Assembly: GCA_025200525.1 (NCBI GenBank) | Contig: CM045770.1 | Coordinates: 117,963,429 to 118,027,428 of the forward strand | DNA: 64,000 bases | Direction: 5' to 3' | From: Camellia lanceoleosa | Lineage: Eukaryota; Streptophyta; Magnoliopsida; Ericales; Theaceae | Part shown: in pieces, positions 1 through 64,000 of the stretch | Layout: each line of letters opens with the position of its first letter | How positions within the stretch are numbered: position 1 is the stretch's first letter | Program-made: the position numbers and the translations under genes | The notes under the pieces: generated by a model | The model's input: the letters and a program-made list of their open reading frames with translations, nothing else | Database searches by the model: none | What the model was told of the DNA's origin: nothing

Positions 1-354
1 GTAATTGCTCACTTGGTTGAAATTCATTTCAACCTGATCATCTCTACTACTATTCACCTTGCTCTCTTTACCACCACCAGTCTCAAATTCACATCCATTT
101 TTCTCAAACCCACTCTTACAACCTTGGTCCTCATCCTCTACAGGAACTTTCAACTCCACGCGTTCACACCCGACACACCGAATCAATTTACATGAAAACA
201 AGGTTACTGCAATTCGATCTCTCCGCAATCTGAACTCCTGTGGACAATCCGAAGCAGCAACAATAATTGCGTTCTCGATTATATCGAATATATCGAAATT
301 GGAGGTTCGAAAATAGTCCCTCCAGTTGTCCAGGGTTCTAGATTTAATGACCAT
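1..354 (-). CDS. MED26: MED26-like Mediator subunit, N-terminal part (runs off the left edge)
   Basis: The minus strand is open from an ATG at 354-352 to base 1 (118 codons), so the gene continues beyond the window. The product begins MVIKSRTLDNWRDYFR and then shows an acidic/aliphatic helix (DIFDIIENAIIVAASDCP), a basic stretch (FRLRRDRIA), a Cys pair (RCVGC) and a linker with GGGKESKVNSSRDDQ. From memory of the family, this order matches plant 'probable mediator of RNA polymerase II transcription subunit 26' proteins, in which a TFIIS N-terminal/LW domain follows. That domain would lie outside the window, so the call rests on the N-terminal half only. The Mediator complex bridges transcription factors and RNA polymerase II in the nucleus. 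The start is chosen because the same frame has a TGA near 490 and no ATG between that stop and 354. This is the only host gene in the window that looks intact. Confidence 0.8.
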   Translation of the reverse strand, partial: MVIKSRTLDNWRDYFRTSNFDIFDIIENAIIVAASDCPQEFRLRRDRIAVTLFSCKLIRCVGCERVELKVPVEDEDQGCKSGFEKNGCEFETGGGKESKVNSSRDDQVEMNFNQVSNY

Positions 355-1095
355 GGTTGAGAAATCAACCTCTGAATCGAATCCGGACCAACCCAGATCG
401 GAAAATCGAGTTTCCGCCAATACCCAGAAATCAGAATTTGATTTTCGTCTGATTCTGATGATACCCAGAAACCAAAAACTCGATTTTCATACACAATTTT
501 TTTGTTTTTTTGACTCTCAGAAATGTTGGTGGTGGTAATTTTTTTTTTTTTTTTTGACGAATCGATTACGTCAGAGAGAAAAGACTTGTGATATGATCGT
601 CACAGATGATGAGATAAAACCAATTTCAGTTTGAAAAAAAAGGTACTCTCTTGAGAATTATGACAAATTTTCCAAGAAAATACAAAATCGATTAAAATTT
701 TTCTAGGAGGAATCTATGTGCTAATTCCAGAAATAACAAGAAATTTAAAATCAAAAGAGAAATCGATATGCTAATTATGGCAAAGAAATAGTGAAATACA
801 GGGAAGGAAAATAAACTTTCAGGATTCTTTCTCTCTCTCTCTCTTGTTTCTCTCTCTAGGAACAAAACCAGGTGCTGCTGAGAAAAGACGAGAAAATTGA
901 ATTTGGGTTTTAGATGGCGAACAAGGTGGGCAAGTGATGGAAAGGGCACAAACAACGGGGTTCGCAAAAAGTTCAACTTCCAATTGGCTTCACGTTACCC
1001 GGTTTTGAACCCAGAGAGAGAGAGAGAGAGAGAAGAGTTTTTCTTTTTTATTTTGATTTGAATTTTTTTTTTACTATTACTATTTATTATAGAAT
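355..1095 (-). promoter_or_regulatory. Leader and probable core promoter of the MED26-like gene
   Basis: Upstream of the ATG on the minus strand lie pyrimidine-rich and GA-rich tracts, including a CT run at 831-858 and a (GA)n run at 1014-1032, as is common in plant 5' leaders. A TATA-like element, CTATAATAAATAG on the minus strand, lies near 1081-1093. Open frames here (for example 976-692 minus) have low-complexity composition and no recognisable domain, so I treat this as untranslated sequence, perhaps with a leader intron. The transcription start cannot be placed from sequence. Confidence 0.4.
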
Positions 1096-2089
1096 AAATT
1101 ATGATATTTTTGGGTCTTTTTACTTGAAAATTTTTGGACCTGACTTTGTTGAGTCACAATTCACACCAAGAGAAAGAAAGTCGGGAATTGAAACTTTCTA
1201 TAATACACACTTTAAAAACTAGATATTATATATATTTTGATAATTAAGTGATCGGATTAATTTATGTACACATAGATAAAATTTAAGGAGATCAATTTCA
1301 TCGTTCACTCAAGGACGGTTCCATTTAAAAATAAAACAAGTGCTCTGCATGGATTGACTTGGGGCCCCAATGTGCCAATTTTATTACCAGATTCCAAATT
1401 ATGCCACTAAACCACTCCCTTGAGATTAATAAATATATTATATTTTAATTGTCGAAAAAAATTATGGCACACACCCTTTAAATAAACATTTTATTATGCA
1501 TTTTTGTTATGCATATTGCATATTTTTGTGATAATGTCATAATTTTTTTCATAGAATTATGATAATTTGTAATTTAGAAATAAAGTTATACATTTTTATA
1601 TTAATAAAAAAATGTGCAACATAACTACAAAAATGTGTAATATAACTATAGAATGTGTAACTTCATTTTTGAACCCAAATATTTAACTTTATCATAAAAA
1701 TACGTAACATTTGTTACAAAAATACAAAACACGGAAAACAAAAATATATAATAAAGGTCTACATAGTAGACACATAACATGACCCCTTAATTGCTATTTT
1801 TTTAATAATAATATATTATAATTTATTGTGATATTAGTTTTGACTTAATTATAATTTAATTTAGTATTAGTTATAATAATTTAATGAGACCGTTATTTTG
1901 ACTATAATTAAAGAATTTTTAGTTAAGCATCAAGCATTGTTTAGTTATGATCTATTATGTCTATTTGGTTATGATTTGTGATTTGGTTATAACACAAAGT
2001 GATATCAAAATCATAAAATATTAAAACTTATATATGATATATTAAATTAAATTAAATAAATTTATAGAAAATCAATTAAATTAAATTAA
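1096..2089. other. AT-rich spacer, nothing recognised
   Basis: This stretch is very AT-rich, has no open frame of note on either strand, and contains no complete inverted-repeat element that I can delimit. The short (T/A) runs are what is expected of dicot intergenic DNA. Confidence 0.5.
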
Positions 2090-2330
2090 CATAATTATAA
2101 TTTAAACATAATTACATTTGATTGTTTTAACGTTTTAATTCATATAACACTTAACCCGATTTTTATCAATAATTCATTAGTCATATAGATCAAAAAATAT
2201 TATCTTCATCTTTTCTACACTTAAATGTATATTTTATCTTTATTTATACCATCTACATTAGTTCTAGTATTTTAACATTAATAAAATGGAAGTTAATATA
2301 ATTATGTTAAAATTTTATAGTTTACTATAT
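2090..2330. repeat. MITE-like dispersed repeat, family L (partial or diverged copy)
   Basis: The stretch with 'aattacat..tttt', 'atcaataattcattagt' and 'atgttaaaattttat' resembles the better-preserved copies at 55045-55388 and 57716-58046. Those share the order: aattaca near the left end, a 'catcaataat(c/t)cgttaa' segment in the middle, and 'attatgttaaaa' near the right. No target duplication can be seen. Confidence 0.35.
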
Positions 2331-2351
2331 AAACTCTTAAATTTAGAAAAA

Positions 2352-2583
2352 ATTAATGACTCTATTTGGTTACAATTTTTAACAATAATTTTTGAAGTTT
2401 TTTATTTTTTGTAATTTTTTTAATATTTTAAGTAATTATATTATTTTTGTAAATACACTTAATCTAAATACAACTAAAAGGTAGAATATTTAATAAAAAA
2501 ATCCAAAAAGTTATAAAAAAAAATTCACAAAATAAAAAAAAAATTACTCTTGAAAATTCAAATCCAAATAGAGTAATTATAAT
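2352..2583. repeat. MITE, family K
   Basis: The ends are inverted: left 'gactctatttggttac' and right 'ccaaatagagtaatta', about 230 bp apart. The interior holds 'taaatacacttaatctaaatac' followed by an A-rich 'gtagaatattt' segment. The same core recurs at about 3040-3260 and 56345-56640, which makes a dispersed family likely. No coding content. Confidence 0.55.
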
Positions 2584-2671
2584 TTACTCTTTTTAAAAGC
2601 GTGCATGGTAAAAATCTCCAAAGATTAAATGGGATGCGGATGGATTACGAAAGTGGCTTTGTGATTGTTTT

Positions 2672-2678
2672 ATTTGTT

Positions 2679-2710
<32 letters not shown>

Positions 2711-2748
2711 TGCGTTTTGTGCCGTATTCTCGCAATTCACGTGTGCGT
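2672..2748 (+). repeat. (GA)n microsatellite and G-box
   Basis: A (GA)n run of about 28 bp begins near 2679. About 30 bp further on is a G-box hexamer, CACGTG, in 'ttcacgtgtgcg'. The short open frame across it (2601-2897) is low complexity and is not called as a gene. Confidence 0.5.
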
Positions 2749-3039
2749 GCGCGCTGTGGAGTGAAAGCGGTTCTTCATTGGACTCGTGTCCGAAAACTAA
2801 AACAACAACAAAAAGAAAAACATTTAAAAACTTGGTAAATTACACCAATATCGTTTTTAAGATTTTTATTTTATACAGATATATTTTTTACATTTAAAAA
2901 ATTATACTTACCTCTTATCAAAGTAAAATAATATATTCACCTCTTAACTTTTTCATATATAAAATAATGCATATATTTTATTGATATCATTTTAAGAAAA
3001 ATGACAATTATCTTTTTTTTTTTGTTGTTTAACTCACAC

Positions 3040-3260
3040 AAAAAAATTAAGTATTTTTATTTTTAATATTTTTTTATTTTTACTGAATTTTAAAAATATT
3101 TTAAACAATTTTTTTATTTTTTAAATACACCTAATCTAAATATACTTAAAAAGTATAATATGTTGTGATTTTTTAAATCCACCAAATACAAAAAAATATA
3201 AAACAATACAAAAATTAAATATATTATCTTGTTTTGTTGTATTCAATGATTTTTTTTAAA
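3040..3260. repeat. Diverged copy of MITE family K
   Basis: Contains 'taaatacacctaatctaaatata' followed by 'cttaaaaagtataatat', the same core as the copies at 2352-2583 and 56345-56640. The ends are not clear. Confidence 0.4.
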
Positions 3261-3355
3261 GTTTTTTTATACAAATTTTATACTTTTTAAATATTTCTAG
3301 ATTAAATTGATCTAATCTAGATATAATAGTGGAAATAAAAATAAAAAATTAAAAA

Positions 3356-3700
3356 TAATGTTAGGGATTATGAAAAATATATCATGAATATTATCATGAA
3401 AGATTCTCAACCTTTGGATTACCCATACAATAAAACACCGGGAAAAGTTAGAGATCATGAAAATTTTGTCATGAAAATAATCATGAAAAATTTATGATCC
3501 TTGGATTACCTTGATTAGAGTGTGGTGCTTTATTCTAAGTATAATCCAAGGGTCACAAAACTTTTATGATTATTTTCATGAAAAAATTTTCATGATACCT
3601 AGTATTGCTGTAAAACACCACACACTTATCAAGACTAATCAAGGAATGAAAAATTTCCATGATGTATTTCATGATATATTTTTCATGATCCCTAACATTA
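3356..3700. repeat. Hairpin-forming MITE with long terminal inverted repeats
   Basis: The left end 'taatgttagggattatg' followed by 'aaaaatatatcatgaa' is matched in inverted orientation by the right end 'ttcatgatatattttt' followed by 'catgatccctaacatta', giving arms of roughly 30 bp with few mismatches. Further inside, 'atcatgaaaa' and 'ttttcatgat' segments and a 'ccttgattag'/'ctaatcaagg' pair also mirror each other, so most of the 345 bp could fold back. No clear target duplication was found, so the superfamily is left open. The open frame 3511-3759 lies on this hairpin and is not called. Confidence 0.65.
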
Positions 3701-6174
3701 CTCAAAAATTAAATTCATATATAAAAATTTATACAAAAAATATCATAAAAATGTTGTGATTGTGATAGTAATATTATTGTAGATATAAATCATGTTTATG
3801 AATGTTTTGTTTTAAAGCGAAAGGTCACCATTGTACCTGAAAATTCTATAAAAAATTTATGTTTGTGTATCATCACTCAATAAGAATATGTTCAGGTAGA
3901 ATGTAATGATATAAAGTTGTAGAATGTAATCAAGATGATATGAAGAAAAAATGATAGGAAAAATGATAAGATCATTTAAAAAATTTTAGAGCATGACATA
4001 GCAATCTAAGGAGCAATTTATAATGAGATTATAAAACTCAAAAAGGAGAATCTAATTTTCAATTATGAAAAGGATCTGTATTAAACAAAAATCTCACAAA
4101 TGTTAGTGTAATTTACCCTAAAAACTTTGTGATAAACAAAAGCTGTGAGGGGTTTTGCACTTGGAGATTTATTTATTAAATTCGAGATATATTAAAATTT
4201 AAAAATGCAAGCAATGTTGAATTTTACTTTTTAAATTCAAGTTATTCAAGTAATTATATTTCAAAAATACAATTTTGACGAGATTTACAATAAATTATTT
4301 GAAATCATGTTTTTAAAATAGGCATATTGACAAAATGATTATTGACTTGCAGGTTATAGAAAATTTTATGTATATTTATATTTTTTTCGTAAAAACAAAA
4401 ATAAAAAATGTATTTAGTACATATTTTTAAAAAATTATTTTAAAAGTAAGCGGGATGAGACCGTTTGAGTTCGCTGTCAGTCGTCAAAGATAGAGTGACG
4501 TTGGTTGGGTTGGTTGTTAGAGGTAGAGGGGGTTACCGACTACAATAAATAGATGTAGTGGTAGGCAATGGTGATGGGTAGTGCGTAGTGTTCGAAAGGG
4601 GTGGGAGAGCGATGAAGTAATGAAAACGTTTTCAAAACAAGTTTAAAATAAACTACTATAATTTAATAAATTTGGTAAATTGTTTATATATTGTCTTTAA
4701 AATCAAAATTAGATGCCAAAAGAATTTTTATAGTAATTTTTATAATTTATAAATATGGAAAAGAAATAAACATAAACGTTACAAATGTGACTTTGATTTT
4801 ATAGACACCAATGCTAGGATTAACATTACAAGATGTTTAAAATTCAATTTTGATGTGAGATTAAAAAAACAATAAAAACAAAAAACAAAAAACAAAAGAA
4901 GAAGGGGCCGATTCAATCAAATCCAACTGGGCTTCTATCGTTATCTGTTTAAACCCTAAACAATTTTCAGTGCAAAATTAGGGTTTTTAGGGGCCAACTT
5001 AAGACTCAAAACATGTTTATTTATTTATGATTATAGACTCTCGTTTTGAGAAAAAAAAAAGTTAGCTTGGTAAGTCCATTTAGTAGTAGATTTTAGGAAC
5101 CTTGTCGAAAACTAACGAATGGCCTAAAAATGTTTATCAAATTTCATTTTAAATTGAATTCTTATATCATTGGAAAGGTATTTTAAACCACTACGAACTA
5201 GCATAGACCTATTTTGGAAAACTAAATATTTTGAATATAAAATTTCGTGCGGAACCAAAGCACCTTCAAAGAAGAACTCGGAGGTAATTTGGCACTTGGC
5301 AATTTTACTATGGAGGTTGGTATGAATTATCTTATTGTGGTGATATTATCTGACAATTTGTAAACTTTAATTGTTTGTTTGGTTCTTAAAATCTATTGGT
5401 TATACAAAAATGGAGAATTTATGTAGTAGGAATCGAAGACTTTCACCTACCACTATTGTCATACTTTTACGCTAACACTCTCACTTGTACTCTCTATCAA
5501 CCTCCCTAAGGCTTATATTAGATAGTGAGTGTTTTCTCAACTCTCTATATGTTGAATCTTCTGGTTCTTTTCCTCTTTTGTGTTGTCCATTGTTAAAGGG
5601 CTTGGTTTTGGAAGCTGTCTTGAAACTTGGAAGTAACCTTTGGAGGGCCTCAAGCTTAGAAGAAGTTTGGTACTCGCCATTTCACCATTGTTGGATCTCT
5701 ATAAAAGCTATAGGAAGGGTAGGTTTCTCTATTCTCTATGTATAGATGAAATTGTAGGGTTTTGGTGAGTTCAATCCTTGTAATAATAGTTTATTGATAT
5801 TCCTTGGACTTAAATGCTAATTTATAGTAGAAAGGATTCAAAATTAGATGAAAAATTCAACTTCAATGAGTTACTGAACTGCAATAAATGCATGAGTAGT
5901 TGATCGACTGGTCAACTAGCTCAAAAGCTAGATTTGAAAAAGCAAGGGAGAAATGAGAGAGAGCCTATAACATGATTGTTCACGGACGATCGATCAATCG
6001 ACCGGTTCCATTGACCTGAGATTGTTTTTCCTTGCTTTGATCATTGGGCTTTTGGGGTTAATTTGTTCTACTTATAAAGGGGAATTTCTTTGGATAACTA
6101 TGCACATTTCTCTTCGTTGCGTATAATGAATTCTCCACCTTATCTTGCACTGCATGAGGACATATAGTAATAGA
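3701..6174. other. Spacer left of element A
   Basis: No gene is recognised. A telobox-like 'aaaccctaaac' occurs near 4953. Around 5480-6130 the sequence becomes less AT-rich and includes 'cttataaagg' near 6073 and several 'gatcga/tcgaccgg' motifs (5890-6010). This part could be the remnant of an older LTR, but no partner LTR, PBS or coding part is present to support that. Confidence 0.4.
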
Positions 6175-6179
6175 GCTTA

Positions 6180-6260
6180 AGTAACAATCCTGATCTGTGA
6201 TTAGTTTATGGTCTTTGATTAAGAAGGCTTAATTAGTAATTAAGAAGAAATACTGTTAAT
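6180..6260 (+). repeat. Element A 5' LTR, first fragment
   Basis: Aligns by eye with the start of the 3' LTR at 26799-26881 (shared 'gtgattagtttatgg' versus 'atgattagcttatga', then 'gattaagaaggcttaat'). The first base is A instead of T, so the terminal TG is lost. After 6260 the sequence switches directly to element B's LTR; the part of A's LTR equivalent to 26882-27658 is missing. Confidence 0.85.
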
Positions 6261-7194
6261 AATCAATATTCCATCATCCAAATCTTAAGAGTAAAACAAA
6301 ATCTAAATGTTCTCGTCTCCATAAGGTTAAGTAAATTTCAATGCTCAAAAAATAAATAAATAAATAAATACAAGGGAGAAAAAAAAAATAAACGCCAACC
6401 AAACTATTCATGGAGTCATAGTGGAGTATTTGAAATTATTTATGGATTCCTAGTTTATTTTAATTTCATATATCCATGGTTATGATTACATCCACAAAAT
6501 AAATATACATAAAACTCTAAACCTTTTATACACAACTAATCAAAATAATTAAAATCAATCCATCATTTTCATGTAAATACAATATCAAACCAACATCAAA
6601 TAAATAAAAATAACGAATTAAACATAAATCAAGGGAAGTGGGTCTTGCATTATTTTTCGAAGATCAACGAGTTACTTGAAGAATTAATAAAACTCCCAAA
6701 ATAAAACCCTAACCCCTTTCTTTTCCTTTTCTCCTTTGTCGTCTCTCTTTTCTCTTTCTCTCGGTTTGCACTTTTTGATTTCTCACAGAACCCCCCTCTC
6801 TCTCTCTCTCTCTCTCTCACGGCTTGCTCCTCTTTTTCTTTTCTCCTAATTCCCGTTGCTACTGTTTCTCTCTATTTTTATTTTTATTTTTGTTTTGTTT
6901 TGTTTTGTTTTAGTGAGCCTCTAAGCTTTGTACCCTAATTGACATATTATATTATTTAAATACAACATAATTACAACATATATAAATATAAATATAAGAT
7001 TAAATATATATATATAAAACACCTTTTATATGTATATATATATAAATATTCAAATTAATTATATATAATTAAATATCACATTAAATTAATTAAATACCAC
7101 ATTAAATTCTCATATATCTACACAATTAATAAAATCAAAAAAAAAATAAAGTAATAATAATAAATATGACTTGCAAAAAATTAGGGTCGCTACA
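6261..7194 (-). repeat. Element B downstream LTR (truncated at its outer end)
   Basis: Matches 11937-12854 by eye, including 'aacgccaaccaaact', the CT microsatellite (6794-6819 here, 12483-12521 in the partner) and 'ttagggtcgctaca' at the inner end. On the minus strand the CT run is a GA-rich leader. Confidence 0.88.
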
Positions 7195-7230
7195 ATATAC
7201 ACACCTCAAAAGAATCTCGTTCCGAGATTC
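7195..7230 (-). promoter_or_regulatory. Element B polypurine-tract region
   Basis: On the minus strand the palindrome GAATCTCGGAACGAGATTC is followed by TTTTGAGGTGTGTATAT and then the LTR start TGTAGCGACC. Plant Ty3/gypsy elements often carry a '(T)TCGGGACGA(A)' palindrome just before an AAGGGGGG-type PPT. Here the purine run is decayed to GAGGTGTG. Confidence 0.55.
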
Positions 7231-7244
7231 GATAGGCGAGAGTA

Positions 7245-7667
7245 CTAAGCAAAAAGCTCCGGGTGCATACGCCGAACTTTCTCTTCCAATTCTCAAGTGA
7301 TATCATTCTCTTCCTCGTTCCATTGCACTTTCACCAAGTTCACTTTTTTGCACCACAATTGCTTTACATCCCGGTCTAGAATAGTAATTGGCTGCACTAC
7401 ATACGTGAGATCATCACTAATTTCTAATACTTCTGGTGATACTACTTGGGAAGGGTCTTGCACACACTTCCGCAATAAAGATACATGGAACACGTTGTTA
7501 ATCAGAGCTAAAACAAGTGGTAGGGCTAATTTGTAAGCCATATTACCAATCTTCTCAGTGATCTCATAGGGTCCCACAAATCTAGGTGTCAACTTTCCCA
7601 TCTTTCCGAACTGCATGATACCCTTCATCGGTGAGACCTTCAAAAACATAAAATCTCCAACATTCAA
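7245..7667 (-). pseudogene. Element B integrase C-terminus and chromodomain-like tail
   Basis: The minus-strand frame carries the GPY/F module (RFVGPYEITEKIGNMAYKLALP), then HVSLLRKC, then a tail with PITILDRDVKQL and VNLVKVQW. It is followed after an in-frame TGA by ELEEKVRRMHPELFA and a stop near 7245. In chromoviruses this tail is a reduced chromodomain thought to guide integration to chromatin. The TGA replaces a position that is usually Trp in relatives (from memory of the family). The frame is not connected to the integrase core upstream. Confidence 0.75.
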
Positions 7668-7703
7668 CTCAACCCCCTTACGTTTTCTATCAACGTAACT
7701 CTT

Positions 7704-8661
7704 CTAACGACTTTGTACAGTCTTCATACGTTCCCGAATAATGTTCACTTTCTCTATGGTCTCTCTCACCAACTCTAGCCCTAATAACGGCGCATCTCTT
7801 ACCTCCATCCAACAAGCAGGTGATCGACATAACCTCCCATACAAAGCCTCAAAATGTGTCATCCCAACACTTGAGTGATAACTATTATTATAAGCAAACT
7901 CCACTAATGGCAAGTGTTCTTCCTAACTACCACCAAGATCGAGAACACAAACTCTCAACATATTCTCCAAAATCTGATTTACCCGCTCAGTTTGCCCATC
8001 CGTCTGAGGATGATAAGTCGTGCTCAGGTCTAACCTAACACCCAAAGCATGTTGAAAACTCTCCCAAAACTCAGCCACAAACAACGGATCATGATCTGAA
8101 ACTATAGAAACTGGTGCGCCATGAAGTCGCACCACCTCTTGAATATACATCCTAGCCAGTTTATCCGTAGTTTGGTGAACATTGATAGGAATAAAATGAG
8201 CAAACTTAGTGAGTCGATCGATCCACTATCACCCAAATAGATTCATTGCCTCGCTTAGATCGCGGCAATCCATCCACAACCATAGAAATATACTTTCATT
8301 TCTAAGTAGGGATCTCGAGAGGCTGCAAAAGTCCAAACGATCGTTGATGTTCTGTTTTAACCTGTTGGCACGCATAACATCAAGAAACATACTCTCCTAC
8401 GCCCTTCTTTATACCTTCCCACCAAAACGTCCTCTTCAGGTCATGATATATCTTAGTCCCACCAAGGTGAATGGTATATTGGGACCTATGGGCATCATCC
8501 ATAATCTCTTTCCTCAATTCAACAATGTTAGGTACACACAACCTGCCCCTAAATTGCAATCCCCCATCTGAGTCCACAGACCAATCACTAGGACAATCAT
8601 CGATCGAATCCATGACAAGGTCATTGAGCTTGTCGATGAGGATCCCATCTAAATACTGCAT
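7704..8661 (-). pseudogene. Element B integrase (zinc-binding and catalytic core), broken
   Basis: The frame 8661-8380 reads into a region with IHLGGTKIYHDLKRTFWWEGIKK, the HHCC-type N-terminal part. The frame 8150-7923 has VSIVSDHDPLFVAEFW and TTYHPQTDGQTERVNQ, the second catalytic Asp and the conserved Glu-containing block. The frame 7913-7704 has FAYNNSYHSSVGM and FEALYGR. Stops or shifts separate these blocks (for example at about 7920 and between 8380 and 8150), so no functional integrase is made. Confidence 0.85.
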
Positions 8662-8766
8662 CTAACGAACTGTACCCAGTACCGTTGGTTGCACGGTCAA
8701 ACTACCAATGTATGCCTTCTCAACATTCTTTATTCGTTGAACATTCAAAATTTACTCCAAAGACTT

Positions 8767-9990
8767 CTATTCCTGAATCATCAAAGAAGCTATAATTCCA
8801 TGTTGTCGACTAAGTGCATCTGTGATCACATTTCCATTCCCCGAGTGGTAAAGGATCTTGAAATCATAACTGTTGATGAATTCAACCCACCTCTGTTGCC
8901 TCATGTTCAACTCTTTTTGAGAAAAAAGATACTTGAGGCTCTTATGATCTGTGTACAACTCAAAGCGCTTCCCAAACAAGTAGTATCGCCACACTTTCAA
9001 CGCAAAAACAACTGCTGCCAACTCTAAGTCATGAGTAAGGTATCATCTCTCATGAAGTTTTAACTGTCATGAGGCATAAGATACAACTTTCTGATGCTGC
9101 ATCAACACGCATCCCAACTTAGTTCCACTCGCATCAGTAAACACTACTAACTTTTCCCCTTGTACTAGTATATTTAACACTGGTGTTATAGTCAACCGCT
9201 ACTTTAACTCCTAGAAAGCTCTCTCACAATCATCTGTCCATAAGAACTTCACATTTTTGCGGGTCAAATTGGTCATGGGTACTACAATAGTAGAAAATTT
9301 TTCTATAAATCTCCTGTAATAATCGATCCTAAAAAACTCCTTACCTCTGAAGGGTTCGTGGGCTGCTTCCATTCTTTGACGGCAACAACTTTCTCAAGAT
9401 CTATCACTTTCCCTGATTGGACAAAACATGTCCTAAAAACCGAACTTATTTCTCCCAAAAGTGACACTTACTGAACTTAGCATATAACTACTGCCCCCTC
9501 AAAGTCTATAACATAACTTTCAAGTGTTCTATGTGCTCTTCTTTATTCTTAGAATACACCAGGATATCATCTATGAAGATAATCACAAACTTACCTAGAT
9601 ACGGTTGAAAAATTATATTCATCAAGTTCATGAAATAGGCAACAGCATTTGTCAAACCAAAAGGCATTACAGGAAACTTATACAACCCATACCAAGTTCG
9701 AAAAGTAGTAAGCAGTATACTTTCTTCTGACATACCCATCTGATGGTAACCCGTTCTGAGATCAAACTGAGATAACACGGCTGCCCCCTTCAACTGATCA
9801 AACAAGTCATCAATTCTAGGTAGCGAATACTTATTTTTGATAGTCACCTTGTTCAGCTCTCTGTAATCTATGCACATGCGGAGAATGTCATCTTTCTCGG
9901 AAACAAAGATCACGGGTGCTCTCTACGGGGAGTTACTTGAACGTATGAAACCTTTATAAAGCATCTCTTCTAGCTATTTCTTTATCTCCA
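8767..9990 (-). pseudogene. Element B reverse transcriptase and RNase H, broken
   Basis: The frame 9913-9506 carries RT blocks: [36 protein letters not shown] and the catalytic [11 protein letters not shown]. The frame 9021-8767 has the RNase H C-terminal half ([20 protein letters not shown] and [16 protein letters not shown]). The stretch between 9506 and 9021 is shifted and contains several stops. The YxDD-equivalent box (IDD) is intact, but the polyprotein is not. Confidence 0.88.
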
Positions 9991-10278
9991 CAAGCTCTTT
10001 AGGCGTCATTCTGTATGCCGCCTTAGAAATCGGTGCAGTTCCTAGTGCTAAGTCAATGTGAAATTCTATTACCTATCGATGTGGAGGTCTAGGTATCTCC
10101 TGAAATACATCCGCAAACTCACGTACCACATCTACCTCACTAATATCCTGCTTAGGGATTTCTACCAAGTACAGAAAACTTGTCATCATTGACTCTTCTC
10201 CATCGCTAGAAGTGTGGATAAGCTATGGCATACTGGTAATATCTATATTTACAGTCCTCCTAGCACAATCTAAAGTCA

Positions 10279-10615
10279 CAAAGTGTTTTCACAGCCAATC
10301 CATACCCAAAATAATTACAAACCCCACAAACCCTAACACAATTAGATCCGTATACAAGAATCTGCCCGCAAAATCAATCTTAAAATCTTTACACATCTCA
10401 TAAAGAGTAACTGCCCTTTCTAAAGGGGTCTCAACACGAATAGGTCTAGATAAAGAGGTAGTTACAAGGTGTTCTCTTTCTACAAACTGTCTTGATATGA
10501 AACAATAAGAGGCACCAGTATCAAAAAGTACTCTAATGGGTTCTTGAAAAAGATTAAAAGTACCTTGCACTTTGTCATCTCCTGGAATCACTACAAATGC
10601 TCTGGTTAGAGTTGT
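10279..10615 (-). pseudogene. Element B aspartic protease
   Basis: The minus-strand frame 10591-10289 contains the active-site block VLFDTGASYCFIS and ends near the conserved ILGMDWL. Both are diagnostic of retropepsin-like domains in plant Ty3/gypsy elements. The DTG triad is intact here, unlike in element A. Confidence 0.85.
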
Positions 10616-10629
10616 CTGACCCTGTCATG

Positions 10630-11736
10630 CCTGTTGTCTCTTAGGGAAATCCTTGACTACATGCCCCAACTGCTGACACCCAAAACACTTCCTATTGATC
10701 AGTTGAGGTGCTACTACTCTGATAGGTGAGGGGCCCTTTCAACTGAGGTACGAGAGAACGATAACCCAACTATGGCACTTGTTGCCGCTGTCCTTGATAA
10801 CCTTGTGGGCGCAGACCACCCTGTCTCTGATAATAGCGCCCCTGGGGTTGGAAATTTCCCTGAGGCCTGAAATTATCCTCAGGTCTAAAATTTCCCTAAT
10901 TACCTTGTTGTTGTGGCCTCTAAAACTGCTGACCCCTATGCCTTTGATCGTAGGGTTGGTATCTGTTCCCATCACACTGCTGGAAGTGACTCCCTCTAGA
11001 AGTCTCTCCAACCCTAGCCTTCCCTTCTTTAAACTGCTTCTCATTTTCCTTTTACTTCAGTGCTAAGTCAAGAACTCTATTAAACAGTTCAACATCAAAG
11101 GAAATAAGGGACTTAGATAGGTAATTATTTAATCCCTTAATAAACTTCTCATTCTTCTTCTACTGCGTGTCAATCAAGTAAAGGGCATAACAAGACAACT
11201 CATCAAACTTGGTGACATACTCGATCACTGTTCTACCCTCTTGGGTCAGCTTCGAAAATTCATCACACAATTGAGACCGAATAGTAACAAGAACAAACTT
11301 CTGGTCAAAATGGGTCTTAAAATCTTTCCAAGTCAAAGTCCTCAAATCTAGATCCTCATTCCACGAGTTCCACCAAAATAGGGTTGCTCCCTCAAGCTGA
11401 TGTGTAGCCAACTCCTGTTTTTGAACCGCAATGAGTTGTATACGACCAAACACCATGTCACATTTCTGGACCCAGGTGTCAGCTGCAGTGGGTCCCCCAA
11501 TCTCCAAAGAATTTCTGGCCTCCTAAAGAACCAAAGTCTTTGTTTCTCTTCGCAAAGAGATCTCCCTATTGGCTTTGATTATTGTTCTGCACAACTTGAA
11601 GTAACTAAGCCATCATCTTCCTCACATTAACCTGCACAGTATTGGTTGTCCCAATAGCAGCCGTCGTCGCATTAGCAGTTGTTTCTTCCCTTGTGTCACT
11701 GGGCTCAACCTTTCTCAAATTATACCTTCCCGCCAT
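10630..11736 (-). pseudogene. Element B gag, broken
   Basis: An ATG at 11736-11734 opens a minus-strand frame (MAGRYNLRKVEPSDTRE) that meets a TAG near 11604. A later frame, 11507-11160, holds the retrotransposon gag domain (CDMVFGRIQ, EGATLFWWNSW, DLDLRTLTWKDFKTHFDQKF). Near 10700-10640 a zinc knuckle reads CFGCQQLGHVVKDF; its last position is Phe where the CX2CX4HX4C knuckle has Cys. The Gln/Gly/Arg-rich stretch before the knuckle fits a nucleic-acid-binding tail. Confidence 0.85.
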
Positions 11737-11865
11737 CACCTTCAAGTTAAACACACAAAAACTCGTTTATAAATACTTTGAATAAATTCAACCACCAAAC
11801 TAAACTAGCTAACCCATGTTTCCATAATCAAAAGATCACCTAAACTCTCATAAGTCTAGGGTAAC

Positions 11866-11885
11866 CTAGGGCTCTAATACCAAAC
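11866..11885 (-). promoter_or_regulatory. Element B primer binding site
   Basis: On the minus strand, directly after the LTR end (GCGTGACA), is TTTGGTATTAGAGCCCTAGG. It resembles the initiator tRNA-Met complementary site TGGTATCAGAGC of plant LTR retrotransposons. Confidence 0.85.
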
Positions 11886-12478
11886 TGTCACGCCCCAAAA
11901 TTTGGACAATTAAATATTAAATTAGGACCAAACCCCAATCAATATTTCATCATTCAAATCCCAGGGGTGAAACAAAATCTAAATATTCTCATCTCTATAT
12001 ATATGGTTAAGTAAATTTCAATGCTAAAAAAAACATATACAAGGGAGAAAAAAAATTAATAAACGCCAACCAAACTATCCATGGAGTCATAGTGGAGTAA
12101 TCGGAATTATCTATGTATTCATTTATTTTAATTTCATACATCCATGGGTGTGATTACATCCATAAAATAAATATACATAAAACTCTAAACCTTTCATGCA
12201 CAACTAATCAAAATAATTAAAATCAACCCATTATCTTCATGTAAATACAATATCAAATCAACATCAAATAAATAAAAATAAATAAATAAAAACAATGCAT
12301 TAAACATAAATCAAGGAAAGTGGGTTTTGCACTCACAATTATTTTTCGAAGATTAATGAGTTGCTTGAAGAATTAATAAAACCCCCAAAATAAAACCCTA
12401 ACCCTTTTCTTTTCCTTTTCTCCTCTACCATCTCTCTTTTCTCTCCCTCTCAGTTTGCACTCTTTGATTCCTCACAGA

Positions 12479-12523
<45 letters not shown>

Positions 12524-12854
12524 GGCTTGCTCCTCTTTTTTTTCCTTCCTAATTCCCGTTGCTGCTGCTCCTCTCTCTTTTTTCTTTTTGTTTTTGGTTT
12601 TAGTGAGCCTCTAAGCTTTGTACCCTAATTAACATATTATATTATTTAAATACAATATATATATATATAAAACACCTTTTATATATAAAAAAAATATCAA
12701 TATATATATTCAAATTAATTATATATAAGTAAATATCACATTAAATTAATTAAATACCACATTAAATTCTCATGTATCCACACAATTAATAAAGTCAAAA
12801 ATAAAATAAAGTAATAATAATAAATATGACTTATGAAAAATTAGGATCGCTAAA
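11886..12854 (-). repeat. Element B upstream LTR (969 bp)
   Basis: Runs on the plus strand from TGTCACGCCCC to 'ttaggatcgctaaa'. The partner LTR ends 'ttagggtcgctaca', so the terminal CA/TG is mutated here. Contains a 38-bp CT microsatellite. Immediately to the right, element A's LTR resumes with 'acttactatgagtttctc'. Confidence 0.88.
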
Positions 12855-14492
12855 ACTTACTATGAGTTTCTCAATGTTTTACCAAGTTTTGGCTCAAAAG
12901 ATTGTGTTTTGAAGTGTTGAAATTGAGTTTTTAACTTGGGAAGCAAATTCGAAAATTCCAGAATTTGCACTCTTTGCTTGAACGTTGGAGTCTAAGCTCG
13001 AGCGAAGAATTCGAGCTCCCAGCACTTTTGCAGAGTTCGGGGTTTAACTTGAGCGACAAAATCTACTCTCAAGCAACCACCTTTACATTTGTACCTCCAC
13101 TCGAGCAAAGAAGTCTAAGCTCAAGCGTAAAATTCATGCTCCCATAAGTTTTACAAAATTTTGCAGATCGCTTGAGCGGAGACCTTTTTTATTCAGTCTT
13201 TGGCTCGAGTGACCGTCGAGCGCCTATCGAGCGAAAAATTCAAGCAACCAGTACTGTTGCAGACTTTGCAGACCGCTCGAGCGACCGATATTGCGCTTGA
13301 GCGGACTACCTATTTTTAAAAATTTGACTAAGTGTTTTAACTTATATTTTGGCATCCTAGGCATTCCTAAACCTTAATTAAGACATAATAATGAGGATAA
13401 AGATTAGAAACAAGCCAAGATAGAAAAATCAATGAGTTATGTGTTTTCTGAGCATGTGTTCAATGCACATTTGTTATGTGTTTGTATAGGTCACGCGCCA
13501 TAGGCTATCTGATTTGTTTGCTATGTCCATTTTGCTATCGGAGATATCTATGAGTAATAACTCTATAAAGCTATGTTAGATTATAACTATTTTCAGAATG
13601 TTGAGATATGATCTGTTTTATGAAATGCTATTTTATGAATAGTGAATGAGTGTCCAACTTTCTAAAATGTATTTGTGGCATCCTTAGTTCACAAGGCCTT
13701 CACCCGAGGGAAACAATACCGTAGTATATGTTTATATGGCCCTCGCCCGGGAGAAACAATACCATGGCTTATGATTATATGGCCCTTATCCGGTGGAAAC
13801 AATACCGTGGTTTATACATGGCCCTTGCCTAGAGGAAACAATAATGTGGCTACTTGTACACAAGATATAGACCTTTGAGGTCGTCGGTACCGGCTTTGCA
13901 TATGGGTCCCAAGACCAAGATGATATGATAGCTAATAAATGTACCACATATAACTGTTTATGATTTCTGGTTAAATATGTGAATCCAAATCTGTTTCTGA
14001 TATGAACTCTGATTCTTGAAATTGTTTGAACATCATTCATAAATCTTTTACTCTGTTGTTATTCACTAGGCTCCATCTCACTTTATTATTATGTATGTAT
14101 GTAGGTGACTGGGCACGTAACTAGGCTTAGAGTTGTTCGCCTGGAGTTCTTTTTTGTCAGCCAACCATAATGTCTCCCAATGAGGTTTCCTTTTTGTGGT
14201 GGTAAAGCCTTTGTGAATCATGTTAAAGATCTTTTTGTATTTCTTTTGTTAAGTTTGAACAAGTCTTTTGTAGGTCTGTATGTATGAATGGTGACGTAGG
14301 CATGACATCTTAATTATGGAAATTGAGATTTAAATTTTCTATGCTATGTATGTCTACACAGCTCTATGGACATATATGTTTGCTTTTGCTAGCCTTTATA
14401 TCTTGTTTAATTTGTTCAGAGACCTTTGGTAATCCCAGGATTATTGGCTGGTTATAGCACTAAACCTATAGGGGTGGGTTTGGCTCGTGACA
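12855..14492 (+). repeat. Element A 5' LTR, second fragment
   Basis: Corresponds to 27659 onward of the 3' LTR ('ttactat(g/a)agtttctcaa'). It contains decayed CTCGAGCG-type motifs (12975-13310) and four copies of a minisatellite unit (ggccct..cccggg..gaaacaataccatgg, 13691-13855), against two in the 3' LTR. Ends at 14492 with TTTGGCTCGTGACA. Open frames here are low-value and are not called. Confidence 0.88.
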
Positions 14493-14512
14493 GAGTGGTA
14501 TCAAAGTACAAG
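14493..14512 (+). promoter_or_regulatory. Element A primer binding site
   Basis: Directly after the LTR is gagTGGTATCAAAGTACAAG, a one- or two-base variant of the plant initiator tRNA-Met PBS (TGGTATCAGAGC). Confidence 0.85.
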
Positions 14513-14717
14513 TTATACCGCACACGCGAGTCCATATGAGCTATAGAATGTCCTAGTAAGAATTAGGGACATTACATCTGCATGTGTGAGTGTGTGTGAA
14601 ATATATGAACATCTCTGAACCAATATACATTGACACTAAAATGAAATGAACTAAAATTGAACACCGTGAAAAGAATTATTTGTCTATGTTTATTAGTGCT
14701 CTGTTTACCTATAGCAA

Positions 14718-15276
14718 ATGGAAAATACAATAAGTGATGGTACAGTTGAATCTTCCGAGACTCGGATGAACCGAATGGAATAAATGCTTGAAGCTTTGAC
14801 AGAAGCAATAATGCAACAACAAAGACAAAAACCTTTGCCTTCTCCACCTCCTTTGGTCCAAGTAGAACTGGTAAATAATGACATCATCAGCTTGACTCAG
14901 AAATTTAATAAGATGAAGCCACTGACTTTCTTGGGTGGAATTGAACCTTTAAAGGCTGAAACGTGGATGTTAGAAACTGAAAAGTTATTCGAAGTCTTTC
15001 CAAGTATCGAGACTCAGAAAGTTTTATTAGCCACCTATACCTTAAAAGACGAAGTCCGACATTGGTGGATGCTTGTCCGTGAAAGTAGTAGGACTTTGAC
15101 CTGGGATTAATTCAAAGAGATCTTCTATGAAAAATACTTCACTCAGTGTTTCCGAGATAAAAAGGTGTCTAAATTCCAAGAACTCAAACAAGGCAATATT
15201 TCAGTGGTCAATTATGAGGCCAAGTTCACCGAATTAGCCCATTTTTCCCCATATATGGTGGGCACGGATTATAAGA
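14718..15276 (+). pseudogene. Element A gag, 5' part (interrupted by CACTA element C)
   Basis: The first ATG (14718) begins MENTISDGTVESSETR but meets TAA at 14781. The frame resumes at 14784 and another TAA lies at 15108. The gag domain is recognisable from MKPLTFLGGIEPLKAETWM, LEVFPSIETQKV-like and KDEVRHWWMLV blocks, then SKFQELKQGNISVVNYEAKF and FTELAHFSPYM. The reading frame is cut at 15276, where element C inserted. The same frame continues on the other side at 22835. Confidence 0.85.
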
Positions 15277-15640
15277 CACTACAACAAAAAAGGGTTTTTA
15301 CGGCGCACAATGCACGCCGTAAAAACCCTTCTACGACGTGCAGGCGCGCGTCATATTATGACCAGTCATGAAAAGTCATTCACTTTCAACGACATGCTTC
15401 GTACGTCGTTAAAAACTATTGAACGACAGATTTTGTACGTCGTTATTACTTTTTCTCCGACATGCTATAGTACGCCGTTAAAAACTATTTAACGACAAAT
15501 TTTGTGCGTCGTCGTTACTTTTTCTATGACTACTTTTGCACGCCGTTAATTGATGAGACAAATAACGACACTGATTGCATGCCATAAAATATGTAATACG
15601 ACGACTTATTATGTCTACTGTAGAATATGTAATTTTTTTT
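15277..15640 (+). repeat. Element C left TIR, hairpin and subterminal repeats
   Basis: Just inside the TIR, 'agggtttttacggcg' (15291-15305) is perfectly inverted as 'cgccgtaaaaaccct' (15315-15329) around a 9-base loop. After it come five or more ~45-bp units containing 'cgtcgttaaaaactatt' and 'acgaca(g/a)attttgt(a/g)cg'. These are candidate transposase-binding repeats. Confidence 0.8.
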
Positions 15641-15904
15641 AAAAAAAATATTTGACTAATTTTGTACAATTTAACAAATATTACAAACAAGCATTCACAA
15701 AACATCAATCAACCACCAAAATATTATTTGAAACATCAAAAAGAAATTATATTCATAAATTATAAACATTCAACAATCGTTTATACATTTCAAACATTCG
15801 AAAACTATATCCTTAAGTTCTAAACTGTACAAAAAGTTTAAACCATCCAAAACTATGCATATCTAACTTTCTAAACATAAATTAAGAGATTATCTAAAAC
15901 TACC

Positions 15905-16048
15905 AACAACAGTTCCTATAGCAGTTGCTGCTGCAGCTTTAGCAAATCCACTTACTCCTATCACAAGGACGAGGGTGCCCAATGTATGTGTTAAGGCGCC
16001 TAAACCCGCGGCAATAGTTGAAGCAACTAGCCTTGTTGCATTTCTTGT
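15905..16048 (-). pseudogene. Captured exon resembling a DUF726/TMCO4-family protein
   Basis: On the minus strand, after a candidate acceptor (..CATGTAG at 16050-16049), a 48-codon open stretch reads VASTIAAGLGALTHTLGT, then LVLVIGVSGFAKAAAA and IGTVVGS. It is a small-residue-rich segment like the membrane region of plant DUF726 (TMCO4-like) proteins, as I recall that family. A possible donor (GGTAGTTT) lies near 15905. Only one exon is visible; the hydrolase part of the family is not present. The match is by memory of a compositionally simple segment, so it is moderate. Confidence 0.5.
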
Positions 16049-16606
16049 CTACATGACAAAGAAAACTTCACATAAGTACAAAAACTAACAACTAACGAAC
16101 AAAATATTACAAAAGTATAACAAACCATTTCACGAGACATTAAGGGTGCACAAGATCCCATGCTAAACAGAAATTTCACAAGACATTATATGCTCCCTGT
16201 GAGGCTATTTGGTACCAGCTTATATATTACAAAAGTATAACAAACCATTTCACATGATAATGACTTAGATTGGAATTTACAATCCACCAAAATATGCTTG
16301 AACCATTCAGCAAGTTCTAACTATTGCCCTATAGGGGAAAAAAATTCCATAAAATTGAAAACAAAAAATATTGCCAAGGCCATATAATTATTAACAAAAC
16401 CTTAGACATCAATCATCATCACACCACTCACAGTTGTAGTATACATAACATTAGCAATAGAGAATTTCTCACCAAAAATGATAAACACCCAAGTCGCTTG
16501 AGAGTTTAAAAAGATAAGACAAAGCAAAGCTTCACAAGTTGTCTAACTAAAAAAAGCCTTCACAACTTATGCACAAGGCTGAAGAAAACCTCCATTTTCA
16601 CCATAC
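16049..16606. other. Element C interior, nothing recognised
   Basis: AT-rich, intron-like sequence. The phrase 'ttacaaaagtataacaaaccat' occurs twice here (near 16110 and 16224) and again near 17272 and 17487, which suggests small internal duplications. Confidence 0.4.
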
Positions 16607-16721
16607 CTTTTTTTTTAGTCCAGGTGAAACATCATCTCCTATAAATACAAGAGGAACATCCACCTTCAACAAAGCATGAGATGGGGCCCTTATGAAGGTC
16701 ACATTGAGTCTTGCATCAGAC
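16607..16721 (-). pseudogene. Captured exon resembling a ribosomal protein L25/TL5-family protein
   Basis: Read on the minus strand, the 115-bp segment lies between a good acceptor (TGCATGCAG) and a good donor (AAG/GTATGG). It encodes LNVTFIRAPSHALLKVDVPL followed by VFIGDDVSPGLKKK. The 'VDVPLVF.GDDVSPGL' pattern is typical of the beta-barrel region of plant organellar L25-like proteins (bL25/TL5 family, 5S rRNA binding in bacteria). No flanking exons of that gene were recognised. Exon phase and junctions look intact, so this is a copy of genomic DNA rather than of cDNA. Confidence 0.6.
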
Positions 16722-17167
16722 CTGCATGCAGATGAAACTGAAACAAGTAGATATAGATAAAATCAGAATGTGACAAACTGAGAAGAACTTCAGATGATGA
16801 AACCATGTTAGAAGTATAAACAAATTCTCAAAACCAGAAGACATTAGATAGCAATTCCTAAACTAGAATCGAACAATGCTTCATGTGCCCCTAATCAACA
16901 GGAGTTCCTTTGAACTCCAACTAAACTATGTCAGTGATTAGTTTTTAAATTAGCAGAATTGAACCCCCTAACCTCTCCTTGCAAGCACTTATGTCTTGGC
17001 CCCACGCTGCTAGAGGCCACAAGGCCTTGGGCCTAACTAAACTACTTACACACACCAATTTAGGAATGGTTCAAGTCCATGGAGTTAAATTCTCACGCTT
17101 CCTAATTTGACAGCCTATGTACAAATAAACAGAAAAATAATCAAAGATGAAATTTAAATGGTAGCTT

Positions 17168-17597
17168 TGCCATGCCATGTTTCTGCAAGCATATTTCTAT
17201 GCCACTTGCAGTGGCAATAGTACTAATAAGATTATGAATTTAATAGATAAACCATATTGTAGTACTCATATTACAAAAGTATAACAAACCATATTGTACA
17301 ATCCACCAAAAAAATCAGGTTGTAATGACATGCTATGCAGACCACCAACCATAAATGAAAAAATAGAAAAAATCAAGTTATATGCCATGCCATGTTTCTG
17401 CAAGCATATTTCTATGCCACTTGCAGTGGCAATAGTACTCATAAGATTATGAATTTAATAGATAAACCATATTGTAGTACTCATATTACAAAAGTATAAC
17501 AAACCATATTGTACAATCCACCAAAAAAATCAGGTTGTAATGACATGCTATGCAGACCACCAACCATAAATGAAAAAATAGAAAAAATCAAGTTATA
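17168..17597. repeat. 215-bp tandem duplication inside element C
   Basis: The unit beginning 'tgccatgccatgtttctgc' at 17168 is repeated without a gap from 17383, to 'aaaaaatcaagttat' at 17596. The two copies differ by very few bases (for example actaata versus actcata), so the duplication is recent compared with the element's other internal repeats. Confidence 0.9.
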
Positions 17598-17611
17598 GGT
17601 GATTTCCAGAC

Positions 17612-17744
17612 CTGGAATTGGAATATTAATTTTTGGTGCCTGTGCAACCACTCCATGTCGTGTTCCTCTTGTAACAAAATTCAACCTTTTGCTTCTTCTT
17701 CTTTTCTTGCTCCTTCCTCTCCATTTCACGCTTCATGTCAACCT
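17612..17744 (-). pseudogene. Captured exon 4 of an unidentified gene (Lys/Glu-rich), frameshifted
   Basis: After an acceptor (TTTAAGTAG/AGG) the minus strand reads EVDMKREMERKEQEKKKKQK then VEF. It then shifts frame to continue as VTRGTRHGVVAQAPKINIPI, ending before a GT at 17611-17610. The phase (one base carried from the previous exon) fits the exon at 18567-18627, so I infer one source gene. I do not recognise the protein; a nuclear protein is possible given the basic/acidic stretch, but this is a guess. Confidence 0.45.
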
Positions 17745-18566
17745 CTACTTAAAAACATAGAAACCATGAGTGACTGGATTTTATGTTTAACAGAAATATA
17801 ATAGCATTAGCAACAAATTAGACACTGTCAAATAAGGAAGTTCATGCAGAGCTGTACAAATTAATAAACTATGGCTGCACATGAACTATACTATTCATGA
17901 AATAGTTCAAGCTTTGCTCAACAGAGGCAGATTCAAACTCATCAATTGGTGTTGATAAAAACAGAGCTAAGGCCATAAAAAAATAAAATTAAAAAAAAAA
18001 ACACCTCAACAAAGCATAAATTTAAAGAAGTGGCAATAATTGCAAATCAGTTGTCTCAAGTTGAAACCATCTTGGAGCTTCACATAGTCTAGTTTGTAGT
18101 TATTTTAGGATCTTACTATATGACTAGGATCACACTGAATTCCAAGAACTTATACTCCAAAAAATTGGATCAAGTTCTATAATTTGTAAATATAAAATCT
18201 AATTACTAATACCAGCATGCTTCTATAACTGAAGCTCCAACTTCACAGCTACTGTTAAAAAGTGATACAAGGGTACTTCACATTTTGAGTGATTGAACCA
18301 AGTCTACAGTGTGACCAAGCACAAATAATTCAGAATTTTAATTATTTTAAGCATAGATCAATGAACAATTCAGAATCAATCAAAGAAAAAAATGAACCAA
18401 CCAGGAATTGTCTTCGTAGGAATAAACAATTGATATGAAGCATTCAAGGAATAGCAAAGATATATATATACACAAATATATATTCATTTTCAATTTCCAC
18501 CCTCTTTTGTTACATGGCATATTTATGACTCATAAGGGATAAAACATGTTATTCGGTTCAGAGTAC

Positions 18567-18627
18567 CTCTGGCACCATTTGGTTGTTCCCACTTTGACAT
18601 TCGAGTTCCGTCAAATGCAGATGTGAC
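18567..18627 (-). pseudogene. Captured exon 3 of the same unidentified gene
   Basis: A 61-bp segment between CAATTTCAG and GTACTC on the minus strand encodes VTSAFDGTRMSKWEQPNGA. Its reading phase joins without a break to the exon at 18767-18818 upstream and 17612-17744 downstream. Confidence 0.5.
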
Positions 18628-18766
18628 CTGAAATTGGTTGATAGCAATGCCTTTAAAAGAATTTCATTATCAACAATGGGATCATAAAGAAATCCACAAG
18701 ACACATGTCACATATTAATTATCAATAAAATTGAACTAATAGCATGAATTGGTCAATGCAACTTAC

Positions 18767-18818
18767 AATTCCAAAAGGAAGCTCCTCCCCACTAGCAAGG
18801 ACCAAACCGGAGTATATT
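18767..18818 (-). pseudogene. Captured exon 2 of the same unidentified gene
   Basis: A 52-bp segment between TTAAACAG and GTAAGTTG on the minus strand encodes IYSGLVLASGEELPFGI. Both junctions follow plant splice consensus. Confidence 0.5.
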
Positions 18819-18964
18819 CTGTTTAATTTTTGAAGTAAAGGGAGTAGTACTAGCATGCTAATGATCTATAGAGAATGAGATGTGTATCTAACCACAAAAA
18901 CAATCAGAGCAACGCCATGAGATTAATTCTATATTCACAAAAGAGAACCAAAAGAAAAGCGCAC

Positions 18965-19078
18965 CGTGGAGCAGTTTTCCCATCCTTGTCATCATCAATA
19001 AGTGAAGCAGAAGTAGAATTTTGACCATTGGTGAGTGGGCCAGCGGTAATAGCTTTTACTCTAGGAATTCTTATTTTT
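18965..19078 (-). pseudogene. Captured exon 1 (first visible) of the same unidentified gene
   Basis: Minus-strand reading VKAITAGPLTNGQNSTSA then SLIDDDKDGKTAPR, ending with a split codon at a GTGCGC donor that is completed by the first base of the exon at 18767-18818. The 5' boundary is uncertain. Four consecutive frame-compatible exons make a captured genomic segment much more likely than chance open frames. Confidence 0.45.
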
Positions 19079-19982
19079 CTTTAGAACGTAATGCGGCGAT
19101 ACTAATACCCATGTTCCGCCATTTGTCCCGATCATGTAAATAGGCATGAAACTAGTAAATAGCATCTTGGTGTAAATGAAAATCATGCAATAGAAAACAT
19201 GAGCAAACTAATGATCTTGGTAAAGAAAGCAGCAGAATCGGATGCAAAAAACCATCATCATAGCGACAAATGAAGCGAGAGTTGATGTGGCAACATCAAC
19301 CTCATAAAGATCTTGAATATGTTAAAGAAAACTTGCACAAGCATCATCTTTACCACACAAGATGATTAATAATCCACTAACTACAAACTGAAATCCACCT
19401 AAAAGGGCCCACAAGATAATGGGTCATGTGAGGAAATATGGACCGAGAAAGGGCCCACAAGAACCTCATAATCAGCCAATATCACTTCTAGTGCCGGTCC
19501 ACCAACACTCAAAAGCGAAATGGGTCTAGGCCCAAAAAGAAAAAGCTAAAAATAAGGTTACATATCTTTCAATGTACTTAACCAGATATTTTTCAAGATA
19601 ATACAAGAAGAAAATGAAAATTTGAATTACAAGCTACAATAACCATATATGTTTTTTATGAATGGTCTACTACTCAATGTGAGTTTAAAATTTTCTTCAA
19701 CAAGATTGTTAAGAATGAATTTTGCCAAGATTGAACTCACTTTAAGAATGGTTAATCAATCATGTCCATTGCATTGCTTATTTGAATTATCTGAGAATGA
19801 TAATCCATTTTAGAAGATGGTGTTTTGTGTAGTTGATGCTGGTTTACTATTTACTTGGGTGACAATTGTTCTTTATTGAGAATATGATTGATAATCTAGT
19901 CAAACCTTTGGCAATTAAATTGTGAAAATGTTCATGAACAACCGTTGTTTTCTTGTCTTTCCATGCATATTTCTTCTACAAG
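19079..19982. other. Element C interior: junction zone and probable captured intron of NRPE1
   Basis: No coding exon is recognised. The last ~300 bp (from about 19650) look like intron sequence on the plus strand: T-rich, ending in 'ttgtttt(c)ttgtctttcc' and the acceptor ACAAG directly before the NRPE1 exon. Confidence 0.4.
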
Positions 19983-20585
19983 GCATCTCGTGACATGGAT
20001 ACACGATTTGGGATTAACAAAGGGCAAAGCGATTCTACTACTAAAGCATGGCTTGAGAAGATGAAAACCCTATTTATCAGAAAGGGTTGTGGATTCTCCT
20101 CACAGAGTGTTATTACAGGTGATGCATATAAAGGAGTCAATGAGATTGGGCTGCCTTTTGAAATTGCTCAACAGATAACATTTGAGGAGAGAGTTACTCA
20201 ATATAACATGCAGTATCTGCAGAAGCTGGTTGATGAAAAGTTGTGTTTAACCTATAGGGATGGTTTGTCAACCTACTCGCTGAGGGAAGGTTCGAAGGGG
20301 CATACTTTTTTAAGACCTGGTCAAGTGGTACATCGACGGATAATGGATGGGGATATTGTTTTCATCAATAGACCTCCAACAATGCATAAACATTCCCTGC
20401 AAGCTTTGTCGGTTTATGTTCACAATGACCATACAGTCAAGATCAACCCTCTTATATGTGGGCCACTTAGTGTTGATTTTGATGGTGACTGTGTCCATAT
20501 ATTTTATCCTCAATCCCTTGTTGCAAAATCAGAGGTTTTGGAATTGTTCTCTGTAGAGAAACAGTTGCTTAGTTCTCATAGTGCA
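19983..20585 (+). pseudogene. NRPE1: Captured fragment of NRPE1, largest subunit of RNA polymerase V
   Basis: The open frame (usable ATG at 19953, stop at 20613) has homology from an acceptor-like junction at 19982/19983 to about 20585. Blocks in order are TKAWLEKMKTLFIRKGCGFS, SSQSVITGDAYKGVNEIGLP, FEIAQQITFEERVTQ, LQKLVDEKLCLTY, LRPGQVVHRRIMDGD, INRPPTMHKHSLQA and VDFDGDCVHIFYPQSL. The last contains the DFDGD metal-A motif of the multisubunit RNA polymerase largest subunit. The DFDGDCVH/FYPQSL form and FSVEKQLLSSHS point to Pol V (NRPE1) rather than Pol II. Pol V makes scaffold transcripts for RNA-directed DNA methylation, the pathway that silences transposons. The piece covers only part of the core; after LLSSHS the homology stops and unrelated codons lead to TAA. 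About 200 codons are free of stops. It lies on the opposite strand to the other captured exons. Confidence 0.85.
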
Positions 20586-20954
20586 ACTAAAGAATGTATT
20601 TTGGACTCTTTTTAACTCTAAAATTAGACATTAACCATACAGAGGGAAACATAAAACTTAAACCTTCATCTCCGCAATACAGAGTAAACTCATTCCCCAT
20701 GTAGTGTACACAACCAAAGACCAACAAGAAAATAATAAAACAAAAATAACATGTGATTTTTGGCAACGCAAACTATACATATTAGCCATAATGAGATACA
20801 CAAAACTTTTGTGACTAATAAACACACACAAATTTCATCAACAAAATTGTTAGTTATATTCTAACACAAGCACAAATCACTACTCCCACATAAATCAATT
20901 TATAAGAATCTTCTTCTAACAAGAAAACTATTATTTATATATATGTGTACGTAC

Positions 20955-21044
20955 CTTATCGGAATGAAGATAGACTTTGTCTCTAAAGAGAAGAACAACA
21001 CTGGCCTCATCAAGAACACGGGTGAAAGCAGCGACTGAGTGTTC
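20955..21044 (-). pseudogene. Captured exon resembling mitochondrial calcium uniporter (MCU)
   Basis: A 90-bp minus-strand segment bounded by ATTTTCAG and GTACGTAC encodes EHSVAAFTRVLDEAS followed by [15 protein letters not shown]. Plant MCU proteins have a near-identical 'A.[21 protein letters not shown]' segment in the N-terminal matrix domain before 'VVDLV'. Exactly 30 codons in phase 0, no stop. The inner-membrane channel part of MCU (DIME motif) is absent. Confidence 0.68.
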
Positions 21045-22285
21045 CTGAAAATCAAATAATTGTAGTATTTCAAATAATTCATGTACAATTACAGACTCTC
21101 ACTGAAAACACAAGAACTGAAATACATGGAGTGACAAATACTAAAAAATGATTAATCAAAGATCCTAAATTTACTATATATACATACTTCCACAACTTCA
21201 ATTTGTGGATAAACACAAAAACAAACCCACCAAGAAAACTAAATTATATTCTCCTAAATTGTATTTGAGTCCAAAATTCTCCTAAATTATATTCTCAAAG
21301 ATCCAAAAGTAAAAAAAAAAATTTGGATCTAATAAACAAAATCACAGTAGGCCATCATTGATGCATTTTATCGAACATTTGACAGACAAGAAAAATGGGA
21401 TTTGAACTCTAATGAGAGAAACCAGACATCACAACAACACCCCTAAAAAAAATTCTAAAAAGGCACTTGGCAAGAAAAAAAATCAATTAGGGCATAGAAA
21501 TTGCAATTTATAGGGCAAAGAGAGACAAACACAATTTGTCAACAGAAAAAATAAGAAGCTGAAGAAGAGGGGAGAGAGAGAGAGAGAGTCCCCCCCTCCA
21601 GCGACCCTTACCCTACGGCCACGCCTAACAAACCCATGGCCACGCCCCTCCCTGCCTCATCTATGCCAAACACCTCTACCGTTCTTGCCATTCGCTACCT
21701 AGCTCATGCTTGACAATCGTTTGGGTATGCTATTTGGACTCTTGAAGTCTACTATTTGGATGTTGAATGAGAAGAGAAGAGAATAGATGAGTGCGTACCG
21801 TTGATTGTCACCGTTGCTGAATCAGTTTCATCGTACCGTCGAAGTGTGCACAAAGAGAGAGATTGAAACCCTACCCTTCCCTTCCATTCCCTTTTGAATC
21901 CTCTATCTTCTCCCCCTCTTCTCGTTTTCCTGTGAATACAATGAGATGAGGCTTGGGTGTGTTTATTCAGTAAAAGGGTCGGTCCAGTCTTTAAAAAAAA
22001 AAAAAAAAAAAGGCAGACTCTCTCTCTCTCTAACCCATCATCTTTCCTTTCCATTTCTTATTAAATTGTTAATGATCAAAGAATGAAAGAATAATTAGAA
22101 GAGGTATCCTCGAAAGTTTAGAAACCAACGAAATTTTTTCCAGAAAAATTGCAGGGCACTCTTATTTTCAAATAAGTTAGGGTTTAGAAATTGAGGGAGA
22201 GAGTAATGGTGGTGAGGGAGAGTAACTTACAGAAGTGAGTGAATCAACAACAATGGCAGCGCCGGTCAGAGAATTAGTTGCAGCG

Positions 22286-22323
<38 letters not shown>

Positions 22324-22380
22324 AAACCCTCTCCATTTCCATTCTGATTGGAGCAAAATAGTTATTTTGGGGGAAATATT
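21045..22380. other. Element C interior right of the MCU exon
   Basis: Mixed sequence with GA microsatellites (21571-21588 and 22289-22320) and an A-run (about 21993-22010). A GC-richer stretch at 21590-21720 ('ccacgcctaac', 'ccatggccacg') may be another host-derived piece, and the minus strand near 22260-22220 reads LTGAAIVVDSLTS before a GTAAGT donor-like site. Neither could be identified. Confidence 0.35.
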
Positions 22381-22429
22381 TTTTTTTGGGTGATTGGCAT
22401 CCCAAAATTTATTTTGGCGCCTTTGTTTT

Positions 22430-22831
22430 TATCATACAATTCACGACATGTACTGTGCGTCGTAAAAACGTAATACTTTTAACAGCAGGCGATGTGTGCG
22501 TCGTAAAAAATGTAATACTTTTAATGGCAGGCGTTGTGTACGCCGTGAAAAGTATTTTCTTTTCACGGCCGGCGTATGTGCGTCGTGTATAATTGATGTA
22601 TTAACGGCATGCCATATGCACGTCGTAGAAAGTATCATTATTTACGGCGTACATTGCAAGTCGTAAAAAAATCATTGCTATTACCATCCACGGCCTACGC
22701 AATAGACACGCCGTGGTTGGAAGAGTATTTACGACGTGCAAAAAAAGTAAGTCATAAAAATGAGAAACTACAACGTGCATTTATTGTATGCCGTTAATGT
22801 GGTGCCGTAAAAAGTCAATTTTGTTGTAGTG
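22430..22831 (-). repeat. Element C right subterminal repeats and TIR
   Basis: Repeated units 'gcgtcgtaaaaa', 'cgccgtgaaaagta' and 'cgtcgtagaaagta' at intervals of roughly 35-60 bp lead to 'gccgtaaaaagtcaattttgttgtagtg' split by the TIR. Orientation and motif match the left end. The open frames 22386-22797 are products of these repeats and are not genes. Confidence 0.75.
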
Positions 22832-22834
22832 AGA

Positions 22835-23352
22835 AAGCTTGAAAACTTGAAGAAGGACTGAATCTAGATGTGTTTGATTGGGTAAGTGTTTTAAAACTGC
22901 CCAAATATGTGGATGTATTTGATAGAGCTTTAATGGCTGAAGCCAACCTGGCTGCAATAAAACAAACAAAAGCTCTAATAACTGAATGGAATGGCAAGAG
23001 ATCTGAGTACAAGTTCAAAAAAGGCCATTCATTTGTTATGAACAAGAAGCAAAACACGGGATCTACTAGCAGCTCAAGTCAGAGTACTGGATCTACACAT
23101 GTTTGTTCAAAATGTGAAAGAAAACATAAGGTTGTTTATTATCGTGCTTCTAGTGCGTGCTTCTGGTGTGGCAAGATTGGCCACATAATGAAGGATTGCC
23201 TACTCACAGCTAAAAATGCCAACCGTCCTATGGCAAGTTTGGCCGGATCCGTTTCTGCACCAAGATCAAATGTAAGAACTAATGTTAGGAGAAAACCCTT
23301 GAGACAAGGTAGAGTGTTTGTACTTGTGCCCGGTGATGTACAGAACACTTAA
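22835..23352 (+). pseudogene. Element A gag, 3' part with zinc knuckle
   Basis: Continues gag across element C's insertion site (RKLENLK-like helix, then VLKLPKYVDVFDRALMAEAN and LAAIKQTKALITEW). The zinc knuckle CFWCGKIGHIMKDC is a complete CX2CX4HX4C nucleocapsid motif. The frame ends at TAA 23350-23352. Confidence 0.88.
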
Positions 23353-23355
23353 TCC

Positions 23356-24045
23356 GTGGTGTCAGGTATACTCCCTATTTGTGCTCAAAATAGATATGTG
23401 TTCATAGATTCTAGTTCTACACATTCATTCGTGTCGCATGTTTTTTCTCGCAAATTGACTAGACCACTAGAACCCATGAATTACTTGTTACCTGTATCTA
23501 CACCTTCTGGGGGTACTATGATGTGTGCCTATGTGTATCCTGCATGTGATGTCATGGTTGGAGATGTGTTATTATACGTTGATTTGCTGCCTTTAGACAT
23601 TGCTCATTTTGATTGCATATTGGGTATGGATTGGTTGACTAAGTATTGGGTAACTATTGATTGCGTGAATAAATCTGTTGTCTTCCGACCACCTGGTTTA
23701 TCTGAATTTGTGTTTGCCGGGAATGGGATAGTTCCACCTCCATGTATGATTTCTGCTTTGAAAACTGTTAAATTGCTTAGGAAAGGATGTCGGGGTTATT
23801 TGTGTAGTGTTTTAAACGTGACTTCTGATAGTCCTAATGTGGAAGCTATTCATGTAGTTAATGAATTTCCTGATGTGTTTCCAAACGAACTACCCATTGA
23901 TTTGATTGATAAAGAAATTGAATTTACCATTGAAGTAGTGCTTGAAACACAACCAATTTCCAAAACCCCTTATAGAATGTCAATCTCAGAACTGAAAGAA
24001 TTGAAAGTCCAACTTCAAGAATTGTTAGACAAGAAGTTTATCTGA
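23356..24045 (+). pseudogene. Element A aspartic protease region
   Basis: 230 codons with the retropepsin active-site block reading FIDSSSTHSFVSHVF and the later CILGMDWL. The catalytic triad normally reads D-[ST]-G; here the Gly position is Ser, so activity is doubtful. The C-terminal part leads into the RT linker (NELPIDLIDKEIEFTIEV, ETQPISKTPYRMS) and stops at TGA 24043-24045. Confidence 0.85.
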
Positions 24046-24684
24046 CCGAGCACTTCACCTTGGAGTGCTCCAGTTTTATTTCTTAAAAAGAAATATGTGT
24101 CTTTAAGACTATGTATAGATTATCGAGAATTGAACAAAGTAACTATCAAGAACAAATATTCACTACCCCGAAATAGATGATCTATTTGACCAACTCCAGG
24201 GAGCCCAAGTGTTTTCCAAAATTGATCTTCGATCCAAATACCACCAATTAAAACTTAAGACAGAAGACATAGAGAAATTGCTTTTCGGACTAGATATAGG
24301 CACTACGAGTTTTTGGTAATGCCGTTTAGGGTAACTAATGCACCTGCAGCATTCATGGACTTAATGAATAGGGTGTTCAAACAATACATTGATGAATTTA
24401 TAGTTGTATTTATTAATGATATTCTGATTTATTCTAAAAGCAGGGAAGAACATGAAGATCATCTAAGAACTACCTTACAGATCTTGAGAGAAAAGAAGTT
24501 GTATGCAAAATTTTCTAAATGTGAATTCTAGCTAGACAGTGTAACATTTTTGGGGTATGTAATCAACAAAGATGGCATTTTGGTAGATCCACAGAAAATT
24601 GAAACTATTGTGAATTGGCCAAGACCAACAAATGTGTCAAAAGTTAGAAGTTTTCTAAGACTTACTAGTTACTACTAAAGATTT
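24046..24684 (+). pseudogene. Element A reverse transcriptase, broken
   Basis: RT blocks appear in two frames: [18 protein letters not shown] before a shift near 24170, then [20 protein letters not shown] and [15 protein letters not shown]. The catalytic FIDD box reads FIND and the conserved PFG reads PFR, so the domain is dead even apart from frameshifts and a TAG at about 24529. Confidence 0.88.
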
Positions 24685-25237
24685 GTGAAAGATTTCTCCA
24701 AACTCGCTATGCCTTTGACACAGTTAGCACAGAAAAATACGTCATTTGATTGGAATGATCAAAGGGAATCTGCTTTCCAAGAGTTGAAGACCAAATTAGT
24801 AACTGCACTAATTCTGACTCTGCCTAATAGTACAGATGGATTCCAGATTTATAGTGATGTTTCATACAAGGGTCTAGAATGTGTGCTTATGCAAAAATGA
24901 AAATGTGATTGCCTATGCTTCTCGCCAACTTCGACCTTATGAAAAGAACTACCTAACCCATGACCTTGAACTAGCAGCGGTAGTGTTTGCGTTGAAAATT
25001 TGGCGACACTATCTTTATGGTGTAACTTGCGAAGTGTACACTAATTATAAAAGTCTCAAATATTTCTTTACTCAAAAGGAATTGAACATGAGACAGAGAC
25101 GATGGCTTGAGTTGATAAAATATTATAATTTACAGATTCTGTATCATCCAGGAAATGCAAATACAATTGCACTTGAGTTGAAAGTCTATTGGGAATTTTT
25201 CATGTTTGCTCACTGGCCAGAAATAATTGCTGTGTGA
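24685..25237 (+). pseudogene. Element A RNase H, broken
   Basis: Frames 24685-24900 ([33 protein letters not shown]) and 24881-25237 ([56 protein letters not shown]) overlap at a frameshift near 24895. The usual TDHKSLKY block reads TNYKSLKY. Confidence 0.85.
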
Positions 25238-26300
25238 TCTGGAAATGAATGAAATTGAAGTAGTTTTGCATGAACATGGTGAAATCCTAGCTGCCATTTC
25301 TGCTCAACCGACCATAATTGAGGAAGTTAAGGAAAAACAACTAGAAGATGAATTTCTGAAGAAGATTGTTAATGAAAATGAATCAAAATCGAGGCCGGGA
25401 TTTGTGTATGAAAACAATATGTTGAAATTTCAGGGTAGACTCTGTGTACCAGACCATTCTGAATTGAGAAAACGTATTATGATCGAAGCTCACAACTTTA
25501 AATTTGCTATGCATCCAAGGAATACAAGGATGTACCATGACTTGAAACAAAATTTCTAGTGGCCTGGAATGAAGAAAAGTATTACTAATTTTATGGCTAG
25601 GTGTTGGCATTGTCAACAAGTAAAAGCTGAACATCAACGACTCGCTGGATTACTTAAGCTACTTCCAATACTGGAATGGAAATGGGAGCACATTACGATG
25701 GACTTCATTGTTGGATTGCCTCGCTCCTCCCGAGGTATGGACTCTATCTAGGTCATTGTTGATCGTTTAACTAAGTTTACCCATTTTTTGCCTATTAAAA
25801 CTTTTTATAATGCGGATAAGTTAACTAACATTTATGTGAATGAGATTGTGAGATTGCACGATGTACCAGTATCCATTGTATCTGATAGAGATTCGAAGTT
25901 CACGTCAAGATTTTGGCAGAGTTTACAACAGGTTTTGAAAACTGAACTATGACTGAGTAGTGCCTATCACCCACAAAAAGACGGCCAATCTGAACGAACC
26001 AATCAAACTTTGGAAGATATGTTACGGATGTGTATGTTAGATTTCTAAGGGAATTGAGAGACTTACCTCTCTCTGGCCGAGTTTGTGTACAATAACAGCT
26101 ATCATTCAAGCATTAGAATGGCTCCTTATGAAGCATTATATGGAAAGAAATGCTGATCTCCAATTTGTTGGGCTGAAGTAGGTGATAGACCGTTATTGGG
26201 ACCAGAACTTGTGCAAGAGGCGACAAAGAAAGTGAAACTGATTCAACAGAGACTGAAAACTGCGCAAAGTCGTCAAAAGAGTTATGCCGATGTCCGAAGA
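25238..26300 (+). pseudogene. Element A integrase, broken
   Basis: N-terminal zinc-binding region (EAHNFKFAMHPRNTRMYHDL, then after a TAG WPGMKK and CWHCQQVKAEH) is followed by the catalytic core: [66 protein letters not shown] and YEALYGKKC. In-frame stops occur near 25557, 25749, 25950, 26047 and elsewhere. Confidence 0.87.
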
Positions 26301-26750
26301 CAAGACAGAGAATATGAAGTCGTGGATCATGTGTTTATTAAAGTAACTCCTATGAAAGGGCAAACATGATTTGGAGTGAAAGGAAAATTGGCTCCGAGAT
26401 ACATTGGCCCGTATGAGATTCTAGAGAAAATCAATCCAATAACATACCGAGTGGCCTTACCTCTAGTTATGGAGAATATGCACAATCATGTCTCAATGCT
26501 TCGGGATTATTTGAGAGATTCGTTACATGTGATTGAGCCAACTCATGTTCTTTTGAAAGATTATTATACGTACAAGGAATGACCAATCCAGATTATGAAC
26601 CGCCAAATCAAAAGACTAAGAAACAAAGAAATTCCGTTGGTGAAGGTTACTTGGAAAAATCATGAAAGAACTTATGCAACATGGGAGACCGAAAAGGATA
26701 TGATAAAGAGATACCCTGACTTGTTTCTTTTGGATCCGATATTCTTTTAA
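26301..26750 (+). pseudogene. Element A integrase C-terminus and chromodomain-like tail
   Basis: The GPY/F module RYIGPYEILEKINPITYRVA is followed by HVSMLRDYLRDS and, after a stop at 26580, a tail with PIQIMNRQIKRLRNKEIPLV, KVTWKNHERTYATWETE and MIKRYPDLF, ending at TAA 26748-26750. The tail is the same type as in element B and is what places A among the chromoviruses. Confidence 0.8.
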
Positions 26751-26785
26751 ACGAAAGTAATTCGAGTTTGGAGGACCAAACTCTT

Positions 26786-26798
26786 TAGGGGGGAAGAC
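26786..26798 (+). promoter_or_regulatory. Element A polypurine tract
   Basis: 'taggggggaagac' directly precedes the 3' LTR start TGTAACAGCCCC. Confidence 0.85.
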
Positions 26799-28673
26799 TG
26801 TAACAGCCCCGACCTATGATTAGCTTATGATCTTTGATTAAGAAGGCTTAATAAGTAATTAAGATGAAATTCTATGTTAATTACATGTGTTATATGTTAT
26901 TTGCATTTATATCTATCTGTCGTAGAAATATCTGATTGTGTTTCTGTTTTGTTCTACGAATTGAGGGCCTTATTGGCATTCGATCATGAAATTACCTTGG
27001 GTTATGTGTTATTTGAAATTTTTAGAACATTATAGTAGGTTCAATTAAAAATTTGATTTGGAACCAAATAATTAGAATTAAATAATGCTCTAGCTTAACT
27101 AAGACCATTAAACCAACCTATATAAGGCTTCTTGACTACAACACTCTCATTTTGTCATCTTAGAGAGCAAAACGTGAGAGAGAGAAAGAGAGAGAAGGGA
27201 AGAATTGAGTTCAACTAAGGAACTTGCTAGAGTATTGAGGGAACTTAAGAGGATAGTCCAGGAAGATTAAGTCTTTACACTTGAAAATTCAAAGCTTGAG
27301 GTAGGAATTCACTCCTTTAGTTACGTAGTTGTAGCACTTAATGCATGAGTTCAAGAGAATTAAGTAGATTAACTTGAGAATTAAGCTAAAGAAGTAGAAT
27401 TTGGGTTAAACCATCCATGCATGTTCATATCATGGAGTTTTGGAAGTTGATTTCAAAGTTTTCCTACATGCATGTTCATATTTTGGTCATGTTATTCGAA
27501 TTCAACTCCTCTTTGTGCTATACATCTCATTCTACCAAGATTTGGAAAGTTTGAACTCAAGGAATACATGTATGTTATGTTTTCAACATTTCAAGTTTAG
27601 TTTTGCTCAATTGACAAAGATTTTGGGCTTGATTTTGTGAAATGGTTTCGAATTCTTCACTTACTATAAGTTTCTCAATGTTTTACCAAGTTTTGGCCCA
27701 AAAGATTGTGTTTTGAAGTGTTGAAATTGAGTTTTTAACTTGGGAAGCAAATCTGAAAATTCTAGAATTTGCATTCTCCGCTCGAGCGTTGGAGTCTACG
27801 CTCGAGCGAAGAATTCGAGCTCCCAGCACTTTTGCAAAGTTTAGGGGTTAGCTCAAGCAGCAGAATCTGCGCTCGAGCGACCACCCTTACATTTTTACCT
27901 CTGCTCGAGCAAAAAAGTCCAAGCTCGAGCGTAAAATTCATGTTCCCAGAAGTTTTACAAGATTTTGCAAACTGCTCGAGCGACCAAAGTTGCGCTCGAG
28001 CGAAGACCTTTTTTACTCAGTCTTTCGCTCGAGTGACCGTTGAGCATTTGTCGAGCGAAAAATTCAAGTAACCAGTACTTTTGCAGACCGCTCGAGTGGT
28101 CGATGTTATGCTCGAGCGGACTGCCCTATTTTTGACAATTTGGCTAAGTGTTTCAACTTACATTTTGGTACTCTCATTGCATCCTAAGGATTCGTAAGCC
28201 GTAATTAAGACATAATAATGATGATAAAGATTAGAAACATGCCAAGATAGAAAAATAAATGAGTTATGTGTTTTCCGGGCATGTGTTCAATGCGCATTTG
28301 TTATATGTTTGTATAAGTCACAAGCCATAGGCTATCGGATCTGTCTGCTTTGTCCATTTTGCTATCGGAGCTATCTGTGAGTAACAACTATGTCAAGCTA
28401 TGTTGGATTATAAGTATTTTCAGAATGTTAAGATATGATCTGTTTTATGAAATGTTATTTTATGAATAATGAATGAGTGTCCAACTTTCTAAAATGTATT
28501 TGTGGCATCCTTAGTTCACAAGGCCCTCGCTCGGGGAAAACATACCGTGGCTTATGATCATATGGCCCTAGCCTGGGGGAAACAATACCATGGCTACTTG
28601 TGCACAAGATATGGACCTGTAGGGTCATCGGTACCGACTATGCATATGGGTCCTAGGACCAAGATAATATGGT
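26799..28673 (+). repeat. Element A 3' LTR, first fragment
   Basis: Starts TGTAACAGCCCCGACC. A TATA box (CCTATATAAGG, about 27116-27126) is followed about 45 bp on by a GA-rich leader ('gagagagagaaagagagag'), so this is the probable LTR promoter. A cluster of about twelve GCTCGAGCG-like motifs lies at 27775-28120 and two minisatellite units at 28515-28600. Open frames (27440-27640, 27769-28071) are by-products of this sequence. Confidence 0.9.
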
Positions 28674-31291
28674 TGTGACGCCCCGAATCTACACTATTGG
28701 TTGCAGTCAAGGAAGAGTCACTAATGAGTCCTATGGTCAATAACCAAGTAAGATCCCAAATCGCCGGAGGAGTCAAATTAGCCTCCCTTCTAAGTCCAGC
28801 TTTCTTAGGCAGCGCACTACCCTTTTGACAGATCTTAAAGATATTAACACAAGGTTTCGTAAGCAACGATAATGTTCATACATATAAATATTAGAATATA
28901 AGTACATAACAACCACGAATATCCTTAATTTCAAAAGCTTGTTCCATTACATTACATCCCAAAAGAAAATTTAAATCTTCATATGAGCCTTACAAAATAT
29001 CAAAAGGGAAATTTCTAACTTTTCTAAGATAGCCAAAAGTCTTCGAAGGTTTCAGGCTTGTCGTCTCCAGCTATAAGTTCCTCTTCGGTACCTGGCATGA
29101 TACGCCGTGAGCTTTGAATGCCCAGTAAATACACACACACCCTGTCCCTTTTTTCCCAGTCCAATGCACAATCACAAATATAGCATCAAGTAGTAAAGCA
29201 TGATACTCAAATAAATAAATAAAGGGTTACAAGTTAGATGTTGGTAAACTAGAAATCCCCCAAAGAGATTTCACCCTCCCAACCACAAGAATCGGATGCG
29301 TATTATTCGGTATGCCCCCTCTTTTGCTGCTTTGTTGTAGAACTAACCTCGGATGCCTACCAACGGTTATATACTGCGTAGCACCAACCGCAGGGCCTCA
29401 AAAGAGACGGTAATAATGGGCCTTGCCCAAATCCCTCCTCACACCAAACCACCTAGGGTCCGAATACAACCGTTCCGTTCAAGGGTTCCGAAAACTACTT
29501 GCGCAAGACTTTAACTTCCAAATAGGGAACGCATCCCAAAAATCCATACATGACACATTATCATCTTTTCATTACTCAAGAGATCGAAAACCCAATACCA
29601 TCTCCATTTACGTTTTCCGTTGAGTTAAATGTTTTAAATCAAGGTTAGACTAACTTAACAAGACAATAACATTCATATAAGCATGCATCATTAAGATGAA
29701 GAAGATAAAGAATATAACTATAACACATATAATATCATGCCAAGATATGATCATAAGCTAATAAGCATTTTCATGAACACAAGAGCATAAAACATCCATG
29801 CACAACAGAATTTCCAGATTCAATATCACATAAGGATTAGAATGAAAGGACAATTTTAGATTTTTCACCGGAATCGGCCTTCCTATGGTTCGTTAGAGAA
29901 TTTAATCTAGTTTCCAGAACATATTTCAGAAATGGGATAGCTTTTCTAGATCTTAAGTTATTTAGAAAACACTACAGCGCTGTCCAGATTCGTCGACCAT
30001 TACGAAAATTTGATTTTCTTACAAACTGCTAACTATTTTTCAATGAAACCAATTTTAGTTTAAAGATAACTCCTTAAGGAAGATTTTGACATAAAATAGA
30101 GATTCAGAATAATTTTCTACAGTTTTCTAGAAATTTTGAAAGTTGGCTACTAAAACAGATTCTAAGGCACAATACCCAAAACAAGAAGATTTGTGAGAAA
30201 AGAGATCAACACCGGGAAAATTTTCATTTCTTTTGTGATGAAAACATGCTAACTAACATATATTAAACTCAGAAAATTTGCTTGAAGGTGTGCCTTTGGA
30301 AAGTTTGAGAGATCGGTATGAAAAAGATAGTTTTGTACCGAAATAAGGGAAAATACAAGAGAGGTAAAATCATGACTCAACTCTTATCATTTTTAACACA
30401 AGTAACTCATCAATAACACATCTGAAAACATTATTTAGAAACCTTAAGAACGTATATTTGGAAAAAGGAAATTGAAAGAGAAGGTTGTGTTGTGGCTTAC
30501 TTGCTAGGCTTTGAACAAGATGGCTCTCCTCTTCCTTCCTCTCCCTCTCAAGACTTCTCTCTTGCTCTCCTTTCTCTCCTCTAGGTCGAATGTGTGTGTG
30601 AGTGTGTTGTTTGTGTTTTCCATGCTAGGGGGTGGTGGTATTTATAGGCAAATTTGGTATAAAAAGACATAAAAGCCCACTAGTTGGAATTGGATGGAAA
30701 AGTTAGGATTTACTTGGAGTCTAATGGAATTGGAGTGATTAGGGAGCTTAATCATGGGTTTAGGCACTATCTAGTTGGTCCCTAATTGAAATGAAACTAG
30801 TATTGGAAACAAAACCCTAGGTCTAGGGGTACTAGGTGTTAGGGTTTCTAGAATACCATGATTACAATTCTTGAAAATAGGTTCCTCACATCTTCCTAGG
30901 ATGGCCGGCCATTGGGAAGGGTGATGAGGCTTATTTTTTATTCAATTTAGTTACTAGGGACACATCCCCCAATGTATATATATATAGATTTCAAATTGAT
31001 TGATGGTACCTATAATATAAAAGTACATGTACTAGTTTTGGGGCAAATCTTGAAATTAATAAAAGAAGTGAGGGCTTGGAATAAAACTTATGTTTTGGAA
31101 CCTTATTTATGTAGGACTAAATTAAATTAGACTAAGGAACCTAATTCGGCTAGGATATTCCTGTTTCGATAATAAATAAATAAAAATACTAACCGACAAG
31201 ATTTGAAATAATTCAAGAAACTGAGGGGCTTTAAGAAAATAATTCAAACATTAGGGTTTTTAAAGAGAATACATTTTTCAAGGGCTTCACA
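28674..31291 (-). mobile_element. Element D: solo LTR of a Ty3/gypsy-type element
   Basis: 2618 bp with TGTGACGCCCCG at the left and GGGCTTCACA at the right, flanked by ATGGT (28669-28673) and ATGAT (31292-31296), a 5-bp target duplication with one mismatch. The equivalent empty site is seen in element A's 5' LTR near 13919-13930. On the minus strand a TATA box CTATAAATACC (about 30636-30646) is followed by a GA-rich leader (30600-30520), so the LTR is transcribed leftward. No PBS, PPT or internal coding part is present. Confidence 0.82.
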
Positions 31292-31801
31292 ATGATAGCT
31301 AATGGATGTATCATATATAACTGTTTATGACTTCTGATTAAATATGTGAATCCGAATCTGTTTTTGATATGAACTCTGATTCTTGAAATGGTTTGGACAT
31401 CATTCATAAATCCTTTACTTTGTTGTTATTCACTGAGTTCCAGCTCACTTTATTATTATGTATGTATGTAGGTGACCAGGCTTAGAGTTGTTGACCTAAA
31501 GTTCCTTTTTGTCAGCCAGCCACAGTGCCTCCCGAGGAGGCTTCCTTTTTTGCAGTGGTCAAGCTTTTGTAAATAATGTTAAAGATCTTTTTGTATTTCT
31601 TTTATTAAGTTTGAACAAGTCTTTTGTAGGTCTGTATGTATGAATGGTGGTGTGGGCATGACATCTTAATTATGGAAATTGATTTTTAAATTTTTTGTCT
31701 CATGTATGTCTACACAGCTCTATGGATGTATATGTTTGTGTTTGCTTCCGCTAGCCCTTGTATCTTGTTTAATTTGTTCAAAGGCCTTTGGTAATCTCAA
31801 G
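31292..31801 (+). repeat. Element A 3' LTR, second fragment
   Basis: Continues A's LTR from 'atgatagctaatgg' to 'ggtaatctcaag', matching 13924-14448 of the 5' LTR. The first five and last five bases are the target duplications of D and E. Confidence 0.88.
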
Positions 31802-34800
31802 TGTCACGACCCAAACCCGCCTCTAAAAGTTTGGACCATGACCGGCCTGTACATAGGCCTTAAAACAGAATTTTAGAATAATATTTAATCACATACGGGG
31901 CCTTAAGCAGAAGCAATATCGATAAAAGACAATATCCATTGAGCTTGTGCATACATGATGGTTTAATTGGATTTAAGCATTTAAATACATTTCCAAATAT
32001 ACATATACAATCACATAATTTATATAGATCTCACACACACTTACATAAGACTTATTAATTTATATGACTCTCTACAATAAGCTAAGGCCTCCACGTGGAG
32101 ACATATCCCAAGCAACTTGGCTGACAGGTGAACCTTGGTACAACTCTAGTGTCAATCATCGATGGCTCACTTACAGAAATATACATAAAACAGAGTGAGC
32201 CAAGCTCAGTGAATAATAGTACTTAAATAATTCGATATTCAACTTGAATCACAATATATAACAATGCGTATTCAGAACGGCCTTAGGCCCAGTCTTTAAG
32301 CAGAATGGCTTTAAGCCAGAAGTTTCACAGATTGGCCCTCGGCCTAAAGGTTCACAAATTCACAAGTTGGCCTCCGGCCTTATAGATTCACAAGTCGGCC
32401 CTCGGCCTCATAGATTCACAAGTCGGCCCTCAGCCTCATAGATTCATAAGTTGGCTTTAAGCCCAGTTCACATATGTATGGACTCAAGAGGTGGCTCGTA
32501 CGGATTCTAGAGGTGACTTGCATTGCAGCACTTAGTTCCGTACAGCACTTTGTTCCATACCAGAAATCATTAGGTCTTAAAGACCAAGCCATCCATATCA
32601 TGTCATAGCATAGTATAACCGAAATAGATAAACAAAAACAAATTCATACATATTCTTAATTATGCTTAAATCATAAACAGAAATTAGAGTTTATACTTGA
32701 TTATACATGATACCTCCAATAGCGCTAACAAATCAATATAGAACATACTCGTTAGTTCCATAACGGAACCTCTGGTACCGGGAACTTGTAACATACTTGA
32801 ACCACGGTATTATTACCCCCGGGTAAGGGCCATGTGCTAAGGATGCCATGGATACTTTTACATATATGGACAATCATTCATTAATTCAAAACATAACATA
32901 TTAGAAAATAGAGCATTTCTTAGCGAATACAGAACAGTTCACATTCTAACATAGGTCACATAATGAGGTTAAACCCTTGCATTCATGTCGTAAATGCTAG
33001 ATGACTTCGAGTCCATACGTAACACAACAGAATAATCTTGGGTTCACACAGATACCATTGTTCAAGGATGAACGTAAGTTCCATTCATTCATTAAGAAGT
33101 AACGTAATATGCTAATAAATAACAGAGGGTTAATATTCGTTATTGACAGAACAAAATGATTCTTAAGTCATACCGATGTACGCAAATCTTCCGACGTTCA
33201 TATAAGTTCACATTGATTTCCAATCATCATAAATGTTCATGAACACTAACGAAGAACAGAGCGTTAGTGACAATAATTATCAATAGTAAATAAAATGTCC
33301 ATTTCCATACTACTACTCACAGTGGTAGGTCTCTGATAGCGGTGGAACGATGCCCTCGTCTTGCCCTACAAACACAATACACATAACAGATTATGAGAAT
33401 AATACCGATCTCTTTTTATTCCTTACTCAATAGCTATGGTGGTTTTAGACTCATTAGTCTTCCATAGGTTTTAATCCATGCCTCATAAGATAGGAGGAAT
33501 CGATAGGAGAAAGGTTCAGACGAAGAAACGGTACAAACCCAGTAAACAGAAAGTGAACAGTCGTCACTAATTTGGGCATAATTATTTATATATTTATAAT
33601 TTTGGAGTGAAACCACCACCATTGGAAACTAGACTTCTGGGGCATGATTTTAGGCTCAATAATCACTCAAAACGGAGTTCGGATGCAAAAAATATGCTTG
33701 TTCAAAGTTACAAGGTATAAGCTGAAACAGGGGTGACCGCTCGTGCGGCCCAATTCTGCTCGTGCAGAAGAACCTGGCCGCTCGAGCACCCAAAAGCAGA
33801 ATGAAAACTTCCTTTTTTCTTCATGCTCTGCTCGTGCGGTGCCCATGGCCGCTCGTGCGGTCTGGGCAGAATCAAACACTCCAAAAATGATTTTTGCTCC
33901 AACACTTGATCTATTCATTTTTTAAGTTTGATTTCAAGTCTAATTACTCAAAAACATGTATAATTCCTTCCAAAACACAATCAACTAACATCATCAAATC
34001 AAATCTCATCTTTTTCTATATATCCAACCTTTCATTATGTATGCCCAAATCATATAGATATAACTTAGATTTAAGGAACACATGGTTTAATTCCTTCAAT
34101 TCAACCCAATCCATTCATAATTCAACATATTTGTTTATTTACATATCCAACTTCCAAGTTACTTTTTGATTTCATGTAGTAGGGAAATCATCAATAAGGA
34201 TGATAGTTAAAGCCACATACTTCATCTTAAATCTTTGTTTTTCCCCTTGATTCCTTCAATCTCCCAAGCTTCCATGGATAGTGAGCTCTCTTTCTCTCTT
34301 GGAGAGCTTCTCCTCTCCTTTGCCCTCTCTTCCTCTCGGTTCTCTCTCTCCCTCCCTCAGATATTTGTTTGACTTCAAAAATGATAAGCCCCCCCCACAC
34401 ACATGGCCTATCCACATATATATACACATACACACATAAGTTCATCAACCAAACGTGCCCTTACGAATCGCACAAAATCAAATTCCAGTTAAACTTCCCA
34501 TATGGCTCTAAAAATTATGCTGATCATAAATATGTCCTCTGTTCTGGTTTCTGAAGTCTCTAAGGCCTTCAATTTGTAGTACTAAGTTAACCACCCAAAC
34601 CTACATTAACAAATCAGACAAATTAGATTTCTAATTAATTTTCCCAAATAGTTCTAAAAATTCTCATTAACATATACAAGTACTCAATTTTGATTTCTGA
34701 ACCCATAAGGTCGGTAATTTAAATTTTAAAGTCGTAACTCAATAGATCATCTTTCAATTCGAACAGATATCCTCAAATTGAAGAACATTAATCCACAAGT

Positions 34801-34841
34801 GCATAAAGGTAATTTCTGATACGGATTTTGGGGTTGTTACA
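31802..34841 (-). repeat. Element E downstream LTR (3040 bp)
   Basis: Plus-strand limits TGTCACGACCC and GGGGTTGTTACA. Contains an array of GGCC(Y)T(C/A)GGCC imperfect palindromes (32275-32470) and CTCGTGCGG motifs (33735-33870). On the minus strand a TATATATA box near 34415-34425 is followed by a GA-rich leader (34360-34280). A segment at about 33571-33660 is absent from the partner LTR. Open frames within are not called. Confidence 0.9.
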
Positions 34842-34860
34842 TTCTCCCCACCTTAAGAAG
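34842..34860 (-). promoter_or_regulatory. Element E polypurine tract
   Basis: Minus strand CTTCTTAAGGTGGGGAGAA immediately before the LTR start TGTAACAACCCC. Confidence 0.8.
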
Positions 34861-37484
34861 TTTGGTCCTTCAAACTTGATTCACCTTGTCACAAGCTAGT
34901 TTCATGTTGGACCTACAACATTTCTCAATCCTTCAACAGTTCATAATCCTGTACAGTTAATCTTAGTGAAGTTTGTGTTAAAAATCACAAGTAACTCAAT
35001 TGCTAATAAAGCTCAGTAACATTAACCACGAGTCATATACTCCAAATAATAAATCAACTTCAAGGGTGTGTAGGAATTAATTCTCTTTAAGTATTTTGTT
35101 GTAAGTGCCTCAAGAGCCATCGATCATAACTCAAATTCTTTAGTCTCACAACAATCCCAAGTATGATAATTCTTCAGAAAATAAGGGCATAAGTTCTAAC
35201 CCAACCACATGCGTTATAAGTTAAACCTTCATTTACTATAACCATCCCTATCGATTTCTATTACCACAATTTCCTTTCACAGGCTCTCTCAAATTCATAC
35301 TTACTTTTCCACTTACCGGTGCTTACCGATTAATGTTCTCATTATCGAAGTTTAACTTATCATCATACATATATACAAAGATCATTAATCCTAAATTGAT
35401 TTGGTTACTACACATCATCTGATAATATCGTAATGATCACAAAATCAACTTCACACTAATGAACACGATTTTATAGAATCAAAACACAAAACACATAACA
35501 TTTTGTGTTCTAATAACTTCAAGTAGACCGAGCACCATATCTAATCCGAATTTTTTTTTTTTTTGGTTCCATAATTACTAAAACATTCTTATCATGGACA
35601 AAAACATTTTCCAAAAATATGTAATACATAAAGTTCATCAAACCTTTCATAATTACACATAGTACGTTGGTCATAGACATTATTCAGAAACTTATCAGAT
35701 CTTTCAAAGATTATCAGATGGTGGGATAATTTCCCTATAACATTCGACATATTTAAACTTTGACAGAACAACCTCTGGTCCAATTTATAACAGATAAGAC
35801 ATAATGACTTCAAGTTCAACATATTATTCATATAGAATTCATTAAGCATGCCACAATAAATTATCAAATGGGAAACTCGTTCATGCATAGCAAAATATCT
35901 CTTTCAGAAAACTTGTCACATCCTAAACATTCGGAGTTTCGTAGCATATCTAGTCATTTTGAGTGAAATTATGCGGAAAACTCATCATATCATAAACATA
36001 TCAGAAGTTCATAACATATTTTATCATTTCAGAAAATACTTACCACATAGAACATTTCATAACCAAAATATAGATTTCATTAAACATCGCATAGCATAAC
36101 CATTTTCAAAATCACTTATACAGAAGTATCTTTACAAAGACATTACTCACTTAGGTCCATAGTCAACTCACGTAAGGACACACACTATTCATCTATGTCG
36201 GAAGTACCGAATGTAATTGATGGTATGACATCTCTAAATAACACAGATAACATAAGTTTCCTTCCGATGAGCTCTCATTTTCATATCACAATAAAGGAAC
36301 AAGCCTTGAATTAATTCTCCTACAAATATTTCATCCTTCATTAGTAACGGTGAGTTTATGGTAGCAATGTGTTAGGTTCAGAACAAAACATATCAAAACA
36401 ACATTATGTCCTTCAGACAAATGGCAGTCCACAAAAGAAGCACAATTTTCCTTCACTAGCATACATACCTCAATTTCCTCAACATACACTCTATCTCTAC
36501 AAATTAACATACTCAACACCACCAATGTCCTAGTCAAGATTTCAATTTCCTTGTATCATTAAACTTCCATAAAATTCCACCGAATATTATGTGATCACAA
36601 ATCATGTTACTTGTATTTATTAACATTCCAGGTAGCAATTTCAACATCCTAACTCTTGATTACTAGTTCCATGCTTGTTATCAATCATCCAATATCTCAA
36701 TCACAATAATTCCATGATTTGTCAACTACCATAATTCCAATGTCTCTTTCTCAAATATTCTTTCTATGGCTTCAAGCAAAGCTCTAAATCTCTCATCATT
36801 TCATGTTTCCAGAACTCAACATGCTTGCACTCCCCATTATTCAAGTCAAACACCACAATTTCATAAACCTTAGCTTTCTGTTTCCTTATACATATCATGT
36901 AGAGAAATGACCTTTTGGCCTCAAGACTTGCACTGCGAACCAAATACATCTTAATCTTTCCTTATCATTAAAATTTCATAAGACTGTCAAACTTCCATAC
37001 TTATTATTGATCATCGCATTTCTTAATTGTCATAACTCCATACACTTTATTCATCAACCATACCTCAGTTTCCCTGAAATTTCTTATGGTTAATTTCACA
37101 TGTAATCCATATAAAAACTAAGTTTACTCTCTATTCACATCACGTTTCCCCAAACATGCTTATATTTATCAATTTCATTAACCGAAGAACACCGATATTC
37201 CATATCTTTCAAACATTAGCCTTATATAACCCATTCTCACTTCATAACAATTATCCAATTTTCCTTAGTCACAAAACTCAGTCTATGAAACAAAACATAT
37301 GAATCTTCTTTTGTTACCTCAGAATCCATGAGAATTCTCATTCTTAATCTCGATACTCAATGTATTATACAAGCTCACAAAGATCCTTTAAAATGCACAC
37401 CATATGCTTTCGTTACCGGATGCATGCAACTTAAATGCATTCTAGACATTCTAATGCTCAATGGACACGTGTGTGAGATCTTAA
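34861..37484 (-). other. Element E internal region, non-coding
   Basis: AT-rich and without any recognisable gag, protease, RT or integrase block in six frames; the longest open frames (for example 35888-35592 minus) have no domain-like features. It probably serves only as packaging and filler sequence of a non-autonomous element. Confidence 0.75.
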
Positions 37485-37503
37485 CTCGTGCTCTAATACC
37501 ACC
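37485..37503 (-). promoter_or_regulatory. Element E primer binding site
   Basis: Minus strand GGTGGTATTAGAGCACGAG next to the LTR end GGTCGTGACA; an initiator tRNA-Met type PBS. Confidence 0.85.
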
Positions 37504-40490
37504 TGTCACGACCCAAACCCGCCCCTAAAAGTTTGGACCATGACCGGCCTGTACATAGGCCTTAAAACAGAATTTTAGAATAATATTTAATCATATACGG
37601 AGCCTTAAGCAAAAGCAATATCAATAAAAGACAACATCCATTGAGCTTGTGCATACATGATGGTTTAATTGGACTTAAGCATTTAAATACATTTCCAAAT
37701 ATACATATACAATCACATAATTTATATAGATCTCACACACACTTACATAAGACTTATTAATTTATATGACTCTCTATAATAAGCTAAGGCCTCCACGTGG
37801 AGACATATCCCAGGCAACTTGGCTGACAGGCGAACCTCGGTACAACTCTAGTGCCAATCATCGATGGCTCACCTACAAAAATATACATAAAACAGAGTGA
37901 GCCAGGCTCAGTCAATAATAGTACTTAAATAATTCGATGTTGAACTTGAATCACAATATATAACAATGCGTATTCAGAACGGCCTTAGGCCCAGTCTTTA
38001 AGCAAAATGGCTTTAAGCCAGAAGTTTCACAGATTGGCCCTCGGCCTAAAGGTTCACAAATTCACAAGTTGGCCCCCGGCCTCAGATTCACAAGTTGGCC
38101 CTCGGCCTCATAGATTCACAAGTCGGCCCTCGGCTTCATAGATTCACAAGTTGACTTTAAGCCCAGTTCACATATGTATGGACTCAAGAGGTGGCTCGTA
38201 CAGATTCTAGAGGTGACTCGCATTGCAACACTTAGTTCCGTACAACACTTTGTTCCATACCAGAAATCATTAGGTCTTAAAGACCAAGCCATCCATATCA
38301 TGTCATAGCATAGTATAACCGGAATAGATAAACAAAAACAAATTCATACATATTCTTAATTATGCTTAAATCATAAACAGAAATCAGAGTTCATACTTGA
38401 TTATACATGATACCTCCAATAGTGCTAACAAATCAATATAGAGCATACTCGTTAGTTCCATAACGGAACCTCCGGTACCGGGAACTTGTAACATACTTAA
38501 ACCACGGTATTATTACCCTCGGGCAAGGGCCATAGACCACGGTATTATTACCCCCGGGTAAGGGCCATGTGCTAAGGATGCCACGGATACTTTTACATAT
38601 ATGGACAATCATTCATTAATTCAAAACGCAACATATCAGAAAATAGAGCATTTCTTAGCGAAGACAGAACAGTTCACATTCTAACATGGGTCACATAATG
38701 AGGTTAAACCCTTGCATTCATGTCGTAAATGCTAGATGACTTCGGGTCCATACGTAACACAATAGAATAATCTTGGGTTCACACAGATACTATTGTTTAA
38801 GGATGAACGTAAGTTCCATTCATTCATTAAGAAGTAACGTAATATGCTAATAAATAATAGAGGGTTAATAATCGTTGTTGACAGAACAAAATGATTCTTA
38901 AGTCATACCGATGTACGCAAATCTTCCGACGTTCATATAAGTTCACATTGATTTCCAATCGTCATAAATGTTCATGAACACTTACGAAGAACAGAGCGTT
39001 AGTGACAATAATTATCAATAGTAAATAAAATGTCCATTTCCGTACTACTACTCACAGTGGTAGGTCTCTGATAGCGGTGGAACGATGCCCTCGTCTTGCC
39101 CTACAAACACAATACACATAACAGATTATGAGAATAATACCGATCTCTTTTTATTCCTTACTCAATAGCTATGGTGGTTCTAGACTCATTAGTCCTCCAT
39201 AGGTTTTAATCCATGCCTCATAAGATAGGAGGAATCGATAGGAGAAAGGTTCAGACGAAGAAATGGTACAAACCCAGTAAACAGAAAGTGAACAGTCGTC
39301 ACTAGGCTCAAGAATCACTCAAAATGGAGTATGGATGCAAAAGATATGCTTGTTCAAAGTTACAAGGTATAAGCTAAAACATGGGTGGCCGCTCGTGCGC
39401 TCCAATTCCGCTCGTGCGGAAGAACCCAGCTGCTCGAGCGCCTAAAAGCATAATGAAAACTTCTTTTTTTCTTCATGCTCCGCTCGTGCGGTGCCCATGG
39501 CCGCTCGTGCGGTCTGGACAGAATCAAACACTCCGAAAATGGTTTTTGCTCCAACACTTGATCTATTCATTTTTTAAGCTTGATTTCATGTCTAATTACT
39601 CAAAAACATGTATAATTCCTTCCAAAACATAATCAACTAACATCATCAAATCAAATCTCATCTTTTCCTATATATCCAACCTTCCATTATATATGCCCAA
39701 ATCATATAGATATAACTTAGATTTAAGGAACACATGGTTTAATTCCTTCAATTCAACCCAATCCATTCATAATTCAACATACTTGTTTATTTACATATCT
39801 AACTTCCAAGTTACTTTTTGATTTCATGTAGTAGGGAAATCATCTATAAGGATGATAGTTAAAGCCACATACCTCATCTTAAATCTTTGTTTTTCTCCTT
39901 GATTCCTTTAATCTTCCAAGCTTCTATGGATGGTGAGCTCTCTTTCTCTCTTGGAGAGCTTCTCCTCTCCTTTGCCCTCTCTTCCTCTCGGTTCTCTCTC
40001 TCCCTCAGATATTTGTTTGACTTCAAAAATGATAAGCCCCCCCCCACACACATGACCTATCCATATATATATACACACACACACATAAGTTCATCAACCA
40101 AACGTGCCCTTACGAATTGCACAAAATCAAATTCCAATTAAACTTCCCAGATGGCTCTAAAAATTATGCTGATCATAAATATGTCCTCTGTTCCGGTTTA
40201 TGAAGCCTCTAAGGTCTTCAATTTGCAGTACTAAGTTAACCACCCAAACGTACATTAACAAATCAGACAAATTAGATTTCCAACTAATTTTTCCAAATAG
40301 TTCTAAAAATTCTCATTAACATATACAAGTACTCAATTTTGATTTCTGAACCCATAAGGTCGGTAATTTAAATTTTAAAGTCGTAACTCAATAGATCATC
40401 TTTCAATTCGAACAGATATCCTCAAATTGAAGAACATTAATCCACAAGTGCATAAAGGTAATTTTTGATATGGATTTAGGGGTCGTTACA
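37504..40490 (-). repeat. Element E upstream LTR (2987 bp)
   Basis: Nearly the same sequence as 31802-34841, but lacking about 90 bp after 'acagtcgtcacta' and carrying two units of 'accacggtattattacccYcgg' at 38501-38570 where the partner has one. Confidence 0.9.
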
Positions 40491-40548
40491 TCAAGATTAC
40501 TAGCTGATTACGGCACTAAACCTATAGGGACGGGTTTGGGTCGTAACA
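40491..40548 (+). repeat. Element A 3' LTR, terminal fragment
   Basis: 'attactagctgattacggc' followed by 'actaaacctatagggacggg' and TTTGGGTCGTAACA, matching the last 55 bp of the 5' LTR (to 14492). Followed by the target duplication ACTTA. Confidence 0.88.
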
Positions 40549-40553
40549 ACTTA

Positions 40554-42981
40554 TGGTGAGCTTGTTGTTGTTTGCTTAGCCTTTACATTTCAAGTGCGGA
40601 CGAGAAACCCTTGCCGTGATGTGGGGATGCACTCCAGTTTTTCGTTATCAAAATTAGTAGACCATAAAATTACTAGGGTTATGACCTTTTTGTGAATTGT
40701 AATTCTTTAATTAGTTTCTGGTTTGTAATCTATATGATAACAAATTCATTTTTTTAATGTATTCAGTTATATGGCGTGCCTTCAGTAATACTACTAGGAG
40801 TCGACTCAATTTTATGAAAATAGAATAGGATAAATGATTGTGAACATGCAAATAACAAACTACTATATTTGGGAAATGGTTAAGAAATAAAAGAGGGTTT
40901 TCATTAAATAATCACATTTAAATTAATTGTTTTTAACCTAATTAATCACATAAAATTTAGGGCATTGACAACCTTATTATTGCATCTATACTATAAAAAG
41001 CATGCTATTGTGTCCTAAGAGCATACTATCGCTAAATTCATTTCCACATTAACACCTTCTTCTTTTATGATAGCTCTCTACTTCATTCTTCTTGTTTGGG
41101 TTGGTTAATTAATTTGGATTAATCTAAAGGGTGGTGATAATGTCATGCTAACATTTAAAGTAATTTTAAAACTTTATCCCATTATTCAAACCAAGATAGT
41201 TTTCCTTTCTTCTAGGGTGCATTTGATTACCAGTGTTAAAAGAGAAATTGAATGTGAAGAAAACATGATCGAATTATTGATCCAGTGTATAATTGTGACA
41301 TAAAGAGAATGAGATTGAAGGTGGGAACATGTGTCCCACCAAAAATTCAATCCGGTGTTTGTTTTGTATCGTATTGCACTTAATATAGAAGATTAAATAG
41401 AAAATTAAAACTTGGAGGGGGGTTAATAATATCATAGACAGTGTGATATTAGAATAATGAGGTCTCTCTAGATTATTTTTTTCCCTTCATCCAATAGTTA
41501 AAAATAATTATATATTTTTATTTCATTCTAACTACTTCAATCTTTTTATCCAATCATTTATTATATCTATTACCTCATTGTATAACTTATCTCCATATTC
41601 TTATTCACAATGCCATCATATATCCAATCATTTATCTCATCTAATCCCACGATATAACTTTGAGCTCATGTTAGATAGAAGGAGGAGAGTAAGCTCGGTG
41701 TTGATGGTAGGTGAACAACCAAGAGGGAAAGAAGGGAGAGCATAAGCTTGATGTGCAGAGAGGAAGCAAATGTACCAGAAACAGATGTAAATGAAAGAAA
41801 ATAATTATATCACTTTAATAAAAAAAAAAAAAGGGCGTTTATTGCGATTATCATAGCATCCATAGGCCCTAGCCCTGGGATAACAAGTTGACAGCCAGAT
41901 TTAACCTAACCTAAAAGAAGAGACCTACTACCGGGGCAAATATGGACTCCACTCACACTCGACAACAAAAGTCTTCAGAGTCTAGTGATAGGAGTACGGT
42001 GCGTGTCTGAAAACCGGACCCCTGAATGTTAAACCCAGACACCCTGCATGGAAGAAAAGCTGAGTTCTACTTTGCCACCACCCTCGGTGGTGAATTAAGT
42101 TAGTTTGAACATTAAAAGATAGACTAAATTTTTTTCTTTGGTCAATCGAAATAGGAAAAATATTTATATTATCAAACATATTACTAACTCGCAATGACTA
42201 GAAAGTCCACAAAAATTAACACAATAAACCAAATCTACGAAGGCATGCCTAACTACATACAATTCCCATAGTAATAAAGAAATAAACTATCATAAGGGTA
42301 TCAAACTCTTCTCCAGAGGCTGATCAAGTCACAATTTTTCTCTTTCTAAAAGTGCCATCATATAATTGTCCTTATCTAATTGCCAATTTCAAACATGCTA
42401 ACTTTTAAGTAATTTTTTTTTAATTTTTAAAAATACTAGTGTGAACATCTTCTCATAGATAAAAATGAAAATGAATCCATTTAGATTTGAGTGTCGACAC
42501 ATCCACTAATGCTGAATTTACATTGCAAATTTGTTAAAAAATAATTATTACATAAGAAAAGAAAACAGGATAAAAATGTAAAAAAGGTCTAACTTCGTTT
42601 TTTTCTCTTTTTCTTTTGGGTAATTTTATTTTTACACACCAATTCTCTTTAGTGCCCATATTTGTGTGGAGGTGAATATGGAATACTCTTTCAATCCAAA
42701 CAAGCCCTTGGATAATCTTCTCAGTTGTCACCTGAAATAAAAATAAAACTCCGAACGGTGATGCTGGAATTAGCACTCTGACGAACAAGTTAGTCGCTGT
42801 AGAAAAGTTGGTGTTTTATGGTTTCTTGAGGTTCAAGGTTCTGAGCACATACCTCCTTCTTGGGGCTTTCCTGCTCCTTTTATATAGTTATTCTCCTTGA
42901 TATTTTCTCTATGTAACCTAACCCTTCATCATCATCCTGTCAGGGCCCATTCCCTTACTATATTTCCTTGAAAGGGACAGT
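40554..42981. other. Spacer between element A and solo LTR F
   Basis: No gene recognised. The open frames at 41982-42194 and 42534-42788 (minus) have no domain features. A 'tctatactataaaaag' at 40985 resembles a Helitron 5' end but lacks a matching 3' end. Confidence 0.45.
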
Positions 42982-42986
42982 CTGGT

Positions 42987-45900
42987 TGTCATGACCCGAA
43001 CCCACCCCTAGAAGTTAGGAGCATAACTAGCCAATAATCATAAGATTACCTACAACCTTAGACAGAAAATCAAACATATTTATCAATATAGAGCCAAAAG
43101 CGGAAGCAAAAACACAAAGATTGTCCAATGAGCTGTGCATATGTGGCCAAATAAAAACATTTCACATATCTATAATAACTCACACATCACATACATAAGT
43201 AATTTATACATGTCCAGGATCATTCAGACTTGTCATAAGATAAACCAAAAACAATCTTAACAAAAACCAAGGTTATATACAAACTTTGTCACACATGACC
43301 ACAAAATAAAACAAAAAAGGAAAATCAAAAGCCTCATACGTGAGGTAACCTTGGCTGACTTCAAAAGCTCAGTACTCTTTCACAATTTCACTAGGGCTGG
43401 GCCTAGATATCCTGCTACTAACCTATATACATACAGATAAAGAGTGAACTAACGCCCAGTGAATAATACCTAAGTCAAGAGGTTAATGATTGAGATTTGT
43501 GTATAAATAAATCATACTTGTACTTAATACATATGAAACCCAATTCTCATTCACAACAGCCTTAAGCACATCATAACAGAACGACCTCGGGTCCAATCGA
43601 TTATAATCGAAACAACCTTTGGTCCAACTCATTCATTCATTCATAATCAAAACAACCTTTGGTCCAACATACTTATACGCGCGTTGATAATCATGATCAT
43701 GTTCACATTCGTATTCACATTCAAAATGACCTTTAGTCCACTTAATTCCTCGTTCGAAATGACCTTTGGTCCATAGTCATGATCATGTTCTCATACATAT
43801 TCATATTCATATTCAAAATGACCTTCGGTCCAATTAGTTCCTTATTCAATATGACCTTTGGTCCATTTAGCAAGCACACAAAACAACCTTTGATCTAATT
43901 CAAATATAAGATGACTTTAGACCTATCTTGTCAAACATTCTAGACAACCTTAGGCTCATTCTGTGTCCTTATCAAATATACCAAACGACCTTAAGTCCAT
44001 TTCATATTCCCATCAAACATACCAAACGACCTTGAGCCCATTCTGTATTCGTACAAAACGACCTTCAGTACAATCTTATAAGTTTGTGCTTATTAATCAC
44101 TTTTTCAAGCCATTTACGAATTAGACAGGTAGAATACTCATTCATAATACAAATTCATGAGTTCAGAAAGCTTACCGCATAGGTAGTATTTAGAAAGTAA
44201 CATATATGAAAATTTCTTTACTAAGATATTACTCACAGTGTTCAGATAGTTGATTCGTTCTCGCGATTGACCCTACACAATTCATAGCACATACGGAAAT
44301 CGGGGTCACAATACAATTCAATCCATTCTTTAATTTATGTCTCTTTCTTAGGCTTTTTTTGAACTCTTTAGTTCATTTAGAATGCTCAACGTATGTTTGA
44401 GAGTGCTCAGAAATGCAAAAGAACAGAAAATGAGGCATAAAACAACTTTTCAAAGTTTTTTAAAATAGAGCACTTCGCTCGAGCACAACATTGGTCACTC
44501 GAGCGAACCCCTTAGTCTGCAAAAGTATTGGATGCCCTCATTTTACGCCTGAGCCAACTTTTTGGTCGCTCGAGTCAAGATCGAAAATAAAGGCTAGTCG
44601 CTCAAGCAGTTTTTTGGTCGCTCGAGCCAACCTCTAATGTTTGCAAAAGTACTAGAAGCTCAAAATATACGTTCGAGCGACAGTTCTATCGCTTAAGCGA
44701 ACTGCTCGAATTTTCAGAATATTCTTGAGCTTCAAAACACATGTTTAAAAAGTGTAAACTTGTATGTTATGCTCTAAACTTCAACTATACAACCATAAGC
44801 ATGAATTCAATAGCCAACTCACAAAAATTGAAGCTCAAAACATCATGAATTCATCATGTATGTCCCATTTTGGTCCAATTTCCTTTCTAAAACTCTCTAC
44901 ACATGAAATTCAAGTCCATGGCCTCATGATTTATGCATGCATGAACTCAATGACCCACTTTTCATCTTAGACAACATAAACCATGCCTTAAAATGATATT
45001 TCATAACAAACTTATACATGATGTACAACATGATCTCATTTCCTACAATTTTTGTTCAATTCATGCATTTAACTACATATTCTTCTTGAATTTACAATTA
45101 CTTGACTTAAACTCATGAATTAAGGGTCAATTACTCACTTGGAGACTTTAATTCTTCCAACTCTAGAAAATTTTTGAGCCTAGCTTCCCAAATCTTCAAT
45201 CTCGAAGTCAATTCCTTCAAGTTCTTGCCTTCCTCTCTCTAAAATGGTGTTCTCTCTCTCTAAATTGTATAACCTCACCAAGACTTGAAGATGAGCTCAA
45301 ATATATGAGCTCAAACATTAATTAGTCCTATATATAGTGGGCGATTAGCTTTGACTAATAATCTTAATTAAGGTTAAGCAATTACACTTATTTTAATTAC
45401 TTTAATCTAATTTTTTTAATCCGAATCAATTTTTAATCGAATTTCACCGTAGGCTTTAAAACTTATGCTAACCATAACTGAGAGGGCAATTTATATGCAA
45501 ATTGGGCCGAGCTGGGTATTGGGCCTTAGGGCCGAAATAAAGAGGGCCGAGTGGAAGGTCCATGTAGGATACTCCGGTTTGGAGAAGTAACTTGGAAGAT
45601 AGACCGGTCACACAGCCGAGGTGGTTAGCTCGGTTGTGGAAGGACTGAGCTCTACTCCGGTTGAGTGAAGTAGCACGGAGGTTTCGGCCTTCGATGGTTA
45701 CTTCGGTTATAGCATGTGAGGAACCGAAGTAGCTATGGTTCCAAAGATAGCACGGTTTTAATTCCCTTATGTCTAGCTCGGTCTTAGTATGGGAAAACCG
45801 AGGTAAGGAAGAGTGAGGTAACGGCCGAATTAATAGTTACTTCGGTCCTGAAGTAGTCCGGCCATAAGAAGAACCATCTCACTTGGTTTAAGCAGTGAGG

Positions 45901-46471
45901 GGGGTGTTGGAGGATAAGCATTGTCTTCCAGGAATATGAATCCAAGGAGGACTTTATGCAAGGAGGAGTAATCCTAGAAGGACTCTACACTTGGAGGAAA
46001 AAGAGTCCTACCAGGATTGTGCTACGCGAAACCTATATAAGCTCACCAATATCACCTTCGGAGAGGTAATGCAACTTTTGCTCCCTGAATACATTGAGCT
46101 TTTGCCTTCCTGTCTTGCTTACTGACTTAGGCATCGGAGAGGTTTCCGGCACACACCCGCCGGCTAGCTCACGTTTGTATTTTCAGGTGGTAGAACGACG
46201 TCGTACGAGGAACGCAGACTTGATCAACAGGATTATACGAGAAGGTGAATTTCTTTCCCGTACAATAACGGTGTGGTCAATTTTGGTTTCTATCACCTCT
46301 ACGACCCTCAATTTCAGTTTATTACAGAATACAGAATAGATTTTCCTACGATGAACAAATATAAATTCAAAAATGTATATAATCACATACTTAGCATCCA
46401 AATTCATATTAAGCACATAATCACAAGTGTAATTAAAGATTAACGGCATAACACAAAATGGGGTTGTCACA
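42987..46471 (-). mobile_element. Element F: solo LTR, Ty3/gypsy type, interrupted by G
   Basis: Plus-strand limits TGTCATGACCCG and GGGGTTGTCACA, flanked by CTGGT (42982-42986) and CTAGT (46472-46476), a 5-bp duplication with one mismatch. Without G it is about 2.7 kb. On the minus strand it ends GGGTTCGGGTCATGACA, close to A and E. A TATATATA box near 45333-45342 is followed by a GA-rich leader at 45260-45230, so transcription would run leftward. It has CTCGAGCG-like motifs (44465-44712) and an array of about fourteen GACCTTNGGTCC units (43580-44075). Confidence 0.85.
45479..46264 (+). mobile_element. Element G: solo LTR nested in F
   Basis: 786 bp from TGAGAGGGCAATT to CTTTCCCGTACA with a perfect 5-bp duplication ATAAC (45474-45478, 46265-46269). 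A TATA box CCTATATAAGC (about 46031-46041) lies in the distal part, and 'ttactgacttaggcatcgga' near 46120 resembles the U5-proximal motif seen in Tat/Ogre-type and other plant Ty3/gypsy LTRs. GC content is well above the surrounding F sequence. Open frame 46094-46339 overlaps its end and is not called. Confidence 0.85.
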
Positions 46472-46476
46472 CTAGT

Positions 46477-49400
46477 CCCACCTAATGGGTCCATGCCGAA
46501 TCGCCTGATATATTAGGCTTTGCTATTCGACACAGGTACTTGTCATTCAACAATCCCCGATATTTTCATGCTTATTCAGACATCTATTTGGCAAACACAT
46601 AGTCTGGTGGGCTTTGGCCTTATTCAGCCCATTTTAAACGAGTTTGGATACTCTGTTGGCCGTTTTCAAGTATATCCTCTTTTTGGCTCCCATAATATTT
46701 AATGAACACATTTTCAGTACACAAATAAATAAATAAACAATTCAATACACACCTCTTTATTCAAATAATACATTCATCTTCAATTTTAAAAATTCTAATT
46801 TTTCTTCCACTTACCCACCCCTCTTTTGCCGTTATTGCCCCCACTCTTAGCCCTCTATTTCCACCACCACTACCACTTTTAGCTCATCCCCTTCCATCTT
46901 AGACCTTCACAATAAATCTCAAAAGTGGGTAGTTCACAGCGAAAGGCTTGTAAGAGTGTATGTTCATGTCAGAAGGTGGTTGCAAGCAGGGCCAAAGTGA
47001 CGATGTGAGGAGATGGCGGATGAGAAATGTGGCACTAGCGATAGAAGATGTTTGTGATGATTTTAAAATTATCATTTGGATGAAAGAAGATAAGGTATTG
47101 TAATATTTTTATTTTAAGATAAAATTATATTAAATTATTTTTATTAAATATATAAATAGAGAGAAATTGATATATGAAAATAAAATTACGCTTTTATTTT
47201 TCATGTATAAATTCCACCACGAGTCCAAAGACCAAAATGTAAATCAACAAAACATTTCATGACCATAGATCATGCCAAATTTCTAATTTCCATCACGTCT
47301 TTTTTTAGAAAATGTTGATATAAAATTTTGAGAAAATTATAAAAAAATAAAAAATAAAAAAAAATCCTAATACCTTATTATAAAATAAAATTTTGAGTTT
47401 TAAATTTTATCTATTTAAATCATAAACTTTTAATTTATTTTTAATCTAAATCATTCATTAATTTTCATTAAAAAAAAAAATTGACGGAAAAATGATATCT
47501 TAACCATTAAACTAAAGCTTCGTTTGGCATTAGCTAATATAGTCAACTTTTTTGTATTAAGACTTTTTTAGCCTCGTTTAGTTTGAATTTTTTGACTTTT
47601 TTAACTTTTGTGAGAGAAAAAGTATAATGGTTATATATTTGATGTGATATTTTGTTTTATTAGTTTATTTAGCCTATTTTGTCATTTAATACTTTTTTAA
47701 CCCCAAAATGACAACTAAACTAGGGCTAAATGTAGTTGTACATAAAATGCATAAAATATCATTTTTCATTGTATTTAATGACTAATATATATATATTTTT
47801 TCTATAGGTTTAACTTAATGAAAAGAGACAGATGATTTAAATAGAAAATAAATTAAAAAATTAGAACTTAAATTGACAGAATTAAAACTAATGATTATTT
47901 TGTTATAACGATTAACTCATATTTTTTTCCCTTTATATCTTTTCCAAATTTTTTTTATAGAAAATATAGAAGGGACTGTCAGATGTTCATTTTCCATGAC
48001 CAAAGAATTGTAGCAACATTTTGTCCAAAAAAAATACAGAGTTTTTATTTCAGTTTTAAATTCATTTCATAAAATACTTGTTTGGAATTCTGGTGTATTC
48101 GGGTTAAGCATAACTTAATTCAAAATTCAAACCGTAGAACTGAGTTGCTTATTTTTTAGAGTTGGTTTGAAAACTTTTAATATATATTTTTTTTTATATA
48201 AAAAAAATGTTTAAAAAAGTAAAGGGAATAAGTTAACTTTTTATATTAACTTTTTAATTTTTTTTTGTTGATTAATTTAACCTACTCCCAAAGCCTTGAA
48301 TCAAGGGAAAATTATAAATACATAGAGTAGTGGAAAAAAAAATTACATTACAAATGGATTTTTTTGTTTTTTTGTTTTCTTTGTAACTCTAACACAGAGA
48401 AAGAATTGCACCAAATACGTGAATGAATTTGCACTGTGCACACAGGAGAGTTACACCACTATGAAAATATAATTTTTTTCCCACTTCTCGACTGAAATGC
48501 AATTTCCCCTCAAATCAATGTATTGATATCAAAGCAACTCATCATATAGATATTTAAGAACCCATTTGGAAACTAACTATTTTAATTAATTTTTTTAATT
48601 TTTGCAAAAAAACATACAAAAAAAGAAAAAAGTAAAAGGAAGAAGATAAAAACCAAACTCCCAGACGGGGTAAATGATTTAGTTCACGAGTTCTCTGAAT
48701 TTATTGTATAAATGCTGGTTGGCGGTTGCTGTCAACGGGAGTAGTGGTAGTTGATATGAGGATGAGAAGATGAACTTGAAGATGGACAAAGACTAACAAC
48801 AACAAACAAACAAATAAATAAATAAAAGAAAATTTTAGCTAAAACTTTTTCGTTGGTTTTTTATTTGGTAAAAAAAACAATCCGATTTATTTTGCTTCAT
48901 AAACCCTCTAGGGAGGAGGTGCATAATTTGAGTAAGGACAAACTAAAAAAATAAAATAAAATTGGACAATATTAACATGTTACTATTAAATAGAGTAACA
49001 TGTTACTTTTTACATCAATTTTGACAGTAATATATTATTTTTTTTTTAAATTTCATAGTCAATATAAATCTTATTTGATAGATTTTGATTAGAGAATTAT
49101 AAAAATACTAATTTTATTAAAAACCGACATTTAGATCAAAAGTTATATTATTTTAAAGTTTTATATTTTGGTAATAGTGATATGTGTTGAATTTTTCAAA
49201 GAAAATTTTTGTGTGTTTGCCCTTAATATATTAAAGTTTTATTATAAGGGAGTTCTCCCCCCCCCCCCCCCCCACCCAAAAAAAAAAAAAAAAAAAAAGA
49301 ACCGAATTTTTATTATAAAATTTGATTTATTTTTGTTTTTAACATATATTTTTTCAAAATCAACTTAAATATTTTAGGAAAAATTAGGGGGGATCATTTG

Positions 49401-50119
49401 TATAAGAGTTCAAGTATAACAACAATTTATTTGGTAGTTAAAGCCTCTAGAATTTCGAACACTAGAATTATAAGAAAACATTTTACTTTAAAGACAATAA
49501 TAACCTTGCAGCCCTAAACCTCCTTTTTCTAGAACTATTTCTTACGTTATTTTCTTTTTTCTCATCATGCTTCAGATTTACGACCACTATCACTACCATC
49601 ATTACTATGACCAATCATAGCATCATCTACTATTATTATTGTCATCGTCTACCAATACTACCAAATCTATTACCATCATCGATTAGCCACCGTCATCGCC
49701 ACTGTTACCATCCCTTAACTATTATTCTATTCATATCTTCATCAAGTTTATTTGTGACAACGAAATGACTTCCACAATCTCTTTTCATGTATATGTTTAT
49801 TTGTTCTTTTTTTCTCTCGTTCTTCTCTTTCTTTCTGTTATCTCTCTCTTATTTTTCTCTATTCTCTCTCCATCACACAATAAAAGTTCACGTTAGTGAA
49901 ATTTCACTCAGAGAGTAAATGAAATTGTACTTAAAATTCATTATTTTAGAACACTCAATTTGAATTCTTTATATATAAATTTGAAATTGGAGACTTAATT
50001 TTTTGTAATTATTTTCAAATTTTTTATTTTTTAATAGAAATTTGTTTGAGTTTGGTTAGTAAAATTTTCACGGTGCAAATCAATAAAATTTTACCGTGCT
50101 TTCATTGACTTTCCTAATG
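46477..50119. other. Spacer, AT-rich, with minor repeats
   Basis: No gene recognised. A segment at about 47515-47735 ('gcttcgtttggcattag' then 'acttttgtgagag') resembles part of the repeat at 58393-58783. A C-run followed by an A-run lies at about 49257-49298. Confidence 0.45.
49257..49298 (+). repeat. Poly-C followed by poly-A homopolymer block
   Basis: About 17 C, 'accc', then more than 20 A. A second block of the same kind is at 54980-55010. Length is unreliable in such runs. The open frame 49168-49368 reads through it and is not a gene. Confidence 0.8.
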
Positions 50120-50122
50120 AAA

Positions 50123-51350
50123 CACTACAAAAAAAAGCACTTTTGGCGACTAAAATTAAATTTTTCGTCGCTGAAAGTAGGGCTTTTGGCGACTAAAATC
50201 GAATTAATTAGTCGCCAAAATCGTCGTAATTGCCGACTAAAGCAGTTTAGTCACCAAAGATGTGGGTTTTAGCGACTAAAAGGAACTTTGGTCGCCGAAT
50301 GTAGGCCTTTACCGACTAAATGTTGTTTAGTAGCCAAAGTCCTTTGTTTTGGCAACTAAATATGATTTAGTAGCCAAAAGCGATGCTTTTGGCGACCAAA
50401 AAAAGTTTAATCGCCGATTATAGTTGTTTTGCCGACAAAACCCAATTTAGTCATTTGAAAGATGAAGGTTTTGGCTACAAAAACAAAATTAGTAGCTAAG
50501 GTCAAGCATTGCCGACTAAAATGTACTTTAGTCGCCCAAAGGAGAAGTTTTGGCGACTAAAATTCAGTTTAGTCGCCAAATGTGCTGTCCTTAGGCCGAA
50601 TTTCATTGTTTTAGCGACAGAAAAGAAAGTAGTAGCCAAAAAATGTATAATTGGCGACTAAAATTGAAATTTAGTCGCCAAAAATGCTATCCATTTTTTT
50701 TTATTAAATAATTTATTTTTTGCATAACATATATTAAATAAAAATTAATTATTTATACATATATAGTTTTGTATTAACACCGGCGAATATAGTATATAAA
50801 TAATATATGTTGCATTAATATTTGTGTGAGGGTATAGTGGCGTAGTGGGCAAAGAGTGTTGGTAAGAGTTGTGAATGTTGGGAAGTAAGTGGTCATGGGT
50901 TTAAAACTTGGTACCAGCGGAGGCCAAAAATTTTTTTTTTCTGAAAAGGCTTTCAGCGACTAAAGTTATTAGTCGCCAAACGTTTAACTCCGAAAATTTA
51001 AATAATAAAAAACTGCTATTGGCGACGAACAGGTTTAGTCGGGAAATGTATTAATAATAAAAAAAAATTAACTATTGGCGACTAACAGTTTAGTTGCCAA
51101 AGGTATACTTTCCAAAAATGAAATTGACTTGCGGCGACAAATTTTTTAGTCGCTGAATACCTGTCTATTGGCGACTAAAAACCTGTTAGTCGCCAAAGCT
51201 ATTCGCGACCAGATATTGGCGACTACAGCGGCAACTAAAATTTTTAGTCGGGAAAAGTGGAAAATCGACATTTGGCGACTAAAAATTGACTTTTGGCGAC
51301 TAAATTGGCGACTAAAAATTTAGTCGCCAAAAGTGTATTTTCTTGTAGTG
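50123..51350. mobile_element. Element H: non-autonomous CACTA transposon dense in GGCGACTAAA repeats
   Basis: 1228 bp starting CACTACAAAAAAAAGCAC and ending GTGTATTTTCTTGTAGTG, with 3-bp duplications AAA on both sides (50120-50122, 51351-51353). The inverted ends match over about 30 bp with few mismatches (CACTACAA, then CACTTTTGGCGACTAAA). About forty variants of GGCGACTAAA or TTTAGTCGCC in both orientations fill the two arms. The middle (50700-50930) is different and holds a tRNA-like A box and B box (see finding). No open frame. Confidence 0.9.
50834..50910 (+). promoter_or_regulatory. RNA polymerase III-like A and B boxes inside element H
   Basis: TGGCGTAGTGG (50838-50848) fits the tRNA/SINE A-box consensus TRGYNNARNNG. 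GGTTTAAAACT (50898-50908) is one or two bases from the B-box GGTTCRANNCC, about 50 bp downstream. The wording 'gtatagtggcgtagtggg' resembles 5' ends of plant tRNA-derived SINEs. Activity is not shown by sequence. Confidence 0.4.
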
Positions 51351-51353
51351 AAA

Positions 51354-52259
51354 ATTTTATGATTTTTTATTTTTATTTTTATTTTATTATTATTATTATT
51401 TTTTTAAGATTTTACATTGTTCATGAATCTTTTTTGATAAATCTTAATGAGATAATTATAAAAATAGAAATTTAGCAAAAAATAGAAATATAAATAAAGA
51501 ATTATTAAATTTTGAAAGTTTTCAAATCAAATCGTAGCACATTTTTGGAGAACCATACTAGTGTTGAAAAGTTTGTTGTCTTTATTCTTATACAAACTTA
51601 AAACGAAGGCAGAAAATTGTTGAAAACTCCAAGCTACGGAAGGTATAAAACATTAGGTTTAGTATATATTTTTTGTTAATGAGAGGGTAAAATAGTTTGG
51701 TGAAAAGTCATTTTATTTATTTTAAATGATATTTTGTTTATAATTTTGCCCTTTAATTTATATGTTGACTTTTTTTTAATTGATTTTTTTTTTTTTACTA
51801 TCTGTTCAAATTTATATCTATTTGTTCAATTTTTTTTAACTATCTATTCAAATATATATATATGTTAAATTTTTTTTCTTATTTGTTGAATTTTTTTTTC
51901 TTATCTATTCAATTTTTTTCCCTACCTATTCAAATTCTGTGGGTTTCTCTTTGTTCTTGTTTGTTTAAATTTATATTTGTTCAATTTTTTCCCTTTATCT
52001 GTTCAAATATGTGTTAATTTTTTATTATTTGTCCAAAAAATTTTCCTTATCTGTTCAAATTTTTAATCTTTTCTGTTGAAATTTTGATCATATCTTTTGA
52101 AATTTTATCTATATGAAATTATTGTCCTAATTTTTATTTGTACAATTCTTTTATCTATTCAACTTTTTTATCTGTCCAAACTTGGTAGAAAACCATAAAT
52201 TCAAACATTATCTGTTGGATTTTGACTCTTGTATAGATCTATTTGTTCAAACAAAAAAA

Positions 52260-52302
<43 letters not shown>

Positions 52303-53270
52303 TTGTTTTTCATCACTTACCCAATTTTCTACATACAAATCACAAGAAATCTTTCTCTAAACTAGAGATCAACACTTTATTCTTCAACAATCCAACCCAA
52401 ATCTCGATGACCCATAACGCTTTCAACAACAACAATGGGCAAGTTCAAGCAGATCTAATATATAGTAAAGCATATCTAACATATACTAACAGTTAAGATA
52501 GAAACTCAAATAAAATCAACCAAAAAAAAGATAGAGAAAGATCAAAGAAATGTGAAGAAACGAGATCAAGAACACTGTGAAATCGATCTCTACGTATGTG
52601 CACTAATCTACTTTTCGAGAGCTCATTCATTTTATCGATTACTCAGCCTTGATGCCCAAAATACTAGAGCAACAAAGAGAAATGCAATAACATAGGTACC
52701 ATTGCTCGAAGTATAGAATTAAAGACCACAATATAGCCTAGTGATTTCTTAGTGAGAGCCATTGAGGCATTTACATAAACACCTTACCAGAGTACCTCTC
52801 AAAACTCTATCTGGTTCTGGAATCATCTTTTCCAAACCCCAATTTCATATCTGTGTTGGAGGATAAAGAAATGAAGGGTGGTGATGATTTCATGAAGGTA
52901 TTGACGTGTTTAACGTTTGCGATAGGAAAGTCGGATATACCGACGGAGGTGTGTTAAAAATAATGTTTGTGTTATATAGATCAAGTTCAAGCTCCAGATC
53001 AAGCAAAGCAATCCTGAATATTTGTTTGCCATCTCAAATCTAAGGATGGAGACGCCGTTAACGGCGGCGATGGAAGCGAACGATCGCTAACAATGGCAAT
53101 AGAGAGGTTTTCGAAGAGTAGGGCTAGGGTTTGGGGCGCCGTGAGGGGGGTTTCCCTAAAGGACGTGGCAATTGATGGGGAATCAGAGTAGACAGCGGTA
53201 GAGGCTGAGAAGAGAGAGAGAGAGAGAGAGAGACGGTTTAACGTTTAAGGTTTGGTTTGAGTATATGGGT
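51354..53270. other. Spacer with (CA)n microsatellite and a GC-richer leader-like block
   Basis: The (CA)n run lies at about 52262-52300. At 53041-53160 (minus strand) AAACCCTAGCCC and GCCGCCGTTAACGGCG occur in a GC-richer block that resembles a plant 5' leader. An ATG follows at about 53037 ('MANKYSGLLC') but is open for only about 40 codons and has no known domain. A (GA)n run is at 53213-53233. Confidence 0.4.
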
Positions 53271-53279
53271 GTTTTGAGA

Positions 53280-54391
53280 GAGTCTGGATCGTCTGCCACG
53301 ATTTTCTGCGGCAACTCTTGTAGCGGCCCAAAACAATGTCGTTTTGGATCTTCTTCTTTTTTTTAATTTTTGTTTTCTTCTTTTCACCTCTTTTCTTCTC
53401 TATCTAAGTTTTGAATCGTAGGATTCAAAGCACTTCACGAACAGATGAACAAGGAGACAAAGTCGCCATTGACGATCATATAGCTAGGCGGCGACGACAA
53501 CAACAACAGCGACGGTAAGACAATGACGATAACGGCGGAGACACACCTGAAATCCAAATATAAAAATATGAAAAAAAAAATTGAATCAATTTCCATGGAA
53601 AGTAAACAACAAAACAAGAAACTTCAATTTTCAATTGTAGAAAAAAAAAGAAAAAAATTGATCCTGGGTTTGGTTAGCTTCAACATTTTTTGGTTTTTGA
53701 GGATCATAGAAAATATAAAGAAATATTAGTTTTTTTGGTTTGTAGAAACAATCAAAGAGGAGAGAGAAAAGTAAGAAGGAAGGTAAATGAAAAGACAGAG
53801 AGCAATATTCTTTGTTCCTTCTTTCTTCTTCTTCTTCTTTGTTCCTTCTTCTCGGTTGCTTCTGGTTTTTTTTTTTTTTTAGTTTGGCCCCAAACCCAAT
53901 CTTCATCACTGTGTTCATCATCTTCAATTAATATTATAGTCCCTCTTTGATTTCTCTTTTGGCTTGTTCATCTCCATCATTAAGCAATAAAGCCAACACA
54001 ACCCATCTCTTCAAATTTGATTTTTCTTTTTCTTTTTCTTCAAAACTTTTTAACTACCAGCAAGAGACCTTTACTTCTTCTCTACATTAGATCTAGTTCT
54101 TCCCCAAGCATTCCATGAAATCTGGGTTCTTCTCTTCATATGTTAGTCGTTGTTGCCTCGCCACCGCCATCACCCTCTTCTTCATCAAGAAATGTGTAAA
54201 GTCAATAGCTTCACAGATTTCTGTTTCTGCTCTCTTTCTCTTGCCTCTTTGTTTTGTTAGGGTTTGGTTCTCAAATGTTTGAGAGAGAAAAGAAAGGGGG
54301 AAGGAAAAAAAAAAAGAAAGAGTCCAAAATGACGTCATTTTGGACAGCCGCAGGAGCTGCAGTAGGAAATCGTAGCAGACGATCCAGACTC
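53280..54391. mobile_element. Mutator-like element (MULE), non-autonomous
   Basis: 1112 bp with terminal inverted repeats of about 70 bp (left GAGTCTGGATCGTCTGC, right in inverted orientation the same; mismatches scattered inside) and a perfect 9-bp target duplication GTTTTGAGA (53271-53279, 54392-54400). A 9-bp duplication and long TIRs starting with G are characteristic of Mutator. Each TIR ends inward in a CCAAAA..ACGTC..TTTTGG palindrome followed by a pyrimidine tract. No MURA transposase is present. The interior may contain captured host DNA (a GC-richer 'ggcggcgacgacaac' stretch near 53490), but no gene was identified. Confidence 0.9.
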
Positions 54392-54455
54392 GTTTTGAGA
54401 ACTTGGTTCAAAGTAGATTTTTTGATTTTTTTTTTTTTGATTTTTGATATTTTTT

Positions 54456-54646
54456 AAAAAACACGTGTAAAAAAATTGAGAGATAATATGACTCAACAAA
54501 AAATCAAAAAGTTAAAAATTTGACTTTTAACCAACTTGCCAAAATGGGCCGGAATATGGCCTCTTTTGAAAACTGATTTAAAAGTCACTTTCTAACTTTA
54601 ACTTATGTTGGATCATATCATTTCTTACATTTTTTGCACGTTTTTT
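54456..54646. repeat. Hairpin MITE
   Basis: The left arm (aaaacacgtgtaaaaaa ... ttgacttttaaccaactt ... gggcc) is mirrored by the right arm (ggcctcttttgaaaactg ... agtcactttctaacttta ... gcacgttttttc) around a centre near 54550. Arms of roughly 85-90 bp with moderate identity. Confidence 0.6.
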
Positions 54647-54857
54647 CAAAAAGAGCTAAAAAAAAGTTAAAAGTTAGCTTTTAATCAATTTCTCAAAATA
54701 CCTTTATATATATATATATATATAGTATTTTAGTTATTTTTATCTAAACTTAATAAAATATTTTGATTAAGTAAAATTCAAATTTAAATTTGTCAACCGA
54801 GTGTGCAAACGAAGGAGTTGGAATAAAAAAATTCCCCTTTTTAAATAACTCAAAGTT

Positions 54858-54862
54858 TAAAG

Positions 54863-54905
<43 letters not shown>
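54858..54905 (+). repeat. (AAT)n microsatellite
   Basis: About fifteen uninterrupted AAT units. Confidence 0.9.
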
Positions 54906-54907
<2 letters not shown>

Positions 54908-54979
54908 GGTCTAAAAAACAAGCTGAATTTTTAGACTAATAAAATATTAAAAACTAGAACAAAGACAAAGAAAAAGAAC

Positions 54980-55010
54980 CCCCCCCCCCCCCCCCAAAAA
55001 AAAAAAAAAA
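54980..55010 (+). repeat. Poly-C followed by poly-A block
   Basis: About 17 C followed directly by about 14 A, the same arrangement as at 49257-49298. Confidence 0.8.
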
Positions 55011-55044
55011 CCAATTTTATAATTTTTTTTCTTTTTTTTTTTTA

Positions 55045-55388
55045 GAATAAATTACACTCATTTCGCTCGAGATTTTAAAAAAATACAATTAACTCTACAT
55101 TTTAAACACAATTACATGGATTTCTTTTAAAATTTTAATTTGCATAACAGTGAAACGCTTTTTTTTATCAATAATCCGTTAAGTGTGTTAAATATATATA
55201 TATATATATATGTTGTCATCTCTTATATACTAAAATATATATTTATCTTTCTTATTTTAGTGTTTGCCTATTATCTTAATTAGTTTTAATCACTTTAATC
55301 TTACTAAAACAGAGGTCAGTGAAATTATGTTAAAAGTATGGGATTAATTATATTTTTTTTAAACCTCTTGTAATTTACTCTTTTTTAA
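55045..55388. repeat. MITE, family L
   Basis: Ends 'ataaattacactcattt' and, inverted, 'gtaaattacaagaggttt' enclose about 340 bp with 'tttttttatcaataatccg' in the middle and 'attatgttaaaagtatgggatt' near the right end. A diverged copy is at 57716-58046. Interior includes an (AT)n run. Confidence 0.55.
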
Positions 55389-55975
55389 TTATAAAATTTG
55401 ATTTTTTTTTTATTTTTTGGTTTCGTTTCTAGAGGCAGTTTGGCAACATAGATTTTTAGCCAAAAAATCAGTATAAGTTATCAAATCATTCTCTTTATTT
55501 TTTATACGTTTGTTCATAAAAAATCAAAAAATTATTAAAACAGTCAATTTCCAAATAAGTTCTTAATATATATATTTTTAAAATTTGACTCAAATATCTT
55601 TAATTTTAAAATTTATCTAATCAAGATAGATAAAAAATAAAATAAAAATTTAACTCGAAGTTTAAAAAAAAAAAATTTTAAAAATCTACAAAATAAAATT
55701 AATTTTTTAGACAGACAAAATATTATGTATTTAAGGATAATCGGTGAAAAGTCTACACCAATTGAGCCATTTTTGGTCCAATGTTTGAATTTTTATTTTT
55801 TAAATTTTTCTGATAGTAAAGACATATTTGATGAAATTATTTGGTGAGAACAATAAATTATTTTTTTCAATTATATCTTCACTGTCTGACTGTGCTAGAC
55901 CACCATTATCCGTTTGTTAGAAAAGTTGCCGGCACCGAAAAGTTCGCTCGCGATAAGTGGTGGCCAATAACGGCA

Positions 55976-55976
55976 G

Positions 55977-56010
<34 letters not shown>
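55976..56010 (+). repeat. (ATG)n microsatellite
   Basis: Eleven GAT/ATG units in a row. They give a poly-Met stretch in the open frame 55841-56032, which is not a gene. Confidence 0.9.
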
Positions 56011-56013
56011 ATG

Positions 56014-56186
56014 GACAAGTAATAATGCTTGAGAGCACTAATTAGTGCTATTACTAATGATGTGGCAGTGGGTCCCACCGACAGCCACATCATTTGTTGT
56101 GCCTTTTTTTTTTTTTTTTTTTTTTGCCCTTTTCCACCTCATTAGTGGTGGGTTAGAGATACCAAATTAGTGGTATGTAGCATTGT
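56014..56186. repeat. MITE-like element with internal perfect palindrome
   Basis: The ends 'aataatgct..cactaatt' and, inverted, 'caacaatgct..ccactaatt' are similar. Inside, ATGATGTGGC (56059-56068) is perfectly inverted as GCCACATCAT about 15 bp on, around GTGGGtCCCAC. A T-run of about 22 bp follows. No clear target duplication. Confidence 0.5.
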
Positions 56187-56344
56187 TGAATAGTTGGATA
56201 GGTAGAGATAAAATTATCTCTCAAATTATTATTACCTTTTTGACTCAAAAAAATTTAAAAAAAAAAAATTGACTTATTGGTCTAAAAACTTTACAAATAG
56301 ACATCTATCTCACATTTTACATGAAATGTGTGTAATTAAAAATC

Positions 56345-56640
56345 TCTATTTGATTTCAGTTTTTAGAATTATTTTTTAGAAAATTTTACATTTTGTTTTC
56401 TATAATTTTTTTTTAATTTTCAATATTTTTTTAATATTTTGAGTAATTTTTATAATTTTTAGACACACTTAACGTAAATACACTTAAAAAGTATAATATT
56501 TGTGATTTTTTAAAAAAAAATTCATTAAATACCAAAAATACAAAAAAATAAATAAATAAAAATTTAGTATATTTTTTTGTATTTATTAATTTTTTAAAAT
56601 ATTTTTTCACAAACATCTTACTATTTAAATATATCTAAAT
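56345..56640. repeat. Diverged copy of MITE family K
   Basis: Contains 'tctatttgatttcag', 'gacacacttaacgtaaatac' and 'cttaaaaagtataatattt', the same order as 2352-2583. Confidence 0.45.
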
Positions 56641-57715
56641 AAGGTGCATCTAAAAAATAAAAAAAAAATTATTTAAAATTTTAAAAATATTAACTAAAAA
56701 TAAAAAAAATATGAAAAAAAAATTTAATTTAAAAAAAAAAACTAAATTCAAAAAAAGCAAACCAAATATTATTAAGGAAAATGATTTTTTTTTCCGAATT
56801 TTGTCCCCCCTAATCCCCCGAATGTCCAAAACGACGTCGTTTTGGGCATTCTTTTTTTTTTTTTTTTTTTCTTCTTCTTCTTCTTCCTGCAAGTGTAAGT
56901 CTGAGATAGAGGGAGAAGGAGAGGAAGAGAAAGAGAAAGAGAAAGAGGGAGAGGGAGAGAAGAGAGGTCGATCGTCGCAGCACTCCAGTCCAATCCGATC
57001 GGCGATCGATCGTCGCAGCTCGCAGATTGTTGCAATTTGTCGGCCAATCGTCTCCACCCCGCCTCCACCTCTGCCTCTGCCCCCTGTCCAACCCGGTTGA
57101 TGTTGGCTCTTCCAGTTCAGTCCTGTCCTTCTTCTTCTTCCTTCTCTTTTTTTTCTTCTTCCTTTTTTGAATTCGGGAGATTCGGAGGGCTTTCGAACTC
57201 CCTAACACGACTCTATTATTAAAACTTATTTTAGTATATATCATAAGAATAAAGGTTGAGACCCCCTTTGGGATCATCACTTTCACCCTCTTTAGTTTTG
57301 ATTAGTCAATTTTTTTTTTTTTTTTCATTATCATCCAATCTCCAACTTTCATGTGTATTAAAAAATTGTGGAATGAATGTTTTAAAGGAGTCTAAATCAA
57401 TGGCCATGTCCTAATACCGAGCTGTTGTTAAAACCAGTCTAGCTTCTATGATGTTGGCTACAACAATCAAGTCGATCAGGAAATCTGACACGTGTCTTAA
57501 CATGAGCATATTGTCTACGACATGTGTTTTAAGAGATAATTGGATTTTGTGATGTGTGACTCCTTTGAACTTATCCAAATCGACGTGTCAGATATATTTT
57601 AATAATTATTTAGCATATATTGAACTCGAATGTAAATAGTTTTTTTTATAAAAAGAGTGAAATTTAAATATTAAGGCATTGGTTTAAAAGTTAATTTAAA
57701 AATATAAATAAGGAT
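56641..57715. other. Low-complexity block around a CCAAAACGACGTCGTTTTGG palindrome, then spacer
   Basis: The palindrome at 56826-56845 is followed by a T-run of about 20 bp, CTT repeats and a long GA-rich stretch, then a GC-richer part (56970-57130). Several overlapping open frames on both strands (56650-57286) come from these homopurine/homopyrimidine runs and carry no domain. The palindrome plus pyrimidine-tract layout is shared with the inner TIR edges of the MULE at 53280-54391. Confidence 0.45.
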
Positions 57716-58046
57716 AAAGTACACTCTCCTCTTTTAATATTTAGAAAAATATATATTTAATTTTGATATAATTACATTAAATTTTCTTAAAATTTTAATT
57801 AACATAACAATTGAATTTTTTTCATCAATAATTTGTTAATTATATGAATAAAAAATAATATTATTATATATTTTTAATTAAAATATACATTTATTTTTAT
57901 TTATTTGAGTGTCTTCTTCCCATTTGTATTAATTTCAATCACTTCAATCATACTAAAAAACATATCATGATAATTATATCAATAGTATAAGAATAATTGT
58001 ATTTTATTTTTTTTAAATTCAGGACAGGTGATTGTAATTATCCTAA
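57716..58046. repeat. Diverged copy of MITE family L
   Basis: 'aaagtacactctcctcttt', 'ttttcatcaataatttgtt', 'catatcatgataattatat' and the right end 'gtgattgtaattatcct' follow the order of 55045-55388. Confidence 0.45.
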
Positions 58047-58240
58047 AAATAAACTTATAATTTTAATTAGAATCATTATTTTTTTTTAGAAGGATTAGAA
58101 TCGTCATTATGATAATATATTAGATTAATCACGTTCACATCATATATATATATATATATATATATGTATAATAATTATTTTTCATAATGTAATTTTTTTA
58201 CTAAAGTTTTTTTTAGTAAAGTTAGAACGCTAACTTATAT

Positions 58241-58392
58241 AGGAGTCATTTTAGGAAGCTGATAAAAAGTTAACTTTCAATTTTTTACTCATTTTCACAT
58301 CACCTCTCACATAACTTACTCATAAAAAGGCAAAAGAAATTAAAAAAATCAAAAAGTCATCTTTTTACTAACTTTCTAAAACACCACATACT
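58241..58392. repeat. Hairpin MITE
   Basis: Left arm 'agtcattttaggaagctgat' plus 'aaaaagttaactttcaattt' is mirrored by 'gtggtgttttagaaagttag' plus 'taaaaagatgactttttgat' on the minus strand from 58392. It lies against the next repeat. Confidence 0.5.
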
Positions 58393-58783
58393 CTTCGTTT
58401 GACAAAAAAAAGATTTTAGTTACTTTTTTAGATTAAATTTTTTTTTTAATCTTAGAACTAAAAAGTTCATTTGGCAAAAAAAATTTAATTATTTTTATTT
58501 TTGTGAGAAAAAAAGTGAAATAATTATAATTTAAATGAAATACTTTATCTTACTATTAATTTATTAGTCAAGTTTATTTTTTATATTTTTTTAATCCCAA
58601 TCAACTAGTTTGGGAAGATTGAAAAAAGACAAAAAGTCAAAAAGTCACTATCCTATTTAAGTCACATCATCTTATTTAAGTCACATCACCTCTCTAACAC
58701 ATCATTTTAAACTCAACCTAAACCCAACTCATATTTCATAAAAAGTCAAAAAATACACTTATTTAGTCTTCCCAAACGAAGCC
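58393..58783. repeat. Repeat with inverted TTCGTTTG ends
   Basis: 'ttcgtttgac' at the left and 'cccaaacgaa' at the right delimit about 390 bp rich in 'aaaaagtcaaaaagt'. Part of it resembles 47515-47735. Element class not determined. Confidence 0.35.
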
Positions 58784-60770
58784 GTGCTAACAAATATTAC
58801 CAATTAAGATACCACACATGAATAATTACTGAATATTTATTAGTGTATTAGTTAATATTTATAACATTATTAAAATATTTTTTATATAAAAAAATTTTTA
58901 ATTACACCAAATAGTACTACAACACGTATACTCCACTCTGAAAAATAATTTAATATTCTACATGCCCTACGTGGCATGTAATTTAGGATATACACATGAT
59001 TAAAACATGTACCTAATACAAGTGAGAAGAAAATATAAAAATAAAAATAAGGCTAAGTTTGAGAACTTGTAAAAAAGTCAAAAAATTAAAAAGTTAAAAA
59101 ATTAACACTATTCATCAAATGTCAACAATTACGGCTGCACAACTTCCAATTCGAATTTTTTCTTACAAATCAATTTTTATAATTTTTTATTATACATTTT
59201 TCTATAAAAAGTCAAAAAGTTAACTCAAACATCTATATTTTTAACCTCAATTTTTTAGTCTAAAAAGACAAAAAGTACACTTATTTAGGACACCCCAAAA
59301 GTGTTCTAAATAAATTACACTACTGCCTTTTGGAGTTTGAAGCGCCTAGGTTTTAAGGGCGGTCAAAATGAGGTATCTACAGGTATTTAGTAGCACTTTT
59401 ATATTTTATTTTATTTTTATCGATAATACAAAAGTGGAAGATTTATTAAGAAATCATTTTTCAAGTACTTATATCCTAATTAATCCATAACATATTCTTA
59501 TATTCTAATAAATCTTGTTATTTAGATATTTAATCTGCTAAATCTTAATTTTCATATTTAAGATATTTTATAGACAATTTTACACTTAAAAATATTTTTT
59601 TGAATGTTTAGTAATTTAGTGATGTGAACATTTATATTTTACAGTATGAATATTCATATTGACGTGTAAATATCCATATCACTGAGCATTCATACTGTTA
59701 ATGTGAATATTATTATTATGTGTATTTTGGTAACTATGTTACTCATAAGACATATTGAAATATAAAAAATAATTTGAATCAAGTAAAATATAAGTAGATA
59801 AAAAGAAATTTATAAATAAATGGTCCAAAAAAATATAGTGCATATCAGTTTCAATGTATATTTTCAATGATGAAATATTACGCTGTACAATCTTTTGAAT
59901 CTTCAGCAAAAGAATTCGATTTCAAACTTTAAAACCTAAACCTTGCATCTCATTTTGACCAAAATCTTATTTTTGTTAACCTGACGACTTAGAGAATAGT
60001 TGGCCAACAGATGGCCAGCAAGCCATTTTTATTGGGTCGGCCATACATCCTCTTGGCCAGATGGCCATGTTTAGCGTAGAAGATATTTTGCAGCAGTAAA
60101 CTACTCCCATGCACAGGATTTGGACCAGCTGTCTTTTTTTGAGATATTTCCGATGTGAGAAGCTGAAATTTTATAAATACTGCACCCCACTCATGATTTG
60201 GGGTCAGAAAAAATTGCCAAAAGCCTAAAGCTTGTACAACACACTTCTCTACCCTCTTTGAATATAGATACATAATAGATATACCATATAAGCTTAAACT
60301 TAAAACTTTTTGTTGAGGTTTTTTAACACAATTTCGAATACTTGAGAGTGTTTAGAGTAAAGTTTGTTAACTAAGAAGATTTTCCTCTCTTTCAAAAGGT
60401 GAACTTTGAACTTTTTTTTTTTTTTTAATCACCTTTTCTCTCTTTTTTTTTGTCTTTACATATTGATTTCAGAGTTATTTTAAGCTTAAAATGTGATTAA
60501 AACTTTATTAAAAGTGGAAGAGCTAGCCACCCTTTTATTGGCTAGCTCACTAATTGTGCACCCTTTGTTTTCTTTCACTTTTTTTCACTTTCTTTTCATT
60601 TCATTTGGTTAAATTTCAGCACTTTTAGCACTGTTTTAGATTGGTTTTGTTTGATATGAATTGAATATGGGCTTATAAAAGGGCCTTTGTCCTTCTCGTT
60701 ACATGTGCTCTTACTTTCTATGCTTTGAATATCATATTTTTATTGTTGTAAGTCCTCCAGGATTTGGTGT
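58784..60770. other. Spacer with an isolated promoter-like site
   Basis: AT-rich to about 59980, with another 'aaaaagtcaaaaa' inverted stretch near 59070-59290. At 60160-60260 a TATA box (TTTATAAATACTGCACCCC) is followed about 70 bp on by 'aacacacttctctaccc', a plausible plant core promoter. The first ATG downstream (60193) is open for only nine codons. The minus-strand open frame 60273-59989 shows no known domain. Confidence 0.4.
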
Positions 60771-61199
60771 GTTCACTACAAAAAAATTGATGTATAGCAA
60801 TGGCCAAAACTGTCGCTAAAAGTAACAAAAAGCGTCGCTAAAAACTTAAACACTTTTACCTGCGGTTTGAATAGCGACGGCCAAGCCGCCGCTATAGACC
60901 CGTTAGGATAGGTTTACGATGACACTTTTATCAACCGCTGGTATAAATATTTCTCTTGCGACGGTTAGCATAACAACGGTTATAAAGGTCGCTATATCTC
61001 AAATTTACCCATTGCTTGATACCTTTATAGCGACGATCTGACTACTGCTACAAGATGTGCTTTTGCAACATTTTTGTCAACTGCTACTATATTTTGACTC
61101 TATTCCATCAGTTTCACACCGTCGTTATAGCCATAGAATTTTTTTGAATGTTATTTGTAGCGACGGTTATTAACTACAGTTATAGGCTACGTTTTACTT

Positions 61200-63345
61200 T
61201 TCAATTACCAATAATATATAGTTTGAAATTTTTAATGGTTTGCTAACCATTATCTCTACTTACATAATCACCATTATATATCTATAAAAGCACTATGTTA
61301 TTCTAATGGCTCAATAGTCAATAATTGTAAAGGGTAAAAGAGTTCACGTTTTCATAATCTCAAAATATCCAAAACACCTTAATTAAAAGGTTCATTACAT
61401 AAGTTTGTCGTATCAAAATAGATCAAATGTTTCTAGAAAACTAATAGTTACACCATAATCCAAAAGGTACATATAAACTTGTCACATGAGAATAGTATTC
61501 AAGTATTACTCATGTCGCCATTTTATAAAGACCTGCACGAAAAATGTTCAAATCGAGAAACGACGTCCATTTTGATGCTTTCAAATTGTCCTATTTCCTG
61601 CAATAAAAATGATTTCGATGTTGATGCTTTCATATTGTCCTGTTTCCTGCAATAAAAATGATTAAATGAGCATAAGTATCATTTTCAAGTTGAAAACCTA
61701 TAAATCACATAATACAACATAGACGAATGATTATTTGGTGGTCTTAGAGCATTATTCCATATCTCTTATCACTTAACACTCATCAAGTTCTCCAAACTTT
61801 TAATAAAACCTATTGAATCTCACAATTTTACCCAAAAAATATTATGTCTGTGAGTATGCCTAAAAAAAAGCATGTCTAAATTCCCAAGTCCAATTGGTTC
61901 AAAGAAAATGGAGCAACAGAAAATAAGTGAAAATATAATTTTTGGTATTGTTTATCATTTGTGGTTCTTGAGAATGCTAGAAACTCCAAAGAAAGTAGCT
62001 TACAATATCATTGATGGACAGAAGGGATAGAAACACAGGCTTTTTATATTCCACAACCATGAAGGGGATAGCTAGGAAGTTCTTTTGAGTGTATACCATC
62101 TTCTCTACCCAATTCACCCTCATATCTCTTTTAATTGTTCAAAGTATGTCTAACATGTTTCTTCAATAAATAACCAACATTCAAACCCCCAGCAAAGAAT
62201 TCAAAACAGTTTTTTGAAGTAACCCAACAATTTCGATTTCCAAAAATGCATGGAGAATTGCTAATTGAATAAATAAATATGCCACAATAACAACTAATCA
62301 GTTTTCAATACTGTCTCATATTTCTCATTCAACAAACAGCCCAAAAATTTAGATATAAAATTTCACATGCATACATGTTTGTCCTCTATTTGTATATATA
62401 TGTACTTGTGTCCAACTCCCTGGGATGACATAATAAAAGTTTGTTTGATTTCTACTAGCTTCATTTCAAGATAAATGTTGTCATACTATGCTACTTATAT
62501 TTGTATGTTTCAAACACAACTCATTATAAATTAGACAATCTATTCCTTAGATACTAAAGCTAATGTAGAATATAACAAATAAGCATTAGTCACTGAACCT
62601 TCATCATTATTGACAGAGGGGCCCATGTTATGCTATTTTGCCCTATGGTGCGGAAAGTTTGGGCTGACATATTGAAGTAGTGGAGGATGGTTTGGGTAAT
62701 GCTAGGTTTAGTAGAGGGGCTTCTTTAATGGTGGGCAAGCACCAAATTCAAAAAGTTGGTTCTCAAAATTTGGAAACTAATTACCTTAGCAGTGATGTGG
62801 TCAATTTGAGGGGCTAGAAATGACTGCCTATTCAATGGTAAGCAAGTAGATTGTGATGAATTAAAAGAATAACAAGTGTGTGGGCATCACTTGATACTTA
62901 GCAGCTGCAGGGAAGGGGCTGAAGATGTAGCTTGAAAATTGCTTTGGATGTTGTTGTGTAACTGCATCAACAGCAATTCAAGACAGGAGAGGGGTTGCTG
63001 GTGTGGGTTGGTGGTTATTTTGGTTGCAACCATTATTCAAACCCCTTTTAATTAACAAGAGAAAAACATACCCTAGCCTAGTAAACCCTCCCTAATTAAG
63101 AGAGAAAACAATAGTAAGTATTTGAATCAGCTAATAAGTCCAAACATTAATTAGTAGTAGCCACTAATCAAACAACCAACAACAACATCCAATGGTCTAT
63201 TTTTTTTATCGCACATTAGAGTTTGATACGCTACTGATATTAAATTTGTAATAATGACTTACTTGGAACATGAAAATAACATTAAAAAAGATGAAAATAT
63301 TGTTTTTTCTATCCCATAAACTATTTTGATAAGTGAAATACTTAC
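61200..63345. other. Element I interior, no exon recognised
   Basis: AT-rich sequence downstream of the transposase-like exons (minus direction). 'gaaatgtcctatttcctgca'-type text is duplicated around 61570-61650 ('tttcctgcaataaaaatgat' occurs twice, about 55 bp apart). A GC-richer patch at 62620-63000 shows no open frame of note. Confidence 0.4.
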
Positions 63346-63442
63346 CCCGATTAAAAGGTTGAATTTCATGACTCCCAAAAGAGGATCTCTGATGTGTTTG
63401 TGGAAAAGCCTGGTGTAGAATGCCACTAGATCCATTTGTCGC
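63346..63442 (-). CDS. Exon of the CACTA transposase-like protein (downstream exon)
   Basis: On the minus strand, after acceptor TAAATTAG, it reads ATNGSSGILHQAFPQTHQRS then SFGSHEIQPFNRG and ends at a GTAAGT donor. The phase continues directly from the exon at 63547-63938, which supports both. The Ser/Gln-rich composition is typical of the C-terminal tail of these proteins. Confidence 0.6.
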
Positions 63443-63546
63443 CTAATTTATACAATAAAATTCATATGAGTATGATAATTTTACAAAAGGATAACATATG
63501 ATAAATTAATACATCATTTAGATACATATGTTATATGTAGTTGTAC

Positions 63547-63938
63547 CTGCAAACCACCAGAACTACGTCTCTGTCTCATCAAAAATTCTACTTGCTCTTT
63601 TAAAGCATTTATTACAGTATCTTGAGCTTGCAATTGAATACCTTGAGTTTGCAACTGATCACCTTGAGTTGTTAGTTGTTCTTTCAACTCAGTTATAATG
63701 TCTTTGTCTCTCATTCTCTCTTCATCTAAAGCCATTCTTAAATGGTCACAACTATTAGACATGAAGCCATGCTTGGAAGGAGTGGGCCCAAATCCTAAAC
63801 CTCGAACATAACCATGATGCTCTTTACATTTACCCACCACTTGAGAATAAATATCATTTGGTGACCAAGATATACGTCCACTAATATTTCCTTCGGAGCT
63901 ACTTGTTTGTGAACTCATCAAATCTTCTAGTTTTTTCT
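63547..63938 (-). CDS. Exon of a plant En/Spm transposase-like protein (Transposase_24/TNPA-like)
   Basis: On the minus strand an intron end (TTATGTTTCAG at about 63949-63939) is followed by an exon encoding KKLEDLMSSQTSSSEG, RISWSPNDIYSQVVGK, VRGLGFGPTPSKHG, a helical stretch LRMALDEERMRDKDIITELK and a Gln-rich heptad-like coil (LQTQGIQLQAQDTVINAL), ending SSGGLQ at a GTACAA donor. The 'DIYSQV.G...GRVRGLGFGPTP' pattern is characteristic of the C-terminal region of plant Ptta/En/Spm transposase-family proteins (Pfam Transposase_24), which bind subterminal repeats. No stops interrupt the exon. The upstream exons lie beyond the window. Confidence 0.7.
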
Positions 63939-64000
63939 GAAACATAATTAGGGGAAAAAAAATATATGAAGAAGACAAAGAGTGAGAGTGATTATTTTCC

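Follow-up and report, generated by a model that had tools for sequence, protein, structure and literature searches.

A CACTA element in Camellia lanceoleosa carries an exon of NRPE1, the gene for the largest subunit of RNA polymerase V, as one of several host-gene fragments

Introduction

Pack-CACTA and Pack-TYPE elements are known in Arabidopsis and rice (PMC13317346; PMC8903248), and a review reports that, in maize, sequences captured in this way can give rise to small interfering RNAs (siRNAs) acting on the donor genes (PMC13317346). The soybean CACTA element Tgm-Express1 (5.7 kb) contains five unrelated host gene fragments, which are spliced into chimeric transcripts (PMC1947982). Rice CACTA elements carry miR820, whose precursor possibly came from the DRM2 gene and which lowers OsDRM2 (PMC3459959).

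The DNA analyzed here (the window) is a 64,000-nucleotide stretch of Camellia lanceoleosa contig CM045770.1, in which a CACTA element carries an exon of NRPE1, a gene of the RNA-directed DNA methylation (RdDM) pathway. Like the Pack-CACTA and Pack-TYPE elements, this element has CACTA ends and host gene pieces aboard, with no transposase found, whereas it differs from those of Arabidopsis and rice in holding pieces of several genes, one of them from the silencing pathway, and in its Camellia host (PMC13317346; PMC8903248). It shares with Tgm-Express1 a comparable size and unrelated host gene fragments; however, Tgm-Express1 is reported from a gene intron with proven chimeric transcripts (PMC1947982), while one cargo of the Camellia element is NRPE1, in antisense. 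Like the miR820 CACTA elements of rice, it contains exon and intron sequence related to an RdDM gene, but miR820 is described as a processed small RNA with a fold-back precursor, a shown effect, and coevolution (PMC3459959), and no hairpin was found in the Camellia element. Like the Camellia element, VANDAL transposons are suspected of acting against host silencing, but through VANC, a dedicated anti-silencing protein with sequence specificity (PMC5735166, PMC10398659); the NRPE1 fragment bears no sign of protein-level constraint. A piece of an RdDM gene in a CACTA element thus has a precedent in miR820/DRM2 (PMC3459959). Searches of open-licence papers turned up none on an NRPE1 fragment in a transposon.

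Transposons that hold parts of silencing genes offer natural test cases for whether such elements counter RdDM by means of RNA. The anatomy of the Camellia element allows a clear test, since the orientation of the NRPE1 copy predicts antisense and small RNAs could be assigned to the copy because it differs from its parent at known sites.

Results and Discussion

Structure and setting of the CACTA element

The first-pass annotation had set the NRPE1 piece within an intact-ended CACTA element flanked by a target-site duplication, and this is borne out by terminal inverted repeats of 13 bp and an AGA/AGA duplication. The features are as follows.

15277..22831, no strand: CACTA element, 7,555 bp, with terminal inverted repeats and AGA/AGA duplication; transposase domain not found
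15277..15289, plus: left terminal inverted repeat CACTACAACAAAA, 13/13 bp the same as the right end
22819..22831, minus: right terminal inverted repeat CACTACAACAAAA, inverted, 13/13 bp the same as the left end
15274..15276, no strand: left target-site duplication AGA, directly outside the left terminal inverted repeat
22832..22834, no strand: right target-site duplication AGA, directly outside the right terminal inverted repeat
15300..15546, no strand: left subterminal motif array, 8 motifs, tandem repeats
22457..22737, no strand: right subterminal motif array, 8 motifs, tandem repeats
12855..28671 (approximate), no strand: LTR retrotransposon, probably of the Gypsy type, in which the CACTA element is inserted

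Of the 25 matches of the subterminal motif in the window, 9 are outside the element; of the 16 within it, the left 350 bp and the right 450 bp contain 8 each, with none between. A six-frame Pfam scan with X at stops, which a strongly decayed domain could escape, found no transposase domain in the element; RNA_pol_Rpb1_2 was the sole domain above the cut-off, and the other match, Phage_Gp23 (E = 0.12), fell below it. Terminal inverted repeats, a 3-bp target-site duplication, subterminal repeats at both ends, no detected transposase domain, and captured genomic fragments including an intron together agree with a Pack-CACTA element. The surrounding retrotransposon has LTR direct repeats that are approximately 85 to 90% identical and contains an RVP_2 protease domain (Pfam), from whose usual occurrence we presume it to be Gypsy-type. 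The CACTA element also contains a perfect 215-bp tandem duplication (positions 17168 to 17597, 100% identical) that looks recent.

Identity and genomic source of the NRPE1 exon

19983..20582, plus: NRPE1 exon of 200 codons, active-site segment with DFDGD, frame intact (phmmer, Pfam, and protein alignments)
19900..19982, plus: 3' part of an NRPE1 intron, ending in a pyrimidine-rich stretch and AG (residues 415 to 442 of P0002)
19995..20615, plus: ORF of 206 amino acids from ATG to stop, predicted protein P0121 (ORF list; the P0121 cluster has 3 members)

About 200 open codons with four motif blocks had been noted in the first-pass annotation, and all of them are present: the open frame at 19938 to 20615 on the plus strand contains FIRKGCGFS, SVITGDAY, INRPPTMHKHSLQA, and VDFDGDCVHIFYPQSL. 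From position 19983 on, it aligns without gaps with the largest subunit of Pol V (8hyj; phmmer 340.9 bits, E = 2.7e-101), and Pfam identifies RNA_pol_Rpb1_2 in it (E = 2.3e-33), scores that exclude a chance resemblance to NRPE1. An origin from NRPB1 or NRPD1 is ruled out by score, the piece reaching 341 bits with Pol V versus 99 with Pol IV and 88 with the best RPB1 (3h0g), so that the original assignment to NRPE1 stands. Among the 120 of 349 matches listed, the best identities to full-length proteins were those to NRPE1 of Camellia sinensis (96%), the nearest relative, and of C. fascicularis (95%), and the top match by E-value was a Heracleum protein of 2,803 amino acids (72%). The homology stops at or about codon 200 (position 20582) and is followed by non-NRPE1 residues; a span drawn to 20585 is therefore upheld as far as 20582, its last codon being a G>A change where 91 of 91 NRPE1 segments have G. 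The piece comprises one Rpb1_2-type segment out of an NRPE1 of approximately 2,000 residues, and not a full-length subunit with all its domains.

The C. sinensis NRPE1 model P0002, which reads through an intron, has 28 residues ahead of the exon that are absent from P0003 and P0004; P0004 joins the neighboring exons directly, and P0003 has a different insert at the same place. Window positions 19900 to 19982 match these 28 extra residues, the match being broken by a one-base difference. The element thus carries at least 83 bp of the NRPE1 intron before the exon, with the acceptor AG kept, and the source was therefore genomic DNA rather than spliced mRNA, which rules out a cDNA (retro-) origin. 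Elsewhere in the window, positions 46094 to 46324 show 48% identity over 82 residues to an N-terminal part of P0002 that is missing from P0003 and P0004; this is probably a repeat taken into the P0002 gene model and not NRPE1.

Other cargo on the opposite strand

The finding new to this analysis is that NRPE1 is one of several host-gene cargoes in the element. The remaining recognized cargo lies on the minus strand.

21800..21930, minus: leader of the opposite-strand unit, common to Camellia model P0168 (tblastn 80.6% over 36 residues, E = 1.4e-12)
20955..21044, minus: coding-like block a, flanked by AG and GT, common to P0167, P0168, and P0285
18964..19130, minus: coding-like block b1, with a one-base frameshift, common to P0167 and P0168 (two overlapping tblastn pieces in different frames)
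18758..18823, minus: PNGase-like gene fragment 1, matching P0170, P0171, P0173, P0175, and P0202
18565..18627, minus: PNGase-like gene fragment 2, matching P0170, P0171, P0173, P0175, and P0202
17598..17748, minus: coding-like block c, with a one-base frameshift relative to P0169 (40/44 identical with a frame-joined query; halves in different frames)
16610..16720, minus: exon fragment of bL25m, a mitochondrial ribosomal protein (PDB phmmer E = 4.1e-11; 35/37 identical to Camellia P0180 and P0174)
15893..16048, minus: block d, terminal exon-like, recurring in 12 Camellia predicted proteins

A second tblastn piece overlaps the first one of the leader; it is weaker (E = 0.001) and is broken by a stop in the window. 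The two exons are labelled PNGase-like by way of P0171, a protein that they match and in which a Rad4 transglutaminase-like domain is annotated. P0171 shares 61% identity over 170 residues with P0167 of C. sinensis, which its source names PNGase-like and in which the same domain scores just above the cut-off. Blocks a, b1, and c may be calcium-uniporter-like, telomere-repeat-binding-like, and SAP30BP/HCNGP-like, respectively; Pfam gave nothing above the cut-off for P0169, P0285, and P0168. A PDB search of the minus frames returned nothing in two of the three. On the plus strand, no cargo besides NRPE1 was recognized by Pfam in three frames or by a PDB sequence search of the two plus frames without NRPE1, and 120 proteins compared with the window gave 0 plus-strand and 132 minus-strand matches, a count biased by the minus-strand query with which the set had been found.

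Blocks a and b1 occur in this order in P0167, where they are consecutive, and in P0168, where 16 other residues separate them; both proteins continue past a and b1 into other cargo, and P0168 also has the leader at 21800 to 21930. The leader and the terminal block d are also present in other Camellia gene models, where the cargo differs. All 12 proteins matched by block d are labelled Camellia (P0222, P0268, and P0279 appear to represent a single locus), and in 11 of them the block lies within the last 60 residues. Pfam, run on 9 of the 12, found an unrelated domain above the cut-off in four, namely PI4K_N (P0243), GH127 (P0284), TRAP_beta (P0273), and HlyIII (P0272), and none in P0185, P0222, P0252, P0276, and P0281. 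We infer from these sequences a Camellia CACTA family with repeated gene capture.

Substitutions in the NRPE1 copy

Counted at the protein level, 8 of the 200 residues of the copy are changed relative to its presumed parent. The comparison set consisted of 91 distinct non-Camellia NRPE1 segments obtained from 117 of the 120 listed matches, the 3 Camellia entries being set aside. In these segments, 87 of the 200 columns are invariant, and three of the eight changes fall on invariant columns, at R41, T134, and A164, the last adjoining DFDGD; six of the eight new residues are present in none of the 91 segments. Among the relatives (90 of the 91 segments, those with 5 to 40 differences), columns invariant in the rest account for 14 of 2,278 differences, and 90 of the 2,278 residues do not occur in any other segment. 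The placement of the eight changes was indistinguishable from random (P = 0.18), a result based on few changes and on relatives that share descent, so that their counts are not independent; a previous calculation on 201 columns and 9 changes yielded a P value of 0.23. An early comparison with a hand-picked set (P0005, P0006, P0007, P0008, and P0012, with the Camellia protein P0004 left out), in which 3/8 versus 6/76 gave a P value of 0.037, was replaced by the 91-segment test. Selection on the protein encoded by the NRPE1 piece is not supported at the protein level with these eight changes.

The cargo pieces have diverged to a similar degree (8/200 in NRPE1, 2/37 in bL25m, and 4/44 in block c). 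Each of the eight NRPE1 changes has a single one-step ancestral codon, and six of them are C>T or G>A, with four in CG, two in CHG, and none in CHH contexts; the other two are A>G. CHH sites account for 127 of the 160 nonsynonymous opportunities, and the probability of six out of six being symmetric is 7.7e-5, for a pattern that had been noticed before the test. The CpG observed/expected ratio, compared within this DNA only, is 0.33 for the NRPE1 fragment and 0.55 for the CACTA element, against 0.44 for a part of the retrotransposon and 0.63 for the whole window. The substitution pattern and low CpG fit past methylation of the copy, although they are not a methylation measurement. The NRPE1 piece thus seems to have been methylated in the past and to be under no constraint. 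This suggests that carrying part of its silencer does not of itself let an element escape silencing.

Passenger cargo and alternative explanations

The NRPE1 exon and its adjoining intron are most likely passenger cargo, one of several host-gene fragments decaying without selection on protein, and we hold this view with considerable confidence. It was the last of three options offered in the first-pass annotation and is favored by the presence of cargo from several genes and by the pattern of transitions at CG and CHG sites. The CACTA family would have picked up genomic DNA between its ends by Pack-CACTA transduplication, and cytosine methylation of the copy would then have led to C-to-T loss at CG and CHG sites. 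The NRPE1 frame may have survived intact because the piece is short and presumably fairly young. Transcription of the opposite-strand unit would give a precursor RNA that includes antisense NRPE1, a part that splicing would normally remove. Two observations weigh against passenger cargo: the frame is intact over 200 codons with a predicted protein, P0121, whereas b1 and c are frameshifted, and NRPE1 alone among the recognized cargo runs the other way, at a position that would favor antisense. An anti-silencing role of the piece is conceivable but has no backing from selection, and the data are best explained by passenger cargo.

An opposite-strand transcript could yield antisense NRPE1 that pairs with the mRNA, giving small RNAs that lower Pol V and ease silencing of the family; we consider this unlikely. 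The NRPE1 exon is the only recognized cargo in the opposite orientation and sits between block a (20955 to 21044) and block b1 (18964 to 19130), the order of which is the same in P0167 and in P0168 with its leader, and because of this position antisense NRPE1 in a transcript of the minus-strand unit is plausible. The block a exon keeps AG and GT at its borders; the triplet before the b1 homology is CGG, and the acceptor used there by relatives may have been lost in this copy. As many as 427 of 580 21-mers are untouched by the eight amino-acid changes, an upper bound in which only protein-level changes are counted. Rice offers a precedent, a CACTA-borne miR820 that lowers OsDRM2 (PMC3459959). 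However, a miR820-like fold-back precursor is not supported: fold z-scores for 19900 to 20620 were 0.31 (antisense) and -0.15 (sense) with 20 shuffles each, so no hairpin appeared; the inverted pairs near the exon numbered only two, both weak (18 to 21 nt, 76 to 78%), with no long inverted repeat and no arm within the exon; and no Rfam family matched at the gathering score. The CG/CHG transitions further suggest that the copy itself was methylated, and with cargo from several genes one silencing gene is likely a chance catch. Lowering NRPE1 would also act genome-wide, so that the benefit to a single element such as this one would be weak. What can be retained of the small-RNA proposal is its anatomy, that is, the other recognized cargo on the opposite strand and NRPE1 between two blocks. 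There is a small chance that this Camellia CACTA family holds an antisense NRPE1 exon inside its own spliced unit, each transcript carrying RNA against its silencing polymerase, in what would be a second independent RNA-based counter-attack on RdDM by CACTA elements after rice miR820/DRM2.

Use of the fragment as an exon in chimeric host transcripts, like the cargo of soybean Tgm-Express1, is quite improbable. The acceptor AG is retained, Camellia gene models containing the family's blocks are chimeric, and Tgm-Express1 cargo is described as being spliced as extra exons (PMC1947982). But the NRPE1 piece runs antisense to the unit of the element itself, which is surrounded by a retrotransposon rather than by a known gene intron.

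That the 206-aa ORF is translated into a truncated competitor interfering with Pol V assembly is very improbable in spite of the intact frame, ATG, and DFDGD motif of P0121, as it covers one Rpb1_2-type segment of a protein of approximately 2,000 residues and is changed at the invariant R41, T134, and A164, the last beside DFDGD, and a selected competitor is not supported, since the changes hit invariant columns at about the frequency given by random placement.

In several proteins block d is fused to unrelated genes, and numerous chimeras produced by transposons may be present among the gene models of tea. The gene model of P0167, which contains blocks a and b1 of the element family (18964 to 21044, minus strand), may be one such transposon chimera. 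A second small CACTA-like element of 1,228 bp lies at 50123 to 51350 in the window, with ends CACTACAAAAAAA and CACTACAAGAAAA and flanks AAA/AAA.
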